This document shows, piece by piece, positions 1-64,000 of a stretch of 64,000 nucleotides of DNA; the first letter of the stretch is position 1; each line of letters starts with the position of its first letter. A model generated the notes under the pieces. The model had not been told where the DNA came from and made no database searches. It saw only the letters and a list, made by a program, of their open reading frames with translations. A program made the translations under genes and the position numbers. This stretch comes from Methanomicrobia archaeon (GTDB taxonomy: Archaea > Methanobacteriota_B > Thermococci > Methanofastidiosales > NM3), in contig JAUVXU010000003.1 in the NCBI GenBank assembly GCA_030603445.1, forward strand, positions 62,001-126,000. Reading direction: 5' to 3'.

Positions 1-198
1 CGCTACCATCGCCTTATGGAAGTGCTCTTCTCCGATGTTATTGAAGGCAGCAACGAAGACGTTGAGATCCTCTCATGCGGTGCAGAACACTTCGTTACGC
101 CCGATATTGCCAAGAAGATATGCACATTCCTTAATCATCCGGATACGTGCCCCCACGGCAAGCCCATACCAAGGGGCGATTGTTGTAATGGTGATTAA
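1..198 (+). CDS. DtxR/MntR-family metal-dependent regulator (C-terminal end, partial)
   Basis: Only the last 65 codons lie in the window; the reading frame is open from base 1. The segment around residue 40 reads LNHPDTCPHGKPIP, which resembles the dimerisation and metal-binding region of DtxR/MntR/IdeR repressors (Cys and His ligands before the PIP motif). Members of this family bind Fe2+ or Mn2+ and repress metal uptake genes. The DNA-binding helix-turn-helix is outside the window, and no SH3-like third domain follows. The protein ends in an extra Cys-Cys pair just before the stop. The family call is good; the metal cannot be told from this fragment. Confidence 0.8.
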   Translation, partial: RYHRLMEVLFSDVIEGSNEDVEILSCGAEHFVTPDIAKKICTFLNHPDTCPHGKPIPRGDCCNGD

Positions 199-264
199 AA
201 GGTCGTCCGTGCCAAAGACGAAACGTTTAAAAAGAAATATATATTAGATATCGCAGGTGGAATC

Positions 265-1116
265 ATGGGTTCTGACAATCTTAATTCGCCAGAAACTGGC
301 AATAGTTCATTTTTTAAGAGAAATTCCAAGCTCATTGGAGCCATTTTCATTTTAGTAGTTTTAATTTCATCATTATATGTTATAAGCAATCGCGATGGAG
401 GAATAGATGCCGATTTTGCAAGAAATAACGCGTTTCTTCCAGAACAAAATCTACAGCATTGGTACATATCCTACTTTGCAGGAACGGGCCTTTACAACTT
501 TGAGATAAGTGAGAAGGTAAGTGAGACAGAAGACCAAAGGGAATACTCCATACTTGGTAATGACGACGTGCCATACACCTTAATACTTTATTGTGAAGAG
601 GAAGAGGTTAACGGCCTTTTGGTAGACCAGTGGTACGCAGAGCTCAAAGGAGAGAACGTTTCTTCGCCTCCAGAGGAGATAGACCTATTTTTTGAGATAA
701 TAAGCTATGTACAGACAGATCCCTTCACGGCTATCCCTGAAACCGTGTCATACCATTATCTTGATCATATATACTTGCTATTCGGGGCATGGGAGGAAGC
801 AGGAATAGAGAATCAGCAGCTTGCATATGGCATGGCAGACATATCAAAGGCAGTTGGAAATCGCATAGGAGATATAGACAAGATATCAATAGCAGAGATA
901 TCAGACCAGCACTTTATAGACATATATAAGAAGAAGATAGGTACACCAGCAAAACCCGTCATCTATGTAATGACCGAACCACACGGTGCAATGAAGAACA
1001 ATTTAGTCATGCCCTACGACGGTGTCATAATTGTAGAGATACCACAGTATCAGGACATTCGTTTGTTCTGCTTGCTTATAGGCGAGATAATAGCACCAAG
1101 TGGAGGAACTGCATGA
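265..1116 (+). CDS. Membrane-anchored extracytoplasmic protein, unknown function
   Basis: 283 residues. A polar N-terminus of about 22 residues is followed by one hydrophobic segment (about 23-42) and then an acidic, mostly soluble domain, so it is probably a single-pass protein with the bulk outside the cell. I do not recognise the domain. A Shine-Dalgarno-like AGGTGG sits 6 nt before the ATG. The next gene starts inside this one (ATGA overlap), and a third overlaps that, so the three are translated together. The third looks like a polysaccharide polymerase, which hints at a role in surface glycan assembly, but this is inference from context only. Confidence 0.7.
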   Translation: MGSDNLNSPETGNSSFFKRNSKLIGAIFILVVLISSLYVISNRDGGIDADFARNNAFLPEQNLQHWYISYFAGTGLYNFEISEKVSETEDQREYSILGNDDVPYTLILYCEEEEVNGLLVDQWYAELKGENVSSPPEEIDLFFEIISYVQTDPFTAIPETVSYHYLDHIYLLFGAWEEAGIENQQLAYGMADISKAVGNRIGDIDKISIAEISDQHFIDIYKKKIGTPAKPVIYVMTEPHGAMKNNLVMPYDGVIIVEIPQYQDIRLFCLLIGEIIAPSGGTA

Positions 1117-1955
1117 GAAGGATTAACATCATAGATGCCGCCATAATTCTTATTGTACTTTTTTCCTTTTATTCTTTTATCACACATGAGCCTTCAGTAA
1201 ACGAACAGGTGGACGAGTATTATTATTCGGGATCGCAAATATACAAAGCGACAAATTACATGAACTACCTTGATTCCAAAGGTTTCCTGTATGACACGTA
1301 CGTCAAGGGATACTGGTGGTCAGACTACCTAGAGTTCGACGAGACGGGTTATGTCATAGATACTGGCCAAGGCTCGTTCATACTTTTGCGCTCCAATGGA
1401 GAGCTTGTCACAATAGGCGGGCGCATGAGCTATAAGGAACAAATTGGGGCAAACGAGATACGGCTAAAGATCAAGACAAAATCAACAGTGTCTTACAGGA
1501 TGTATGCGCAAAGTTTTCCTGGATTAGAGAACTATTTCGCAACTATAGAGGATACTGCTTCTTTTTTAGATATATTTGATATCGACGACATCGCTATCAC
1601 AAGCTCTATTACCTTCGATTATGGGGAATCCCCGACAGCGGTCTTTATCGCAGAAGTAAACGATGCCCTAAGAAAGGGGCTCTACTATGTCAAAGACACC
1701 TCAATAGCCGACACCCAAAATGGCCTTACCCTCTCTTTCTCACAGGCTAGTATAAAAGAGCTGGCAAAAATGGAAAATATCCTAAACGAGTACGGTATAA
1801 CGATAGGCAACGTGTTTTCGTCAGATATTATAACTATTGTGCGTACAGGAACAGAGATAGGGGAGCTTGACAAATATTGGATAAAACAGCATATTACGGA
1901 CAATCTTTCATCGATTATAGACGATGATGAGAATTCCATCCACATCAGGTTATGA
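1113..1955 (+). CDS. Membrane-anchored protein, unknown function
   Basis: 280 residues with one N-terminal hydrophobic segment (about 6-23) and a long polar remainder, so a type II or signal-anchored topology is likely. It has the same architecture as the preceding protein, without obvious sequence identity. Its ATG overlaps the upstream stop by 4 nt and its own stop overlaps the next start by 4 nt, which implies translational coupling across all three genes. I recognise no catalytic motif. It may be a periplasm-side accessory protein of the polymerase-like product that follows. Confidence 0.68.
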   Translation: MRRINIIDAAIILIVLFSFYSFITHEPSVNEQVDEYYYSGSQIYKATNYMNYLDSKGFLYDTYVKGYWWSDYLEFDETGYVIDTGQGSFILLRSNGELVTIGGRMSYKEQIGANEIRLKIKTKSTVSYRMYAQSFPGLENYFATIEDTASFLDIFDIDDIAITSSITFDYGESPTAVFIAEVNDALRKGLYYVKDTSIADTQNGLTLSFSQASIKELAKMENILNEYGITIGNVFSSDIITIVRTGTEIGELDKYWIKQHITDNLSSIIDDDENSIHIRL

Positions 1956-3592
1956 GCATGTTTGATAAACTGGTTGTCAAAACAGTCAACTGCACCTTGG
2001 CATTTATAGGGCGCCTTACAAAAAGGAAATTCCCCATATTTATGCCTGATGCTCTGGCACGCTATGATATCCAAACAACGATCTCGATAGTACCACGCGC
2101 AATCGACAAGACATTTGATGCCATCAATGAAGAGATACAAAAAAGCAGGGGAAGCGCCCTGACAAAAAAAAGTCTAAAAACCATATTATCGCGCCTACCA
2201 GCACTTCCCTTATTAGCCAATACTAAATTTTTAAACAAGGCTGATGTTTGCCGCCTCACGTCCCCTTTTATCTTCATTGTTGCATTTATTGCATTTTTAG
2301 GGATGAGCGATCATGGAATTTCCTCCTTCGCCCTTTTTTCTATTGTTATGGCGCTTGTGGCCTACGCCATTGGAACAGTAGTTGCAAAACTACATATGCG
2401 AAGTATCCCGGAGAAGGCCGCTCCCTATCTTCTTGCCTCACTAATCATCCTGGTCCTTGGAATTATCCCTTTTGGCGATATATCTGCAAAAATAAGCATC
2501 ATACCTTTAGTAATACTGATTTTTTCAAGAACATATGGAGGCAAGATATCGCTTGCAGCCGCACTAGGGGGATATGTGTTATTTCGCCAAGGCATGTTGA
2601 CACTGGGCATGCCATATCTTCTTATCGGCATCTTGGGAAGCGCACATAACTTTCGCAGCACAAGATTTGATGCCCTCCTGGAAGATAACGCCACCCTTAT
2701 AGCATTCCTGTTAATGGGTATAGGCACCCTTTACTGGGTGTTTGACATAGCACTCGTTGGAAGAATCCCCCTCCTAACAACCCGGGAGGGCCTGGACCCT
2801 ACATTCACCATGCGCTCCCACCTGTTGCCCATTGGAACCATACTTCTTGTATCATTATTAGGAGAATATGCAAAAAAGACAGGATCTATCGGGAAGGCCA
2901 GAATGCTTACCCTGATATCTGTTACATTTTCTGTAATCCTAATGGCACTATTAGGATACAGGACACAGGTCTTAATCACCCTTGTTGCATCTATGATAGT
3001 AGTGATATTATGGGAACTTGTAACGGTTGCAGAGCTATTTGCTATTACATCTGTTGCCGTGGGATTTTTTGCAATAATGACCTTTTTGAGGACAGAAACT
3101 ACAGGCGCCCATGTAGGCATCTTAGAATCTATCTCCATACGCACAGGGTTAACACTTGATATTTATGATACCATGGCACAATTAGGAGGTTATCTTGGGT
3201 TCACAAAGGGGCAGACCTATATGGCGGCTATAAGGTCCTTTGCGACGCTTATGCCGGGTATTGCATTTTCCCCAAGGAGATATATCGCCATATTCGCAGG
3301 AGCTGGAGGCATATCCATGACATCAACAATACTGGGTCCGATAGCACTAGATTTTGGCCTTGTTGGAACAATAGTAGCAATGGTTGCACTAGGTTTTTTC
3401 CTGCAGCGTTCCTATATGCTTGTAAAAGCAGCATCCGGCACAAGGAAAAGCTACATGACAGCACTCTACGGCCTCACACTAGGTTATGCATTAATAGGTA
3501 TAGAGACTGGACTTGTAGACTATGAAGTACTGCTTCTCTTCGCCTGCTCTTTCCTTTACACCTTACATATCTCAACAATATCACAAGGTTAA
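1952..3592 (+). CDS. Polytopic membrane protein, putative oligosaccharide repeat-unit polymerase
   Basis: 546 residues: about 110 polar N-terminal residues and then roughly a dozen hydrophobic segments to the C-terminus. Features like archaeal Wzy-type oligosaccharide repeat-unit polymerases are a GYRTQ segment within a helix (about residue 333) and a late loop with GAGG followed by TSTILGP before a DFGL helix. Such enzymes join lipid-linked glycan units on the outer face of the membrane. It is the last gene of a three-gene overlapping operon with two membrane-anchored partners. A partial gene at the far end of the window has the same TTTILGP-type segment, so there are at least two paralogues. 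The family call is moderate; a different polytopic transferase is possible. Confidence 0.55.
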   Translation: MSMFDKLVVKTVNCTLAFIGRLTKRKFPIFMPDALARYDIQTTISIVPRAIDKTFDAINEEIQKSRGSALTKKSLKTILSRLPALPLLANTKFLNKADVCRLTSPFIFIVAFIAFLGMSDHGISSFALFSIVMALVAYAIGTVVAKLHMRSIPEKAAPYLLASLIILVLGIIPFGDISAKISIIPLVILIFSRTYGGKISLAAALGGYVLFRQGMLTLGMPYLLIGILGSAHNFRSTRFDALLEDNATLIAFLLMGIGTLYWVFDIALVGRIPLLTTREGLDPTFTMRSHLLPIGTILLVSLLGEYAKKTGSIGKARMLTLISVTFSVILMALLGYRTQVLITLVASMIVVILWELVTVAELFAITSVAVGFFAIMTFLRTETTGAHVGILESISIRTGLTLDIYDTMAQLGGYLGFTKGQTYMAAIRSFATLMPGIAFSPRRYIAIFAGAGGISMTSTILGPIALDFGLVGTIVAMVALGFFLQRSYMLVKAASGTRKSYMTALYGLTLGYALIGIETGLVDYEVLLLFACSFLYTLHISTISQG

Positions 3593-3618
3593 TAAACCAC
3601 TAAATGTGATGTTAATCT

Positions 3619-4323
3619 ATGTATCTTGAAACGCTGACATCAAAGCAATTTAAGAGATGCCAGTGCTCCTGTGCCGTTATTCCTGTTGGCACGATAGAGG
3701 CGCATGGAAATCATATGCCTCTTGGCAGCGATAACATCATACCTGCAAAGATATTATCCTGCATTGAAGAAGAGATTGGAGATGAGGTTCTCCTGGCGCC
3801 CCCAATACATTATGGGCATACATATTTCCTAGAAGACTGGCCGGGAAGCATCAATATCCCAACAGATGTGCTGCGAGACTATATCGTTGCCGTTGGAAAG
3901 GAAATCAATAGAAATGGGATAAACAAAATACTTTTCTTAAATGGACATGGTGGCAACACCCGCGCCATTAAAGACGCAGCAGAGTTGCTCTCATATGACG
4001 GCGTCAGGAGCCGTGTTGTCAATTGGTGGGAGGAATATTTTGAAGAGATAAAAAAGATAGCGCCAGGCACTGGGCATGGCGGAGAGGACGAGACCTCCCT
4101 TATGCTTGCGTGTGATGAAAAGTTAGTGGACATGGCGCAGGCCACATCTGGGCCCATGTGGCCGCTTGCACACGAAATATCAATACCACAAAGGAAAATC
4201 ATGCTTCCTGATGGAATGACCGGCGATGCCACGAGTGCAAGCACAAAAAAGGGAAATAAAATATACAAAATCATATGCTCACACATTCTCATGCTAATAA
4301 AAGAGCTAAATGAGGAGAAGTAA
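3619..4323 (+). CDS. arfB: Creatininase-family amidohydrolase, probable ArfB formamide hydrolase
   Basis: 234 residues of the creatininase fold. Metal-binding motifs are visible: GTIEAHGNHMPLGSD (residues about 23-37), with the Glu, His and Asp ligands, NGHGGN (about 109-114), and a later GHGGEDETS with an acidic ligand. In archaea this family includes ArfB, which removes the formyl group from the ring-opened GTP product of GTP cyclohydrolase III on the way to riboflavin and F420. The archaeal setting and length fit ArfB, but a creatininase-like amidase with another substrate cannot be excluded. The stop overlaps the next start by 1 nt. Confidence 0.72.
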   Translation: MYLETLTSKQFKRCQCSCAVIPVGTIEAHGNHMPLGSDNIIPAKILSCIEEEIGDEVLLAPPIHYGHTYFLEDWPGSINIPTDVLRDYIVAVGKEINRNGINKILFLNGHGGNTRAIKDAAELLSYDGVRSRVVNWWEEYFEEIKKIAPGTGHGGEDETSLMLACDEKLVDMAQATSGPMWPLAHEISIPQRKIMLPDGMTGDATSASTKKGNKIYKIICSHILMLIKELNEEK

Positions 4324-4862
4324 TGACACAACTCATTCTTATAGTGGGGATGCCTGGGTGCGGGAAAGGAGAGTTCATCTCCATAGCAGAGGAATATGGG
4401 TATACGCCTCTGGTAATGGGCGACGTTGTTAGAGAAGAGGCCATAAAACGGGGACTAGACATAAAGGACTCAGGAAATGTTGCAAAGAAGCTGCGCGATG
4501 AAAGGGGGGCTGCTGCAATAGCACACCTAACACTTCAAAAAATAGGGAAAGAAAAAAAGTATATAATCGATGGTGTGAGAGGCATAAGCGAGGTAGAAGA
4601 GTTCAAGAAACACTTCAACACAGTACTAGTCGCCATCCACTCGTCACCGCGCGCAAGGTTTGAACGGCTACGGCGCAGGGGAAGGGATGACGATCCTAAA
4701 ACCTATGAAGACTTCAATACCCGTGACCGGCGGGAACTAGGTTTCGGTTTAGAGGATGCAATTGCTATAGCGGATTTTATGATAATAAACGAAGAGTGTA
4801 TTGGGACTATGCAAAAAAATGTACGAGAGTGTTTGGAAAGGTTGAGGGAAAATGGATTTTAA
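4323..4862 (+). CDS. UPF0200-type P-loop nucleotide kinase-like protein
   Basis: 179 residues. The N-terminal P-loop is GMPGCGKGEF (about residues 8-17), followed by GDVVREEA and a lid-like RRGRDDDPKTYEDF segment, the layout of UPF0200, an archaeal family related to adenylate and dephospho-CoA kinases. The exact substrate of the family is not settled. The ATG shares one base with the stop of the upstream amidohydrolase and follows an AGGAG ribosome-binding site. Its end overlaps the RtcB start by 11 nt, so it is in an operon with both neighbours. Confidence 0.8.
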   Translation: MTQLILIVGMPGCGKGEFISIAEEYGYTPLVMGDVVREEAIKRGLDIKDSGNVAKKLRDERGAAAIAHLTLQKIGKEKKYIIDGVRGISEVEEFKKHFNTVLVAIHSSPRARFERLRRRGRDDDPKTYEDFNTRDRRELGFGLEDAIAIADFMIINEECIGTMQKNVRECLERLRENGF

Positions 4863-6258
4863 AAAGATCCAAGAAAACCTATGGGAAATGCCAAAAGAAG
4901 GCTTGATGAACGTACCTGTAAGAATTTTTTCAGACGAACAGCTGTTGCAGGCAATGCAAAAAGACATGACAATTCAACAGGCAAAAAACGTTGCAATGCT
5001 GCCAGGCATCATTAAAGCTAGTATTGTGATGCCGGATGGGCACCAAGGTTATGGTTTTCCGATAGGTGGTGTTGCCGCATTTGATGAGAAAGAGGGAGTA
5101 ATATCACCTGGGGGGGTAGGTTATGACATAAATTGCGGTGTCCGCTTACTGACCTCAGATCTCGTGCGAGAGGATATGGAAGGGAAGATTGAAAAGCTGC
5201 TTGAAATCATCTTTAAGAACGTGCCTTCAGGCCTTGGATCAAAAGGAAAGATATCGCGGCTCTCCTCCCTGGAGATGGATAACGTGCTTGAGCTTGGTGC
5301 ACGCTGGGCAGTGGAGCACGACTATGGGGATATCAAAGATCTAAATCATATTGAAGAGCGCGGCGAGATGAGATCTAATGCGGCACTGATAAGTCCTACA
5401 GCAAAAAAAAGGGGATCTACACAACTTGGAAGCTTGGGATCAGGGAATCATTTCATCGAGGTGCAGTATGTATCGGATATATACGACCCCGCTGTTGCAA
5501 AGACGTTTGGCCTCTTTGAAGGGCAAATCGTTGTTATGATACATACAGGATCTCGCGGTTGTGGGCATCAGGTATGTTCAGATTATCTCAGGAGCATGGA
5601 AAAGGTCGCAAAGAAGTTTAACATACGATTGCCAGACAGGGAGCTTGTGTGCGCACCCATACTATCCAAGGAAGGGCAGGATTACTATAAGGCAATGGGG
5701 GGTGCGGCAAACTTCGCCTGGGCAAACAGGCAGATGATAACCCACTGGGTAAGAGAGTCCTTTGATGCAGTATTTAATACCCCCGAGCTTGAAGTGCTTT
5801 ATGATGTAGCACATAACATCGCAAAATATGAAAAACATGACAATAAGACTTACATGATTCATCGCAAAGGCGCTACGCGTGCACTTTGGAAAAGAAGAAA
5901 AGAGCTCCCACATGATTACTGGAAAACCGGGCAGCCCGTTATTCTCCCTGGAAGCATGGGCACTTCATCCTACGTTTTATGTGGAGCAAAAGGCTCCTCG
6001 CAATCATTTGCATCAACAGCCCACGGTGCTGGAAGGGTTCTCTCGCGCTCCAAGGCAATTAAAACGTACACAGGACAAGATATCCAGGGGGAACTGGCAA
6101 GAAAAAACATAATAGTGCGTGCGGAGAGCATGAGAACTATTGCTGAGGAAGCTCCAGCAGTGTATAAGGACATAGACCGCGTTGCAGCCATATCCCACAA
6201 CGCAGGTATTGCTACAAGGGTCGTGCGCCTCAAACCCATAGGTGTGGTCAAAGGATAA
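4852..6258 (+). CDS. rtcB: RNA-splicing ligase RtcB
   Basis: 468 residues, slightly shorter than the usual 480. RtcB joins 2',3'-cyclic phosphate ends to 5'-OH ends and ligates tRNA halves after intron removal. Visible hallmarks are MPDGHQGYGFPIGG (about residues 59-72), GGVGYDINCG with the Cys metal ligand (about 85-94), GSGNHFIE, HTGSRGCGHQ, and the late AHGAGR whose His becomes guanylylated. No intein interrupts these motifs, although archaeal rtcB genes sometimes carry one. The gene overlaps the UPF0200 kinase gene. No archease gene is seen nearby. Confidence 0.96.
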   Translation: MDFKKIQENLWEMPKEGLMNVPVRIFSDEQLLQAMQKDMTIQQAKNVAMLPGIIKASIVMPDGHQGYGFPIGGVAAFDEKEGVISPGGVGYDINCGVRLLTSDLVREDMEGKIEKLLEIIFKNVPSGLGSKGKISRLSSLEMDNVLELGARWAVEHDYGDIKDLNHIEERGEMRSNAALISPTAKKRGSTQLGSLGSGNHFIEVQYVSDIYDPAVAKTFGLFEGQIVVMIHTGSRGCGHQVCSDYLRSMEKVAKKFNIRLPDRELVCAPILSKEGQDYYKAMGGAANFAWANRQMITHWVRESFDAVFNTPELEVLYDVAHNIAKYEKHDNKTYMIHRKGATRALWKRRKELPHDYWKTGQPVILPGSMGTSSYVLCGAKGSSQSFASTAHGAGRVLSRSKAIKTYTGQDIQGELARKNIIVRAESMRTIAEEAPAVYKDIDRVAAISHNAGIATRVVRLKPIGVVKG

Positions 6259-6332
6259 AGGATTACAGATACGTAAAATATTTGTATGAATAACCCATTA
6301 TATAATTAGTAAACATAAGTTTTGGTGATATT

Positions 6333-6701
6333 GTGTTTGAATGGCATGAGTACAGGCCTTTTGAAAAAGGATATATAAAAGTATTAGGCCCGCTGGAAAC
6401 GGAGATAATGGAAATAGTTTGGAACCACAAGGTAGGGACTGCACGCGAAGTATATGACGTACTAAAGGATGAGAAGAAAAGTATAAGGCGTTCCACCATA
6501 TCTATAATAATGAACAGGCTGTGCGAACGAGGCCTTATTAATAAGAGAATAGAGAAAGGAAGAGGCGGGCTCAAATACGTCTACAGCGTGAAGATATCTA
6601 AAAAAGAGTTTGAAAAAGAAGTAGTCAGCAAAATAATCGAATCATTAATAGAGACATTTCCGCAGGAAACCGCCACACATATGAATAAACTGCAACAGTA
6701 G
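6333..6701 (+). CDS. BlaI/MecI-type winged-helix regulator
   Basis: 122 residues from a GTG start. The segment LGPLETEIMEIVW (about residues 17-29) and the pattern TAREVYDVLK...STISIIMNRLCERGLI match the winged-helix domain of BlaI/MecI/CopY repressors, which bind DNA as dimers. There is no beta-lactamase or sensor protease nearby. Only 2 nt separate its stop from the clamp-loader small-subunit start, so it is probably co-transcribed with the two RFC genes, an unusual partner for a replication operon. Its target is unknown; autoregulation of this operon is one possibility. Confidence 0.82.
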   Translation: MFEWHEYRPFEKGYIKVLGPLETEIMEIVWNHKVGTAREVYDVLKDEKKSIRRSTISIIMNRLCERGLINKRIEKGRGGLKYVYSVKISKKEFEKEVVSKIIESLIETFPQETATHMNKLQQ

Positions 6702-6703
6702 GG

Positions 6704-7666
6704 ATGAGCAACATGAACTTTGAAAAACCTTGGACAGAGAAGTATAGGCCACAGACACTTGACGAGGTAGTAGGAAGGCCTTATATCATTGAGCGCCTGC
6801 GCTCATATGTTGAGCGAAAGAATATGCCGCACCTCTTATTCGCAGGGCCTTCGGGTGTTGGGAAGACAACATGCGCCCTTGCCCTGGCAAGAGAAATGTA
6901 TGGGGAGTCATGGCACCAAAACTTCCAGGAAACAAACGCTTCTGATGAGAGGGGCATAAACGTTGTGAGGGAACGCATAAAGGACTTTGCAAGAACGATG
7001 GCGCTAGGCGGTAACTTCAAGATAATATTTCTTGACGAATCGGATGCGCTTACATCTGATGCCCAAAACGCACTGCGAAGGACTATGGAAATATACACCT
7101 CTACTTGCAGATTCATACTATCATGCAACTATTCCTCAAAAATAATTGCACCAATACAATCACGCTGCGCCGTCTTTAGATTCGGCCCTCTTGCAGAAGA
7201 CGCTATCGAGGAGAAACTAAGAAGGATAGAAGAAAGTGAAGGCATTACAATTACCCAAGACGGCATTGAAGCAATAAAGTATATTGCCGAAGGAGATATG
7301 CGAAAAGCAGAGAACATATTGCAGGCTGCGGCATTTCTTGGAAAGGAAATAAACCATGAGCTTGTATACCAGGTATCATCTCGCGCCCGCCCTGAAGAGA
7401 TAGAGGATATGATACAAGCCGCAATAACTGGGAACTTCATGGCAGCCAGAAAACTTTTGGATAGTTTACTAATTGATAAGGGGCTCTCCGGAGAGGACAT
7501 TATCACACAAACACACAAACAAATCATCTCACTAGACATCCCGGAGGATATAAAAGTAGATTTCATAGACAAGATCGGCGAGCATGAGTTCCGGTTGGTT
7601 GAAGGCGCCAACGAGCGCATACAACTTGAGGCGCTCCTTGCCAGAATATCCAAAACACAAAGGTAA
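6704..7666 (+). CDS. rfcS: Replication factor C small subunit (clamp loader)
   Basis: 320 residues, the normal length without inteins. RFC opens the PCNA ring and loads it at primer ends, using ATP. The AAA+ motifs are clear: Walker A GPSGVGKTT (about residue 48), Walker B FLDESDAL, and the SRC motif QSRCAVFRF, which completes neighbouring active sites. The ATG chosen is followed by EKPWTEKYRP, the usual family N-terminus; a second in-frame ATG lies 3 codons on. The large subunit starts 2 nt after its stop, and PCNA is encoded later in the window. Confidence 0.97.
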   Translation: MSNMNFEKPWTEKYRPQTLDEVVGRPYIIERLRSYVERKNMPHLLFAGPSGVGKTTCALALAREMYGESWHQNFQETNASDERGINVVRERIKDFARTMALGGNFKIIFLDESDALTSDAQNALRRTMEIYTSTCRFILSCNYSSKIIAPIQSRCAVFRFGPLAEDAIEEKLRRIEESEGITITQDGIEAIKYIAEGDMRKAENILQAAAFLGKEINHELVYQVSSRARPEEIEDMIQAAITGNFMAARKLLDSLLIDKGLSGEDIITQTHKQIISLDIPEDIKVDFIDKIGEHEFRLVEGANERIQLEALLARISKTQR

Positions 7667-7668
7667 GA

Positions 7669-9009
7669 ATGATGTTTAACGAAGAGTATCGTCCTAGATC
7701 CTTTAAAGAAATACATGGACAAAACAAACCACTAAAAGACATCATAGCATGGCTTAACACATGGCCAAACGACAAGAAGGCACTGTTAATACACGGCCCT
7801 TCTGGTGTAGGAAAGACTGTTGCAATATATGTTATCAAAAATGAGATGGACCTAGACTTAATAGAGCTCAACACGTCTGATACCCGTAATGCAGAGACCA
7901 TATCAAGAATAGTTGGGAATGCTGCAAGCTCAAAAGCACTCTTCTCAACAAAGAAGGCCATCCTAATTGATGAGGCAGACAACATAAAAGGGCGCTCGGA
8001 TATTGGGGGGATCCGTGCCCTTGCAAAAGTTATTCAAGAAACGGAAAATCCCATCATACTCCTTGCTAACGACCCGTATAAGCTGCCTATATCGATAAAA
8101 GACCTTTGCAATATCATACGTTTCAACTCACTAAGAAGCGCAAGCATAAGAAACAGGCTTAAAGAGATAGTTACAGCAGCGAACATAAAGATAAGTGAAG
8201 ATGTCTTAAAGGAGCTAGCATCTAAATCTGCAGGGGATATGAGGGCAGCGATAAACGATCTAGAATCGCTTGGCCGCACCATCTACCAAGAAGACGTTGA
8301 GCAGCTGTTTGACAGGGATGTTAAGAACAGCATATTCGAAGGGCTTACAGCTATCTTCAAAAGCAAAGGCACATCATGCCGGAAAGTATTCTATGATATT
8401 GACATGCCTCCTGAAGAGATACTTTACTGGATAGATGAGAATATGCCAAGAATTTATGATCCCCGGGACGTGGCATGCGCATACTACTATCTCTCCCGTG
8501 CCGATGTCTTCCTTGGCAGGGTGAACAAAAGACAATATTATCGCCTATGGGCTTACGCTTCTGACCTAATGACAGGTGGCGTATCTGTATGCCACAAATA
8601 CAACGTTAACTTCGCACGCTACGAGTCCCCGGGTTACTTCAAATCACTAGGAAGAACGAAAGCTAAACGAAAGCTAACGAAGTCTGCCCTTTTCAAGATA
8701 GGTGCAAAGACACACTCATCCACATATGACGCCAAAGCGTTCCTGCCAATGCTAAACTACGCATGTATAAAACCTGAGAGCGGTGTAAATGTTGCCCGCT
8801 ACTTCGGATTTGACCCTGATGAGTTGGAACTTGTCTGCCCAAAAACAGCAAAAGACATCTTATCTTTAATAAAAAAAGAGGAAGCAAAGATAAAGCAGCT
8901 TGAACAAAAGGCCAGGAAGAAAAAGGAAAAAGACGAGGAAAAAAAGAAACCACAGATAAAAAAATCCTCTTCAGTAAAATCCCAGCAAACATCTTTATTT
9001 CAATTCTAA
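7669..9009 (+). CDS. rfcL: Replication factor C large subunit (clamp loader)
   Basis: 446 residues. The AAA+ core has Walker A GPSGVGKT (about residue 44) and Walker B LIDEADN (about 103-109), followed by a collar region and a highly charged Lys/Glu-rich tail. The last residues, QTSLFQF, form a PCNA-interacting (PIP) box like that known at the C-terminus of archaeal RfcL. The gene is the third of a BlaI-like regulator/rfcS/rfcL operon with 2-nt gaps. Its 3' end overlaps the convergent geranylgeranyl reductase gene by 4 nt. Two adjacent ATG codons are possible starts. Confidence 0.96.
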   Translation: MMFNEEYRPRSFKEIHGQNKPLKDIIAWLNTWPNDKKALLIHGPSGVGKTVAIYVIKNEMDLDLIELNTSDTRNAETISRIVGNAASSKALFSTKKAILIDEADNIKGRSDIGGIRALAKVIQETENPIILLANDPYKLPISIKDLCNIIRFNSLRSASIRNRLKEIVTAANIKISEDVLKELASKSAGDMRAAINDLESLGRTIYQEDVEQLFDRDVKNSIFEGLTAIFKSKGTSCRKVFYDIDMPPEEILYWIDENMPRIYDPRDVACAYYYLSRADVFLGRVNKRQYYRLWAYASDLMTGGVSVCHKYNVNFARYESPGYFKSLGRTKAKRKLTKSALFKIGAKTHSSTYDAKAFLPMLNYACIKPESGVNVARYFGFDPDELELVCPKTAKDILSLIKKEEAKIKQLEQKARKKKEKDEEKKKPQIKKSSSVKSQQTSLFQF

Positions 9010-10070
9010 TGCAAAAACAGCTTTAAATTTCTCATAATTACAGACAATGTTTTAGGATTTAACAAAAATGTTTTGATGGCAGTGGAATGCTTCTCGAAGT
9101 CTGCTTCTGCCTCTATATATTTCTTCTTTTCCATTAATACGGAAAAAAGAAGACTCAAATCGTTCTTGGAAATGTGTTCGTATAGCCTGCGGGCGGCAAG
9201 CCCTAAGCGAATTTCTCGGCCAAATTCCTTGTTCCAATATTTTTGGTAACGTTCTGGTGCGCCCTCGCCAACAGCCTTTGCAAGCAGTTCTGCACCACGC
9301 AACCCATAATAAAGTCCGCCTCCTGTCGTGGGTTTTGTCTGTGCCGCAGCATCCCCCAAGAGAAAAGCGCCATCCTTGACAAGCTCCGCTCTTCCAACAG
9401 GTATCGGCGCCTGTATAAAATCTATGACCTCGCCCTTGATGCCAAACTTCTCTCTCATGGCATCTACGCCTTTCATGCTTCCGATAGCACCAACGCGCAC
9501 GATACCATTTCCTTCTGGTATTGCCCATGAGAAAAAAGGTCGATTTATATCAACAATTACCATATGTTCATCCTCAAGCTCTGTCCTTATCCTCTGCTGG
9601 CATCCCGAGAAGTAACGTATGCTGCTTTTCATTTCCAATGATTTTCTCACTATTGAAACTGGGCCATCGGCACCTATGATGGCATCGGCACAAATCGATG
9701 AGCCGGGCGTTTTAATATGAAACTTTCCAGAGGGATCCTTGGCCACCGACACGACCCGTTGATCATACTCGATAGAGATATCAATTGCAAAAGACCTGTC
9801 AAATCCGTACCTGTCAAGAACAAAAGCCACGTTTTTTCGCTTAAGGAAAAACCCAGTGTCATTTAGAAAAATATGCGCACCGTCGATATTATTAATGACA
9901 TGGCGAGATCCAAATTTATCCACAAGCTTCTTTCCCACAAGCCCGGCGCAATGTATCGGGGCACCCACCCTGTCGTGCTCCTCAAGGATTGTGACCTCAT
10001 GGCCTTGCTTCAAAAGCAACTGTGAAACATGCAACCCGCAAGGCCCGGCACCGACAGTTACAAACTTCAT
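9006..10070 (-). CDS. Geranylgeranyl reductase family flavoprotein (archaeal lipid saturation)
   Basis: 354 residues from the ATG before KFVTVGAGPCGLH, a Rossmann FAD-binding motif at the very N-terminus. Further family features are the GADG segment before the middle and the second FAD motif LLGDAAAQTKPTTGGG (about residue 250). This family hydrogenates the isoprenoid chains of archaeal ether lipids; some members act on other prenyl groups. An in-frame start 24 codons upstream is possible, but a TATA box (10091-10100) lies about 26 nt before the chosen ATG, fitting a leaderless transcript. The product is close in role to the EgsA gene elsewhere in the window. Confidence 0.85.
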   Translation of the reverse strand: MKFVTVGAGPCGLHVSQLLLKQGHEVTILEEHDRVGAPIHCAGLVGKKLVDKFGSRHVINNIDGAHIFLNDTGFFLKRKNVAFVLDRYGFDRSFAIDISIEYDQRVVSVAKDPSGKFHIKTPGSSICADAIIGADGPVSIVRKSLEMKSSIRYFSGCQQRIRTELEDEHMVIVDINRPFFSWAIPEGNGIVRVGAIGSMKGVDAMREKFGIKGEVIDFIQAPIPVGRAELVKDGAFLLGDAAAQTKPTTGGGLYYGLRGAELLAKAVGEGAPERYQKYWNKEFGREIRLGLAARRLYEHISKNDLSLLFSVLMEKKKYIEAEADFEKHSTAIKTFLLNPKTLSVIMRNLKLFLH

Positions 10071-10090
10071 CAAAGGAGAGTTAACAATAG

Positions 10091-10100
10091 TATATAAATA
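10091..10100 (-). promoter_or_regulatory. TATA box for a leaderless reductase transcript
   Basis: On the minus strand the sequence reads TATTTATATA, centred about 26 nt before the ATG at 10070. There is no Shine-Dalgarno between them. This spacing puts the transcript start at or next to the ATG, and it rules out the longer in-frame start at 10142, which lies upstream of the box. Confidence 0.6.
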
Positions 10101-10154
10101 ATCCACTGGTAACTTCAAATCCAAAAACAATATGTAAAACAAAAAGAGAAAAAA

Positions 10155-10724
10155 CTACACTTCATCATATCTAAAACAGGAAGTCAGATGATCATTTACC
10201 ATCCCGATTGCCTGCATAAAAGAGTAGCATATTATTGGACCTACAAACTTGAATCCTCTCTTTTTTAGGTCTATGCCCATATCCTCGGCTTCCTGGATAA
10301 ATGTAGGGACGTCAGCAAAAGAGGAGTAGTTATGCTTGATCTGCTCTCCATTAACAAACCCCCAAATATATGCATCAAAGCTTCCATATTCTTCTTGCAC
10401 CTCAAGGAATCTTTTGGCATTTGTAATTGCGGCACGTATCTTGAGCTTATTACGTATGATGCCTGAATTGCCAACAAGCCTTTCAAAATCCTTTTCTGTA
10501 TATGTGGCCACTTTCACGGGATCGAAGTTGTCAAATGCCTTGAGGTAGCTTTCGCGCTTGTTAAGCACTATCTCCCAGCTCAATCCAGCCTGGACGCCCT
10601 CAAGAATAAGAAACTCAAAAAGTGTCCTGTCATCGTGGACCTGAACACCCCATTCCTTATCATGATACGCCTGATATAATGGATTTTTCGTTCCCCAACA
10701 TCGTATTTTTTCTTTCATATGCAA
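10155..10724 (-). CDS. tag: DNA-3-methyladenine glycosylase I (Tag)
   Basis: 189 residues, the usual Tag size. It removes 3-methyladenine from alkylated DNA. Matching features are YHDKEWGV near the N-terminus, FEFLILEGVQAGLSW with the Glu used in base recognition, and the zinc-snap ligands: Cys in RCWG, His in YHDKEW and the C-terminal His and Cys of NDHLTSC. A start 2 codons further in (second ATG) is equally possible. The family is mainly bacterial, so transfer is plausible. The reductase gene follows 85 nt downstream on the same strand but has its own TATA box. Confidence 0.92.
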   Translation of the reverse strand: MHMKEKIRCWGTKNPLYQAYHDKEWGVQVHDDRTLFEFLILEGVQAGLSWEIVLNKRESYLKAFDNFDPVKVATYTEKDFERLVGNSGIIRNKLKIRAAITNAKRFLEVQEEYGSFDAYIWGFVNGEQIKHNYSSFADVPTFIQEAEDMGIDLKKRGFKFVGPIICYSFMQAIGMVNDHLTSCFRYDEV

Positions 10725-11064
10725 GAGATGTGTTTTATGAATTCATAAGTGTTCCTAATTATCGTTGAAAAGAAACAATTGTGTAGACTTCTTCCCTTTT
10801 CTTTATTATTTAATAATAAGTTATATCATGCATTTATTACTTACAAAACCAAGGCCTTTTTGTAATAATTAACTAAATAGCAAGTCCGATGGACTCAGGG
10901 GGCTAAATTTACCGAAAAGTATAATAAGCACCAAAATCTTTTTTTGAAAGTGATATCCATGGACATGAGTAGCGATACTGGCGAATGTTTTTTGCTGCAA
11001 AAACGATGATAACCTTATACCAACACCTAATTCTGATTCTATGATAAATAATGTGGTGGGTTAA
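10725..11064. other. Intergenic region between divergent tag and leuS
   Basis: 340 bases without a gene I can support. The first half is AT-rich with runs resembling TATA boxes for the divergent tag gene. The last 40 bases hold a GGTGGG ribosome-binding site 5 nt before the leuS ATG. I looked for tRNA, C/D box RNA and a short open frame with a start signal and found none that hold up. Confidence 0.5.
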
Positions 11065-13890
11065 ATGACATTAGAATCCTTAGAATTCAACAAACTTGAA
11101 AAGAAATGGCAAGCAAGATGGGCTAAAGATAATATTTTTGAATCAGACCCAGATAGCAGGGAAAAATTCTTTCTAAACATACCTTACCCCTACATGAATG
11201 GCTTTTTACATATGGGGCGCCTATTCACATATCTTAGGGGAGAAGTTCTTGCACGATACAAGCGCATGAATAACTATAACGTGCTTTTCCCGTTTGCGTT
11301 CCATTGTACTGGGAGCCCAATAGTAAACGCCGCTAAGCGCATAGCTGAGGGAGAAGAGAAACAGGTAGATATCCTAAAGAAAATGGGCATAGAGGATGAC
11401 CAGATACCTAAATTCTCCAGTCCCAAATATTGGACAGAATTCTTTCCTTCAAAAACAAAGGAACACCTGCAAGCCATGGGGCTTTCAATTGACTGGCGAC
11501 GCTCATTTATTACCACCTCCCAAAACCCCCACTATGACAATTTCATCCAGTGGCAGTTCAGGACCCTTAAAAAGAAAGGTTATATCGTCAAAGGTGCTCA
11601 CCCTGTAATTTGGTGTAGCAAATGCCAAAATCCAGTAAGCGACCACAGCAGACTAGAAGGGGAAGGAGAAACTCCGCAAGAGTTCACTCTACTAAAGTTC
11701 AAGTATGGCGACGAATACATTATTGCAGCAACTCTTCGCCCGGAGACCGTGTTTGGCCAGACAAATCTATGGGTCGACCCTGAAGAAGAATATGTGCGTG
11801 CAAAGGTCGATGAAGAGATATGGATAATCTCCATGCCAGCCGCACAAAAGCTTGCAGACCAGGAAAAGGAAGTTGAGATATTAGGAACTGTAAAAGGGAG
11901 CGAGATAATAGGCAAGAACGCTATTGCCCCTGTAATAGAGAAGTCAATCCCAATACTGCCATCAGCGTTTTGCAATCCATGCAAGGGGACTGGCATAGTT
12001 ACGAGCGTGCCATCAGATGCCCCGGATGATTGGATGGGATTAGTGGACCTTAAAAATGATCCTGAAATGCTTGCAAAGTATAACATAGATAAAAAAGAAA
12101 TAGAGAAAATAGAGCCTGTATCTATCTTAATCTCAAAAGGATGGGGTCCGTTCCCTGCAAAAGAGATCTGCGAGAAGATGTGTATAAAAAATCAGCATGA
12201 CCGTGAAAAACTCACCATGGCAAAGAAGGAAATATACAAGTCTGGATTTTATACAGGTATCATGAACAAATCCTGCGGGAAATATGCTGGAATGAGTGTT
12301 GAGGAAGCAAAGGAAAAAGTAAAGCAGATGATGCTTAAAACAGGCGATGCAAGCGTTATGCATGAACCATCAGGCGATGTTATATGCAGATGCCTAGTCA
12401 ATTGCACTGTAAAAATAGTGCGCGACCAATACTTCATAGCCTACGGCGATCCAGAATGGAAGAAGCTTACGCACAAGGCATTCTCAAACATAAAATTCTA
12501 TCCTGAGCTTATTCACAAGCAGTTCGACTACGTGGTGGATTGGCTTAACAATTGGGCTTGTACAAGAAAACTTGGGATTGGCACTAAATTACCCTGGGAC
12601 GAGAAATGGATGATAGAATCACTATCGGATTCTACCATATACATGGCATACTACACCATCGCCCATAAAATAAGTGAGATAGATCCCGAAAAGATTTATG
12701 ATGGATTCTTTGACTATGTCTTCTTAGACAACGGACCAACTTCACTTGAAGTGGCAGAGGAGATTGGAAAGGATGTACAGTTCGTAGAGTCGCTAAAGAC
12801 CGAGTTCAACTATTGGTATCCTTTTGATCTTAGAACATCTGGAAAAGACCTTATACAAAACCACCTCACATTCTGCATATTCAATCATACAGCCATCTTT
12901 CCTGAGAAACACTGGCCCCGGGGCATAGGCGTCAACGGTTGGCTCTTAGTTGACAATGAGAAGATGAGCACTTCAAAAGGAAATGTCTACTTATCAAAAG
13001 AACTAGGCGAGAAATACGGGGCAGATGTTGTGCGCATTGGCCTAATGTACAGCGGGGAGGGTATTGATGATCCAAACTGGGAAACAAGCTTCGTAGAAGG
13101 TGTTGGAGACAAACTCACAGCATGGTACAACTTTGCCACACAACACTACAACAAGGGGCGCGAGGATGTTCAGTATATAGACAAATGGTTTGAGTCCATC
13201 GTACTAAACCTCATGGCAGAAGTAAGTGTATCGATTGAAGAGATGATGTATAGGACTGCCATCCAAAAGGGTTACTTTGACATGCAACGTGCTCTCAAGT
13301 GGTACTTACGCAGGACAGAAGTTCCAAACAAGGAGCTTATCAGCAGGTTCATAGAAGTGCAGACAAAACTCCTAGTGCCATTTTGCCCGCATGTGGCAGA
13401 GGAGATATGGGAAGCTATAGGCAATCATGAGTTCATATCAACTGCTGCATGGCCAACTCCATGGGCAGAACCAGACGAGAATATGATTGCAGCAGAAGAT
13501 TATATCAAGGATGTAATAGATGACATAAAAGAGATAATAAAGGTCGCAAAAATAGAGAATCCAAACACAGTATATATCTACACCACCCCCTCATGGAAAT
13601 GGGACGTCGTTAAAATAGCTACAGATGTGCAGGATATGAAACAAGCAATGGGGCAGGTCATGCAAGATGAAAAGATGAGAAAGCATGGCAAAAAGGTTTC
13701 TAAGTTCTTAACGACCATCATCAAGAACAGGATGTTTATGGATTATATAGATGAAAAAAGCATACTAACACAAGCAAGATTATTCGTATCAAAAGAGATT
13801 GGGGCGAAAATAGAGATAGACACAGACTATGATCCTGAAAACAAAAAAGATATTGCAATGCCTAGAAGAGTGGCAATCTATATAGAGTGA
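11065..13890 (+). CDS. leuS: Leucyl-tRNA synthetase, archaeal type
   Basis: 941 residues, the archaeal/eukaryotic LeuRS length. It charges tRNA-Leu with leucine. Class I signatures are present: the HIGH-type motif PYMNGFLHMGRLFTY (about residues 37-51) and KMSTSKGN (about 634-641). Between them lies the CP1 editing domain with TLRPETVFGQTN, typical for hydrolysis of mischarged amino acids. The anticodon-binding region and a C-terminal extension follow. A GGTGGG ribosome-binding site precedes the ATG. The coding end forms the rising arm of a terminator-like hairpin. Confidence 0.97.
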   Translation: MTLESLEFNKLEKKWQARWAKDNIFESDPDSREKFFLNIPYPYMNGFLHMGRLFTYLRGEVLARYKRMNNYNVLFPFAFHCTGSPIVNAAKRIAEGEEKQVDILKKMGIEDDQIPKFSSPKYWTEFFPSKTKEHLQAMGLSIDWRRSFITTSQNPHYDNFIQWQFRTLKKKGYIVKGAHPVIWCSKCQNPVSDHSRLEGEGETPQEFTLLKFKYGDEYIIAATLRPETVFGQTNLWVDPEEEYVRAKVDEEIWIISMPAAQKLADQEKEVEILGTVKGSEIIGKNAIAPVIEKSIPILPSAFCNPCKGTGIVTSVPSDAPDDWMGLVDLKNDPEMLAKYNIDKKEIEKIEPVSILISKGWGPFPAKEICEKMCIKNQHDREKLTMAKKEIYKSGFYTGIMNKSCGKYAGMSVEEAKEKVKQMMLKTGDASVMHEPSGDVICRCLVNCTVKIVRDQYFIAYGDPEWKKLTHKAFSNIKFYPELIHKQFDYVVDWLNNWACTRKLGIGTKLPWDEKWMIESLSDSTIYMAYYTIAHKISEIDPEKIYDGFFDYVFLDNGPTSLEVAEEIGKDVQFVESLKTEFNYWYPFDLRTSGKDLIQNHLTFCIFNHTAIFPEKHWPRGIGVNGWLLVDNEKMSTSKGNVYLSKELGEKYGADVVRIGLMYSGEGIDDPNWETSFVEGVGDKLTAWYNFATQHYNKGREDVQYIDKWFESIVLNLMAEVSVSIEEMMYRTAIQKGYFDMQRALKWYLRRTEVPNKELISRFIEVQTKLLVPFCPHVAEEIWEAIGNHEFISTAAWPTPWAEPDENMIAAEDYIKDVIDDIKEIIKVAKIENPNTVYIYTTPSWKWDVVKIATDVQDMKQAMGQVMQDEKMRKHGKKVSKFLTTIIKNRMFMDYIDEKSILTQARLFVSKEIGAKIEIDTDYDPENKKDIAMPRRVAIYIE

Positions 13891-13914
13891 TCCACTCTAT
13901 TTAACCTCTTTTTT
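13882..13914 (+). terminator. Hairpin plus T-run at the leuS 3' end
   Basis: ATAGAGTG (13882-13889) pairs perfectly with CACTCTAT (13893-13900) across a 3-nt loop, and a run of six T follows at 13909-13914. The stop codon TGA (13888-13890) lies inside the stem. The layout fits a transcription terminator that overlaps the end of the coding region. The same 8-9 base arm recurs at the end of the S8e gene. Confidence 0.55.
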
Positions 13915-13988
13915 CACCAGGCAACGTGAGAGATCATTCTTTTTTTAAAATAACGATGTGAATTGTTGTTCCACAACTTTCCAAAATA

Positions 13989-13997
13989 TTTATAATA
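13989..13997 (+). promoter_or_regulatory. TATA box for a leaderless thioredoxin reductase-like gene
   Basis: TTTATAATA is centred about 28 nt before the ATG at 14021, with no ribosome-binding site between them. It therefore supports the shorter start that places the FAD motif at the N-terminus, not the in-frame start 21 codons upstream. Confidence 0.55.
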
Positions 13998-14020
13998 ATC
14001 TTCATATTTTACATTTTAGT

Positions 14021-14929
14021 ATGTATGATGTTGTCATAGTCGGAGGGGGCCCCGGGGGCCTCACAGCAGCACTTTACTGTATCAGGTCAAACTTGAATAC
14101 ACTTCTCATTGAAAAAGAGTTTATTGGAGGGAATGTGTCCTACGCAGGTTTAATTGAAAATTATCCTGGTTTCCCCGAAGGAATAAAAGGGTTCGAACTA
14201 GGACAAAAAATGGAAAACCAAGTAAAAAATACAGATGTTGAGATAAAATATGGTGTAGTCAAAAAAATTGACTTTAAAAACATGAAAATAATTCTTGAAG
14301 ATGAGGATATCAAGACCTCATCTATCATCCTGTCCCCTGGGCTTACCCACAAGAAACTTGATGTTCCAGGCGAGGAGAAGTTTATTGGCAAAGGCGTAGT
14401 CTACTGCACTACATGCGATGGCCCGCTTTACAATGGGAAAAAGACGGTCGTTGCCGGACGGGGAATTCCAGGAATAACGGCCGCCTTGTATCTCGACGAG
14501 ATTGCAAAAAGCGTCATACTAGTTACTCCCACCAAGGAATTAAAGGCAAAAGAAGCGATATATCTTGACAAAATAAATGCAAGCAATGTTAAGGTCATCA
14601 CAAATACCACGATAAAAGAATTACAAGGGCAAAAAATGCTTGAGAAGGTAGTTATAAAGCACAAGGACAGCGGCGAGGAAAAAGTCCTTGATGCAGATGG
14701 GATCTTCGTTAACATAGGAAAAATACCAAACACAAAATTCCTTCATGAGGGTGGTATTGCTCTTGACAAAAAAGGATTTATCGTAATAGATGCTACCCAG
14801 AAGACTTCAATTGATGGGGTCTATGCCATAGGCGATGTGACAACAGACCCATATAAACAGATATCTACTGCAGTCGGTGACGGTTGCAAGGCTGCACTTA
14901 ATATTGCAAAAATACTAAAAGACAGGTGA
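14021..14929 (+). CDS. Thioredoxin reductase-like FAD disulfide reductase
   Basis: 302 residues. The FAD Rossmann motif is VVIVGGGPGG (residues 4-13), the redox pair is C129-T-T-C132-D, and the final FAD motif is AIGDVTTDPYKQ near the C-terminus, all as in TrxB. The second nucleotide site is odd: where NADPH-dependent enzymes have GGGxSA, this has AGRGIPGITAA, and the downstream HRRxxxR motif for the NADPH phosphate is missing. It may use another donor such as ferredoxin, F420 or NADH, as reported for some archaeal homologues; this is inference. A thioredoxin-fold lipoprotein gene starts 4 nt after its stop, in the same transcript. Confidence 0.88.
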   Translation: MYDVVIVGGGPGGLTAALYCIRSNLNTLLIEKEFIGGNVSYAGLIENYPGFPEGIKGFELGQKMENQVKNTDVEIKYGVVKKIDFKNMKIILEDEDIKTSSIILSPGLTHKKLDVPGEEKFIGKGVVYCTTCDGPLYNGKKTVVAGRGIPGITAALYLDEIAKSVILVTPTKELKAKEAIYLDKINASNVKVITNTTIKELQGQKMLEKVVIKHKDSGEEKVLDADGIFVNIGKIPNTKFLHEGGIALDKKGFIVIDATQKTSIDGVYAIGDVTTDPYKQISTAVGDGCKAALNIAKILKDR

Positions 14930-14933
14930 ATAC

Positions 14934-15527
14934 ATGAACAAACGCATAATTCTTACATTTTTTTTATTAGCAGGCTTGCTCTTATCAGGGTGCATTTCAG
15001 GAGGGAGTGAAGAACCCTCACCAACAGCCGCCCCAACTACCACCATAGCTCCGACAACGCTGCCGCCGACAACAGCGCCTACGGTAACGGTAACTCCACC
15101 GATAATATATGGTAATGTAACATGGCAATACTATGATGATGCAGTTGCACAATCTGTTGATGAAAACAAGCATGTTTACGTATACATGTGGCGCCAAAGC
15201 TGCCCCTATTGTGATATGATGAAAGATCGCACCTTCAAAGATCCGGATGTTGTTGCGTATCTTGAGGAGAACTTTGCCGTAGTTGCTGTGAACGTCTGGT
15301 CAAATGACCCGATATCTTCAAAAAATCCAGGATTGTCAGGTGCTTATTTAGGGAGTGCTTTTGAAATTCCTGGCGCGCCATCATCAGGTTTCATAGACCC
15401 AGATGGCATCCTAATAGGTCCAATTCCAGGATACAAGGATTCTGAAGAGTTCTTATTAATATTAGAATACGTTGCAACGGATTCCTATAAAAGTATGACC
15501 TACCAACAGTTCATAGACTCCAAGTAA
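14934..15527 (+). CDS. Thioredoxin-fold lipoprotein
   Basis: 197 residues. A signal peptide ends in a lipobox LLLSGC, so Cys20 would carry the lipid anchor outside the membrane. A Pro/Thr-rich linker (about 28-56) then leads to a thioredoxin-like domain with the active-site pair C90-P-Y-C93 in the context MWRQSCPYCDMM, and a cis-Pro-type segment EIPGAPSSGF. This resembles exported thiol oxidoreductases of the thioredoxin_7/DUF255 type, which act on disulfides of exported proteins. It is encoded 4 nt after the thioredoxin reductase-like gene, but the two products are on opposite sides of the membrane, so an electron relay would be needed. Confidence 0.82.
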   Translation: MNKRIILTFFLLAGLLLSGCISGGSEEPSPTAAPTTTIAPTTLPPTTAPTVTVTPPIIYGNVTWQYYDDAVAQSVDENKHVYVYMWRQSCPYCDMMKDRTFKDPDVVAYLEENFAVVAVNVWSNDPISSKNPGLSGAYLGSAFEIPGAPSSGFIDPDGILIGPIPGYKDSEEFLLILEYVATDSYKSMTYQQFIDSK

Positions 15528-15691
15528 CCTCATGCATATCATGAAATCCATGATTTTGTATTGTGAATACTTTAACAATAAAAATATAAAAAAGAGCTAT
15601 TCCCACATATTTCCACAAAGATACTTTTAAATGAAAATTAATATAAAAGAGTAAAAAGCTTTTATAATATAGAATCGGACTGTGAAAGTAT

Positions 15692-17731
15692 ATGGCAAAT
15701 AGATGTGGAATATGCGGCAAAGGGATTAATCCTTCAGAAATAGCATCGTGCATGCACTGCAACACACCCTACCATTTTGGCTGTATAAAGGAACATCTTT
15801 TTACTAACAAGAGCTGCCCCCGCTGTGGCAGGACATCATCATTGATGCACTATCGAAGAGGTAATAAAGGAAAGCCAGCACCGCAACCATCCAAAGAACC
15901 AACTGCCAAGATGCCATCACAAACACCTTCTCCAAAATCATCTTTTGTATATGGGGGGACGATAAAGAAAAAAGCGCCACAGCCACATGCGCCTTCTCCT
16001 AAAAAAGAAAAATCACCTAAACAAAAAGGCATCAGTGGTCTATTCATAAGCTTCATCATTGTGCTGCTTCTATTGGCATCCACCTACTACGTAACTACGA
16101 CGTATGTTGGGTATGCGCCTGTTCTCTCGGCCGACGAGCTCAGCAAAACGGTGATTCCCGGACAGGCTGTGGAATTCCCAATATCATTTGAGAACAGTGG
16201 TAATATTATCTCACATTACAATGTATATATTGACGACAAAAACAGCGCATTGCCTGATGAATTGGAACCTGTCCTTATGGATGATACCCCTGAATATGGA
16301 AAATCACTTTCCACTGTTGTTGAACCTGGTTCTTCCTTTCACTTTCGTTTGCGTGTCACTAGCGCCAGTGGTGTCTTGTCCGAAGTACAGGGAACCGTAA
16401 TGGTAGTTGTAGAGTCACGTGATGGAAAATATAGTGACAAAAAAATATTTACTATCACATCCCAAACCATATACAGCTATGAAGTCATCCAAAGTGATAC
16501 CCAAAAATACGTATCTGCAGGTGGGACTGCCACATTCTCTGCAACCCTTGTGAACAAGGGAAATACTGTGGATACGTATTTTATCCGTCTTGAGAACACA
16601 ACATCTGGATGGCAGTCGTCTCTACTTTATGATAAGGTAACAATAGAACCCAACATGTCTGCCCAGGTCCTCCTAACCCTCAAGTCGCCTGACGCAGCAC
16701 CTGGTAATGAAAAAGGAGAGACTATTTTAAAAATTATGTCCCAAAATAACTCTAGTGACGTTAAGACTGTGAAATACAGCCTTATAGTGAATCCAACTTA
16801 TGGATTTGATCTTCTTGTTGGTGATCACTCCAAAGTTGTGCTCCCTGGATCTACAACATCTTATACATTCAAAATACGCAACCAGGGTAACTCTTCTGAC
16901 ACGTATGATCTTCAGGCAGTGCCTGTCATGCCCTATGGGTGGAGCGTGGAACTCTCAAAGACCTCAGTTACAATAAGACAAGGCGAAGAGATGACAATAG
17001 GAGTGAGTATAAAGGTTCCAGAAAGCGCAGCGCCCAATCAAAGTGGTATTGTTAATGTAAACATCGTATCTGCAGGCAATCAGGAAACAAAGAACCAAAA
17101 TTTTGAAGTAACAACGGCAGAAGGACAAAACAAGATTGTGCTTGTGGAACTCTTTACGTCTGTGAACTGCACGTTTTGCCCCTATGCAGAAAATGCAGTA
17201 GAACAGCTTCTTTTTGATTATCCGGACAATTATATAGCCTTGGAATATCATCTCAATGACAGCTTAAACATAACTTTCTCGTCATCGCGTGCTGGACTTT
17301 ATTCCATCCCAGGGACACCTACTTCGATGTTTGATGGTACGCGCAAGGAAGCAGGTGGTTCACCCCTAACTTACAATAAGTATGTGACAAAGACCCAGGA
17401 TCTTATCCAAGAAGAACTGCAGCTTCGTATAGACCTATCACTCTCAGAGTCATCTGTGCCAGGCCACACGAATGTCAACGCCGTAATCAAGTCCACAGGC
17501 CTGCCAGCAGGCAAAGACTTAGATGTCTTCTTTGTCACGTATAGCAACGGCGTGTCTAGTGGTTCCAAGACATTCAATCACGTCGTAGTTGATGGAGCAA
17601 AGCGGACATTGACATCTTTTGATAATATCGAGAACATCACGCTTGCATTTGAGATCCCAGAAGATGGAGGTATTGTAGTCTTCGTTCAAGATAGATCTAC
17701 AAAGAAGGTATATCAGGTCGCCACTATATGA
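15692..17731 (+). CDS. Membrane protein: PHD/RING-like zinc finger, beta-sandwich repeats, thioredoxin-fold domain
   Basis: 679 residues with a striking order of parts. Residues 5-45 form a zinc finger with eight ligands spaced C5-x2-C8-x11-C20-x2-C23-x4-H28-x2-C31-x10-C42-x2-C45, the C4HC3 order of PHD and RING-variant fingers. A Pro/Lys-rich linker and one transmembrane helix (about 113-134) follow. The outer part has three or so NEW3/CARDB-like beta-sandwich repeats (phrases such as FENSGN, LVNKGNTVDTY, IRNQGNSSDTY) and ends in a thioredoxin-fold domain with C493-T-F-C496 and an IPGTPTSMFDG cis-Pro segment, like Omp28-type proteins. It follows the two redox genes by 164 nt. The function is unknown. 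Confidence 0.75.
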   Translation: MANRCGICGKGINPSEIASCMHCNTPYHFGCIKEHLFTNKSCPRCGRTSSLMHYRRGNKGKPAPQPSKEPTAKMPSQTPSPKSSFVYGGTIKKKAPQPHAPSPKKEKSPKQKGISGLFISFIIVLLLLASTYYVTTTYVGYAPVLSADELSKTVIPGQAVEFPISFENSGNIISHYNVYIDDKNSALPDELEPVLMDDTPEYGKSLSTVVEPGSSFHFRLRVTSASGVLSEVQGTVMVVVESRDGKYSDKKIFTITSQTIYSYEVIQSDTQKYVSAGGTATFSATLVNKGNTVDTYFIRLENTTSGWQSSLLYDKVTIEPNMSAQVLLTLKSPDAAPGNEKGETILKIMSQNNSSDVKTVKYSLIVNPTYGFDLLVGDHSKVVLPGSTTSYTFKIRNQGNSSDTYDLQAVPVMPYGWSVELSKTSVTIRQGEEMTIGVSIKVPESAAPNQSGIVNVNIVSAGNQETKNQNFEVTTAEGQNKIVLVELFTSVNCTFCPYAENAVEQLLFDYPDNYIALEYHLNDSLNITFSSSRAGLYSIPGTPTSMFDGTRKEAGGSPLTYNKYVTKTQDLIQEELQLRIDLSLSESSVPGHTNVNAVIKSTGLPAGKDLDVFFVTYSNGVSSGSKTFNHVVVDGAKRTLTSFDNIENITLAFEIPEDGGIVVFVQDRSTKKVYQVATI

Positions 17732-17772
17732 TATCCGCCCCAATCAGGGAAAAACTATATATAATACATAAC

Positions 17773-17799
17773 TATATACTTTAAATACATAAGTATATA
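17773..17799 (+). promoter_or_regulatory. Inverted-repeat operator around a TATA box
   Basis: TATATACTT (17773-17781) and AAGTATATA (17791-17799) are a perfect 9-bp inverted repeat separated by 9 nt. The sequence TTTAAATA (17780-17787) in the middle lies about 26 nt before the ATG at 17810 and is a good TATA box. The same region also reads as an 18-nt imperfect direct repeat (ATACATAACTATATACTT and ATACATAAGTATATAAGT, 15 of 18 identical) with a 21-nt period. A dimeric regulator bound here would block TBP; the first gene downstream is such a regulator. Confidence 0.6.
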
Positions 17800-17809
17800 A
17801 GTGGGAACT

Positions 17810-18220
17810 ATGGAGAGCCCTACGGATATAATGGCATTGCTAGAAGATATGAAAAAAGATCTTGAGCAGATAAAAAAAAACACGAGTGATAACAGTATTG
17901 TTGAGACCGTATCACTTGAAAACCTTAAACCTATTGGTGTGGATGTGACACTATGTGCAGACCTATTCAAGGCCCTGTCAAATGAGGAGCGCCTCAAACT
18001 GCTTACTGCCCTTGGGAGGGAGGACCACTACTTTGCCCAGCTAATTGCGCTATCCAACCTTGATAATAGCCCTTTAAGATTTCATCTTACAATATTAAAA
18101 GAAGTAAATCTAATCTCCCAGGAACGCTTCAGAGGCAAGTATGCAATAACGGATCTGGGAAGACAAGCCCTTTCCATATCATCATATTTTTTCCGCTTGA
18201 TGCGTGAACAGGAAGTGTAA
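17810..18220 (+). CDS. ArsR-like winged-helix regulator with N-terminal coiled coil
   Basis: 136 residues from the ATG at 17810; a GTG three codons earlier is also in frame, but the TATA spacing favours the ATG. Residues about 4-25 are heptad-like and charged (MALLEDMKKDLEQIKKN), suited to a dimer coiled coil. The core LFKALSNEERLKLLTAL followed by LDNSPLRFHLTILKEVNLI is an ArsR-type winged helix that reads a target as a dimer. There are no clustered Cys ligands for metal sensing. The next gene begins 2 nt after the stop, so the pair forms an operon that this protein probably regulates. Confidence 0.8.
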   Translation: MESPTDIMALLEDMKKDLEQIKKNTSDNSIVETVSLENLKPIGVDVTLCADLFKALSNEERLKLLTALGREDHYFAQLIALSNLDNSPLRFHLTILKEVNLISQERFRGKYAITDLGRQALSISSYFFRLMREQEV

Positions 18221-18222
18221 AA

Positions 18223-19824
18223 ATGAAAGATAATATAACAAAGAGGATTATAGATAAAATTGCGCTTGTATTTTTCGTATTATGGCTTGTTAGTCTAGCT
18301 ACAAATGTGTTAGGCCGCTATGAATATAAGGAAACATTTCTATTTGCTGCTTTTTCCTTTTGGGTTTTAGGATCGTTTGTTGATGGGCTTACTAAGAGGC
18401 GCTATGCTAAAAGGAGGATATCTGTATCCTTAAGAAAAGGTGGAACCACTCTTTTTGGCATCTGGGTCCTACTATTAATATTTGAAGTTCTTGGGTGGCT
18501 GGGTGCCTGGTGGGAAGGATATAGCATTTATGCATTGTGGCTTTCGCTCCTTTGCTTTTCTAGCTCAGTGATAATAAACTCTATTGCCAAGAAAAGAGGA
18601 TACTGGCAGATTAGATCCATTTTTTACACGACAGGCATGATAATAGTCATCGTGTGGGCAGCGCTTAAGTATACTGGCAGCTATGTCGACTCGCAAGATG
18701 CCATACTTATTGGAGGCATTGCTCTTCTGGCAATTGGTTTTGTGATAGGTGCCTCAAAAAAAGAGGACGATTTTGAATTTTTTGTAGATGTAAAGAAAGA
18801 AATATCAGAAAAAATGAGGGAAGTGCCGGATTTAACGGAGACCGCAGAAAACGTGATGGCACTTGATGAATCTGTCAAAATAGGACAAGATCCCTCTGTA
18901 ACTATCAAAAAGGGTGCGTTAAGTGTAGATATATACGAAGATGAGAGGCGCATAGGAACAGTTTACTTTGGGGAGGGGTCCTACAAAGTAGCAACAGAGA
19001 TTTACACTTTTGAGGAGCCGTTTATGGGTTACTGCTACTCGCATGGTGCAAAATGGGAAAAATACGCCCCAAAAAAACAAGCTGTAAAAGCTGAACAAAA
19101 ACATTTTGATGCCATTGGTCTGACCAAAGAGGATATTAAGGAATTAGCTATAATACTTTCCACTAATGATTCGTCGGCACATGAAAGAATAGATGACGTG
19201 AAAGCACGATTAAAGTCTAGAAACACCGAGATAACCTTGCCATTTATGAAAATCATAGAAAGCAAGGAGGGGGAATATGTGAAGATAGGCCCTCTTGAAG
19301 TCGTGGACCTTCATGACAAAGGCAGCCGTATACGCTTCAAAGGAAAGGAGTTTGTAGAAAGAAATGGATATGAGAAAGACAAAGACATGCCAAGTGATCT
19401 CGTGTTTAAAATATTCACCACAGATGGCACGACCACAATTGTCACAAACAATGGGAATACGCACCTTTCAACAGAAGAAGGCACTATTACTGTTGAAAAT
19501 GACCTGCTTGAGTTCAACATCAAGAGTATAAAATATATTAAGATGCCATCTATGCAAAGGCTTGAAGCGCCTAATCTGGATATAATAGTGAGAAAAGAAA
19601 AGAAAGTATCAGTAAAAATAGATGATTTCAAGCTAAAGGTGCAGGATGATGCTATTTCCATGGATCACAAAGGACGCCACATACACACTAGCAACGTAGA
19701 ACAGGCTGATACCCTAAAGGAAATTGTAGCTGCACATGTCCCATATATCATAAAGGACGTCCTAAACGAATCATCTATAGCTCAAAATCAGTTGATGATG
19801 CAGCTCATTGAAGAACTGGATTAG
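18223..19824 (+). CDS. Polytopic membrane protein with large C-terminal soluble region, unknown
   Basis: 533 residues. Six hydrophobic segments lie in the first 185 or so residues, followed by about 345 polar residues that look rich in beta strands, with short alternating stretches such as TTIVTNNGNTHLSTEEGTITV and a final helix. I do not recognise the family. The N-terminal part recalls small bacterial envelope-sensing membrane proteins, but no match can be claimed. It is co-transcribed with the ArsR-like regulator, 2 nt upstream. A T-rich stretch (19846-19855) after the stop may serve as a terminator. Confidence 0.65.
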   Translation: MKDNITKRIIDKIALVFFVLWLVSLATNVLGRYEYKETFLFAAFSFWVLGSFVDGLTKRRYAKRRISVSLRKGGTTLFGIWVLLLIFEVLGWLGAWWEGYSIYALWLSLLCFSSSVIINSIAKKRGYWQIRSIFYTTGMIIVIVWAALKYTGSYVDSQDAILIGGIALLAIGFVIGASKKEDDFEFFVDVKKEISEKMREVPDLTETAENVMALDESVKIGQDPSVTIKKGALSVDIYEDERRIGTVYFGEGSYKVATEIYTFEEPFMGYCYSHGAKWEKYAPKKQAVKAEQKHFDAIGLTKEDIKELAIILSTNDSSAHERIDDVKARLKSRNTEITLPFMKIIESKEGEYVKIGPLEVVDLHDKGSRIRFKGKEFVERNGYEKDKDMPSDLVFKIFTTDGTTTIVTNNGNTHLSTEEGTITVENDLLEFNIKSIKYIKMPSMQRLEAPNLDIIVRKEKKVSVKIDDFKLKVQDDAISMDHKGRHIHTSNVEQADTLKEIVAAHVPYIIKDVLNESSIAQNQLMMQLIEELD

Positions 19825-19892
19825 TAAATAAAATCCATTCTCTCTTTTTATTTTAGTAAACCTTTATAAGTTAAATTATAATATTTCATCCT

Positions 19893-20843
19893 ATGTATGC
19901 CGGGAAAATACCTCCTGCACTGCTCAAGAAAATAGTTCTCTCCTCACTTGGGGCACCTCCAAAGGACGTTGTTGTTGGCCCATCTGTTGGAGAAGACGCC
20001 GCGGTATTGAAACTAGGGGACATATACCAAGTTGTTGCATGCGACCCTGTTACTGGGGCGAACAAGAACATTGGTTACCATGCAGTCCACGTCAATGCAA
20101 ACGATGTGGCAGTGACAGGGGCAGACCCTAAATACTTCATGCCGGCAATTCTCCTGCATAAAGACTCGACCGAGGATGACCTTAAAGAAATTACCAGACA
20201 AATAGATGTTGCATGCAAAGAAGTCGGGGCAAGTGTGATAGGGGGCCATACTGAGATAACCCCAGGCATAGACCATACCATCATAGTAGGCACTATGTTT
20301 GGCTACACAAAGCGTTACATAACAACGTCTGGTGCATCTCCGGGTGATGCCATAATTCTTACCAAGGGCGCTGCCATCGAAGGCACCTCTATTCTTGCTA
20401 ACGAGTATGAGGAAACTTTAAACAGGAACATTGGAAAAGAGGTTACCTCGATTGCAAAAACCTATTCATCCAAACTTTCAATTGTTCCGGAGGCAAGGAT
20501 GATAAGAGAATACGTCACATCCATGCACGACCCTACCGAAGGAGGGATAGCAGGCGCGCTTAATGAGCTTTCTGCAGCATCAGGATGTGGGTTTTCTGTC
20601 CCTCGTGAAGCTGTTCTTGTGTCACCAGAAACGGCCGCCATCTGCTCATTTTATTCTTGTGACCCATTAACGCTCATAAGCTCTGGTGCCCTTATTGCAA
20701 CAGTTAGGGAACCTGATGTAAAAAAAGTATTATCCCTACTAAATGATGCAGGGATAGATGCTTCCAAAATAGGGTCTATAAAATCATCAGGACGCACCCT
20801 TGCAATGCCAGAACACGATGCACTCTGGGACATCTTAATGTGA
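19893..20843 (+). CDS. AIR synthase/HypE-like ATP-binding protein
   Basis: 316 residues of the PurM/HypE/ThiL/SelD superfamily. The N-terminal half has GPSVGEDAAVL with the Asp that binds Mg-ATP, HVNANDVAVTGADP, and GGHTEITPG; the C-terminal half has HDPTEGGIAGALNEL. These are shared with HypE and AIR synthase. It lacks the C-terminal cysteine tail that HypE uses for carbamoyl transfer (the protein ends in DALWDILM), so a role in hydrogenase maturation is doubtful. The substrate is unknown. A TATA box (19863-19870) sits about 27 nt before the ATG, so the mRNA is probably leaderless. Confidence 0.78.
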   Translation: MYAGKIPPALLKKIVLSSLGAPPKDVVVGPSVGEDAAVLKLGDIYQVVACDPVTGANKNIGYHAVHVNANDVAVTGADPKYFMPAILLHKDSTEDDLKEITRQIDVACKEVGASVIGGHTEITPGIDHTIIVGTMFGYTKRYITTSGASPGDAIILTKGAAIEGTSILANEYEETLNRNIGKEVTSIAKTYSSKLSIVPEARMIREYVTSMHDPTEGGIAGALNELSAASGCGFSVPREAVLVSPETAAICSFYSCDPLTLISSGALIATVREPDVKKVLSLLNDAGIDASKIGSIKSSGRTLAMPEHDALWDILM

Positions 20844-20849
20844 CTGGCA

Positions 20850-22775
20850 TCAATAAACCCTGAAAGTTTCCATATTCAATGGCGAACGGGTCTCTATCCT
20901 GAAATTCTTATATACGGCAGATGCAAGATCGATGCACTTGCTGCTCTCACCATGGTTGGTGAATACTCTTTCTGTCCCGTTGTTAACTTTTCTCACAAAT
21001 TTAAGCAATTGGTTTCTATCCGAGTGCCCGGAGAATCCTTCTATAGTGTGGATCCCCATTTTAACGTTGATAACTTCGGTCCTTCCGTTGCCATTTCTTA
21101 TTGGGATCTCATCCCATCCTTTCTGTACACGTGAACCCATAGAACCCTCTGCCTGATAGCTAACGAAAATTATCGCATTGCGTGGATCTGGTGCAAAGTT
21201 CTTAAAGTATTCAACAGAAGAGCCGCCTATAAGCATGCCGGATGTCGCCAATATAATTGCTGGATCCCCTTCCATTATTTCTCTTCTTCTAGTGGAGTTT
21301 GCAACGCCGTCAAAAACCTTGGATAAAAATGGGTTATGTTCTTGATGGAATATCTGGTCTCGTACCGCCTTTGAAAGGTACTCGGGGTATGCCGTGTGAA
21401 TAGCAGTTGCTTCCCATATCATCCCATCAAGATATATCGGAACACTAGGAATTATGCCTTTTCGGGCTGCCTCTTCAAGAGCTAGCATAAGCTCCTGCGC
21501 ACGCCCAACCGCCAAAACAGGTATGAGCACTTTTCCCTTGCGCTCGATAGTTCTCTTAATAATTCTCAACAAGTCACTTTCTGCATCTTCCCTGCTGGGT
21601 TGGATATTTTTGCTTCCACCATACGTGCTCTCCATTATAAGGGTCTCGAGTCGTGGAAACCTAATGTTCGCAGGTTCTAATAATCGGGATCTGGAGAATT
21701 TGAAATCCCCTGAATAGGCAATATTATGCAATCCATTTCCTACATGCAGGTGAACTATAGAAGAACCAAGTATATGGCCTGCATTATGCAGTGTAAGGCG
21801 TACGTCTGGTGCAATATCACGCACTTCCTTGTAATCGAGTGGGATGGTATGCAGGATTTCCTCCTTGATCTCCTTTATGTCATAAGGGCATGGTTTTCCC
21901 TCGCGTTTTGCTATCTCTACAAAATCTTTTTGTAGAAGCATCATAAGATCGCGTGTTGCAGGTGTGCAGTATACTGGACCATCGTACAGCGATTTGTATA
22001 AATATGGGACAAAACCCGAATGATCAAGATGTGCGTGTGTAACGATGATTGCGTCAAGCTCGTTGGCCGAGAGGATATATTTAAACTCTGGACAGCTCAA
22101 GTATGGATAGGCCTTAGATGGATCATCCGACGCCACATTTACCCCGCAATCCATGAGAATATTACTTTCATCAGTCTGTAAAAGAACACAGGAGCGCCCG
22201 ACCTCCCTAAATCCCCCAAGTGCGGTGATACGAATCCATTTCGAACGCACATTTTCGCTACGATAGATTTTATGTCCCACAGCGCGCATTATCCTTTTGC
22301 GTTCACTATGCTCCCTGTGTAATGTCGCACGTATGCCTTGAACTGTTGTTGACGTCATGGGGGGAGTTCGCACGATGCGTGGTGCCCAACGAACATTTTT
22401 CGTTATTTCCCTAAGCGTGCTCCCTGATTTTCCTATTGCAAGCCCGGGTTTTTTTGATTCTATGATTACTTCAGATATGCCTGGATCAAAATTTATATTC
22501 GTTATCTCGGCCTCGTCAGGAATTATCTGCTTGATTTTCTTAACTGCTTCTTCCTCGGAAGTAATAATGGATACATCAGGTCGTATTACAACGCGCTTAC
22601 GAAGTTTCTTTGCAAGATCTTTTATCAAGTCTGCATCGCTTACTAACATAGAAGGATTTCGTGTGTAAATGACAACTTCAGGCCCTTCAAAATCTATATT
22701 TGTGATGGTAGCACCAGGCGGGATAGACTTATGTACTATTTGTTCTATGTTCTTCAGTATTTCTTCTGACGACAA
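20850..22775 (-). CDS. fttA: Transcription termination factor FttA (aCPSF1)
   Basis: 641 residues. Two KH-type RNA-binding segments occupy about the first 145 residues. A metallo-beta-lactamase domain follows with THAHLDHSG (about residue 240) and SGDFKFS, and a beta-CASP region with ESTYGG, LVPVLAVGRAQE-like sequence and a late TNHGE motif. This is the archaeal CPSF73 homologue that cuts nascent RNA downstream of genes and releases RNA polymerase. The start is TTG, preceded by AAGGTGAT four nt upstream; the ATG seen nearby is out of frame. The gene converges with the AIR synthase-like gene, 6 nt apart. Confidence 0.96.
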   Translation of the reverse strand: MSSEEILKNIEQIVHKSIPPGATITNIDFEGPEVVIYTRNPSMLVSDADLIKDLAKKLRKRVVIRPDVSIITSEEEAVKKIKQIIPDEAEITNINFDPGISEVIIESKKPGLAIGKSGSTLREITKNVRWAPRIVRTPPMTSTTVQGIRATLHREHSERKRIMRAVGHKIYRSENVRSKWIRITALGGFREVGRSCVLLQTDESNILMDCGVNVASDDPSKAYPYLSCPEFKYILSANELDAIIVTHAHLDHSGFVPYLYKSLYDGPVYCTPATRDLMMLLQKDFVEIAKREGKPCPYDIKEIKEEILHTIPLDYKEVRDIAPDVRLTLHNAGHILGSSIVHLHVGNGLHNIAYSGDFKFSRSRLLEPANIRFPRLETLIMESTYGGSKNIQPSREDAESDLLRIIKRTIERKGKVLIPVLAVGRAQELMLALEEAARKGIIPSVPIYLDGMIWEATAIHTAYPEYLSKAVRDQIFHQEHNPFLSKVFDGVANSTRRREIMEGDPAIILATSGMLIGGSSVEYFKNFAPDPRNAIIFVSYQAEGSMGSRVQKGWDEIPIRNGNGRTEVINVKMGIHTIEGFSGHSDRNQLLKFVRKVNNGTERVFTNHGESSKCIDLASAVYKNFRIETRSPLNMETFRVY

Positions 22776-23146
22776 AACATCACCTTAGTAATAATTTACA
22801 TATTCTAAATATTACAGTTCACTGTAACTACATATGCTACTATCATAAATTAGCAACCTATTGAATTTACAAGCTGGTTTATTTCTCTAATGAAAAAATA
22901 AGCTAATGTGACTTTCAAGAAAATTGAAAGCTAAATTGTAATATTAGATTTATAAATAATCTATATTATCTCACATAGTTTATTTTATTCATAGAAGACT
23001 AACCTTAAAGGCTTTAAAAATCAGCTAAATATCCTTTTTCAGAGAGTGTATATAAATTTTTCGGTTTGTCTAAATTATCTTTTCAATACATGAGAACCTC
23101 ATTTTTTCTCTTGTATAAAGATACCCCTGAGGGTGCTATGATAGAT
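22776..23146. other. AT-rich intergenic region with a palindrome and a small hairpin
   Basis: 371 bases without a supported gene. TTACAGT-TC-ACTGTAA (22812-22827) is a perfect 7-bp inverted repeat 37-52 nt before the fttA start, where a promoter-proximal operator would be. CTTTCAA-GAAAA-TTGAAAG (22912-22930) can form a 7-bp stem with a 5-nt loop. The rest is low-complexity AT sequence. I see no tRNA or credible small open frame. Confidence 0.5.
22812..22827 (-). promoter_or_regulatory. Palindrome upstream of fttA, possible operator
   Basis: The 16-nt sequence is a perfect inverted repeat of 7 bp with a 2-nt centre. It lies just upstream of where a TATA box for fttA would fall. A dimeric repressor or activator could bind it, but no matching regulator is identified in this window. 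Confidence 0.35.
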
Positions 23147-24772
23147 TTATCTAAATGCATCTTTAAATTTTGTTGCTTGTGCCATTTTAATCTGGGCTGA
23201 TGTTGTTTTATGCCCTCCTTCTACAAATAATGATATCAGGGCCCGGACAGCTTCTTTGTTGTCCCCTCTATTAAGGGAAGTAGTCAAAAGCGTTGAGGAT
23301 GAAATACACATTAACGCATTATCACTAGACAAGGCCACAAGAATGGGGCATGACCCCTCCTCATGTAAAATTTCTCCATCCACACTTAGTGTCTGTGCAG
23401 TGGGTGAAGCGCGTAGAAATGCCATTCCATCGGAAACTTCAAGTGCACATCCGTATGCAAAATGAATCTCTGTGACAGTTTCGGGAAAGACGCAAGGCCC
23501 AAATACCGTGATTAGAGGATAGTAGTGTTTTCCTGTGTTATGTTCGTAATCAACTACCTCGCTGTTAGTGAATCTGATGCCATGCTGTTCTGATATGGGG
23601 TTGATAAAGTCTGGAAATAGATATTTGTAGTATTGCCCAGAAAGCAGCAACTTTCCGCCATTTTGCATAAAACATTCAAGCGTTGTTACCTCTGCATCAG
23701 AGAATGCGCGTTGTGGATTTGGTATGATTACCAAACACGCATCGGAAATGACATCTTTTGTTATCTCCCCGCTACTGCATACTGTTACTGAAAAAGACAT
23801 TTCTTCGAGAAGGTCAAGCAGCTGCACTGCTTTAACATGATCATAATACTGTAACATGTTGTCACAAAAAACTACTTTGGGCTTTTGTGTTCCCACATCA
23901 TTTTTTGAATTGTTCGTAAGATGTTCACAAATCACGACTTGTTCTTGTGAAAGGGCTATGAAATGCTTCGCACGCAAAAAATCACCAGATTGCACCCTAT
24001 ACAACGCACGTTGGTACGCATCTAAAGCCAACGCCATATGCGTGGCATAAGAATTTATCACATTAGCGTTCGTATTGTGTGGAAAACTGTACAAGGCCAC
24101 ATCCTGTATAGATTGTTCCAACTGCCCCATCATCATGGCAGCTTGGAAGGAGAAAACCTTCATGATGGCATAAAAAGGAACAGCTGCAAGCGTCTCTGAA
24201 ATATTTTGATAACAGCTGTTTTGTGCGCCTGGCGTCCCACAATCCCCATCACCATATGTAACAGTGCTTTCGTGCCAATGACAACCTCTTGAATTATCCT
24301 TTGTAGGATTGATAAGTTCAATAGAGCACCCATTAGGTATCTCAAAAGAATGTATCCCCGAGTACTCCACAACATCTACTAAAATCCCCTCATTGTTATA
24401 AATAAACAGAGCATCACCGTTGTTTGAAAGATACATCCCGCTATAAACGTAATCTATCTCAACACCGCCATTCAAACTATTGTCCCCATTCCTTCCAAAC
24501 ACAAAATAATCGTTTGCAGGAACTATAGCCCCGTTAATAGTGAACGAGTCGTTGTTTCCATCATTGATGGTCCATCCATCAAGAGACACAGGTGATGCAG
24601 AGGAATTGTAAATCTCAAACCATTCCCCCCTAGTATCAGAGACTGCAGATGGATTTATCATTATTTCATTTATTACTATGATATCTTGAGCCTCTGACGC
24701 AATTGGTGGTGTATGCATTCCAAAAAGGCTTAGAATAAAGGCACAAAGAAGGAACATTTTAAACTTTTTCAT
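23147..24772 (-). CDS. Exported lamin-tail-domain protein
   Basis: 541 residues from the ATG before KKFKMFLL, which starts a signal peptide; an ATG 10 codons upstream is also in frame, and the TATA-like sequence here does not settle the choice. Residues about 30-185 are a lamin-tail (LTD) domain: INEIMINPS near the start, GEWFEIYNSS, VSLDGWTINDG, and a late CGTPGAQNSC. The rest is about 340 residues with a Rossmann-like segment (VVFCDNMLQYYDHVKAVQLL, then VIIPNP and GGKLLLSGQ) resembling a glutamine-amidotransferase-like fold. LTD domains in prokaryotes are exported and often sit on nucleases or adhesins. It diverges from the phospholipase C-like gene. Confidence 0.8.
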   Translation of the reverse strand: MKKFKMFLLCAFILSLFGMHTPPIASEAQDIIVINEIMINPSAVSDTRGEWFEIYNSSASPVSLDGWTINDGNNDSFTINGAIVPANDYFVFGRNGDNSLNGGVEIDYVYSGMYLSNNGDALFIYNNEGILVDVVEYSGIHSFEIPNGCSIELINPTKDNSRGCHWHESTVTYGDGDCGTPGAQNSCYQNISETLAAVPFYAIMKVFSFQAAMMMGQLEQSIQDVALYSFPHNTNANVINSYATHMALALDAYQRALYRVQSGDFLRAKHFIALSQEQVVICEHLTNNSKNDVGTQKPKVVFCDNMLQYYDHVKAVQLLDLLEEMSFSVTVCSSGEITKDVISDACLVIIPNPQRAFSDAEVTTLECFMQNGGKLLLSGQYYKYLFPDFINPISEQHGIRFTNSEVVDYEHNTGKHYYPLITVFGPCVFPETVTEIHFAYGCALEVSDGMAFLRASPTAQTLSVDGEILHEEGSCPILVALSSDNALMCISSSTLLTTSLNRGDNKEAVRALISLFVEGGHKTTSAQIKMAQATKFKDAFR

Positions 24773-24904
24773 GTTATTACCGCATCTAGCTGGATTTACC
24801 ATGATTTATACAATATCTAAAAGAAATAATCTAATTTTGTAAGAGCAATTGTTATAATGCACCAATACGGCAATGTTAATATATGTAATACCCCTATTGT
24901 GGTT

Positions 24905-25681
24905 ATGAAAATTACGCCAACAGGGATTCTTATTTTGTTGCTTTTGTTATCCTTACCTACTGCTGCAGCGTGGGGGGGAGAGACGCATAAGGTCGTGACA
25001 GGCGCATCTATACATCTGTTATGTGGGGAAGAATACGAATTTTACTCCCAATACGCAAGTGAGATAGTGCGCTTTTCCACATTGCCTGATGAATGGAGAA
25101 ATGCCAACGATCCCAGAGGCGATATAATTTACCATCTTTCATATGCCACAGGTTATGGAAAAGCGCCAGAAGCCGTTGAAGAATGGTATGCCAAACTAGT
25201 GAACCATCTTAGGGAAGAAAAGTACCATGCCGCGGCAATGGATGCAGGTGTAGTGAGCCATTATCTTGGAGATTCCTTATGTGCACTTCATACGGACAGC
25301 TATGTGGATGTGCATGGGCCTATAGAGAGATACGTAAATGATACAATATCACAATACACAGTGCAGCCCTACTCTCCAAAATACATAGAGGACATCAAAA
25401 CATATGTAGTAGAGGCCTCACTTAATGTGCATGATTACTACGCCCCCATGGTAGAGATAGGAGAAAATGAAACCTGGGTAGAATTGCAAATAGTAGTAGA
25501 TCCCCAACTCCAGATGTATGCACAAATATATGCCGATTTGCTTCACTCCGCTTACATTGATGCTCTTGAAGATCCAGATGCAAAAGACCAAACGGCACGA
25601 GAAGATAACACCCAACTTATATATGCACTAATTGTTTCAGGGATTTTAATTATGGTGACAATATACTTAAAGAAACGTTAG
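24905..25681 (+). CDS. Exported zinc-dependent phospholipase C-like protein
   Basis: 258 residues from the ATG at 24905. The signal peptide is predicted to end at TAAA, which makes Trp23 the mature N-terminus; in Bacillus cereus phospholipase C the N-terminal Trp binds zinc. Other likely ligands follow in order: His in GETHKVV, Asp in LPDEW, His in IIYHLSY, HYLGD, and LHTD. A hydrophobic C-terminal segment (about 237-253) with a KKR end suggests membrane anchoring. A TATA box (24876-24884) is about 25 nt before the chosen ATG, supporting a leaderless start over the upstream in-frame ATG. The last 32 bases overlap the convergent gene. Confidence 0.82.
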   Translation: MKITPTGILILLLLLSLPTAAAWGGETHKVVTGASIHLLCGEEYEFYSQYASEIVRFSTLPDEWRNANDPRGDIIYHLSYATGYGKAPEAVEEWYAKLVNHLREEKYHAAAMDAGVVSHYLGDSLCALHTDSYVDVHGPIERYVNDTISQYTVQPYSPKYIEDIKTYVVEASLNVHDYYAPMVEIGENETWVELQIVVDPQLQMYAQIYADLLHSAYIDALEDPDAKDQTAREDNTQLIYALIVSGILIMVTIYLKKR

Positions 25682-26027
25682 GATGAGAGTGGATCCTATT
25701 TAGAAGTATAACAAAAGATTCTATTTCTGCTTCCACAGAGGATTTACGCGAATCGATAGTCTTTCCATACAACCCTTCTGCAAGTATATCTATCATCTCT
25801 TCAGTAGAAAAAAGTACATTCCACGCTTTGGCGATTATTGATTCTACAAAATCACCCTTCTGGTGTTTATCGGTGCGTGGCGGCGACTTAATATTGGAGG
25901 TGTTCAAAGCCTGCATAAGTACATGATTTGACACCTTTACCCCATCGTAGGAAGCGGTGGCCTTTAGCTTTGCTGCAGAAAAAAGAAAGTTTACCAAAAC
26001 GTCTCCAAACTTTGAAATATCTGACAT
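25650..26027 (-). CDS. Archaeal ribonuclease III-family-like protein
   Basis: 125 residues. The pattern KVSNHVLMQALNTSNI, then DKHQKGDFVESIIAKAWNVLF, fits the short archaeal family annotated as ribonuclease III-like (RNase III fold, conserved Asp/Glu in GDFVES). The full catalytic signature of true RNase III is not obvious, so activity is uncertain. It lies 6 nt after rpoL on the same strand, at the end of a Dph2/Csl4/RpoL cluster, an RNA-biology setting that agrees with the call. Its 3' end overlaps the phospholipase-like gene. Confidence 0.65.
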   Translation of the reverse strand: MSDISKFGDVLVNFLFSAAKLKATASYDGVKVSNHVLMQALNTSNIKSPPRTDKHQKGDFVESIIAKAWNVLFSTEEMIDILAEGLYGKTIDSRKSSVEAEIESFVILLNRIHSHPNVSLSILSP

Positions 26028-26033
26028 ATGTGT

Positions 26034-26303
26034 TCAAATCGTCTTTTTTATAGATTCGATCCCTTCAAGCAATATTTTATTGGCATCTGCTATTGCTTGT
26101 CGGGGTGTTTTTGTCCCATCGGTCTTGATTTTCACTCTTGGTTTCTCATGATCAAGTAGTGGGTGTGCTACATTATAGGCGGCAAATATAACATGCTCAT
26201 CCTTTTGTAGATAGCTACGCAACAAGTTGGCATAAGTATGGTTCTCGCCAATGAGCAATAACTCCATCTCTTTCTCATCTTCACTAATTATGTCAATTTT
26301 CAT
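26034..26303 (-). CDS. rpoL: DNA-directed RNA polymerase subunit L (Rpo11)
   Basis: 89 residues from the ATG before KIDIISEDEKE; a GTG three codons upstream is also in frame. The sequence LLIGENHTYANLLRSYLQ and the later VAHPLLDHEKPRV are the signature of the small Rpo11/RPB11 subunit, which pairs with subunit D to start polymerase assembly. It is encoded 12 nt after csl4 and 6 nt before the RNase III-like gene, an arrangement seen in other Euryarchaeota. Confidence 0.95.
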   Translation of the reverse strand: MKIDIISEDEKEMELLLIGENHTYANLLRSYLQKDEHVIFAAYNVAHPLLDHEKPRVKIKTDGTKTPRQAIADANKILLEGIESIKKTI

Positions 26304-26315
26304 AAAAAGCACTTC

Positions 26316-26900
26316 TTAAAGATTCCCTTTTCCATAATCCTGTGACATGTTGCGTGACTCTATGCTGCCGCATTTGGGGCATTCTACCTTGCCATCCTTC
26401 TTTTTCATGGATGTCCTGCACTTGGTGCACAAAGCCAATATAACACCCATATCGTCCCCAATTGTTGAGAGCTCGACAGGAGATTTTCTTCCGTCACGTA
26501 CGCGAGCACGGACCAAATCCCCAATTCTAAACTCGTTTTGCAAGTTTGTTACATAATGCTTACTGGCCTGAGAGATGTATATCCTGCCCTTCGGGGACAT
26601 TGTAAGAGACCTGTCCTCATGGCCGCACTTGGCAATTAGGTCTACAAGCGCCATCTGGGACCTTAGGTCAACTATCTCACAAATTACCGGATCACCTTCT
26701 ACAAGCACAGGGGGAACGTTGCTCTTGGCCTCGACAGAAGCCTTTCTCTTGTTCATGTCTAAATCCACAACTCCTGCCACATTAGAATAAATTATGCCTT
26801 CATCCTCGTATGTGCCTTCTCCTGGCATGAACACTTCACCCACGCCCAAAACATCTCCTGGAATAACAAAATCTCCTGATTTTAATCCTTCATCTTTCAT
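26316..26900 (-). CDS. csl4: Exosome complex RNA-binding subunit Csl4
   Basis: 194 residues. An N-terminal domain with GDFVIPGDVLGVGEVFMPG is followed by an S1-type RNA-binding domain (GRIYISQASK, FRIGDLVRARV) and a C-terminal zinc ribbon (C-x2-C in LCTKC and C-x2-C in ECPKC). Csl4 caps the archaeal exosome ring and helps recruit RNA and DnaG. The ATG is preceded by GGAGATGA. Neighbours on the same strand are dph2 upstream and rpoL downstream. Confidence 0.95.
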   Translation of the reverse strand: MKDEGLKSGDFVIPGDVLGVGEVFMPGEGTYEDEGIIYSNVAGVVDLDMNKRKASVEAKSNVPPVLVEGDPVICEIVDLRSQMALVDLIAKCGHEDRSLTMSPKGRIYISQASKHYVTNLQNEFRIGDLVRARVRDGRKSPVELSTIGDDMGVILALCTKCRTSMKKKDGKVECPKCGSIESRNMSQDYGKGNL

Positions 26901-26942
26901 CGTGTCATCTCCATTTCTTACAATAGTACTAATATCATTCTT

Positions 26943-27926
26943 TTAAAGTTTATGTATCTCATCAAATAAATAATCTCCATTATTAAACATAAGTTCCGCT
27001 TCTGCCACTGTCAGAACGGGTTTATCAAATGTATCCTTATCATCTATAGCAATCCTCGGGCATGCCGCAACAACATATGCATCAAAATCGAAATCACAAA
27101 TAAGTGCACTAGTTACTTCTCTCACAAAGATAAGTTGGCATTTCTTGCCATTTTCCTTTAAAAGCTTTTTTATTGCAAGTGCCTCATTTAGCCTGTATTG
27201 TCCTCTTTTTGTAGAGACGATTACTCCAAACGAATGTTTTTCTTTTGCATTTTCTATAGCTGCATAGCGGCTCAATATTATCTTTCTCTTGATATCATCA
27301 ATATTCTCACACTGCATGGAATATGGATCGCAGCAAAATACTTTCTTTCTTGTTGCCAAGGACACGCCCATGGAATGAAAGAAACCTGTCCCAAGGAATA
27401 TGTAGAAGTCTGCATTGGCAACGTGTGCTGTTTCAAATGAACAGCCAAGGATCTGCCCAGGATAACTTACACGCAACATAGGGCTTCCAATGTTAACGTG
27501 CATCTCTTTTGATTCTAAATATCCCCTAACATCATCTAGCTTGTGGATATGCTGCACAGTGGTAAGAAGGCCAACAACTTTTCCGCTTTCTTTAAACATT
27601 TCAAAATGTTCCCTAACAACAGGGATAAGATCAACATCGTCACGCACGCACCAATAAATCACAGGCAATGCAGAATCTTTTAACATTGGTGAATGCCCAA
27701 AATGCACAAGCAAATCAGCGCCCGCGTTATGCATTTCCTCATCTGCAATATCACATGCCCCATAACTTGGGTCGCCCGAAAAGATCACATCATGCCCCCT
27801 GCTCTCAAAGAAATTTGCTATTTTTTGAGCCTTTCTTCGAAGCCCTGCTGGAAGCTGTATGCCTATAACGCGAGGATTGTAATTGCATACTTGCTTGTAT
27901 AGTTCTTCTAATCCAAGTTGTAACAT
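26943..27926 (-). CDS. dph2: Diphthamide synthase Dph2 (2-(3-amino-3-carboxypropyl)histidine synthase)
   Basis: 327 residues from the ATG before LQLGLEELY; a GTG two codons upstream is less likely. It transfers the aminocarboxypropyl group of S-adenosylmethionine to a His of elongation factor 2, using an unusual 4Fe-4S cluster. The three cluster cysteines are visible: DPSYGACDIAD (about residue 57), GQILGCSFETA (about 160) and VAACPRIAIDD (about 283). The gene heads a cluster with csl4, rpoL and the RNase III-like gene. Confidence 0.94.
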   Translation of the reverse strand: MLQLGLEELYKQVCNYNPRVIGIQLPAGLRRKAQKIANFFESRGHDVIFSGDPSYGACDIADEEMHNAGADLLVHFGHSPMLKDSALPVIYWCVRDDVDLIPVVREHFEMFKESGKVVGLLTTVQHIHKLDDVRGYLESKEMHVNIGSPMLRVSYPGQILGCSFETAHVANADFYIFLGTGFFHSMGVSLATRKKVFCCDPYSMQCENIDDIKRKIILSRYAAIENAKEKHSFGVIVSTKRGQYRLNEALAIKKLLKENGKKCQLIFVREVTSALICDFDFDAYVVAACPRIAIDDKDTFDKPVLTVAEAELMFNNGDYLFDEIHKL

Positions 27927-28020
27927 GCACACATCACTTATCCTAAGGTCAGAAGCGCCCTATATAAAATTAAGTCTTATAATATTAAGAAAATAAGGAA
28001 AAAATAAAGGAAAATAAAAA

Positions 28021-29406
28021 TTAGTATGAAAGCTTGCGCTTTACGAACTCCCCCCAATCTGTAGTTCCTGTAAATTCTCCATTCTGGGCGATAATGGCCC
28101 CTTTGGAAATGGTAACTACTGGTTTTCCAGTAACGGCAAATCCCTCGTAGGGTGTGTAGTCGATATTCATATGAAGTTTATCTATGCTCATCGTCCACTT
28201 TGCATTCGGGTCGTATATGACCATATCCGCATCCTTTCCAACGGCGATGCTGCCTTTGTTTTGCATTCCAAAAATGCGCGCTGGGTTTGTTGAAAGTACT
28301 CTGACCAAGTCATTTACTGTTATACGCTTCTTTGCAACGCCTTCTGAATACAGCATCATAAGCGATGTCTCTATTCCTGGCGCCCCATTCGGTATTTTCT
28401 TATAGTCGCTCTCCCCGCCTAGCATTCGTTTCTCGTGCCCAAAGTTGAAAGGGCAATGATCTGTGGATACTATCTGAACATAGTTGTACTTAAGGCCAGA
28501 CCAGAGTGCCTGTTGGTCCTCTTTTGTACGTAATGGAGGGGACATGACATATTTTGCCCCGTTCCAGTCCGGTTCCTTGTAATTATTGGATGAGAGCAGC
28601 AGGTACTGGGGGCATGTTTCGCACATTATGTTGTTACCTTGAGACCTAGTCTGCTTGATGGCATCGAGTCCGAGTTTTGTAGAAAGATGCACAAAGTAAA
28701 TACGCGATCCCATAAGATTGGTAAGTGTTATCAGGCGCTGGACTGCCTCAAGCTCAGCTTCCGGTGGACGCGAGAGGGCATGGTGCAGGGGATCTAGCTT
28801 TCCTTCCTTATCGAACTTCTTGTTCATAAACTGTATAACATCGTTGTTCTCGGCATGGACCTGGACTAATCCTTTATGATCCCGAGTCACCTCTAAAAGT
28901 TGGAGCATTGTCTCGTCTTGTACTTCCCAGGCCCCATACGTAGTAAATACCTTGAATGAAGGAATGCCTTCTTTTATGAGGGATGGAATCTCGGCTATTG
29001 TGGCATCTCCCCATTGTGTTATCCCTGGATGCAATGAGAAGTCTATCGCAACGCCTTGGTCATATGCCATTTTCTTCTTGCGCTCTATTGCCTCGCGCAA
29101 TGTCTCCCCTTCAGCCTGTATATCAAAATCAATAATAGAAGTTATACCTCCACAAGCTGCAGCTATAGTGCCGGACTTGTAATCGTCAGTAGAGAACGCG
29201 CCCATAAATGGCATATGCAAGTGCGTATGTACATCTATCATTCCTGGAAACACATACTTTCCCTTAGCGTTGATTATCTTGTCTGCAGGGTCGTCTATAG
29301 ACTTTGCAATCTTCACTATCTTTTTATCTTTTACACCTATATCGGCAGTATATGTATCCGATTCTGTGACAATTTTTCCATTTTTCACAATCAAATCCAT
29401 TTTCAT
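28021..29406 (-). CDS. Dihydropyrimidinase/hydantoinase-type amidohydrolase
   Basis: 461 residues of the cyclic amidohydrolase family (dihydropyrimidinase, hydantoinase, allantoinase, dihydroorotase). The metal ligands are HTHLHMP (about residues 60-66), the Lys in SFKVFTTYG that becomes carboxylated (about 152), the His in VHAEN and in VHLSTK, and the late Asp in STDHCPFN. The length and the FKVF and NIMCETCPQYLLL segments favour dihydropyrimidinase over dihydroorotase. It would hydrolyse reduced pyrimidine or hydantoin rings. A GGGAGGT ribosome-binding site precedes the ATG. No other pyrimidine gene is adjacent, so the substrate is open. Confidence 0.88.
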   Translation of the reverse strand: MKMDLIVKNGKIVTESDTYTADIGVKDKKIVKIAKSIDDPADKIINAKGKYVFPGMIDVHTHLHMPFMGAFSTDDYKSGTIAAACGGITSIIDFDIQAEGETLREAIERKKKMAYDQGVAIDFSLHPGITQWGDATIAEIPSLIKEGIPSFKVFTTYGAWEVQDETMLQLLEVTRDHKGLVQVHAENNDVIQFMNKKFDKEGKLDPLHHALSRPPEAELEAVQRLITLTNLMGSRIYFVHLSTKLGLDAIKQTRSQGNNIMCETCPQYLLLSSNNYKEPDWNGAKYVMSPPLRTKEDQQALWSGLKYNYVQIVSTDHCPFNFGHEKRMLGGESDYKKIPNGAPGIETSLMMLYSEGVAKKRITVNDLVRVLSTNPARIFGMQNKGSIAVGKDADMVIYDPNAKWTMSIDKLHMNIDYTPYEGFAVTGKPVVTISKGAIIAQNGEFTGTTDWGEFVKRKLSY

Positions 29407-29681
29407 AAATACCTCCCACCTGAAAAAAAGATTTCATAAAATATAAGATGTTACAAACATATAAATATTTCTTAAATGAACTGCCTCTAAAAAATAGATA
29501 ATAAATTTCTGCACCATTGTGCATCCATTGTATAACTCTTCAAACATTGCTTACCCCCATATCATGCTGTTTAGCACACACAATAATCCATTATTAATAG
29601 CGTTCTTATTTTGACATAACATAACACGAGAAAAAGGAGATATCAGAAATAAATAAAAGCATTCTATGCACACACATTGTT

Positions 29682-29999
29682 ATGAAAGAGCTATCTATGC
29701 AAAAATACGATGCCATTAATAACTTGGGTTTTTATCTTGACAATGAAAACATGGATGAGGCCATGAAGTTCATGCTAACGACCAATCAAGAAGTAAACTT
29801 AAGAACAGGAGATAATTACACCATTAAGCGCGTGGCGGGGGAGGACGGTTCTATATTCTTTGAAGGAAGTGAGGTTGGAAAGCTAGCAAGCATCTACACA
29901 ACTGCCCCCGACATTATTATTATAAAAATAGCCACCAAGATTAAAGGCAAGGACAATACCAAGATAATCACGTGGAAGCTTACAAGAGATGCCAAGTAA
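29682..29999 (+). CDS. Small conserved-looking protein, unknown
   Basis: 105 residues, soluble, no Cys, no signal peptide. A short helical N-terminus is followed by strands (YTIKRVAGEDGSIFFEG, IIIIKIATKIKG). I do not recognise it. A TATA-like AAATAAATAAAAG is centred about 28 nt before the ATG and no ribosome-binding site is present, which supports a real leaderless gene. It stands alone between two minus-strand genes. Confidence 0.6.
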   Translation: MKELSMQKYDAINNLGFYLDNENMDEAMKFMLTTNQEVNLRTGDNYTIKRVAGEDGSIFFEGSEVGKLASIYTTAPDIIIIKIATKIKGKDNTKIITWKLTRDAK

Positions 30000-30019
30000 C
30001 ATATGACTCAAAAATTAAA

Positions 30020-30700
30020 CTACAATATTATTCGTGCGTCAACAATAGATATACCCTTCTCGTAGACGAATATGGGGTTTAGGTCAAGTTCTTTTATCTC
30101 AGGGATGTCATCGCAAAGATGTGATACTTTAAGTATCATATCCACAAGCGCCCCTACATCTTTTGGTTTCTCTCCCCTTATACCGCGAAGGATTGGGTAC
30201 GCTTTTATCTCCCTTATCATATCTTCTGCATCCTTTTTTTCCAGTGGTGTCACGCGAAATGATACGTCCTTGAACACTTCCACAAAAATTCCACCTAACC
30301 CAAACATTATGACCGGTCCGAACTGTGGATCTTTTGTCATCCCAACTATGACCTCAACGCCTTGTTTAGCCATGGGCGACACTAAAGCGCCTATAAGTTT
30401 AGCATCCTCTTTATAATTGCGTGCATTTTTCATAAGCTTGTAAAAAGCGGACCTGGCCTCTGCAGAATTTTTTATGTTAAGGAGCACTCCTCCTGCATCG
30501 CTCTTGTGCAGGATATCTGGAGACAATATCTTCATCACCACAGGATATCCGAGTTCCTTTGCATAACTAGCGGCCTCATCATCCGTCTTCGCCACCCTAT
30601 ACAGCGGAACGTCAATACCATATAACCTTAATACCTCTTTTGCTTCTGATTCCAGAAGCGAACGGCCATCATCTGCGGCTTTTTGTATAATAGAAAGCAT
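30020..30700 (-). CDS. acdB: ADP-forming acetyl-CoA synthetase, beta subunit (ATP-grasp)
   Basis: 226 residues. It matches the stand-alone beta subunit found in Thermococci and other archaea: LLESEAKEVLRLYGIDVP near the start, GYPVVMKILSPDILHKSDAGG (ATP-grasp with the active His), MTKDPQFGPVIMFGLGG, and ELDLNPIFV near the end. With the alpha subunit it converts acetyl- or acyl-CoA, ADP and phosphate to acid and ATP, the energy step of peptide and sugar fermentation. No alpha gene is in the window. A GGGGGGA ribosome-binding site lies 4-5 nt before the ATG. Confidence 0.92.
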   Translation of the reverse strand: MLSIIQKAADDGRSLLESEAKEVLRLYGIDVPLYRVAKTDDEAASYAKELGYPVVMKILSPDILHKSDAGGVLLNIKNSAEARSAFYKLMKNARNYKEDAKLIGALVSPMAKQGVEVIVGMTKDPQFGPVIMFGLGGIFVEVFKDVSFRVTPLEKKDAEDMIREIKAYPILRGIRGEKPKDVGALVDMILKVSHLCDDIPEIKELDLNPIFVYEKGISIVDARIIL

Positions 30701-30780
30701 ACATTCCCCCCTTAATCCTAAAAAGAATATGCAAGAGGATAATATAAATTATTGCCCATTATTAGAATAAAAGAATATTA

Positions 30781-30804
30781 ATAGAGTGAAAAAAATCACT
30801 CTAT
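30781..30804 (-). terminator. Hairpin overlapping the S8e stop codon
   Basis: ATAGAGTGA and TCACTCTAT form a perfect 9-bp stem around six A/T bases. On the coding (minus) strand the stop TGA is in the first arm and the loop is six U. The arm is the same sequence as the hairpin at the leuS end, suggesting a shared 3'-end signal. Confidence 0.45.
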
Positions 30805-31170
30805 AAGAACAGCGTTTAGAACGCCATCCTGGCTAGGGCGGGATGTAATACGTACCTTTCCGACGTCTGTATCTACAACAGCCCCTTTAGTAAGAACATT
30901 TCGTCGCACATAGTGAATATTAGCTGGATTTTCCACTACATTGATTATTTTTGCACGTTTTGTTCCTTGTTGAGTATTTACATTGACAAACTCGGAAGAT
31001 TTAAGTTTTATCTTCATGTGTCCGCCACATGTCCTCATTACTTTCTTCTTATAATCTCCAATTTTTGGCTCGATGAACTCACTGCCCATCTCCCTCTTTC
31101 TCTTTCCTTTAGCACGCCTCAGTAGTCCGCCAGTGCTCTTTCGTTTTGATATTCCTTGCCAAAAACCCAT
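30796..31170 (-). CDS. rps8e: Ribosomal protein S8e
   Basis: 124 residues from the ATG before GFWQGISKRKSTGG; the frame runs further upstream but the family starts here and an AGGTG ribosome-binding site fits. The basic N-terminus KRKSTGGLLRRAKGKRKREMG and the later NPANIHYVRRNVLTKGAVVDT are diagnostic for S8e of the small subunit. It is not in a ribosomal operon; the methyltransferase gene is divergent from it. Confidence 0.96.
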   Translation of the reverse strand: MGFWQGISKRKSTGGLLRRAKGKRKREMGSEFIEPKIGDYKKKVMRTCGGHMKIKLKSSEFVNVNTQQGTKRAKIINVVENPANIHYVRRNVLTKGAVVDTDVGKVRITSRPSQDGVLNAVLIE

Positions 31171-31256
31171 AAATAACACCTGAATAATATACGTAAATGA
31201 TACTTGATTAGGTGAATGTCCCAACGTTTAAAAAGCTTTCTATAGAAGTTGGATTA

Positions 31257-31850
31257 ATGGAACATTACTTCTCACGCCGCCAGAACGTAGAACACGACAT
31301 TGTTGAAGTGATTATCACTTTTGATATGCACAGGTTCACATTCAAGACAGATTCAGGTGTTTTCTCAAAAGGAAAACTTGACAAAGGCACGCACCTCCTG
31401 CTAACTGCCATTCCAAAGATGGGGTCCGGGAAGATTTTGGATATAGGTTGTGGTTGGGGTGCAATTGGGATCATTTTAGGAAAATCCAATCCAGATGCTT
31501 TTGTTCATTTATCAGATGTCAATAAACGTGCCCTATCACTTGCTAAACAAAATGCAAAACAAAACGAGGTAAAAATAACCCTCCATAATAGCGACATATT
31601 TGACTTCATAGAAGACACCTTTGACCTTATAGCTACGAATCCCCCTATTCGTGCAGGAAAAAAAGTAGTGTATAGCATCGTAGAACAAAGTTTTGCACAC
31701 CTCAACAAAAACGGTTCGTTCTATGCTGTTGTGCGAACCAAGCAAGGCGCAAAGAGCTTTGGAAAAGAAGTAGAAAGCGTCTTTGGGAATGTAGAGATAG
31801 TTGCACGAAGCGGTGGCTACAAAGTATTCAAGGCGGTGAAAGTGTGTTAG
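31257..31850 (+). CDS. Class I SAM methyltransferase (RsmC/MJ0882-like)
   Basis: 197 residues from the ATG before EHYFSRRQN. The sequence TDSGVFSKGKLDKGT is followed by the SAM motif ILDIGCGWGAIGI (about residue 60) and the catalytic NPPIRAGK (about 125), the NPPx motif of N-methyltransferases that modify purines or pyrimidines in RNA. It resembles archaeal MJ0882 and the catalytic half of RsmC. A TATA box (31226-31235) sits about 27 nt upstream, so the transcript is probably leaderless. Its end overlaps trm5 by 7 nt, suggesting both act on RNA, but the substrate is unproven. Confidence 0.85.
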   Translation: MEHYFSRRQNVEHDIVEVIITFDMHRFTFKTDSGVFSKGKLDKGTHLLLTAIPKMGSGKILDIGCGWGAIGIILGKSNPDAFVHLSDVNKRALSLAKQNAKQNEVKITLHNSDIFDFIEDTFDLIATNPPIRAGKKVVYSIVEQSFAHLNKNGSFYAVVRTKQGAKSFGKEVESVFGNVEIVARSGGYKVFKAVKVC

Positions 31851-32860
31851 GGATAAGGGTCCTAAAATCCCAAGGAGAAGAAACACGGAAAATGTTGATG
31901 GATAAAGGATTATTAAAAACAGGATGCAAGATATTTACCGATGATAAATACATATATTTTCCAACTGATGCCAATGTGAAGGGAAAAGAGTGTTTAGATC
32001 TAGATTTCGAGCAGTTCGATAGGAACGAGAGTTATATAGAAAAGCTTGCATCAGTTCTCCCAGAAGACCTCATAAAGGAGGTACATACCTTTGATTCCAT
32101 AGGGGATATAGCAATTTTGGAGTTACAAGACAAACTAATCCCCTATGCTACAAAAATTGGCGAGGTGTTCTTGTCTACACACACCCATTTCAAGACCGCC
32201 CTATGCAAGGCCGGATCCTTGGAAGGCGATTTTAGGACACGCCAATACTCCCACCTCGCAGGCGAACATCGAACGAGCACGATACATAAGGAGTACGGCT
32301 TGCGCTTCGAACTTGACCTTAAGAAGGTTTTCTTTTCACCCAGATTGGCAACAGAACGCATACGCATCGCTAGGTTGGTACAAGAGAACGAGAATGTAAT
32401 AGACATGTTTTGTGGCATAGGGCCTTTCTCTATATCCATAGCAAAGTACTCCAATCCAAAATGCATCTATGCCATTGACCTAAATCCTGATGCAATATAC
32501 TATCTCAAAAGAAACATTGAATTAAATAAAGTGTCAGGCATTGTTCCGATATGCGGCGATGCAAAAAAAGAAGTGCTTGATATACCTTCCGCTGATAGAA
32601 TCGTGATGAATTTACCAAAATTTTCCCATAAATTCCTTGACAGTGCAATTGGAGCTATGAAAGAAGGAATAATACATTATTATACGATAGTGTCGGAGGG
32701 AGAAGAAGATAAGTGCGAAGCGTTTATAAAACAGCAAGCAAGATTGAAGGGAAAAGAAGCATCCATCCTTCAAAAGATAAATGTAAAACCATATGCTCCT
32801 CACTCTTATATGGCTGCATATGATATCAAGATAACTTTTCTCGTTCCTCGATCTTTTTGA
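31844..32860 (+). CDS. trm5: tRNA (guanine37-N1)-methyltransferase Trm5
   Basis: 338 residues from a GTG that overlaps the previous gene. Trm5 methylates G37 next to the anticodon and prevents frameshifting. The SAM site is MFCGIGPFSISIAKYS (about residues 188-203) followed by AIDLNPDAIYYLKRN and the catalytic NLP in ADRIVMNLPKFSH, all typical of Trm5/TYW2. An N-terminal domain with GDIAILE fits the archaeal D1-D2 region. TYW2 is the main alternative. Its 3' end overlaps the convergent S17e gene. Confidence 0.92.
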   Translation: MLGIRVLKSQGEETRKMLMDKGLLKTGCKIFTDDKYIYFPTDANVKGKECLDLDFEQFDRNESYIEKLASVLPEDLIKEVHTFDSIGDIAILELQDKLIPYATKIGEVFLSTHTHFKTALCKAGSLEGDFRTRQYSHLAGEHRTSTIHKEYGLRFELDLKKVFFSPRLATERIRIARLVQENENVIDMFCGIGPFSISIAKYSNPKCIYAIDLNPDAIYYLKRNIELNKVSGIVPICGDAKKEVLDIPSADRIVMNLPKFSHKFLDSAIGAMKEGIIHYYTIVSEGEEDKCEAFIKQQARLKGKEASILQKINVKPYAPHSYMAAYDIKITFLVPRSF

Positions 32861-33029
32861 GTGTTGTCACGTATCCAACTATTCTATTTCGCACTTTTGT
32901 ACTAGGGACTTCGATCACATCTTCCAAGAATCCCTTGTTATGCTCATAATCGATTGATAGCTCAGTAGTATACTTACGCATTACCTCAACAGCGGCTCGC
33001 TTTATAAATCGTGGTCTGATTCTTCCCAA
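32826..33029 (-). CDS. rps17e: Ribosomal protein S17e
   Basis: 67 residues. MGRIRPRFIKRAA at the start, FEHNK-like YEHNKGFL, and VPSTKVRNRIVGYVTTL near the end are the S17e pattern. The start is TTG with GAGGTG five nt upstream, the same combination seen at fttA and ribK. The 3' end overlaps trm5 by 35 nt in a convergent arrangement. Confidence 0.94.
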   Translation of the reverse strand: MGRIRPRFIKRAAVEVMRKYTTELSIDYEHNKGFLEDVIEVPSTKVRNRIVGYVTTLKKIEEREKLS

Positions 33030-33225
33030 TTTTACACCTCATCAATATAATTTATATCGAAGGTATAAGGATATCATTTAAAAATTTATTGGAACAATAA
33101 CGCTCTTTCTTGGCTGTGAAACATCCAAACGCATATAAAGGCACATGCCGAAAATATTTTTAAGGTAATTCAGGAAAACCTATTATTTATAACATAAAAA
33201 TATACAAAATTCTGAGGGGGTGACC

Positions 33226-34161
33226 ATGGTGCTCAAGATATATGCTACTATTAAAGAAAAACTCCATCCTATTGAGAACTTCGAGAGAGGATGCTGGATA
33301 AGTTTAATATCACCCACTGAAGAAGAGATAATGAAAGTTATACAAGAATACAACATTCCCATTGATTTTATAAAGGACCCTCTTGACATCAACGAGAGAT
33401 CACGAACGGAGAGCGAAGGTTCAACGACCCTTATAGTTTTACGTACACCAAAATATAACGAAGAGGAAATAAAAATTCCATTCATTACATCAACACTTGG
33501 CATAATAATATGCGAGGAAGCGATTATCACAGTTACTATGGGGCAAAACGACGTATTAGATAAAATTGAGGCCGGAAGGATAAAAAATATCCAGCCTTCT
33601 AAGAAAAGCCGATTTGTCTTACAACTTTTCTACCATACATCACTGACCTACCTTGATTATCTAAAAAGGATAAACGCCCGCTCTACAACAATAGAAAATG
33701 AGTTGCACCAGTCCATGAAAAATGAGGAGCTCATACGTTTGCTTAACCTTGAAAAAAGCCTTGTTTACTTTGCAACATCCCTAAAATCCAATGAACTTAT
33801 GATGGAGCGCCTGCAGCGTACCGTCTTTAGAAATCTCTACCCTGAGGATGAGGATATACTCGAAGACGCCGTCATCGAAAACCGGCAAGCAATAGAGATG
33901 GCAAATATATATACAAACATCCTGTCAGGGACAATGGATGCATTCGCATCGGTAATCTCAAACAATTTAAACATGGTAATGAAATTCCTGACATCTGTTA
34001 CAATTATTCTGATGCTGCCAACCTTAGTGGCAAGCATCTATGGTATGAACGTTGCCCTTCCGTTGCAAAGCTCAGGCAACGCATTTGTATACACCGTCCT
34101 AGTTTCAGTTTTCTTCTCCCTTATGGGTGTGTTTTTCCTATTCAGAAAAGGATGGTTCTAA
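33226..34161 (+). CDS. corA: CorA-type magnesium/divalent cation transporter
   Basis: 311 residues from the ATG two codons after an in-frame GTG; GAGGGGG lies 5 nt before this ATG. A large cytoplasmic domain ends in a long helix and two C-terminal transmembrane helices (about 250-272 and 283-305). The first helix is followed by the diagnostic YGMN pore motif. CorA forms a pentameric Mg2+ channel. The C-terminal basic tail FRKGWF matches the family. Confidence 0.93.
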   Translation: MVLKIYATIKEKLHPIENFERGCWISLISPTEEEIMKVIQEYNIPIDFIKDPLDINERSRTESEGSTTLIVLRTPKYNEEEIKIPFITSTLGIIICEEAIITVTMGQNDVLDKIEAGRIKNIQPSKKSRFVLQLFYHTSLTYLDYLKRINARSTTIENELHQSMKNEELIRLLNLEKSLVYFATSLKSNELMMERLQRTVFRNLYPEDEDILEDAVIENRQAIEMANIYTNILSGTMDAFASVISNNLNMVMKFLTSVTIILMLPTLVASIYGMNVALPLQSSGNAFVYTVLVSVFFSLMGVFFLFRKGWF

Positions 34162-34240
34162 TATATAAGGCATATTGATACTTTCCTACTCTGAACGGGA
34201 AAAATTTAAAAGATAATAGTATGAAGGTCGTGGGATAAAA

Positions 34241-35521
34241 ATGAAAGATTATTACGTCAAGGACTTGAAAGAGAAGGTTGGAGAAGAGATAGATCTCAAA
34301 GGGTGGGTCTATAGAAAGAGACGCCACGGGAAGCTCGTCTTTGTCGTGGTCCGAGACTCCACAGGAACCGTGCAAACGTCAATAAAGAAACAGAACGTGC
34401 CTGTAGAGAGCTTTGAGGCTGCAAAAGTGGTGGATATAGAAGCATCCATCCATGTAAAAGGAATAGTCAAGGAGGACGCGCGCGCCCCAGATGGAATCGA
34501 GGTGGAGTGTACAGAATTCCTAATTATATCTCCGTCCCCGGATTTCCCAATACAAGAAGACACCAGTTCTGAAGCGCTGCTAGACATACGCCACCTTACC
34601 TTGCGCACAACTAAGGCCCGTAACATAATGCAAGTTAAAAATGGGGTCATACAAGCTGCCCGAGATTACTTTGAAGAGAAAGGATTTAACGAGGTATTCC
34701 CTCCAATCATGGTTGGTGTGGCAGGAGAAGGTGGAGGTACCTTGTTCTCATTTGATTACTTCGGGCAAAAAGCCTTCCTCTCCCAGACAGCTCAGTTGCA
34801 TCTAGAGGCATCCATATTTATGTTTGAGAACGTGTACTCTCTAACACCCTCTTTTAGGGCAGAAAAGTCGCGCACGCGCCGGCATCTTACTGAATTCGGC
34901 CATATAGAAGCTGAGATGGCATGGTGCGACGAAGAATGCAACGAGAAGATAGAAGAAGAGCTTGTAGTGTATATCTGCAACAAAATAGGCGAAAAATACT
35001 CTGATGAGCTGCGCTACTTCAAACAAGATCCAGCATATTATCACGATATGGAACCCAAATTCGAGCGTATAACATATGATGAGGCCATTTCAATAATACA
35101 GGGAAAAGGATTGAACATAGAATTTGGAAGTGATCTTGGTTATGATGAGGAAAAAGTCCTTACAGAGGATTTTGAATATCCTTTCTTCGTAAAAAACTTC
35201 CCAAAAGACATAAAGTCATTCTATATGAAACAAAAAGGAGATAGAGCCATATGCGCCGATCTTGAGGCACCAGGCGGATACGGTGAGATTATAGGTGGAA
35301 GCCAAAGAGAAGACAATTTAGACATGATTATAGAACGATTGCAAAAGGAAGGAGAAGATATCAAAAACTACGAGTGGTATCTTGACCTCAGAAGATACGG
35401 CAGCGTGCCCCACTCAGGGTTCGGGCTTGGTATAGAACGTCTTGTCAGGTGGATGCTAAAATTAGAACATATCAGGGATGCTTGCCTATTCCCAAGGACA
35501 CCAGCACGCATCTATCCTTAG
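34241..35521 (+). CDS. asnS: Asparaginyl-tRNA synthetase (class IIb)
   Basis: 426 residues. The N-terminal OB fold (GWVYRKRRHGKLVFVVVRD) is followed by class II motifs: motif 2 FRAEKSRTRRHLTEF (about residues 206-220) and motif 3 GFGLGIERLVRWML near the end. I prefer AsnRS to AspRS because of KSFYMK in the place where AspRS has RPFY, and of the YGSVPHSGFGLG and RIYP ending. Archaeal AspRS is the only serious alternative. The stop overlaps the convergent UPF0179 gene by 4 nt. Confidence 0.87.
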   Translation: MKDYYVKDLKEKVGEEIDLKGWVYRKRRHGKLVFVVVRDSTGTVQTSIKKQNVPVESFEAAKVVDIEASIHVKGIVKEDARAPDGIEVECTEFLIISPSPDFPIQEDTSSEALLDIRHLTLRTTKARNIMQVKNGVIQAARDYFEEKGFNEVFPPIMVGVAGEGGGTLFSFDYFGQKAFLSQTAQLHLEASIFMFENVYSLTPSFRAEKSRTRRHLTEFGHIEAEMAWCDEECNEKIEEELVVYICNKIGEKYSDELRYFKQDPAYYHDMEPKFERITYDEAISIIQGKGLNIEFGSDLGYDEEKVLTEDFEYPFFVKNFPKDIKSFYMKQKGDRAICADLEAPGGYGEIIGGSQREDNLDMIIERLQKEGEDIKNYEWYLDLRRYGSVPHSGFGLGIERLVRWMLKLEHIRDACLFPRTPARIYP

Positions 35522-35916
35522 ATGCGTTGCACTTCTACAATTTTTTTCGATCCCTCTGGGCAGTCAACAGATTTTATTATTTTAATTATCTTAACTTTCT
35601 CCCTATCAGAAATACCTATAGGGATACATTGATCGCGATGCGGGCATCTAATTAATCCACATGGTTCTTCATACTCTATTGTCATTCCCTCTATTGCGCT
35701 ACGCGACTTGACTGCAAGCTGAATAGATGGTTCCACTATTTCCACAAGGATCAAATAGGCCTCATCCTTAGGGCAAAAGTGTTTCTGGTTCTTAACATCG
35801 ACTATCTCATACACCCTCCCTTTCTCAAGCATTGTGGAACATGTAAAGCGCAGCTTGCATGTGTTGCATTCCTCACCTGCGCCCTCAAAAATGAACTTCA
35901 TGCCTATTTTAGCCAT
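35518..35916 (-). CDS. UPF0179 family cysteine-rich protein
   Basis: 132 residues from the ATG before AKIGMKFIFEGAG, with AGGGGAT five nt upstream. About eight Cys are arranged in pairs: C-x2-C and C-x4 region in EECNTCKLRFTC, one in HFCPKDEA, two in CGLIRCPHRDQC, and one near the end, suggesting metal or iron-sulfur binding. The family is archaeal and its function is not known. It follows egsA by 17 nt on the same strand, so they are likely co-transcribed. Confidence 0.85.
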   Translation of the reverse strand: MAKIGMKFIFEGAGEECNTCKLRFTCSTMLEKGRVYEIVDVKNQKHFCPKDEAYLILVEIVEPSIQLAVKSRSAIEGMTIEYEEPCGLIRCPHRDQCIPIGISDREKVKIIKIIKSVDCPEGSKKIVEVQRI

Positions 35917-35933
35917 GCTATCCCCTATAAGTG

Positions 35934-36953
35934 TCAGCATGTCTCAAGCACCCCTGTGTTCTTTGCAAGTGCCCATGCCGCTTCGTCAGTAAGGCCTCCT
36001 GACCCAAGAATTGTATACCTGTCACGTATGTTATGCGCCATTGTTAATGCCTTGATAATATAAGTATCCTCAATTTGAAGGTCCTTTGCAGTAGATGGTG
36101 CCCTTACTGTGTGAAGCGCTCTTTGAATAGCACGCCACGACCCCCCATGAAGAAACATCATCATTATCGATCCCACACCACACTGCTCCCCGTGCAGGGC
36201 AGGTTTCGGGGCTATAGCATCTAATGCATGGGAAAAAAGATGCTCAGCCCCTGACGCGGGGCGGGATGAGCCAGCTATGCTCATAGCAATTCCAGACGAT
36301 ATAAGGCCTTTTACCACCTTACGTACACTCCTCTCACTGCCTTCCTTGATGATAGATGCGTTTTTTATCATTATTTTTGCTGATAACAAAGAAAGATTTG
36401 CGGCATATTCAGAGAAATATTCACCCTTAAGGCGAAATGCAAGCTCCCAGTCCTTTACTGCCGTGTAATTAGAGATAAGGTCAGCACAGCCTGCTGCAAG
36501 GAAACGATATGGCGCACTGACTATTACACTTGTATCTGCAATTATTGCAACAGGCGGTAGTGCCTGAACAGATGTTTTCTGATCCTTAGCCTGAATAGAT
36601 GCACGAGATGATGCAATCCCATCATGAGACGCTGCGGTCGGGACCGAAATAAATGGAAGGGATTTATAGCGCGAAGATAGCTTTGCAATATCTATGACCG
36701 TCCCGCCACCCACACCAACTACCACATCTATATCATTGGGCAACTCCTGTTCTACTCGCATGACCTCCTCTTGGCTTGCGGGGCCTGTAAAAATGACAGG
36801 GCATCCCAAGTTCTCTGCTACAGACTGCGCGGCAATATCATAAGTCACCTTGTCGCACAACACAACAGGTTTACAATAATCAAGATCATTTAGGATGGAA
36901 GGTATTTCCTTTAGCACATGGCTCCCCAAAACTACTTTTCGGGGCATTTCCAT
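35934..36953 (-). CDS. egsA: sn-Glycerol-1-phosphate dehydrogenase
   Basis: 339 residues from the ATG before EMPRKVVLGSHVL. It reduces dihydroxyacetone phosphate to sn-glycerol-1-phosphate, the first committed step of archaeal lipid synthesis. The NAD(P) site GVGGGTVIDIAKL (about residue 95), VPTAASHDGIASSRAS (about 118) and the zinc ligands in GAEHLFSHALD and LHGEQCGVG are all present. Two ATGs 3 and 7 codons upstream are in frame, but the TATA-like TTAAATAAAC at 36978-36987 best fits this start. UPF0179 follows. Confidence 0.95.
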   Translation of the reverse strand: MEMPRKVVLGSHVLKEIPSILNDLDYCKPVVLCDKVTYDIAAQSVAENLGCPVIFTGPASQEEVMRVEQELPNDIDVVVGVGGGTVIDIAKLSSRYKSLPFISVPTAASHDGIASSRASIQAKDQKTSVQALPPVAIIADTSVIVSAPYRFLAAGCADLISNYTAVKDWELAFRLKGEYFSEYAANLSLLSAKIMIKNASIIKEGSERSVRKVVKGLISSGIAMSIAGSSRPASGAEHLFSHALDAIAPKPALHGEQCGVGSIMMMFLHGGSWRAIQRALHTVRAPSTAKDLQIEDTYIIKALTMAHNIRDRYTILGSGGLTDEAAWALAKNTGVLETC

Positions 36954-37162
36954 AATATGCATGTGCGATGTCATATGTTAAATAAACAAAGTAGCACTTA
37001 ATAATCTTTTTGTAAAAGGGCTCTTATCAAAAATAGTGGTTTGTTGGTTCATTGTTTTTTTAAAAAAGGAGATAAAAAATGCACGCAATAAGATAAGGTG
37101 TCTAGTGAAAACACACTGTCATCTCCAAATGGTTTATATATCCTATAATTAGTGTTAATGGC

Positions 37163-37993
37163 ATGGCAAATCCGCTAGATGCTATAGTGAACTTTATAAT
37201 AAAATATTTCATCGACCCAATACGCCATCACACTGGGTACAACGTGATAAACACATTGACATACGCAATAATACTTGTTATCGGAGTATACTACGTACTA
37301 AAACTACTCGAAAAACTTGATATAAAAGTGAACAAAAAATTCACACAAGCACTTATCCCATTCATGATATTTGGTGGAACATGCCGAGCACTAGTGGATG
37401 CTTCGGTCTATCCAGATACCTTCCTGCTTATAACTCCGGGCATTTACTTCACGATCACGATTATAACTATGACATCCCTTCTTTTGGCACGCACTCTCTC
37501 CTCCAGAAGAGATTGGGAATTTGAACGGATTCTGCAATATATCGGGATATCACTAGCAACAATCAACATGGCACTTGTAATATTAAACATAGAACGTGCC
37601 ATTGCCATTGTCTACATCCTCGGATTCTTTGCCCTTTTTTACGTGCCAATAATAATGGCATCTGCTAAGTTCCCCACTTCATTCCTCAAGGGAAATGAAT
37701 ACATTGTAGGGGCCCATATATTTGATGCATCAACAACATTTTGCGGCATCTACTTCTATGGATATGTAGAACAGCATGTCCTGACTGGATTCTTTATTGA
37801 TATATTTGGGCCATTTGTCATGTTTCCGTTGAAAATTGTGTTCATAACACTAAGTTTATATTTATTGGAATGGATAGTACCAGAAAGTGATGTAGAAACA
37901 CTAAACATTAAAAATATCCTGAAAATGGTCATTATTGTACTTGGGCTTGGTCCGGGGATCAGGAACATGTCTACAATCCTTATGGGGGCATAA
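37163..37993 (+). CDS. DUF63 family membrane protein
   Basis: 276 residues with about seven hydrophobic helices. The segment FGGTCRALVDASVYPDTFLL and the later GAHIFDASTTFCGIYFYG are typical of the archaeal DUF63 family, whose function is unknown. A TATA box (37133-37141) about 26 nt before the ATG and the lack of a ribosome-binding site indicate a leaderless start; an ATG 5 nt earlier is out of frame. The next gene starts 5 nt after the stop. Confidence 0.86.
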   Translation: MANPLDAIVNFIIKYFIDPIRHHTGYNVINTLTYAIILVIGVYYVLKLLEKLDIKVNKKFTQALIPFMIFGGTCRALVDASVYPDTFLLITPGIYFTITIITMTSLLLARTLSSRRDWEFERILQYIGISLATINMALVILNIERAIAIVYILGFFALFYVPIIMASAKFPTSFLKGNEYIVGAHIFDASTTFCGIYFYGYVEQHVLTGFFIDIFGPFVMFPLKIVFITLSLYLLEWIVPESDVETLNIKNILKMVIIVLGLGPGIRNMSTILMGA

Positions 37994-37998
37994 AGGGA

Positions 37999-39252
37999 AT
38001 GAAAAGGAAATATATTTTGCTGTTGTTTATCAGTATGCTCATTACTAGTTTAGCCCCTATAACAAGCGCACAGGAGCCTACCGTGGTGTTAGACACCGTC
38101 TTACCAGAAAGAGGTGGACCTTTGGAAGAGCTGACGATTACATTTACTATTATCAATACCAGCGATGAGGCTATGTGGAGCCCCCAGATACGCATTGATT
38201 TATCAAATGACGTTGATAACTACTTTACCCTAATAGATGATGCATTAGATGTCGATATAGGAGATAGGGAATACTTGGCGCTAAACGATACTGTGACAGT
38301 AGACTACCTCATCATGGCAAACGCGAACTGCCCAGCTAAAAATCATGTTCTCCCCCTTATCCTGCGCTACAGGAGCGGCTCCTGTGAAGGCGGATGTCAA
38401 CAGGAGGAATTCAAGACAAACATAGCTTTGCAGATCTATCGCAATGACCCCATGGTAGCGATATCAGTTATTCCTGCAGAGGATGTGTTTCCGGGGGACC
38501 CCATAAAAATCACGATGCAACTTAATAACTATGGTACTGGGCCTGCCATAAATATTTCCATAAGCACCTCAAGCGAGCCCGAACTATTAGCCCCTGCCGA
38601 AACGATAGTATATTCTAACAAAGACCCACCTGAACTTGGGGTTACTGAAAGTGTGGCCGCCGTTGCAATAATAGACACCGCAGGGGTGCAGCCAGGATAT
38701 TACAATGTAACCATAGACGTTATGTATGAGGACAAATACGGTGATGTAAAGCACCGCACAACAAGCACGGAAGTAAGGGTTAAAGGCACAGCGGTCCAGG
38801 AAGCCATCATCCAAGCAGAACAGCTAAAGACATTAGGCATTAATGCATATCAGATTAAAGATTACACTACAGCTATTTCCTATCTTGAAAGGGCAATAGA
38901 CTTATTTTATCGTGTCGAGAAAAACGATGAGGCCACCATATGTGAAAACTACATACAAATTTCAACGACCTACTTACAGGCACAAAACTACAATATAAAA
39001 GGCGACTCTTTTTTTGATGAAGGGGACTATGAGAATGCGAAGAAATTTTATGAATTGGCCTCCAACCTCTACGAACAACTTGGAAATTCCAATAAGTTTC
39101 TAGAATTAAAGAACAAGATAAATGCATGCAATGATGAAATATACAAATACGACATCATGAACAATGCGTTCTACCTTGCAGTCATCATCTGCATATTATA
39201 CGGAATTGTCACAAAAAGAAAAAAGATAGTAATGAGACTAAAAAGTGATTGA
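37999..39252 (+). CDS. Exported protein with CARDB-like domains, TPR-like helices and C-terminal anchor
   Basis: 417 residues. A signal peptide ends near TSAQ (about residue 26). Two beta-sandwich domains of the CARDB/COG1361 type follow ([17 protein letters not shown], and later [20 protein letters not shown]). Residues about 270-380 are helical repeats with TPR character ([34 protein letters not shown]). A hydrophobic helix (about 389-406) with a basic tail anchors the C-terminus. It is probably co-transcribed with the DUF63 gene 5 nt upstream. The role is unknown; protein-protein scaffolding outside the cell is likely. Confidence 0.75.
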
Positions 39253-39906
39253 TTCCCCCGGCATTAACACAATTACATCAGCAAGGTCCCCAACAGCATT
39301 TTTGAACTCATAAGGATCCTGTTCTATTGCAGGGTATGTGCCATAGTGCATCGGTATTACGAATTTTGGCATTATAAGTTCCACCGCCTTAACTGCTTCA
39401 CGAATATCCATAGTATATCTAGAGCCTATGGGCAGAAGCGCCACATCAGGCGCATAAAGCTCCCCTATAAGCTTCATAGAGTAGAACACGCCTGTATCGC
39501 CAGCATGATAAACACGATGGTCACCGAAGTCTACCACAAATCCTGCCGGATTTGCAGAACCTCCCGCGAAGTCTGATGAGTGGGTGGCGTTAGTCATTGT
39601 GATTTTTATCCCCTCGACATCCACGGTCCCCCCTATGTTCATCGGTTCCGTTTTCCCAACGCCTTGGGACTTTGCATAGTTTGCAATCTCAAACATTGCT
39701 ACAAATACCGCATCATTTGCCTTGGCTATAGAAATGGAATCTCCAAGGTGGTCACCGTGGCCGTGCGTTACAAGCACGATGTCTATATCTTTAACATCTT
39801 CAGGCTTTGTGCTCGCCTTTGGATTTCCAGTAAGAAAAGGGTCTATTAACACATTTTTCTTTGATGTTATCTTAAATGCTGCATGACCTAAAAACTCTAT
39901 TTTCAA
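39238..39906 (-). CDS. UPF0173 metallo-beta-lactamase-fold hydrolase
   Basis: 222 residues starting at a TTG ([11 protein letters not shown]) with GGTGAT four nt upstream, the same start type as fttA. The metal site has [11 protein letters not shown] (about residues 50-60), NATHSSD, HAGDTG, and a final MHYGTYP. UlaG-like UPF0173 proteins hydrolyse small phosphate or lactone substrates; the real substrate here is unknown. An in-frame GTG three codons upstream is the alternative start. The 3' end overlaps the exported protein gene by 15 nt. Confidence 0.88.
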
Positions 39907-39955
39907 ATAAATCACCCGCTATATCTTTAAAGATATACCTTAAATAAATTATCTA

Positions 39956-42292
39956 ATGATAATCTATGATTGCGATTATATTGCTATGGGGGAAAAAACC
40001 GTAGTTAGGCTGTATATAAGGGAAGGGGATTCTACCAAGATTATCTATGATGACTCGCATGAACCCTACATATATGCCGAGGCGCTTGACCCAGATGCAT
40101 CTGCAAAAATAACTGATCTTATCAAGGTATCGAACGAAAAAGTAGTACAGGTAGTTCGCGTTGAGGATGTCAAGAGAGTCTACCAGAACAAAGAGCGTGA
40201 TTTCCTAAAGATATTTTTCCGATATCCTTTCGACGTGCCAGAACTAAGAGATGAAATCTCCAAATACGCAAAGATATTTGAATATGATATACCTTATGTC
40301 CGCCGCTATCTGCTTGACAAGAGCATTCCTATCCTAACACCTGTGGATGTGCATACCGAGGAGCGTGACAAAAAAGAATACTTTATCGATGCAGTAAAAA
40401 CGACAGCAGAAGAACCTCAACTAAGGGTTATGAGCTTAGATATAGAGACATACTGCGTTAACAAAGGCATGCCTGATGCAAAAAAGGACCCCATCATAAT
40501 GATATCTGTTGCCATTGGTACTGATTCCAAAGTATTTTGCTGGAAAAAGAGTGACAATGCTGAAGTGTTCAAAGACGAGAAATCTATGATGGAGGGATTC
40601 CTTGCATATCTGGATGAATTCTCCCCACAGGTAATTGTAACTTACAATGGTGACAACTTCGACTTTCCCTATATCAAGAAGCGAGGCAGTATGCACGGGA
40701 TATCACACCCATTTATAACACATATGAAGATACAGGGAAGGGGACAGCATAATAGAACAGAGGTTCCAGGAATGGTACATATTGACCTGTTCCCCATCGT
40801 GAGAAAGAACATCAATTTGTCCAGATACAAATTAGAAAATGTATACAAGGAGTACCTTGGAAAAGATAAGAGTGACATAGAAGGTTCAAAGATATGGCAA
40901 TATTGGGATGATCCCTCCCTTCTTGATGAACTGGTGCTCTACTCAAAAGAAGATGCCGTTGCAACATACGAAATAGGCGAACAGATGCTTCCTCTTGCAT
41001 ACGAACTAACAAAGATAGTTAACCAACGTCCATTTGACGTTTCACGTGCCTCATCATCATCGCTTGTAGAGTGGCTGCTCATAAGACAATGCCATGAGAA
41101 TGGGGAGCTTATCCCAAATCCACCCTCATCAGAAGCCCTCAAATCACGATACAGACAAACATATGAAGGTGCGTATGTCGTAGAACCTATACGTGGCATC
41201 CATGACAACATATTCTACTTTGATTTTCGTTCACTATATCCATCAATAATAATAAGCCACAACATCGACCCCAATACTATTGATTGTGACTGTTGCGTTG
41301 ATAACATATCCCCCACAGGGCATTGTTTTTGTAAGAAACGGGAAGGGTTCATTCCCTCAATATTAGAGGACCTCCTTAAGTGGCGCATGAGAATAAAAGA
41401 AAAGATGAAAGGAAAGACGGGACTAGCTTATAAATCCCTTTACGGCCAGCAGTGGGCGCTTAAGATACTTGCAAACTCATTTTACGGTTATCTGGGATAT
41501 CCAAGGTCAAGGTGGTATTCCAAGGAATCAGCAGAATCAATAACAGCATGGGGGCGCAAGTACATCAACAGTGTCATCGATGCTGCAAAGGAACGCGGAT
41601 TTGACGTGGTGTATGGGGACACGGACTCGTTGTTTGTGCGTACTCCAGTAAAAGATGAGGATAAAGCAAGATTATTCTTAGATGAGATCAACACATCGCT
41701 TCCAGGAAGCATGGAACTTGAACTGGAGGGATTTTACAAGCGCGGTGTCTTTGTCACTAAGAAAAAGTACGCACTAATAGATGAGGATAATAAGATTATC
41801 ACAAAAGGGCTAGAAGTTGTCCGCAGAGACTGGACAGGCATAGCTAAAAAGACGCAAGAAGCTGTTATCTCCAAAATATTAAAGGAAGGAGACATCAAGG
41901 GAGCAATTGATCTGGTACAAAATGTCACAAGGGACATCAAGGAAAACAAAGTCCCTGTAGAGGATTTAGTGATAAATACACAAATCACAATGCCATTATC
42001 CCAATACAAAGCCATAGGGCCCCATGTAAAGATAGCCAAAGAGCTAAAGGAGAAAGGAGAGGACGTGCGTGTCGGGACCATAGTATCGTATCTTGTTTTA
42101 AAGGGGAGCGGCCTTATCAGGGATAAGGTAATTCCAGTAAGCGAATACAAAGGGGGGGCATTAGACACAAACTACTATATCAAGAATCAAGTGCTTCCTG
42201 CAGTTAAGCGCATCTTAGAACCTCTTGGGTACAAAGAAGATGATATGGAATATAACAAAAGCAAGCAAGCAAGCCTAGAGAAATGGTTTTAA
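39956..42292 (+). CDS. polB: DNA polymerase, family B
   Basis: 778 residues, close to Pyrococcus PolB and free of inteins. The 3'-5' exonuclease motifs are MSLDIETY (about residues 158-165), TYNGDNFDFPYI and YSKEDAVATYE. Polymerase motifs are DFRSLYPSIIISHN (A), KILANSFYGYLGYP (B) and VYGDTDSLF (C), each with its catalytic Asp or Lys. The last eight residues, QASLEKWF, fit a PCNA-binding PIP box. The gene diverges from the UPF0173 hydrolase gene, and the preQ0 operon follows 30 nt after its stop. Confidence 0.97.
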   Translation: MIIYDCDYIAMGEKTVVRLYIREGDSTKIIYDDSHEPYIYAEALDPDASAKITDLIKVSNEKVVQVVRVEDVKRVYQNKERDFLKIFFRYPFDVPELRDEISKYAKIFEYDIPYVRRYLLDKSIPILTPVDVHTEERDKKEYFIDAVKTTAEEPQLRVMSLDIETYCVNKGMPDAKKDPIIMISVAIGTDSKVFCWKKSDNAEVFKDEKSMMEGFLAYLDEFSPQVIVTYNGDNFDFPYIKKRGSMHGISHPFITHMKIQGRGQHNRTEVPGMVHIDLFPIVRKNINLSRYKLENVYKEYLGKDKSDIEGSKIWQYWDDPSLLDELVLYSKEDAVATYEIGEQMLPLAYELTKIVNQRPFDVSRASSSSLVEWLLIRQCHENGELIPNPPSSEALKSRYRQTYEGAYVVEPIRGIHDNIFYFDFRSLYPSIIISHNIDPNTIDCDCCVDNISPTGHCFCKKREGFIPSILEDLLKWRMRIKEKMKGKTGLAYKSLYGQQWALKILANSFYGYLGYPRSRWYSKESAESITAWGRKYINSVIDAAKERGFDVVYGDTDSLFVRTPVKDEDKARLFLDEINTSLPGSMELELEGFYKRGVFVTKKKYALIDEDNKIITKGLEVVRRDWTGIAKKTQEAVISKILKEGDIKGAIDLVQNVTRDIKENKVPVEDLVINTQITMPLSQYKAIGPHVKIAKELKEKGEDVRVGTIVSYLVLKGSGLIRDKVIPVSEYKGGALDTNYYIKNQVLPAVKRILEPLGYKEDDMEYNKSKQASLEKWF

Positions 42293-42322
42293 ATTTAGGG
42301 TAATGGGTCAGAGGAGATTAAA

Positions 42323-42667
42323 ATGATTAACAAACATATATATTGGAGAGGTGAACTCTCAGCAGCGCATAGCCTGAAGCTTCCATATGAATCAAAATGC
42401 GCCGCACTTCATGGCCACAACTATCTTGTAGAGGTGTGGGCTTATGGAGAGGTAAACGAGAGCGGAATTATTATAGATTTTACTGATATAAAAAAGACAA
42501 TAAAAAGATATGATCACATCAATCTAAACGATATGCTAGAGCAACCGACCGCAGAAAATCTCGCAACAAAGCTAATTGAAGATATCAAACGCCCAACGCT
42601 TACCAAGCTTCGAATACGCATATGGGAAGATAGGGACAGCTACGCGGAAGTCGAGTGGAAATCATGA
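42323..42667 (+). CDS. queD: 6-carboxytetrahydropterin synthase QueD
   Basis: 114 residues. The zinc and catalytic residues are seen in FSAAHSL-like GELSAAHSLKLP (first His) and CAALHGHNY (Cys and two His, about residues 27-35); later DFTDIKK and the Glu in RIWED are also typical. QueD turns dihydroneopterin triphosphate into 6-carboxytetrahydropterin, step two of preQ0 synthesis. GAGGAGATT lies just before the ATG. It overlaps queE by 4 nt and begins the four-gene preQ0 operon. Confidence 0.93.
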   Translation: MINKHIYWRGELSAAHSLKLPYESKCAALHGHNYLVEVWAYGEVNESGIIIDFTDIKKTIKRYDHINLNDMLEQPTAENLATKLIEDIKRPTLTKLRIRIWEDRDSYAEVEWKS

Positions 42668-43269
42668 ATGTAAGTGAGATATTTGAAAGCATACAGGGCG
42701 AAGGGGCCCTCATGGGAAAACCTATGCTGTTCATACGCCTATCTGGATGTAATTTATCATGTACATGGTGCGATACCCCATACGCACAAGAAAAAGGCAG
42801 TGACATGACTGCTGAAGAAGTAGCTGGCACCATCAGAAAAAGCAAATTGAGCCATGTCTGTTGGACTGGAGGAGAGCCACTGCTGCAAAAGAGCTCTATA
42901 GAAAAAGTTGTGCAAAACACCAAGGACAAAACGCATTGCCTAGAAACAAATGGTACAATAGAAATCCCAGATGATGTGTTTGATGTTATCACTGTGTCGC
43001 CAAAGGACCTTTCAAAGGCACCAATTATTGGGGCAGATGTATACAAGTTCGTTGTTGGTGACCCCCTGCCTGAAAGCATTTCCGAGGTAGTATCGTATGT
43101 GCAGGAACACAACATTCCTGCAGAGAAGGTCTATTTGCAGCCGCTCTGCTCCACTTCAAAAGAGGCACGATATATGTCTGCAATAATATGGAAAGCTTGC
43201 GTGAAACACAGTTTTGCGCTTTCTCCCCGCTTGCATACTATGATTTTTGATAACAGGAGGGGGGTTTAG
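42664..43269 (+). CDS. queE: 7-carboxy-7-deazaguanine synthase QueE (radical SAM)
   Basis: 201 residues from the ATG that overlaps the queD stop (ATGA). The N-terminal EIFESIQGEG is the QueE hallmark, followed by the radical SAM cluster motif CNLSCTWCDTPY (C-x3-C-x2-C variant, about residues 28-36) and a WTGGEPLLQ segment. QueE contracts the pterin ring to carboxydeazaguanine. Its stop shares one base with the queC start. Confidence 0.94.
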   Translation: MNVSEIFESIQGEGALMGKPMLFIRLSGCNLSCTWCDTPYAQEKGSDMTAEEVAGTIRKSKLSHVCWTGGEPLLQKSSIEKVVQNTKDKTHCLETNGTIEIPDDVFDVITVSPKDLSKAPIIGADVYKFVVGDPLPESISEVVSYVQEHNIPAEKVYLQPLCSTSKEARYMSAIIWKACVKHSFALSPRLHTMIFDNRRGV

Positions 43270-43919
43270 TGGATGATGACTGCATAATTATACTAAGCGG
43301 CGGGCTTGACAGCACGGTGCTTGCCTACCATGTGCTTGATAAAGGGCTTCGCCCCCTGCTTTTAACATTTGATTATGGGCAAAAACATACAAAAGAGATT
43401 GCCATGGCAAAACAAACTGCAGAGGTGTTAAATCTTAGGCACCTTGTGATAAGACTGCCCCTAAATGAGATCTTTAAGTACAGCTCCCTGTTAAAGGGTG
43501 GTTCTGACATTCCCGAAGGGCGCTACACTAAAGAGTCGCAAAGAAGCACAGTGGTCCCAAACAGGAACATGATACTCCTTGCAGTCGCTGCCGGTGTTGC
43601 GGAGGATAGGGGAATTTCAAAATTATACTACGGTGCGCACAGCAACGATCGCGCCATATATCCTGACTGCAGGCCGGAATTCATAGATGCAGTAAGCGAA
43701 GCTACAAAAAAGGGGACGTACAACAACGTAGAGATAATAGCTCCTTTCAAAGAGTGTACGAAAGCAGAGGTAGTAAAGGAGGGTGTGCGATTAGATGTAC
43801 CCTTCAAGAACACATGGAGTTGCTACAAAGGAGAGAAAACCCCCTGTGGGAAGTGCGGTACATGTGTTGAGAGAAAAGAGGCATTCAAGCTCGCAGGAGC
43901 TAAGGATCCAGGTGATTAA
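43269..43919 (+). CDS. queC: 7-cyano-7-deazaguanine (preQ0) synthase QueC
   Basis: 216 residues from a GTG preceded by a strong AGGAGGGGGG ribosome-binding site. The PP-loop ATP site is ILSGGLDSTV (about residues 8-17). Near the end four cysteines in CYKGEKTPCGKCGTC bind zinc. QueC converts the carboxy group to a nitrile, giving preQ0, which archaea insert at tRNA position 15 to make archaeosine. It is the third gene of the operon; folE follows 2 nt later. Confidence 0.95.
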   Translation: MDDDCIIILSGGLDSTVLAYHVLDKGLRPLLLTFDYGQKHTKEIAMAKQTAEVLNLRHLVIRLPLNEIFKYSSLLKGGSDIPEGRYTKESQRSTVVPNRNMILLAVAAGVAEDRGISKLYYGAHSNDRAIYPDCRPEFIDAVSEATKKGTYNNVEIIAPFKECTKAEVVKEGVRLDVPFKNTWSCYKGEKTPCGKCGTCVERKEAFKLAGAKDPGD

Positions 43920-43921
43920 GA

Positions 43922-44455
43922 ATGGAAGATAGCATTAGAGAAGTAATGAGCAAAATGAGGGAAAAATACGGATTTTTCAATGATGAGGAAATAGAGAACA
44001 CCCCAAAGAGAATAGAGAAATTCTTTGAAGAGTGGGCAAGAAATAGGGAGTACAAGTTCACCGTATTTGAAAATGAGGAAGGATACGACCAGATGGTCAT
44101 ACTAAAAGTGCCCAACTTTTACTCCATGTGTTCCCATCATCTGTTGCCTTTCTTTGGTGAAGTGGCAATAGGTTATATCCCTGGCAAGAAGATATGCGGC
44201 ATATCAAAACTTGCAAGGCTTGTGAAAAAATATGCATCACAGCCGCAACTGCAGGAAAACATGACCCAGCAGATACTCAATGGATTGAAAAGAGACCTTG
44301 ACACAGAAGACGTAATGATCGTAGTGAAGGCCAGGCATCTTTGCATGGAGATAAGAGGAGTAAAAGCACAAAAACCCCTTATGATCACCTCGGCCATATC
44401 TGGCGTCTTTAAAAATCAAGAACCACGCGAGGAGTTTATGCGCCTCATAGAATAG
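43922..44455 (+). CDS. folE: GTP cyclohydrolase I, FolE (type IA)
   Basis: 177 residues. The zinc ligands are canonical for type IA: Cys and His in MCSHHLLPFFG (about residues 62-72) and the second Cys in RHLCMEIRG (about 139-147). The enzyme opens GTP to dihydroneopterin triphosphate, the starting compound for QueD. Many archaea use MptA (type IB) instead, so this bacterial-like form inside the preQ0 operon is notable. With queD, queE and queC it gives the whole route from GTP to preQ0. Confidence 0.93.
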   Translation: MEDSIREVMSKMREKYGFFNDEEIENTPKRIEKFFEEWARNREYKFTVFENEEGYDQMVILKVPNFYSMCSHHLLPFFGEVAIGYIPGKKICGISKLARLVKKYASQPQLQENMTQQILNGLKRDLDTEDVMIVVKARHLCMEIRGVKAQKPLMITSAISGVFKNQEPREEFMRLIE

Positions 44456-44484
44456 ATGGGATAGCCCTAAAACTATCTACAGAA

Positions 44485-45147
44485 TCATCCTGTCAAGTAC
44501 GCCCTCTTTGCAAATATGTTGTAAAGTGCTGCTTGTGGAATGTTGCCAGTGACTTTATCCTTGACAATAAGTGTCGTCACAAGCCCATCAGAAGATTTAG
44601 TAAAAAGCATGTCATGTCCTATACAAAGGCCTATTAAGACGTTTATCTCCGTCCCTAACTTGTTTAGTATCTCAGCTTGCGTTATTGGGTTGCATGAAGC
44701 TTCAAATGTATCAGGGCCGCGTATCTTAACATCTTTTGGTATCCCTACCTCTGATTTGTCTATTCCGCCGCATTTGCAAAGCACGGCATCAACTTCAAGA
44801 CCGAAAGAATCGAATATAGATCCTATTGCAGCAGCCTCGTTGCTTACCGACTTGCAAAAGGCAAGGCCTATATGCGTCTTCCCTGTCTCTTTTGCATATT
44901 CTACTATTTCACGTATCCTAGGATAACATGGTGCATTCTTGTCATTGATCTTGCAAAATCCCTCTTTCTCGACCCTAGCTGCAGGCACGTTTAGGTTTTT
45001 GACATCCTCAGAAAGGCTCACATCCCTGGCCTTCTCAAAAGTTGAGGGAAATAATATCATAGGGCAGTCTTGCGGAGCTTTATCTTTATCCCAGCTTCCG
45101 GCAAAGCAGAAGTAGCCTGGACATTTGTCACATCTAACTGTACTCAT
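44485..45147 (-). CDS. DUF1847 family cysteine-rich protein
   Basis: 220 residues with at least eleven Cys. An N-terminal CDKCPGYFC cluster and a later CDCPMI-like DCPMIL, NAPCYPRIREIVEYAK, IGLAFCKSV, CKCGG, EASCNPI and GLCIGHDM give the pattern of DUF1847, a presumed metal-binding family of anaerobes with unknown function. It converges with the preQ0 operon. A palindrome (45178-45194) overlaps its likely TATA box. Confidence 0.82.
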   Translation of the reverse strand: MSTVRCDKCPGYFCFAGSWDKDKAPQDCPMILFPSTFEKARDVSLSEDVKNLNVPAARVEKEGFCKINDKNAPCYPRIREIVEYAKETGKTHIGLAFCKSVSNEAAAIGSIFDSFGLEVDAVLCKCGGIDKSEVGIPKDVKIRGPDTFEASCNPITQAEILNKLGTEINVLIGLCIGHDMLFTKSSDGLVTTLIVKDKVTGNIPQAALYNIFAKRAYLTG

Positions 45148-45177
45148 AGTTTCACTTCCACATCAAAAAATGAATCA

Positions 45178-45194
45178 GGTATAATAAATATACC
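45178..45194 (-). promoter_or_regulatory. Palindrome over the probable TATA box of the DUF1847 gene
   Basis: GGTATA and TATACC form a perfect 6-bp inverted repeat with a 5-nt spacer. On the minus strand the centre reads TATTTATTATA, about 31-47 nt before the ATG at 45147. The overlap of dyad and promoter suggests an operator. Confidence 0.4.
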
Positions 45195-45499
45195 GGTGTA
45201 GATTATTCCTCTTCTGGCGAAAGAGTGCTTGTAACTGTCATCTCTTTTGAGTATGTTGGATAATCAGATTCATGATATTTTAGCTATTACAGGAGGTCTT
45301 CTCGCTGTAATTTAAGATAAATTGTCTAGATAAATGAAACTATTTTTGTGAAAAATTTTTTTATATTTTCTAACTTTCAACGTATGCCATTATTAAACTG
45401 TAGAAAAAGTAAAGTTTGATTCTAGCTAGATGTTTGTGTTAAAAAAAAATTAAAAAAGAAAAAATATTAGATATAATTAGTACTTCTTATAAGATACAA
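45195..45499. other. Intergenic region, no gene seen
   Basis: About 300 AT-rich bases between two minus-strand genes. No open frame here has both a start signal and a recognisable product, and no tRNA-like fold is visible. Long A and T runs (45340-45370, 45440-45465) probably serve as terminator for the zinc-ribbon gene. Confidence 0.45.
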
Positions 45500-45513
45500 T
45501 TAGTACTTCTTAT
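45475..45513. repeat. 16-bp direct repeat at the 3' end of the zinc-ribbon gene
   Basis: AATTAGTACTTCTTAT occurs at 45475-45490 and again at 45498-45513, a 23-nt period. The second copy contains the last codons and stop of the small gene on the minus strand; the first lies just beyond it. It looks like a short tandem duplication. Confidence 0.6.
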
Positions 45514-45661
45514 GTTTCTGGTAACAGTCCCGACAATATACAGGTCTGCCTTCCGCTGGTACGAAAGGTACTTCGCACTCTTCGCCACAATCTGCGCAGG
45601 TTGCCTTGTGCATTTCGCGTGGCCCAAAACTTCGTCTATTGCTTCGATCATTGAATCCCAT
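45500..45661 (-). CDS. Small zinc-ribbon protein (CxxC...CxxC)
   Basis: 53 residues. Four cysteine-type zinc ligands are arranged as TCADCGEEC and VYCRDCY, with the framework EVPFVPAEGRPVYC, a zinc ribbon seen as small stand-alone proteins in many archaea. The N-terminus is basic (RSNRRSFGPRE), consistent with nucleic-acid binding, but the function is unknown. The ATG follows GAGGTGA by 9 nt. A longer frame on the same strand is only a shadow of it. Confidence 0.75.
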   Translation of the reverse strand: MGFNDRSNRRSFGPREMHKATCADCGEECEVPFVPAEGRPVYCRDCYQKHKKY

Positions 45662-46077
45662 GGATAATTCACCTCACTTCAAGTTTTCCCATATCAAATC
45701 TCACGGAAATACTCAAGAATTACAACAATCTAAAGCAATTCTCCCTGTATTATCTATGGGTATGACCAGATTTATTAGGTTAATGCTTTTTAAATCTTTC
45801 GGCCAAAGACAAGTTCAAGATATTTGAAATAAACAGTTTATAGCCTTCTTACTGATAAATAAAGGGGTATTTATCAATGAAAATATAATTTTCAGTTTTA
45901 TAATCTGACTTTAACACTTGTTTGAACTACTTCAATTCTTTTTTATGATTTTACTCTTTATTAGCCATTCTTTATCATAAAAGTATCTTCGTTACTGAAC
46001 ACTGTTCCTTACCTTAAGTTCGTTTTCCTTTTAAAGGGATGAATCTACCTATATGTATAACTTATGAGCTGAACCTT
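45662..46077. other. Intergenic region between divergent genes
   Basis: 416 AT-rich bases. Near the left end is the ribosome-binding site of the zinc-ribbon gene. At the right end TATATGTATAA (46050-46060) lies about 24 nt before the ATG at 46078 and is the likely promoter of the exported protein. I see no gene, tRNA or strong hairpin in the middle. Confidence 0.5.
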
Positions 46078-46551
46078 ATGAGAAAGATACTACTCGCATT
46101 CCTCATACTCCCCCTCATACTGGGAATTACGGCAACAGGTGCCTTTACATCCGTATCGGCGGACAGGGTTGCGAATATAACAGTAGCAGACGATACAAAT
46201 GCACTTCTAGCATTAACACCTTACAATGGGCCCAATGGAGCATATTTTGTTGACACTAACAATGATGGTGCGTATGAATTAAGGGTAGGCAATGCCGCCA
46301 CTGGACTTAACGTAGACTCCACCATTATTATAGAGAACATATTTGCCATAACAAACAATGGCACGCAAACTGTCACTGTAACTTTAACGGACATAGGTGC
46401 ATATAACGACCGAACAGACTTTGGGATAGTGGAAAATGGAGTAAGTCTAGGCGTAGGCCAGAGTGTTGTAGTATCACTACGCATCAATACAAATGGACTT
46501 AAAGAAGGAACGGAGCTGCTAGACTCCATCCTCATAAAAGCAGAAAAATAA
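46078..46551 (+). CDS. Exported DUF1102-like protein
   Basis: 157 residues from the ATG before RKILLAFLIL; the frame is open 13 codons further, but the TATA box position supports this start. The signal peptide is followed by GAFTSVSADRVANITVADD, typical of DUF1102/TasA-like archaeal surface proteins, then a beta-rich domain with NNGTQTVTVTLTD. Such proteins are exported and may form surface fibres. The stop lies 13 nt before a response-regulator gene. Confidence 0.75.
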   Translation: MRKILLAFLILPLILGITATGAFTSVSADRVANITVADDTNALLALTPYNGPNGAYFVDTNNDGAYELRVGNAATGLNVDSTIIIENIFAITNNGTQTVTVTLTDIGAYNDRTDFGIVENGVSLGVGQSVVVSLRINTNGLKEGTELLDSILIKAEK

Positions 46552-46564
46552 TGAGGAATAAGAC

Positions 46565-46975
46565 ATGATTTCATGCGGAATTGTATCCGTGGAAGATAAC
46601 AAGACCGATGCACTAGTTATTAAACGTACTTTAAAGCAATTAACTCATGAAAACGTTACTATCCTAAAAGATGGAAAAGAGGCACTTAATTTTTTCAATG
46701 ACAGCACAAAAACACCGTGCCTAATAATGCTTGATATCAATCTGCCACTATACAACGGATTAGAACTCTTGGAAAAAATCCGCAATATAGAACACCTGCG
46801 CTATACCCCAATTATTATCTTCTCCTCATCGCACCTGGATGAAGAAATAAAAGAAGCGTACAAACTCGGTGCAAACTGCTATGTTGCAAAACCAAGTTCT
46901 CATGAAAAACTCGAAGACTCTATCAAAGAGATATATAAGTTCTGGTTTAATATAGCAAAAATCACGAACAACTAA
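46565..46975 (+). CDS. Stand-alone response-regulator receiver domain
   Basis: 136 residues, a single receiver domain. The phosphoacceptor is D57 in IMLDINLP; other conserved residues are E10-D11 in SVEDNKTDA, S87 in IIIFSSS and K109 in VAKPS. The spacing and EDN start resemble Rcp1-like receivers that pair with phytochrome or hybrid kinases. No output domain and no kinase gene are present in the window. It may be co-transcribed with the exported DUF1102-like gene. Confidence 0.88.
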   Translation: MISCGIVSVEDNKTDALVIKRTLKQLTHENVTILKDGKEALNFFNDSTKTPCLIMLDINLPLYNGLELLEKIRNIEHLRYTPIIIFSSSHLDEEIKEAYKLGANCYVAKPSSHEKLEDSIKEIYKFWFNIAKITNN

Positions 46976-47080
46976 CGATTGTTACTAAAAATACACCAAT
47001 TATTTCCCCTTATTATTATAATGCACCAAAAACCAAACAATTAATAAGAATGAATATACTAAATAAATAAGGGTGTACAA

Positions 47081-47284
47081 GTGGAGGAAAATGAATTAGA
47101 TGCCAAGGAGAAGAAAATGTTTCTCCTAACTCCTGATGGAGCATTGAAAAATGTGACTTCTCAAGCCAAGATTACACGTTCACTCCTTAATTCGCCTTCC
47201 ATCGACAAGGAAGAATTTCTAAATGTTCTTGAAAATTTGATTAAGGAACTTGAGGAAGAACTATCTAAAAATCCTCAGAAATAG
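47081..47284 (+). CDS. Small acidic protein, unknown
   Basis: 67 residues from a GTG start with GGGTG six nt upstream. The sequence is charged and helical toward the end (LNVLENLIKELEEELSK). I recognise no family. It is the last gene before the integrated element. The ribosome-binding site and TATA-like AAATAAATA upstream support a real gene, but the length makes this only moderate. Confidence 0.5.
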   Translation: MEENELDAKEKKMFLLTPDGALKNVTSQAKITRSLLNSPSIDKEEFLNVLENLIKELEEELSKNPQK

Positions 47285-47419
47285 GCAGGCACGCACATTA
47301 TAAAACACAGATCCACAACCCCAAGTGGAGTGAACATTTCTCTTGTGTCGAATTAGATTTTTTTTATGATATAATGGATAATTAATGGGGAAGATAGGAA
47401 ATACAGCTTTTGCCTAAAT

Positions 47420-47487
47420 AAAAGAAAGTAATGGCGCCGAGGTAGGGATTTGAACCCTAGCTCCCCGGAGGGGAACTGGCTCTCAAG
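47420..47487 (-). repeat. Left attachment repeat: detached 3' half of tRNA-Ser
   Basis: The 68 bases match 50713-50780 exactly. They hold the anticodon 3' side, variable arm, T arm, acceptor 3' strand and encoded CCA, plus 12 flanking nt. The identity stops at 47488, inside the anticodon loop. It is not a functional tRNA because the 5' half is absent. Confidence 0.9.
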
Positions 47488-47493
47488 ACCCTC

Positions 47494-47599
47494 CTAGGGG
47501 TATTCTTCCTCGCCCATGCCATTCCACTGATTCGGTTTTGTACTCCTTACTAACGGAGAACTAATATTTAATATTTTACGAAATTGGCCTTTCGCCATT
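47494..47599 (-). CDS. Possible 34-residue leaderless small protein in the element
   Basis: The frame starts MAKGQFRKILN and ends just before the left attachment repeat. A TATA-like GGTTATTTATAC (47624-47635) lies about 30 nt upstream of the ATG, which is the leaderless spacing used elsewhere here. I recognise no domain. With so short a frame, chance is a real possibility. Confidence 0.22.
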
Positions 47600-47917
47600 G
47601 CACAATGTATCCGTGGACACTTGTATAAATAACCCTTTGCACACATATCTAAACAAACATTGGTCCTTCCAATGTTCTTCCTCCTACAGGGCCCCGGGCC
47701 CACCTTTTCAGAGGGTGACTATGACAAAGGAAAAGATACTGTCCGCGTGCTGGCTGCTCGTCATGTCGCAAGAATAGTGATGATTATTTTTCATATAATT
47801 GATTAATTATATGATTTAATTCAAAATAATTCCAATAGTATGAATATTAATCAAAAATATAGTAATATCAGGCGGTATGTTTATATCTAGGTATTGCGAT
47901 ATTGTTCCAGTGATACC
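47600..47917. other. Element region without a supported gene
   Basis: About 320 bases. The left part holds the minus-strand TATA-like box at 47624-47635. A GC-rich patch (about 47690-47770) contains an 18-codon frame starting ATGACAAAG with GAGGGTG upstream, too short to call and possibly a gene remnant. The right part is AT-rich and contains TTTATATCT (47879-47887), the best promoter candidate for the exported protein. Confidence 0.4.
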
Positions 47918-49141
47918 ATGAAAAGGAAATACATCTGCATACCAGTGATGGTATTGATGATATGTGCACTCTTCCCGGGGATGATGATCTCCGGGGACTG
48001 TGAAAGCTGCAGTACTGAAGATGTCACGCCGTATACCTCCCAGTATCTGCGTGAATCAAGTCTCGAAACCGACGAAATGCTTGATACACTGTTTCAGAAT
48101 ATTTCTAAGAAAACAGAATTACTCACTGAGATGCTCAAAAACGTACCATCCAAAGAAGATGAAGAGCTTTCCTCACTAATAGACGATTTCTACACAGATT
48201 ACATATACTATCTTCATTACAATTACCAGAAAGCGACTCTAGAAACAGTAAGTGCAATGACAAGTGAGAGTAACAATTACTTGCTTATAAATGAGATAGA
48301 CAAGCAGATAGAACGCTCCGAACTGGAGATGGCATTTCTGCAATACGAAAATTTGACACGTGAAGTTGATGCGCAGTATGATATTCTGAGATTATACTAT
48401 GCCCCTACAGAGGACACACAGGTCGAGTATGGAGTAGTGTTTGATAACATTCTTTTCCTTTACAAAGAACTAACGAACCTTAATACACGTTATGCCAGAC
48501 TCATGACGGAGTATAATATTTCACTACAAGCAGAAAAACAAGAAATACTTATGAGATCTCTGGTAATATGCGACACTCCTGGAACTGGCGATAGCTTGCA
48601 AAGTTACCAACAATATTACATGGCAAGTTTTGCTTGGGTAAAAGCGTGGGTTGGTGTGTATAGCAGCCAGGTCCCAAACACAGATTATTTCATAGGGGAA
48701 TTTTGTACTGGCACTAAAAACACGCTGGACGGGTACCTTGCTATCGCAAATGATGAGTATGATCCATGGAATGTTGGGTCCATTCAGGTAAAATACTTCT
48801 TCATAGCCAATCAGAGCACACACCAGCATAATGCTATTTACGAGGGGAATAGGTCGAACTATAACCTTAATGGCAACTATTCTATTGGGGGGAGGCAGGT
48901 GTCTTTTACAAATGGCACAGGATGGACATATGGCGTTTCATATGACGGCTCCAGCACGCCATCAAATGGGAACTATCGCTTCTACGTAAACGCGGATTGG
49001 TTTATTACGTACCAGGCCTGCTGCATACCGTCTTGGCCCCCCGATAATACAATATATCCCCAATGGTGCAATAAACACTGCGGCGGCTGCTTTGCATGCG
49101 ATGATGGCGCGGACCAGAACTTTATTATTGATGAACCCTAA
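47918..49141 (+). CDS. Exported protein with helical domain and Cys-rich C-terminus, element cargo
   Basis: 407 residues from the ATG before KRKYICIPVM; a TTG eight codons earlier is also in frame. A signal peptide (about 1-25) is followed by about 200 helical, coiled-coil-like residues (LETDEMLDTLFQNISKKTELL and similar). The C-terminal half is beta-like with several possible N-glycosylation sites and ends in a Cys cluster (ACC, WCNKHCGGCFAC). I do not recognise the family. The stop overlaps the ATG of the lipoprotein gene by one base, so the two are translated as a pair. They are the only intact genes of the element. Confidence 0.7.
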   Translation: MKRKYICIPVMVLMICALFPGMMISGDCESCSTEDVTPYTSQYLRESSLETDEMLDTLFQNISKKTELLTEMLKNVPSKEDEELSSLIDDFYTDYIYYLHYNYQKATLETVSAMTSESNNYLLINEIDKQIERSELEMAFLQYENLTREVDAQYDILRLYYAPTEDTQVEYGVVFDNILFLYKELTNLNTRYARLMTEYNISLQAEKQEILMRSLVICDTPGTGDSLQSYQQYYMASFAWVKAWVGVYSSQVPNTDYFIGEFCTGTKNTLDGYLAIANDEYDPWNVGSIQVKYFFIANQSTHQHNAIYEGNRSNYNLNGNYSIGGRQVSFTNGTGWTYGVSYDGSSTPSNGNYRFYVNADWFITYQACCIPSWPPDNTIYPQWCNKHCGGCFACDDGADQNFIIDEP

Positions 49142-49866
49142 TGGCATATGGCTGTGATATAATAAAGAATAATCCTTGGCACACCATTCTGACACTGTCC
49201 CTCCTTTACTGCATAATGTGCAGTGGTTGCATAACAGACAAGGGCAACGAAGAAACAATACCTCCGACAACGACAGTAGCGCCGACCACGGTACACACCC
49301 TGCCAATATACGCGTCCTTCCTGCAGGAGAAGATGGCGGAGTCGGAGGCCGCTTACGAGGCAGCATCGGCGGAATGGCAAAGAACCCTCGAGGCGTTCCT
49401 AGCCCTGGCGGGGTCGCCGGATTCGGGGCAGGACGATCTATATCAAGCGTACACAGACTACGATGCGGCGTTACGGGAATACGAGCGCGTGCTGCAGGAA
49501 TACTGCCGCAGGTCGATACTGACCGAGTACACCATCATCATCGAGGGAGACCTGCTGGCGCTGAAGAAGGAGACGATCCCTTTCAGTAGCCCGACCGGGA
49601 TGACCTACACCTACGGGGTGCTGAACATGGGAGCTGAAGAATATATGGTCCACACAAGCGATATGGAGTTTCTTATCATGAGTGGCATTGGGGGGCAGGA
49701 ATCTCGCCAGGAGCTCCTTGAGGCTATCGAAAGGATGGAGGAGTTCCTTCCAGAATACCACGACATGATCATAGGGTACGTTTACGGCAAACTGAACAAG
49801 GTTTTGGTCTGTCAATCGGTCTACTCGGACATCCTGGAATACGGTTGCGACATCGGCTACATCTAA
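49141..49866 (+). CDS. Lipoprotein with coiled coil, element cargo
   Basis: 241 residues. A signal segment ends in a lipobox-like IMCSGC (about Cys30), then a Thr/Pro linker, a coiled-coil-like helical region (about 60-125: LQEKMAESEAAYEAASAEW, YDAALREYERVLQEYCRR) and a mixed C-terminal domain. No family is recognised. It shares the signal-lipobox-Thr/Pro-linker layout with the thioredoxin lipoprotein at 14934, but not its sequence. The middle of the gene is GC-rich while both ends are not, suggesting mosaic origin. It overlaps the upstream exported gene by one base. Confidence 0.68.
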   Translation: MAYGCDIIKNNPWHTILTLSLLYCIMCSGCITDKGNEETIPPTTTVAPTTVHTLPIYASFLQEKMAESEAAYEAASAEWQRTLEAFLALAGSPDSGQDDLYQAYTDYDAALREYERVLQEYCRRSILTEYTIIIEGDLLALKKETIPFSSPTGMTYTYGVLNMGAEEYMVHTSDMEFLIMSGIGGQESRQELLEAIERMEEFLPEYHDMIIGYVYGKLNKVLVCQSVYSDILEYGCDIGYI

Positions 49867-49921
49867 TCCCGCAAGAAGCAAGACCCCCAGCCCTTTTCTT
49901 TTTCTTCCCTTTTTTTTACCA

Positions 49922-50669
49922 TCAACATCTGCAGAACTGTCTAGCCTGTCCCTTGCACGAAGCCATCTTCGGCCTCTTCATGTGGGCCTTCCTGGCGTAC
50001 TTCTTGACTAGCGCCCCCATGCTGTTGGGGGACATCTTGTTGCCCCTGCTCGAGGTGAAGAAATAGTCGTGCTCCGCATCGGGGCGGCGGCGGAGCCACT
50101 GGGCTAAGGCATCGGCGGCGTCCTTGTGGAGGATGCAGTCCGCCTCGGTATGGGGGTCTTGCTGCCGTGCACGGTGAGGACGCGCTCCTCCAGATTGAGA
50201 TCTTATACCCTGATGTTTGTGACCTCCGTCCGGCGAAGCCCGCCGTACAGCATGAGGCACAGCATGAGGCACAGCATGGCGTAGTCCCGTATCGAGTCGC
50301 ACGCGTACAGGAGCCTCGTCGCCTCTATCTCCGTGAGATACGTCACGCCGAGGTATCGGTCGGCGGCTTGATGTCCGGGGGATCGATGTCAGCGTATCCG
50401 CAGTAGTGCTTCACTGTCTTGCAGTAGTTGCGCAGCCTTGATGCCGACCTATCATTGTCGAGGAGATGGGAATATACGGCGAGGAGATCCTCAGCGGAAG
50501 GGAAGGGCGTCCCAGCTCGCCTGGCTATGAACAGGTAATCCTTCCTCAACCATTCGCAGTATGTCTTGGAAAGCCCTTTTGCCCTCAGGTGGGAATAAAA
50601 TTTATCGGAGAACGTAATAAGGTCTGATTTCATGGGTACTAGCCTCCCGAGCCAGTGTTCATATTTCAT
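49922..50669 (-). pseudogene. Decayed tyrosine recombinase (integrase)
   Basis: The first 108 codons (50669 to 50343) give an N-terminal SAM-like core-binding domain (FSDKFYSHLRAKGLSKTYCEWL). A frame change then opens YLTEIEATRLLYACD followed by YGGLRRTEVTNIRV with the first catalytic Arg, but a TAA stop comes directly after, and another frame change is needed to reach DCILHKDAADALAQW. A 12-bp tandem duplication (two copies of the LCLM codons) lies just before the Arg motif. The frame ends at 49922 with no HxxR box and no catalytic Tyr. It is therefore not a working enzyme. Its 5' end is 56 nt from the tRNA, as expected for the element's own integrase. Confidence 0.82.
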
Positions 50670-50712
50670 TAGGATATTATTACGGAAAACTAAAATAATG
50701 CCATATTTTCAC

Positions 50713-50780
50713 AAAAGAAAGTAATGGCGCCGAGGTAGGGATTTGAACCCTAGCTCCCCGGAGGGGAACTGGCTCTCAAG
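50713..50780 (-). repeat. Right attachment repeat within tRNA-Ser
   Basis: Exact copy of 47420-47487. It covers the tRNA from the anticodon loop to the 3' end and 12 nt past the CCA. Bases differ from 50781 onward, which marks the crossover side within the anticodon stem-loop. Confidence 0.9.
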
Positions 50781-50814
50781 GCCAGCGCGTTTGTCCGAGC
50801 TCTGCCACCTCGGC
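50725..50814 (-). tRNA. tRNA-Ser (anticodon UGA)
   Basis: On the minus strand the acceptor arms GCCGAGG and CCTCGGC pair fully, followed by discriminator G and an encoded CCA. The anticodon stem CTGGC/GCCAG encloses CTTGAGA, giving anticodon UGA for the UCA codon. The long variable arm (TCCCC/GGGGA) is that of a class II tRNA, and the T loop is GGGTTCAAATCCC. No intron is needed to fold it. The 3' half is the attachment site of the neighbouring element. Confidence 0.95.
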
Positions 50815-50853
50815 ATGAGGCATTCTCATTTAATACAATCCCTTATAAAAAAC

Positions 50854-51429
50854 TTACCATGTAACAGAGGCATCTGGTTTCTTGCCTGCAAGCCATAGCA
50901 TATATTCTGTTTTGCAGGCCGATTCCAAAACAGAAGTGTAGGAAAGGGCATCCTCTAATAGCTTAGCATGAACAAAAGATCCATGGCCTTTGAGTATTAT
51001 CCCCTTATAATCACGTAATGCCTCAGATACCTTCTCAGCAGATTCATCACTTCCCACACCCAACTTAGCGCTCACAACAGGTATCTTATGAAAGAAGTAA
51101 GAACCTTCAACATTACGTGGAACTATCTCGCTGCATAACATTGACATTGCAACAGCATATGGCGGATGCGCATGCACTATTGCAAGGGCCGGCGTCTTCT
51201 TGTAGATAGCCCGATGCACCTTTAGCTCAGTACTTGCCAGCAGCACCCCGCTATCATCCTCATGCACGCCTGTTTCTATAATGTCTTCTGATCGAAGATC
51301 ACCAACAATTGAGCCACGCCTAGTGATAAAAATACGATCCCCAGATCTGATAGAAAGATTGCCTGAGTGGGAACCTACAATGCCCAACCCGAAAAGAATC
51401 TTTCCTATACGCCTGAATTCCTCATACAT
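50854..51429 (-). CDS. Class II aldolase (L-fuculose-phosphate aldolase-like)
   Basis: 191 residues. The active-site pattern of FucA-type zinc aldolases is complete: SGNLSIRSGDRI near the N-terminus, STELKVH with the catalytic Glu (about residue 67), VHAHPPYAVA with two zinc His, and KGHGSFVHA with the third. It would cleave a sugar phosphate to dihydroxyacetone phosphate and an aldehyde. The first 8 nt overlap the end of the aldehyde:ferredoxin oxidoreductase gene, so the aldehyde formed may have been the oxidoreductase substrate; that link is inference. Confidence 0.88.
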   Translation of the reverse strand: MYEEFRRIGKILFGLGIVGSHSGNLSIRSGDRIFITRRGSIVGDLRSEDIIETGVHEDDSGVLLASTELKVHRAIYKKTPALAIVHAHPPYAVAMSMLCSEIVPRNVEGSYFFHKIPVVSAKLGVGSDESAEKVSEALRDYKGIILKGHGSFVHAKLLEDALSYTSVLESACKTEYMLWLAGKKPDASVTW

Positions 51430-53195
51430 TTTCCAACCCCAGTTCCTTCAATTTATATTTTAATGGCCGCCCCTTCTCATCCCAACCGCGTGACTTGTAA
51501 TAGTCTTGAAGCATCTCATCAAGCCTGCATACCTGCCCCTTTGCCGGGCCAGAGGATATTGGTTCAGATGTGAGACGCGATGGGAGTGTGTCATCCTCAT
51601 GGGTGAAACCAGCCTTGTTATTGAACAATCGCTCCAAATTCCATATACGTTCCCCAACTTTTATGAAATCGTTCTCTGAATATTCAACACCCGTAACACT
51701 AGAAAGCATGCGCGAATAGTATTCCTCTGAAAGGGAAAATGAAGTAAAACGGCACAATGCAAGGCTATCAACAGCTGCATTTATGTTTTCTAATACTACC
51801 TCAAGTGATACCTTTTCCTTGGTAAGTGCCCTATCAAGCAATTTTGGTATTCCCAAAATCTCTGATGCAAGGATATATGAGCGCAGATGGCATGCCCCCC
51901 TATTAGATACGGGCGTATGCAAGCCCCATTCCTTGTGCCCCTCGCGGATCGTAGGCCGGCATCTCAAGACCTTTTACCTGCATAGCTAGCTCCGGCCTGC
52001 CAGCAGCCTCTGCAAGCCTCTTAGACCCATTTGCCAGCGAATCACCAAATCCGTCACGATAAGCTATTTTTCTTATAATATCGTGCATGCCTTTTTCCCC
52101 AAATCGGATGCCCTCTGAAAGGCATCCTTTCTCACATAGTTCCATAGAGCATGCAATTGTAGAGCCACATGTGATGGTATCAAGCCCAAGATCGTTGCAT
52201 AGCTTGTTAGACATTGCTATGTGGTTCAGATCAAATATCCCGCAGTCTGGGCCAAGTGCCCATAACGACTCATATTCTGGACCTCGTGATATCACGCCGT
52301 TGGCATTTGTCGTGCGGTCGCACTGTATACTGCATGCAAGGCATGCCTTACGCTTCTTAAGTATTGTATTTGTTATAGTCTCTCCAGAAATCATATCTGC
52401 CTTATCTGTTTGTGAGTATTGGTAATTGTAATTTGGAAAAATACCCATGGTATTGATTATATTGACAAGTATCGCAGTGCCAAACACTTTGAGGCCAATA
52501 GAAGTTATAGGATTTGCCTCAAGCAGTTTTCGTGACTGATCACATACGAACTTGAGCTGCTCCTTATCTGCAACCGTTGTACGTCTTTTACCTTTAACCA
52601 CTATTGCCTTAATGTTTTTTGTACCCATTACAGCTCCAAGGCCCCCTCTTCCGAAGACGCGAAAATCGTCTGTGGATATCGTAGAAAACAGTACTTTGTT
52701 CTCCCCGGCAGGACCTATGGTCAATATGCCTACACCTTTGCCATACTTGGTCTTGAGTTTGGTAGCAGTAGTAGGGATATCACATCCCCAAAGCATTTTA
52801 GCACTATCAAACGTAACACCATTTTCATCAATGACAAGCACGCTTGGACTTTGGCAAGAACCAATCAGGCATACAGCATCTATACCGCATGCTTTAGCCT
52901 TTCCGGCAAAGAACCCGCCACAATTTGCATCAAAAATAGTATTAGTGAGGGGGGATTTTGAAACTGCAGAGAATCGGCCAGATGTAGGAGCAATTGTTCC
53001 TGTAAGTGGCCCGAAAGAAAAGATTAGAGGGCATTTTGGGCTAAATGGATTAATAGATTGTGAAGCTCGTTCATAGAACAAACGCACCCCAAGGCCACGA
53101 CCCCCAATGTAATCATAAAGAAAAGGTGTATCTATGTAAGTAGCAGCCTTATCTGACAAAGAAATGTCAAGAAGCCTGCCTGTCCAGCCATGCAT
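51422..53195 (-). pseudogene. Aldehyde:ferredoxin oxidoreductase, broken by one frameshift
   Basis: Two overlapping frames together give a complete tungstopterin AOR. The first (53195 to 51903) has GGRGLGVRLFYERA, the FGPLTGT segment and the cluster motif CLACSIQC (about residue 285). It ends shortly after MPAYDPRGAQGMGLAYA. The second frame continues with SNRGACHLRSYILA and carries the fourth cluster Cys in LALCRFTSF (about residue 481). Removing one base from the CCC run (GGG at 51911-51913 on the plus strand) restores GLAYAVSNRGACHL. The cause may be mutation, assembly error or programmed shifting. GGGTGAG precedes the ATG. UPF0147 is 16 nt upstream and the aldolase overlaps downstream. 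Confidence 0.85.
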
Positions 53196-53211
53196 AGACT
53201 CACCCATTACA

Positions 53212-53463
53212 TTATTCTATTTTTTCAAGTTCGCTCAAAACTTCCCAAATTACAGTCCTTGTATGCATCGGCATGTTCGGATCGTTTGATATTTCGTCAA
53301 GAAGCTCAATAGCCGAATATGCCTTTACTTTGTCTTCAACATCTTTTTGGCGCAACTGCTCTACTGCATTTGATGCTGCTCTTCTAATATTTCTAGGTAC
53401 CATTGTATCAGATACCACATAATTTTGTAAATAATCAATTAGATTCTGTATTTTATCGCTCAT
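53212..53463 (-). CDS. UPF0147 family small protein
   Basis: 83 residues from the ATG before SDKIQNLIDYLQ, with GAGGTGAG six nt upstream; the frame runs 17 codons further but lacks that signal. The phrases VPRNIRRAASNAVEQL and LLDEISNDPNMPMHTRTVIWEVLSELE are diagnostic of UPF0147, an all-helical archaeal family of unknown function. It lies 16 nt before the AOR gene on the same strand. Confidence 0.9.
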   Translation of the reverse strand: MSDKIQNLIDYLQNYVVSDTMVPRNIRRAASNAVEQLRQKDVEDKVKAYSAIELLDEISNDPNMPMHTRTVIWEVLSELEKIE

Positions 53464-53598
53464 GTTCTCACCTCTTTCCAGAGATTTCTCTCTTCCCTTC
53501 AAATATGTTAGCAACTATTGCATATATGGTCTAGAGAAAGGTTATTATACGTGATACAATACACTTATATATAAATTCTTTGCATGGAAATTGATAAT

Positions 53599-53823
53599 AT
53601 GTACGTGAAAGTATATGACATTATAAAGGCAGAAAATAGGCCTATGACCAAAGAAGAGATCGCACAAAAATCAAATATGTCTATTCCCAAGGTAACAATT
53701 AATCTTCTGCGCCTAAAGGAAGAAGGAAAGATAGAGGGCAAAGGGCACGAAGGCACAATCCTGTGGAATCTCAAAGAAGAGAACGAGATCGATAAGAAGT
53801 TTAAGAAGCTCGCTCGAGATTAG
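53599..53823 (+). CDS. Small winged-helix DNA-binding protein
   Basis: 74 residues from the ATG at 53599. The first in-frame ATG at 53584 is only about 14 nt from the TATA box TTATATATAAA (53565-53575), while 53599 is about 29 nt away, the usual leaderless distance here. The core MTKEEIAQKSNMSIPKVTINLLRLKEEGKIEGKG is a winged helix-turn-helix. There is no effector domain. It converges with the ArsR-like gene, whose end it overlaps by 4 nt. Confidence 0.72.
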   Translation: MYVKVYDIIKAENRPMTKEEIAQKSNMSIPKVTINLLRLKEEGKIEGKGHEGTILWNLKEENEIDKKFKKLARD

Positions 53824-54302
53824 AGTGAAGAAAGTTCTTTTTGGTAACGTATAAGATCGTTCACGTACTGAATCTTAAGGTCAAGATAGTCTTTTTCAGA
53901 GATGTCCTCTCCATCCTTTAGTTTTTCTATCTCTTCAAGTGATTCGTTTACCTTATCAATTTGCATTGACAATATTTTTATTTTCTCCCTCTTGTAATCC
54001 TCAGGAGATCTGCGCTGTGCTACCTTTTTGTAAAAATCAGTGTATAATAATTCTACTTTATCAATAAACTCCTTTGAGTCATCGCTAAGAAAAAATATTA
54101 CCTTTGCCCTGCCTTTTTCCACATAGGTTTCTTTTTCTACAAGTGCGACATCAATAAGGAGCTTCAAATGCCGCTCTAATCCGCCTCTTGTAAGACCGGT
54201 GATTTTTTCCATATCCTGCGGTCTTTTATTTCCTTCCTTTAGTGCATCCAATATCATCATGCGATACTCATTAGACATTGCAGACAAGGCCTCAATTAAC
54301 AT
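53820..54302 (-). CDS. ArsR-like winged-helix regulator with helical C-terminal region
   Basis: 160 residues. The N-terminal AMSNEYRMMILDALKEGNKRPQDMEKITGLTRGGLERHLKLL is an ArsR/MarR-type winged helix. A helical tail follows (about 95-160) ending in EDISEKDYLDLKIQYVNDLIRYQ. This tail resembles the SHOCT-like GDIGEETYREMKKNY motif of the DUF4097-like protein encoded 487 nt away on the other strand. That likeness and the closeness suggest the two work together. No metal-binding Cys cluster is visible. Confidence 0.76.
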   Translation of the reverse strand: MLIEALSAMSNEYRMMILDALKEGNKRPQDMEKITGLTRGGLERHLKLLIDVALVEKETYVEKGRAKVIFFLSDDSKEFIDKVELLYTDFYKKVAQRRSPEDYKREKIKILSMQIDKVNESLEEIEKLKDGEDISEKDYLDLKIQYVNDLIRYQKELSSL

Positions 54303-54475
54303 GAAATCCGTTTCTCTTTTTTGTATATATATTTTTCTGTTTTGATAAAACTTTATAATTTATTAACAAATAAGAAAATATTGCTATTTTTTCTTTTTTT
54401 AGTAAAATTAATCAAAAAAATCTAAAAAAAACTTAAATAGAATGATATTATAGTATATCACAAGTAAGTAATCAC

Positions 54476-54664
54476 ATGGTGCTGGGAAGAATGGATGCAC
54501 AAAAAACTAAAAATTTTTCTTTTGATGTTTTCTCTTTTTTGAGAAAAAGAAAAAAAGAAAATATTAAAGAAGAATCTATAACCAACAAAAGGAATGTTAA
54601 AAAAGTATCGAGCAGAGATGAATGGACTTATTGTGACAGAAATACATTCAACATCTTATTATAG
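54476..54664 (+). CDS. Possible small basic protein
   Basis: 62 residues, rich in Lys and Arg (FLRKRKKENIKEESITNKRN). It has no recognisable domain. The TATA-like ATTATAGTATAT centred about 24 nt before the ATG argues for a leaderless transcript, but the AT-rich surroundings make such boxes common. It lies between the ArsR-like regulator and the DUF4097-like gene. Confidence 0.35.
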   Translation: MVLGRMDAQKTKNFSFDVFSFLRKRKKENIKEESITNKRNVKKVSSRDEWTYCDRNTFNILL

Positions 54665-54788
54665 GTGGTAATATCTGAATATAAAAGTTAATTATAAAAA
54701 CCATAACTAAAATAACAATAATACGCGCCATATGATAACATTAATATGTATAAAAGAAAGTTAGAAGGTATATGGAGCTGGTGTAGTC

Positions 54789-55979
54789 TTGGCAGTGAAA
54801 GATAAATTAGAACTGGAACGTCTCCTCTCTATGATGGATGATTTAGAACGGATGTATCAAGAGGGTGATATAGGTGAAGAAACGTACAGGGAGATGAAAA
54901 AAAACTACCAACATAGAATAACTCGTTTACAAAATAGGATAATGGACCTAGAAAGCGACATAAAAGAAGTAATCTCCACAACAATCGATAGCATACCAGA
55001 CAACGTCACAGAAAATGTAAATGACATCCTGAAAAACACCATGCGCACGCTAAAAGAACAGCTCAAGACAAAAGGCGTTACCCCTACAAAAAATAAATTC
55101 AAACGGGAAGAAACGATAAAAATCCCTACAAAAGCGTCAGAAAGACTTACAGTAAGATGTGATGTCGAGTATGGGGGCGTATTCATCAAAGAGGGATCTG
55201 ACGCAAATACCATTATCAAAGTTCTAAACATGATAAGAAGTGATAATGAGGAAAAAGCGAATGAAAAGTTGGACAAGATTGAGATAAATTGTACAGATTA
55301 TATACGCAATCAATCGCATATAATAGAAATAAAGCCTGAAGGGCCACGAAATGCCAATACCCAGCTATTTATAGAACTGCCCCCATCCTCCACTCAAACT
55401 CTTGACATAAGTGTTGAAAAAGGCAATATATTGTTAAAAAATCTCACTTTTGATAATTGCAAACTAGAAATAGAAAATGGCAACATTGATTTGAAAAATT
55501 GTGATTGTGCCTCTGCTGCCATAGATATAGAAAATGGTGCTATTACTTTGGACGAAATAAATATACAAAACAACGCCAAAATAACAAACGAGAACGGCAA
55601 CATAAAAATTATCGAAACTCGTGGAGCCCGCCTCAAGGCCTTAACAGAAAAAGGGAATATTACTGCCTACTGTTCTTTTGAAAAATCCACATTATCCACA
55701 GAGCTTGGCCGTATCAAGTTCAAACCAATAGACATCATAAAGCAAGAATACGATATAACATCGGAACTGGGATCTATAAAAATATTAGTAGATGATAAGA
55801 TGCCGCTTTATATCAAGACAGATATTTGTCAAGGAACTATAAAAAACATAACACGCCTTTCTAAAAAACTAGTCGAAGATGCGGCAATATTCGAGTCTGA
55901 AAACTATAAGACATCCGACACACCAATTACCATGCGCGTATCAACGTGCTTAGGGTCCATAAAGATAATCAATAAATAG
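54789..55979 (+). CDS. Coiled-coil/SHOCT-like protein with DUF4097-like beta-repeat domain
   Basis: 396 residues from a TTG with GGTG six nt upstream; a GTG two codons on is the alternative. Residues 1-105 are helical and charged, including MYQEGDIGEETYREMKKNY (about 22-40), which is SHOCT-like. From about residue 195 the sequence forms short repeats such as NILLKNLTFDNCKLEIENG, NIDLKNCDC and GNIKIIE, the stacked-strand pattern of DUF4097. There is no signal peptide or transmembrane helix, so it appears cytoplasmic, unlike many bacterial relatives that are membrane linked. The function is unknown. Confidence 0.72.
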   Translation: MAVKDKLELERLLSMMDDLERMYQEGDIGEETYREMKKNYQHRITRLQNRIMDLESDIKEVISTTIDSIPDNVTENVNDILKNTMRTLKEQLKTKGVTPTKNKFKREETIKIPTKASERLTVRCDVEYGGVFIKEGSDANTIIKVLNMIRSDNEEKANEKLDKIEINCTDYIRNQSHIIEIKPEGPRNANTQLFIELPPSSTQTLDISVEKGNILLKNLTFDNCKLEIENGNIDLKNCDCASAAIDIENGAITLDEINIQNNAKITNENGNIKIIETRGARLKALTEKGNITAYCSFEKSTLSTELGRIKFKPIDIIKQEYDITSELGSIKILVDDKMPLYIKTDICQGTIKNITRLSKKLVEDAAIFESENYKTSDTPITMRVSTCLGSIKIINK

Positions 55980-56025
55980 ACTAGATTAACATAACTTTTT
56001 TAAGTATGTATATTATATTACTAAT

Positions 56026-56442
56026 ATGCAAAGAGTAACACGTTTTGGGGTTTCCATACCAACCTCGCTTATACAGCAATTTGACAACATAATAGAAAAG
56101 GAAAAATACAAGAATCGCTCTAAGGCAATTTCAGAGCTCATACGTGCCAAGGTAAGCGAAACAGAGTTTATGAAAGGATCGCATAGCCTCATAGGCACTA
56201 TTACCTATCTGTATGATCCAACAATATATTCTGTTCTTAACAAGATCCAAGATGCTTTGTATGAATCCAAAGCAAATGTGATATCAAACACCATATGCTC
56301 TACAAAGAACGATAAGATATTGGGTGTTTTGACATGTTCAGGAGATTGGTTTGATATAAAGGACACCTATCGGCGCATCAACACAACAAAAGGCGTTGTC
56401 TACTGCAACACTTCGTTTGCGAATCCGGCAATAATAGAATAA
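56026..56442 (+). CDS. NikR-family ribbon-helix-helix regulator without nickel ligands
   Basis: 138 residues. The N-terminal RVTRFGVSIPTSLIQQFDNII and RSKAISELIRAKV form a ribbon-helix-helix DNA-binding domain, and the C-terminal part has the ACT-like fold of NikR (GTITYLYDP, ILGVLTCSGDWFDIKD, GVVYCNTSF). The known nickel ligands of NikR (His in QHHHH, HxH and a Cys about eight residues on) are replaced here by QDALYES, TICST and DKI. It probably senses something other than nickel or uses the Cys residues instead; this is inference. Confidence 0.82.
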   Translation: MQRVTRFGVSIPTSLIQQFDNIIEKEKYKNRSKAISELIRAKVSETEFMKGSHSLIGTITYLYDPTIYSVLNKIQDALYESKANVISNTICSTKNDKILGVLTCSGDWFDIKDTYRRINTTKGVVYCNTSFANPAIIE

Positions 56443-56455
56443 TATCAAAAAGGTC

Positions 56456-57112
56456 CTATTTCCTTACGCCGGCTGTAAGGACGCCAATAGACTCTATCTC
56501 GGCCACAAGGCGATCTCCAACATGAATTTCCCCAACGCCCTCAGGAGTTCCAGTGGCGATTATATCTCCCTTTTCCAACGTCGTTATTTTGGATATCGCA
56601 GATATGGTCTCCTCAACAGAAAATATCATGTTCTTTGTATTTGAAGATTGGCGGACCTCGCCATTGATGGTAAGTTTTATATCCAAGTCATTTGGATTTT
56701 TTATGTTTTCCCTTGGGACAATGTCAAGCTTGATTGGTGCAAATGTATCAAAACCCTTAGCTATCGACCATGGCCTGCCTTCTTTGATATACTTGTCCTG
56801 AAGATCCCTGGCTGTAATATCAAGCAGTATTGTATAACCAAGCACATAATCTAGCGCCTCCTCCTTAGAGATGTTAGTGCCTTCCTTTCCTATGACAACA
56901 GCTAGTTCCACCTCATGGTGGATGCTCTTGGACATATCCGGAAGAATGATGTCCTCATTATCGCCTATTATGGATTGAGGGGGTTTCAAGAACCATAATG
57001 GCATCTCTGGTATGGCATGTTTTAGTTCAACGCCATGCGCATGGTAATTTACTATTAGACATACTAATTTTGATGGGCATATATTTTCTCCATTAAATTT
57101 TAGTGCCCTCAT
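56456..57112 (-). CDS. Fumarylacetoacetate hydrolase family protein
   Basis: 218 residues from the ATG before RALKFNGENICPSK, which falls 7 nt after the LSm stop; AGGAG is about 12 nt upstream. The catalytic domain shows NYHAHG-like VNYHAHGVE, FLKPPQSIIG, HHEVELAVVIGKEG with the metal Glu residues, DITARDLQ, KGFDTFAP and TGTPEGVG. The family hydrolyses or decarboxylates acylpyruvates and related diketones; the substrate is unknown. It is probably co-transcribed with the LSm gene. Confidence 0.9.
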   Translation of the reverse strand: MRALKFNGENICPSKLVCLIVNYHAHGVELKHAIPEMPLWFLKPPQSIIGDNEDIILPDMSKSIHHEVELAVVIGKEGTNISKEEALDYVLGYTILLDITARDLQDKYIKEGRPWSIAKGFDTFAPIKLDIVPRENIKNPNDLDIKLTINGEVRQSSNTKNMIFSVEETISAISKITTLEKGDIIATGTPEGVGEIHVGDRLVAEIESIGVLTAGVRK

Positions 57113-57119
57113 TATGCCA

Positions 57120-57359
57120 CTACTCCTGCCATAGTATCTCGTCTTCACTGCTAATGCTAAGAATGTTATTTCGTCGAATTATAACGCGCCCAAGGCTCTT
57201 TTCCCCATCCTCTAAAACCACAATTGTATTGTCCAATGCTATGTTTAAGTCCTTGTCGTATCCAAGCATGGTCCCTGTCAAAAGTCTGCCATCCCTAAGG
57301 TATACATTAACTACCTTGTCTAAATTTTTATGAATAAGATCAAAAGGTTTTTCACTCAT
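57120..57359 (-). CDS. Sm-like RNA-binding protein (LSm)
   Basis: 79 residues from the ATG before SEKPFDLIHK; an ATG five codons earlier is in frame, but GGGGG positioned 8 nt upstream favours this one. Sm1 (VVNVYLRDGRLLTGTMLGYD) and Sm2 (LGRVIIRRNNILSIS) motifs are both clear. Archaeal LSm proteins form heptamer rings that bind U-rich RNA and act in RNA turnover and tRNA processing. The FAH-family gene follows. Confidence 0.95.
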   Translation of the reverse strand: MSEKPFDLIHKNLDKVVNVYLRDGRLLTGTMLGYDKDLNIALDNTIVVLEDGEKSLGRVIIRRNNILSISSEDEILWQE

Positions 57360-57452
57360 GTAAATTTCCCCCATTGAAAAAGATAGATTATGCTTTAAAA
57401 ATCTTGTGTTATCGGTTGATAAAAAGACAAATTATCTATTACACGAATACTA

Positions 57453-57483
57453 AAGTTACCGATAAGTTACAATGTTAAGTTAC
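57453..57483 (+). promoter_or_regulatory. Three AAGTTAC repeats upstream of ribK, possible operator
   Basis: AAGTTAC occurs at 57453-57459, 57464-57470 and 57477-57483, with 11- and 13-nt steps, and a near copy at about 57506. In addition ACCGATAA (57458-57465) is the reverse complement of TTATCGGT (57409-57416). The cluster is about 100 nt before the riboflavin kinase start. Because that kinase carries its own DNA-binding domain, autoregulation through these repeats is plausible. Confidence 0.42.
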
Positions 57484-57580
57484 AAAAATATTTGTATATC
57501 ATAGGAAAGTTATATTATATCAAGCCAAAAAATATATATTCGATAATAATGAGTAGTTGATAAAGATTTAAGGTGATAAA

Positions 57581-58249
57581 TTGGAACTAGAAATAATCGC
57601 CAGTCTTATACCTCTTGCGAAAAGAGGTGCATTAGACGATAAGATATACCTAAATTCTAATGAATTTGCAAAAGACTTGAAAACATCGCAGCAGACCGCA
57701 AACAGGCGCCTCCAGATACTTGAGAAAATGGAGTACATAACACGCACTGGAAGCTCACGCCGCCAGCAGGTACAACTTACTGATATAGGCAAGATGAAGG
57801 TAAAGGAGCTATTTTTTGACCTATACAACATTTTCAGTGAACAGGAACACGAGGTAACAATACGAGGCAGGTTAATCTCAGGTATGGGGGAAGGGAAATA
57901 TTATATCTCCAGATCAGGGTATAGAAATCAATTTATCAATAAGATGGGATTTTCACCGTACCCCGGCACATTTAATATCATACTTGATGACAAGAACCTT
58001 GCACGATTCCAGGCAGGGATAAGCAAACTGCTTTTCATAACACTTGAAGAATTCAAAACAGAGGACAGAACATTTGGAGCCGTAAAAACTTATAAGGCAA
58101 CTATCAACAATAAGGTTGATGGCGCAATAATAATACCTTATCGTACCCATCATGACAAAAATATCATAGAAATCGTTGCTCCAAACTTCCTGAGAAAGGA
58201 GCTTGGAACAAAGGAAGGAGACCTCATTGATGTGACAATGTACGGGTGA
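57581..58249 (+). CDS. ribK: RbkR: winged-helix regulator fused to CTP-dependent riboflavin kinase
   Basis: 222 residues from a TTG with AAGGTGAT three nt upstream. Residues 1-90 are a winged helix (FAKDLKTSQQTANRRLQILEKMEYI). Residues about 95-222 are the archaeal kinase that uses CTP to make FMN: RGRLISGMGEGKYYISRSGY, FSPYPGTFNIIL with the riboflavin-binding Thr and Asn, and a final GTKEGDLIDVTM. RbkR-type fusions both make FMN and regulate riboflavin genes. The ArfB-like gene at the start of the window would belong to the same pathway. The next gene starts 7 nt after the stop. Confidence 0.93.
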   Translation: MELEIIASLIPLAKRGALDDKIYLNSNEFAKDLKTSQQTANRRLQILEKMEYITRTGSSRRQQVQLTDIGKMKVKELFFDLYNIFSEQEHEVTIRGRLISGMGEGKYYISRSGYRNQFINKMGFSPYPGTFNIILDDKNLARFQAGISKLLFITLEEFKTEDRTFGAVKTYKATINNKVDGAIIIPYRTHHDKNIIEIVAPNFLRKELGTKEGDLIDVTMYG

Positions 58250-58256
58250 GACGAAT

Positions 58257-58700
58257 ATGAAAAAAGCTTATTTTAGCCATCCTTCACTTGTATACCATAC
58301 TGCAACAGAAGATTATGCAATACGATTAATCAAGCATGAACTAGAGGTAACTGATATAATAAATCCATTTGATTATAGGAGAAAAAAAAGAAATCTTTTG
58401 TCAAAACTTCTAGAGGATTCCGATATTCTCGTTGGAATGTCAATCTACGATCAATACCCTTTCATTGTATGGAATGATATGGAGTATGGATTATCTCTTG
58501 ATAAAGAAATCTATACCCTAACCTTTCCAAAGGAAAAAACAAAGCCAATTGTTTTGGAGAAAGGGATTAATAGGTCATTTCCAAAACTTTCTGAAAAAGA
58601 GACAGAACTACTTTATCATGGAATTATGAAGCAAGACAGCAAAGGTTTTTTGGCAAGCCTGTTTTTTGGCAAGCTTATGAAACGAGAAAAAGTATTCTAA
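58257..58700 (+). CDS. Nucleoside 2-deoxyribosyltransferase-like protein
   Basis: 147 residues. The pattern KKAYFSHPSL, TDIINPFDYR, LLEDSDILVGMSIYDQYPFIVWNDMEYG and DKEIYTLTF resembles the small Rossmann-like fold of nucleoside deoxyribosyltransferases and related nucleotide hydrolases, with the Glu in MEYG where the catalytic or substrate-binding acid would be. Exact activity cannot be assigned. It follows ribK by 7 nt, so it may act on a nucleotide linked to flavin metabolism. Its end overlaps the PCNA gene by 4 nt in a convergent way. Confidence 0.55.
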   Translation: MKKAYFSHPSLVYHTATEDYAIRLIKHELEVTDIINPFDYRRKKRNLLSKLLEDSDILVGMSIYDQYPFIVWNDMEYGLSLDKEIYTLTFPKEKTKPIVLEKGINRSFPKLSEKETELLYHGIMKQDSKGFLASLFFGKLMKREKVF

Positions 58701-59440
58701 TATTCCATGGGGGCAAGGAAGAACACCATATTACCCTCCTGAAGTATAAACTCAAGCTTAAGAGGGTAGTTCTTATCCCCAATATATATCCTTATATAGT
58801 CGGAGATCTGCCCAGCTTTTAGAAATGACATCAAGTATGAGATATTATAGCGCGCTGTACATGGTTTTTGTGCATTCATCTCCCTTATAGCTTCATTTTT
58901 GCTATTAATAGTCACAGTGGCATTGCCAAGCTCCCCAACAGAAGACAATGTTATATTATCCTCGTCTATATCAAATGTTACAAATCCGCCAACAACGGCC
59001 AGGTCCTTTATACAGTTCCTAAAGACCTCTGTCTCAATCTCGATCATGGCAGGAAAAGCAAGGTCTATTTTTGGTAGGTTGTTGTTAAGCTCTATTAATG
59101 ACGCATCAAATTTTCGCTCGATTCCTCCATTCAACGTTACCTGGAGGGTATTTTCCCTATCACGGGAAACCAAGGTGATTACATCATTGTGTAGGATCCG
59201 CTTTGCAATCTTATCAAGAGATGTCATGTCGACCCCAAACTCCATAGGGTCATCCACAAAAAAATCCTCAAAAAAGTTATCGCGAAGGAACACCTCTACC
59301 TTTGATATGATGGAGGGATCCGCTCCTTCTATACGAAAACTGTTACTATCAAAAATAAATGCTGCCTCATCGACTATTTCGGCTATAGACTCAATGATAT
59401 ATTTTAGTGTTCTTGAGTCTGTAACTGATACCTCGATCAT
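58697..59440 (-). CDS. pcn: DNA polymerase sliding clamp PCNA
   Basis: 247 residues, normal for PCNA. It encircles DNA and holds polymerase and other enzymes. Features are the N-terminal LKYIIESIAEIVDEAAF, a central hydrophobic run with DLAFPAMIEIETEVFRN in the interdomain-connector area, and the C-terminal MVFFLAPMEY, which resembles the LAPR-type ending of the family. RfcS, RfcL and PolB, all in this window, are its partners; two of them end in PIP boxes. It lies downstream of smc on the same strand. Confidence 0.95.
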   Translation of the reverse strand: MIEVSVTDSRTLKYIIESIAEIVDEAAFIFDSNSFRIEGADPSIISKVEVFLRDNFFEDFFVDDPMEFGVDMTSLDKIAKRILHNDVITLVSRDRENTLQVTLNGGIERKFDASLIELNNNLPKIDLAFPAMIEIETEVFRNCIKDLAVVGGFVTFDIDEDNITLSSVGELGNATVTINSKNEAIREMNAQKPCTARYNISYLMSFLKAGQISDYIRIYIGDKNYPLKLEFILQEGNMVFFLAPMEY

Positions 59441-59540
59441 GATAGTTTCCCCAAGGAGGTATAATCAATATAGATATTAAAATGTTACGGAAGTAAATGT
59501 AAAAGAAGTAAATGAAATAAACACATGATAAAAAATCGAC

Positions 59541-62500
59541 TTACCCCTCTGCAACGCCATAGCGTTCGGTGTCTACAACACTATTAACCTTCTCAAGTTC
59601 CACAGAAACTATTTTTGATATTTTATTCTTTGATATAGAAGTTCCGAAAAGACGATCAGCTGTTGTCATCATGACGTCACGGTGCGTGATGATAATAAAC
59701 TGGGATATTGATGATGAAAGTTTAACAAGTTTAGAGACGCGCTTAACATTGTCATCATCCAGATGCGCATCTATTTCATCTAATATGTAAAATGGTGCAG
59801 GTTTATACCTTTGAATTGCAAAAACGAATGCAATGGCAGTTAGCGCTTTTTCCCCTCCAGACATGCTCTCGGTTCTATTGAGCTCCTTGCCCTCAGGACG
59901 CGCCTCTATAAAGAGTCCTCCAGAGAATGGATCCTCTTCATCCTCCAATACTAAATTACCTTCTCCATTAGGAGATACTTTTCCAAAAATATCGGCAAAA
60001 TTCTCTTTAACTAATAAAAATGCCTGCATAAATATATTTTTCTTTTTCTTTTCAATCTCACCGATGAAATTTAATATAGAGGCCTTCTCCTCCAAAAGTT
60101 TGTCTCGCTTGCTTGAGAGAAGCAGGTAGCGCGTCTCTACCTCATCGTATTCCTCTATTGCCCGCATATTAATTGGTTCAAGCTGTTCTTTCTCCTTTTC
60201 CATGCGAGATATCCTAAAACGCAGTTCCTTAAGGTCCTCTACAATCTTATCAGACCTAGAGTATTCATTTACCTCTAACTTCAATTGATCAATACTATCT
60301 TCAAGAGACGCTTTTTGTACTTCAAGCCCTTTTATGTCTGCTTCAAGGTGGGAAGAACGTTGCTGGGTTTTCTCTCTTTTGTTTCTCATTGCAAATATTT
60401 TTGAACGTAACGAATCGCGCTGACCCCTTATTTCCTTCATAGCTGTTAAGATGGACTCTTCCTCTTCTCGTTTTAAATCTAGCTCCCCTTCTATCTCAAT
60501 CAAAGACTTCTCAAACCCAGATATCTCTTTAGTTAAACTATCAATAGTATCGTATAATGAGGCAATTTCATCTTCAAGGGACACATTTTGAGAAGTAAGG
60601 GATTCCACCTTGGATTCCAAGGAATATATCCTAGCTACCAATGTTTCTCGCTCCTTGCGTTTTTGGGCGATTAATTGACCTAGTTCTTGGGACTTCTCGA
60701 TGCCTTCTGAGCGATATTCTTCTACCTTCCCATCTATTACTTCCTTTTGTGTTAGAGCCTCATTGAGTTCTATATTTAATGATTCCAAGGATGCCTTGTG
60801 TTCCTCAATTAGTTTCTCCTGCCCCTTCAAGTCTGCATCCGCTCTTTGTATCTGTTCTAGAAGAGTTTCCTCACGGGACCTAAAAGCCGAAAGTTGGCGT
60901 GTTAAATCTGATTGTTTCCTAATTGCTGCAGCAATCTCGGCTGCAAGCCCTGCATCTTCTTTTGATGCCTCTTCAACTGCCTCACGCAACTCTAAGAGCT
61001 CGGACCTTATCTTTTCTCTCTTAGACTCAAACTCGTCCCTCTCATGCACAAGGCGCAAGAGTTCTTCCTCATCTTCCTCGGTCTCAAAAGACTCCAGATA
61101 ACGGCGGGGTTTCCAGTATCCTCCTGTGATTATTCCACTAGCTTCTACAATGTCCCCATCAAGGGTCACCATACGCTGCCTCTGCATGTCTTTTGAAACG
61201 TCTATATCCTTGATGATAAGGGTGTTTGAGAAGACAAACTCGAAAGCTTTGCGATGCTCTTCTTTGAATGTAACAAGATTTATGGCAAAATCTATGGCTC
61301 CATCCTTTTCTAAATTCATACTAAATCGTTCAGGATTAAATCGTGGTTGGATGTCCTGAAGAGGAATAAATGTCACGCGCCCAAGCTTATTTTGTTTAAG
61401 ATATCTAATACAGTCTCTTGCCACATCACTATCCTCAACGACAATATTCTTCATACGAGAGCCTGCAGCCACTTCCAAGGCAACAGAGTATTCCTTTTTT
61501 GTGGTGCCAAGGTCGGAGAACTTTCCTATTATACCAGTGAATTTTCCATTATCCTTAAGGCGCATTATCTCATCTATGGCAGAAACATTGCGTCCATAAA
61601 CATCGCGGGCCTCCTTTTTTTTGCCCACCTTAGACTGTATCTCTGTAATAGTGCTACGCAAAGTTATGAGCCTACGTTCCACTGCATCGAGATGATTTGA
61701 TAGTTCTTGTTCCTTTTCACGAATGGATTGTACATTGAGATCGCTTCTTTTAGCTTCCTTCTCATTGTGTTCGCTCTTGGCTAATACAAGTTCTTCTTCT
61801 ACTAAATCTATGTCAAGTGACCCAATAGTTTCGTTTAGTGCTTGCAAGCGTTCCTTGATGGCTATGGAACGCTCAGAGAAGGAGGTTAGCGCATTTTTCA
61901 AGTTATACTCCTTCTCTCTTAGTGAGGTGATGCGTTCCTCAAGAGTATCGGATTCCCCCTTATACTCAAAAAATTTGTTACTAGTCTGCTCCAGACTTTC
62001 AATAATAGAGGTATATGATTCTTCCTTTTCCTTTATTAGATTATCAAGTGTCTCAAGTTCAGCGCGAAGTGAAATAATTAATGTACTTGCTTCCTCAATA
62101 GCAGATGTATTGTTTAAACAAGAATCTTTTAATGAATTTCTCTTCTGCAATGTGTTTTGCAAAGATGATTCCTTCATCTCTTTTCGGGCCCTATATGTAT
62201 CTCGTGAAGAAGTAATATCTGCAATATTGCGCGATATTTTCAGATATTCTTGTTCACTCTTTGTTTCTATCTCACTTTCTTTTTGTGAAAAAAGTTCTTC
62301 AGAACACTCAATCTCCTGAAAAAGCATTTCTGATTCGTCGTGCAAAGTCGTTATTTCTTTTGACTTGGCCTCTATTGAGGAAGTGGTCGCCTCATACTCC
62401 TTTGTTTGTTCTTCAAGCTCTCCATAAAGAAGATCCCCCTTGTTCTTGTCTATTTCCTCTTTAAGGTACTTGTATCTAAGCGCATCGTTCTTCTCGTTCT

Positions 62501-63140
62501 CGAGGCGTTTCAATTGTGAGCTTACCTCATTGATGACAAGGTCCATACGAGCGATGTTTTCCTCGGCCTTTGTAAGCTCACGAAGCCCTTTATCCTTTTT
62601 ATCATCATACTCTTGTATCCCAGATATCTCCTCAATTATTGAACGACGTTCAAATGAAGACATCTTTATAAAACGTGTGATATCTCCTTGAGCTATCATA
62701 TTATATCCATCAGGAGTTAATCCAACTATATTAAGAAGATCTACCACATATGTCCGAGTTTCTCTCTTATTGTTTACACGGTATACGCTTTTTCCTGACT
62801 TGTCGACACGGCGGGATATCACGACCTCTTCTTTGTCTATTGGAAATTCTTTTTCTTTGTTGCAAAAGAATATATTTACATCAGAATATTCTGCAGGGCG
62901 CTGTTTATCGGTGCCTGCAAACACCAAATCCGCTGTGGAACCTGCGCGCATAGATTTGGCAGACATACGCCCAAGTACAAATGATATAGCATCAAATATA
63001 TTAGATTTTCCAGATCCATTCGGGCCCACAACGCATGTGAAACCTTTGTGTAGTGGCACCGATACTCGTATATTACCATACGATTTGAAACCTTTCATAG
63101 TGACTTTTTTTATATATACTATGATACCACCCACAAACAC
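59541..63140 (-). CDS. smc: Chromosome segregation protein SMC
   Basis: 1199 residues. The N-terminal Walker A is VVGPNGSGKSNIFDAIS (about residue 35). Two long coiled coils flank a hinge (about 515-650, with SVALEVAAGSRMKNIVVED). The C-terminal head has the signature SMSGGEKALTAIA and Walker B YILDEIDAHLDD. SMC folds chromosomes as a dimer. The start is uncertain: GTG at 63140 or 63134, since the family usually begins near VYIKKVTMKGFKSYG. No scpA gene follows; PCNA is next. A zinc-ribbon gene lies 13 nt upstream on the same strand. Confidence 0.96.
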   Translation of the reverse strand: MFVGGIIVYIKKVTMKGFKSYGNIRVSVPLHKGFTCVVGPNGSGKSNIFDAISFVLGRMSAKSMRAGSTADLVFAGTDKQRPAEYSDVNIFFCNKEKEFPIDKEEVVISRRVDKSGKSVYRVNNKRETRTYVVDLLNIVGLTPDGYNMIAQGDITRFIKMSSFERRSIIEEISGIQEYDDKKDKGLRELTKAEENIARMDLVINEVSSQLKRLENEKNDALRYKYLKEEIDKNKGDLLYGELEEQTKEYEATTSSIEAKSKEITTLHDESEMLFQEIECSEELFSQKESEIETKSEQEYLKISRNIADITSSRDTYRARKEMKESSLQNTLQKRNSLKDSCLNNTSAIEEASTLIISLRAELETLDNLIKEKEESYTSIIESLEQTSNKFFEYKGESDTLEERITSLREKEYNLKNALTSFSERSIAIKERLQALNETIGSLDIDLVEEELVLAKSEHNEKEAKRSDLNVQSIREKEQELSNHLDAVERRLITLRSTITEIQSKVGKKKEARDVYGRNVSAIDEIMRLKDNGKFTGIIGKFSDLGTTKKEYSVALEVAAGSRMKNIVVEDSDVARDCIRYLKQNKLGRVTFIPLQDIQPRFNPERFSMNLEKDGAIDFAINLVTFKEEHRKAFEFVFSNTLIIKDIDVSKDMQRQRMVTLDGDIVEASGIITGGYWKPRRYLESFETEEDEEELLRLVHERDEFESKREKIRSELLELREAVEEASKEDAGLAAEIAAAIRKQSDLTRQLSAFRSREETLLEQIQRADADLKGQEKLIEEHKASLESLNIELNEALTQKEVIDGKVEEYRSEGIEKSQELGQLIAQKRKERETLVARIYSLESKVESLTSQNVSLEDEIASLYDTIDSLTKEISGFEKSLIEIEGELDLKREEEESILTAMKEIRGQRDSLRSKIFAMRNKREKTQQRSSHLEADIKGLEVQKASLEDSIDQLKLEVNEYSRSDKIVEDLKELRFRISRMEKEKEQLEPINMRAIEEYDEVETRYLLLSSKRDKLLEEKASILNFIGEIEKKKKNIFMQAFLLVKENFADIFGKVSPNGEGNLVLEDEEDPFSGGLFIEARPEGKELNRTESMSGGEKALTAIAFVFAIQRYKPAPFYILDEIDAHLDDDNVKRVSKLVKLSSSISQFIIITHRDVMMTTADRLFGTSISKNKISKIVSVELEKVNSVVDTERYGVAEG

Positions 63141-63153
63141 GCATCTATAATAT

Positions 63154-63549
63154 TTATTTCTTTACCCATATTTCTGTTTTTCCATTTATCTCAACTATGG
63201 CAAACTCTGAACTTTGTTTATTTAGCCTTTCTACCTCTTCATCGAAATCTGAATAGGCCATATTCTTATATTTTGTAGAATTTAATACCCATTTCCCTTT
63301 ATACTTGGATTCGTCTATCCACTTTGCAGAGAAGTCATAAGACCCTGTAAACACCTCATCTACCCAGAAAGGACCTCCTTTGTCTGGATAAAGGGTTACC
63401 CTCGGGGAATGTGTACGCTCTTTGGAGTGATAGCATTCTATGCACACAACATCTTTTTCAAAATCAATGATATATGAAGGCATTTCAACATCGTTAGATT
63501 CAGGTTCAATTTTTTTACCGCAATTTATGCATATGAGATCTTCTGCCAT
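63154..63549 (-). CDS. Zinc-ribbon protein of unknown function
   Basis: 131 residues. Four Cys form a likely zinc site: C-x2-C in ICINCGKK (about residues 7-10) and C-x2-C in VVCIECYHS (about 36-39). The rest is acidic and soluble (GGPFWVDEVFTGSYDFSAKW, VEINGKTEIWVKK), with no known motif. It sits 13 nt upstream of smc on the same strand and is probably co-transcribed with it, but no functional link is known. Confidence 0.7.
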   Translation of the reverse strand: MAEDLICINCGKKIEPESNDVEMPSYIIDFEKDVVCIECYHSKERTHSPRVTLYPDKGGPFWVDEVFTGSYDFSAKWIDESKYKGKWVLNSTKYKNMAYSDFDEEVERLNKQSSEFAIVEINGKTEIWVKK

Positions 63550-63606
63550 ACTTTTTCACCATACTATGCTCTAAAAGACGTATTTATTATTCTTTCTGTT
63601 GGTGAG

Positions 63607-63720
63607 GCTTTGCACATAAAGTACCCCTCTTAACATAAAGTATTAGAAAGTGAACATAAACTTACGTTTGCTTTACCACTGCTCTCCTTCCATGGGCTTT
63701 TGACAGTTTATGTGCAAAGC
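63607..63720. repeat. 114-bp segment bounded by a perfect 14-bp inverted repeat
   Basis: GCTTTGCACATAAA (63607-63620) and TTTATGTGCAAAGC (63707-63720) are exact reverse complements, 86 nt apart. The right arm contains the stop codon of the partial membrane-protein gene. Inside, CATAAAGTA occurs at 63615 and 63634 with a variant at 63655. It may be a small transposon-like remnant, a long-range RNA stem at the gene end, or an operator array for the minus-strand gene at 63549. Confidence 0.5.
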
Positions 63721-64000
63721 TTATCGGTGACTAAAAGAGCCATGAAAAACATTATGAATATAAGAGGAACAGGAGATATATCTATTGAAACTATCAATAT
63801 GGATAACGCCAGAGAGTAAAATGGAACTATATTATTGGATATCTTTGCTCGCTGGTAAAGCGTGTTCATGGTCGCCCCCACAAAAGCCATTATTGGAAGT
63901 TCTAGAATGCCCCCATCCAATATAAGGGGCCCAAGTATTGTTGTAGTGATGTTGCCAGACCCCGCCAGCAGTTCGCCAACAATAGGAGACGAAGCCGCAT
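63708..64000 (-). CDS. Putative oligosaccharide repeat-unit polymerase (C-terminal part, partial)
   Basis: The frame is open from the right window edge; about 97 codons are visible. The segment GSGNITTTILGPLILDGGIL aligns well with GGISMTSTILGPIALDFGLV of the 546-residue protein near the start of the window, and both continue with three hydrophobic helices to the end. This indicates two paralogous polytopic proteins about 60 kb apart. The Wzy-like role is inferred as for that gene. The last codons and stop lie in the 14-bp inverted repeat. Confidence 0.6.
   Translation of the reverse strand, partial: AASSPIVGELLAGSGNITTTILGPLILDGGILELPIMAFVGATMNTLYQRAKISNNIVPFYSLALSILIVSIDISPVPLIFIMFFMALLVTDKLCT

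Follow-up and report, generated by a model that had tools for sequence, protein, structure and literature searches.

A probable remnant of a small tRNA-targeted integrative element that keeps genes for predicted exported proteins in a Methanofastidiosia archaeon

Islander maps genomic islands by a signature, a complete tRNA gene accompanied by a displaced 3′ fragment (PMC4383910). Among archaeal elements, those of the classical type II (pNOB8-like) have an uninterrupted recombinase gene beside the att site and use the 3′ part of a tRNA gene as target, while in suicidal elements of the SSV/pT26-2 kind the att site lies within the integrase gene, and integration separates int(N) at one end from int(C) at the other (PMC8371274). 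The pT26-2 plasmid family, known from Thermococcales and Methanococcales, comprises elements of 17–38 kb with core ATPase/membrane genes and a suicidal-type integrase, and none was found in Methanofastidiosa (PMC6972569). Exported, fast-varying proteins with variable downstream genes characterize the VARTIG modules of Thermococcales, which are defined by Ig domains (PMC8416519).

Here we describe a 3.3-kb segment at a tRNA-Ser(UGA) gene of a methanogenic Methanofastidiosales archaeon, within a window of 64,000 nucleotides (the whole stretch of DNA that was analysed). Together, the repeat geometry, a complete tRNA, empty sites in relatives, the remains of an integrase, cargo genes that are still intact and the presence of a second element in tRNA-Gly(GCC) make it very likely that a small (~3.3 kb) tRNA-targeted integrative element, classical and not suicidal in type, has left a fixed remnant here, which has been retained for its exported cargo. 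Its features, in window coordinates, are as follows.

47420–47487, minus strand: attR, comprising the orphan tRNA-Ser 3′ half and 12 bp of 3′ flank, 68/68 identical to 50713–50780
47488–47784, no strand assigned: attR-proximal arm without a recognised gene (matches neither integrase nor element 2)
47785–48027, plus strand: promoter and signal-peptide region of gene 1, conserved in element 2 at 81% nucleotide identity (L006:5843-6086)
47918–49141, plus strand: gene 1 (P0001), an intact ORF for a putatively exported 407-aa protein with a predicted helical middle and a Cys-rich C-terminal WxNxHCxGCFAxD
49141–49866, plus strand: gene 2 (P0002), an intact ORF for a predicted 241-aa lipoprotein, its start overlapping the gene-1 stop
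49894–49997, minus strand: conserved block of ~110 bp 3′ of gene 2, convergent with it and fused to the integrase remnant (four copies in the relatives searched)
49988–50633, minus strand: pseudogene of a tyrosine recombinase, spread over three frames, with a single in-frame stop and ~59 C-terminal residues gone (pieces align to P0005)
50713–50780, minus strand: attL, comprising the 3′ part of the complete tRNA-Ser and 12 bp of flank, from the repeat comparison
50725–50814, minus strand: complete tRNA-Ser(UGA), restored on the integrase side (ARAGORN, Rfam)

The boundaries of the segment are those of a tRNA gene and its displaced 3′ half. A direct repeat of 71 bp with one mismatch (47420–47490 and 50713–50783) consists of 68 bp of exact identity followed by an A/G difference, and the starts of its copies lie 3,293 bp apart; an exact match of 68 bases is far beyond chance expectation. 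ARAGORN finds exactly one complete tRNA-Ser(TGA), and Rfam agrees. On the tRNA strand, identity runs from the first anticodon-loop base through the encoded CCA into 12 bp of T-rich 3′ flank. The orphan half shares the orientation of the tRNA and sits downstream of its 3′ end. When the outer flanks are joined through one repeat, a single complete tRNA-Ser with its T-rich tail is restored. The original prediction had described identical 68-bp repeats 3.29 kb apart, one within a complete tRNA-Ser and one an isolated 3′ half, whose shared sequence ends in the anticodon stem-loop, and all of this was borne out.

Compared with described systems, this is an ordinary kind of element with little-studied cargo. 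With Islander islands it shares the complete tRNA, the downstream same-strand 3′ fragment, the anticodon-region crossover class and a size above 2 kb (PMC4383910); the tDNA and displaced fragment bound 3,293 bp, within the 2–200 kb that Islander accepts. It differs from them in lacking an intact integrase ORF and in being smaller, at 3.3 kb, than islands of the main size peak, which lies at 13.6 kb (PMC4383910). As the integrase is present only as a pseudogene, we file the locus as an island remnant and not as an active island. The uninterrupted recombinase gene beside the att site and the use of the tRNA 3′ part are as in classical type II elements, whereas the pseudogene state and the lack of replication or transfer genes set it apart (PMC8371274), and the catalytic R, HxxR, H and Y are incomplete in the window copy. 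No separation into int(N) at one end and int(C) at the other is seen. Integration into a tRNA gene in a related archaeal lineage recalls the pT26-2 family (PMC6972569), but the size, core genes and suicidal integrase of that family are absent here. Finally, the exported, fast-varying protein with a different downstream gene in each element resembles VARTIG modules; these are defined by Ig domains (PMC8416519), whereas gene 1 has no Pfam domain and matches no Ig family.

The integrase remnant, which the original prediction had overlooked along with the second element, begins 80 bp from attL, matches PF00589 and contains two frame changes. Its pieces align to residues 1–94, 98–169 and 158–217 of P0005, and thus cover residues 1 to about 217 of this intact 276-aa tyrosine recombinase, which adjoins tRNA-Gly(TCC) in G003, a Candidatus Methanofastidiosia MAG. 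The window copy keeps GGLRR and GSKT and has lost HxLRH, LRH and the IYTH tyrosine, all present in P0005. The P0005 gene (L097:2923-3939, contig C199) lies 110 bp downstream of its tRNA and is 100% identical to a copy in JAHKLV010000181.1 (Candidatus Methanofastidiosia); this locus is probably an active related element cut by the contig end. All recognisable integrase pieces of the window lie beside attL and none at the attR end, so that integration did not split the gene, which identifies the element as classical and not suicidal (PMC8371274). With its integrase dead, the tRNA-Ser element would be unable to excise itself. Further integrase matches in the genome are limited to a XerA-like protein and one other broken fragment. 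A broken integrase fragment at L100:8061-8300 (G000 C8:40060), not beside a tRNA, has an HSLRHSFATHLLE motif and stops. G+C is 0.51–0.60 across gene 2 and the integrase remnant (49250–50750) against 0.41 window-wide, and third-position G+C there (0.66–0.68) is nearer to that of G001 and G003.

Relatives carry the site without the element. In G003 (L078) a response regulator, a small ORF, one other ORF, one tRNA-Ser(TGA) and an aldolase gene follow one another, with unbroken nucleotide similarity from the tRNA-Ser into the aldolase gene. G001 (L077) has a response regulator and a small ORF, then other genes including riboflavin genes, one tRNA-Ser, one further gene and the aldolase gene. Neither genome has a second tRNA-Ser half at the syntenic locus, and both therefore have empty sites, as established by gene order and the missing half; the intergenic DNA left of 47420 is too diverged for a base-level alignment, the nearest relatives being other species. 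G002 is uninformative here, its contig stopping short of the tRNA-Ser. The uninterrupted tRNA-Ser locus whose presence in related genomes had been proposed as a check is thus found in two of them, and the segment is not a constant feature of the site in relatives. At the empty locus of G001 (L077:4286-5653) there is also a 455-aa lipoprotein, a distant relative of gene 2 (28–29%).

A second element of the same design occupies tRNA-Gly(GCC). A DNA search of the same genome led to contig C41 (L006), where a 43-bp exact repeat of the tRNA-Gly(GCC) 3′ part recurs 3.54 kb apart. The interval between the copies holds residues 1–83 of a P0005-like integrase (88% identity), a homologue of gene 1, a beta-propeller lipoprotein (P0004; Pfam PQQ_2) and the 3′ block. 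Identity to G003 is 86% over the part of element 2 that starts at the tRNA and ends at integrase residue 83; beyond that point element 2 has cargo instead, and the site is empty in G001 and G002. The genome contains exactly two copies of gene 1, one per element. The two elements are alike in size, which suggests that ~3.3 kb may be usual for them. A genome-wide scan for the T-arm motif GGTTCRAATCC, limited to that sequence, returned 30 sites: 24 plain tRNAs, 4 intron-containing tRNAs and 2 orphan halves, the latter being those of the tRNA-Ser element and of element 2. Four matches without an ARAGORN tRNA were considered as further orphan halves and rejected, as they are the intron-containing tRNAs.

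We found no larger parent of the element in relatives, viral contigs, or phage or plasmid collections. Gene 1 had no match in virus, phage and plasmid collections, and neither the integrase nor the att sequence, which it had been suggested to look for in viruses, had one in viral searches. P0001–P0003 have no convincing PHROGs match and no relatives in viral contigs, PADLOC returned nothing, and the segment holds two cargo ORFs only, with no virion or viral replication genes, which sets it apart from a provirus. Two earlier claims, that no replication gene is visible and that two exported proteins are encoded (gene 1 with its signal peptide, gene 2 as a predicted lipoprotein), hold. Of the suggestion that the segment is a remnant or satellite of a larger integrative element, the remnant part is supported by the repeat geometry, the integrase pseudogene, the empty sites and element 2, and the satellite part, with its larger parent, is not.

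Gene 1 belongs to a family with a patchy distribution. By inspection its product begins with a signal peptide; the middle varies and the Cys-rich end is conserved, and the invariant columns of the family alignment include H387, C388, C391, F392 and D395. A single-sequence structure prediction, with a mean pLDDT of 35.5, was uninformative. Homologues occur in 33/115 genomes of the phylum and are absent from G001–G004, and no family for gene 1 is present in Pfam, NCBIfam, PHROGs or PADLOC. Where inspected in class-level relatives, the gene is chromosomal, usually followed by another exported gene and sometimes by a beta-propeller. Two same-class genomes have copies adjoining tRNA-Ser and tRNA-Cys, with no duplicated tRNA end. 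Frameshifted copies and lone C-terminal fragments of ~30 residues also occur (G028, G067, G026, G060, G072, G073, G110), and such broken copies in same-class genomes suggest frequent breakage or recombination.

Relatives of gene 2 are found only in G001, G002 and G003, often in tandem, with one marginal match in G011. On G003 contig C240 a P0002-like gene adjoins a gene 74% identical to P0004, which indicates that both elements draw their second gene from one pool of family-specific lipoproteins. Tandem islands of P0002-like and propeller P0004-like lipoproteins lie at L183:356-3886 and on other contigs of G002 and G003, one of them adjoining a probable transposase; these lipoproteins are confined to family f1, with the marginal exception of G011. 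An origin of gene 2 as a copy of the gene-1 coiled region was considered and dropped, as hhalign gave nothing.

Both elements have open cargo frames (407, 241, 390 and 397 aa), whereas their integrases are broken. This contrast suggests selection on the cargo, although open frames by themselves are no proof. Most likely the cargo has been retained because it benefits the cell, and the proteins would act at the surface or outside the cell.

The proposed history is as follows. A classical archaeal tyrosine recombinase, its gene unsplit, would have joined an attP identical to the tRNA-Ser(UGA) sequence from anticodon loop to 3′ end with that tRNA gene. At the integrase-proximal end this would have made the tRNA whole again, with its displaced 3′ half left at a distance of 3.29 kb. 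Later the integrase would have decayed as the two adjoining exported-protein genes stayed intact. The recombination event and the loss of mobility are both deduced from the present arrangement. One observation runs counter to a simple remnant: the orphan half is still 68/68 identical despite the degraded integrase, which is a poor fit to long passive decay in place. The identical halves could be explained if the element arrived recently with its integrase already broken, if the decay is recent, or if gene conversion has acted on them.

This identity would also fit an element that had lost its own integrase and was still moved by that of another. Such mobility in trans is unlikely in our assessment. 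It draws on the identical att halves of both elements (68/68 and 43/43) in spite of their broken integrases, on the intact G003 integrase beside tRNA-Gly that is 88% identical to the element 2 fragment, and on archaeal split-integrase elements known to excise with outside help (PMC8371274). However, no intact integrase besides the XerA-like one was found in the genome, neither a second insertion of an element nor a copy in the virus, phage or plasmid collections was found, and identity over such short att halves is also explicable by recent decay or gene conversion.

The edges of the cargo are more conserved than its contents. Between the elements, the promoter/signal-peptide region is 81% and the 3′ block 79% identical in nucleotides, whereas the gene-1 proteins are 34% identical and the second genes unrelated. 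The 3′ block occurs four times, in both elements (window 49894–49997; L006:8416-8545) and on G003 contigs C240 and C42 (L183:209-334; L184:2871-3004). The G003 copies lie beside related lipoproteins on contigs without a tRNA and are 81–86% identical to that of element 2. Across two genera the copies, ~110–130 bp long, share 77–86% identity, above that of typical orthologous genes there, and the block belongs to no known family and had no match in a viral search. All four copies can be read without indels as 20 codons, MKRPKxAxxKG...FCxC plus stop, and their variable sites are concentrated at third positions (10 vs 6 and 4; P = 0.05), so a small reading frame may end in the block. We had considered it as the integrase C-terminus, with an argument on age from the shared truncation, and dropped this given the copies beside lipoproteins in G003.

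The mobile unit could accordingly be the module itself (promoter, gene 1, lipoprotein and 3′ block), recombining among elements and lipoprotein islands, with the tRNA elements merely as hosts that it disabled. We regard this as doubtful. Besides the conserved edges, it would account for the start of the element 2 module just past integrase residue 83, for the replacement of the integrase C-terminus by the 3′ block in the tRNA-Ser element, and for the 3′ block and gene-2 relatives on G003 contigs without a tRNA. Yet we identified no recombinase, terminal repeat or target-site duplication for such a module, and the G003 contigs are short, so that an element context is possible there. Somewhat less probable still is a system of shuffling surface-protein cassettes, in which a constant promoter/signal peptide and 3′ block would frame an exchangeable exported protein and lipoprotein that move between tRNA elements and the lipoprotein islands of Methanofastidiosia via integrases acting in trans. 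An assembly artefact or chance tRNA pseudogene, for which only the fragmented, MAG-like assembly (48 contigs) speaks, is hardly credible given outer flanks that are both syntenic with relatives around one tRNA, an element 2 of the same architecture with homologous cargo, and an integrase remnant in the expected place.

As the very probable remnant of a classical integrative element, the tRNA-Ser locus adds Methanofastidiosia to the lineages with tRNA-targeted elements and provides a clear case of an element reduced to its att sites, a dead integrase and a pair of exported-protein genes. Its cargo family is shared with Thermococcales-like genomes of the same class and links mobile DNA to variable archaeal surface proteins, and the exported pair offers a concrete protein to test.
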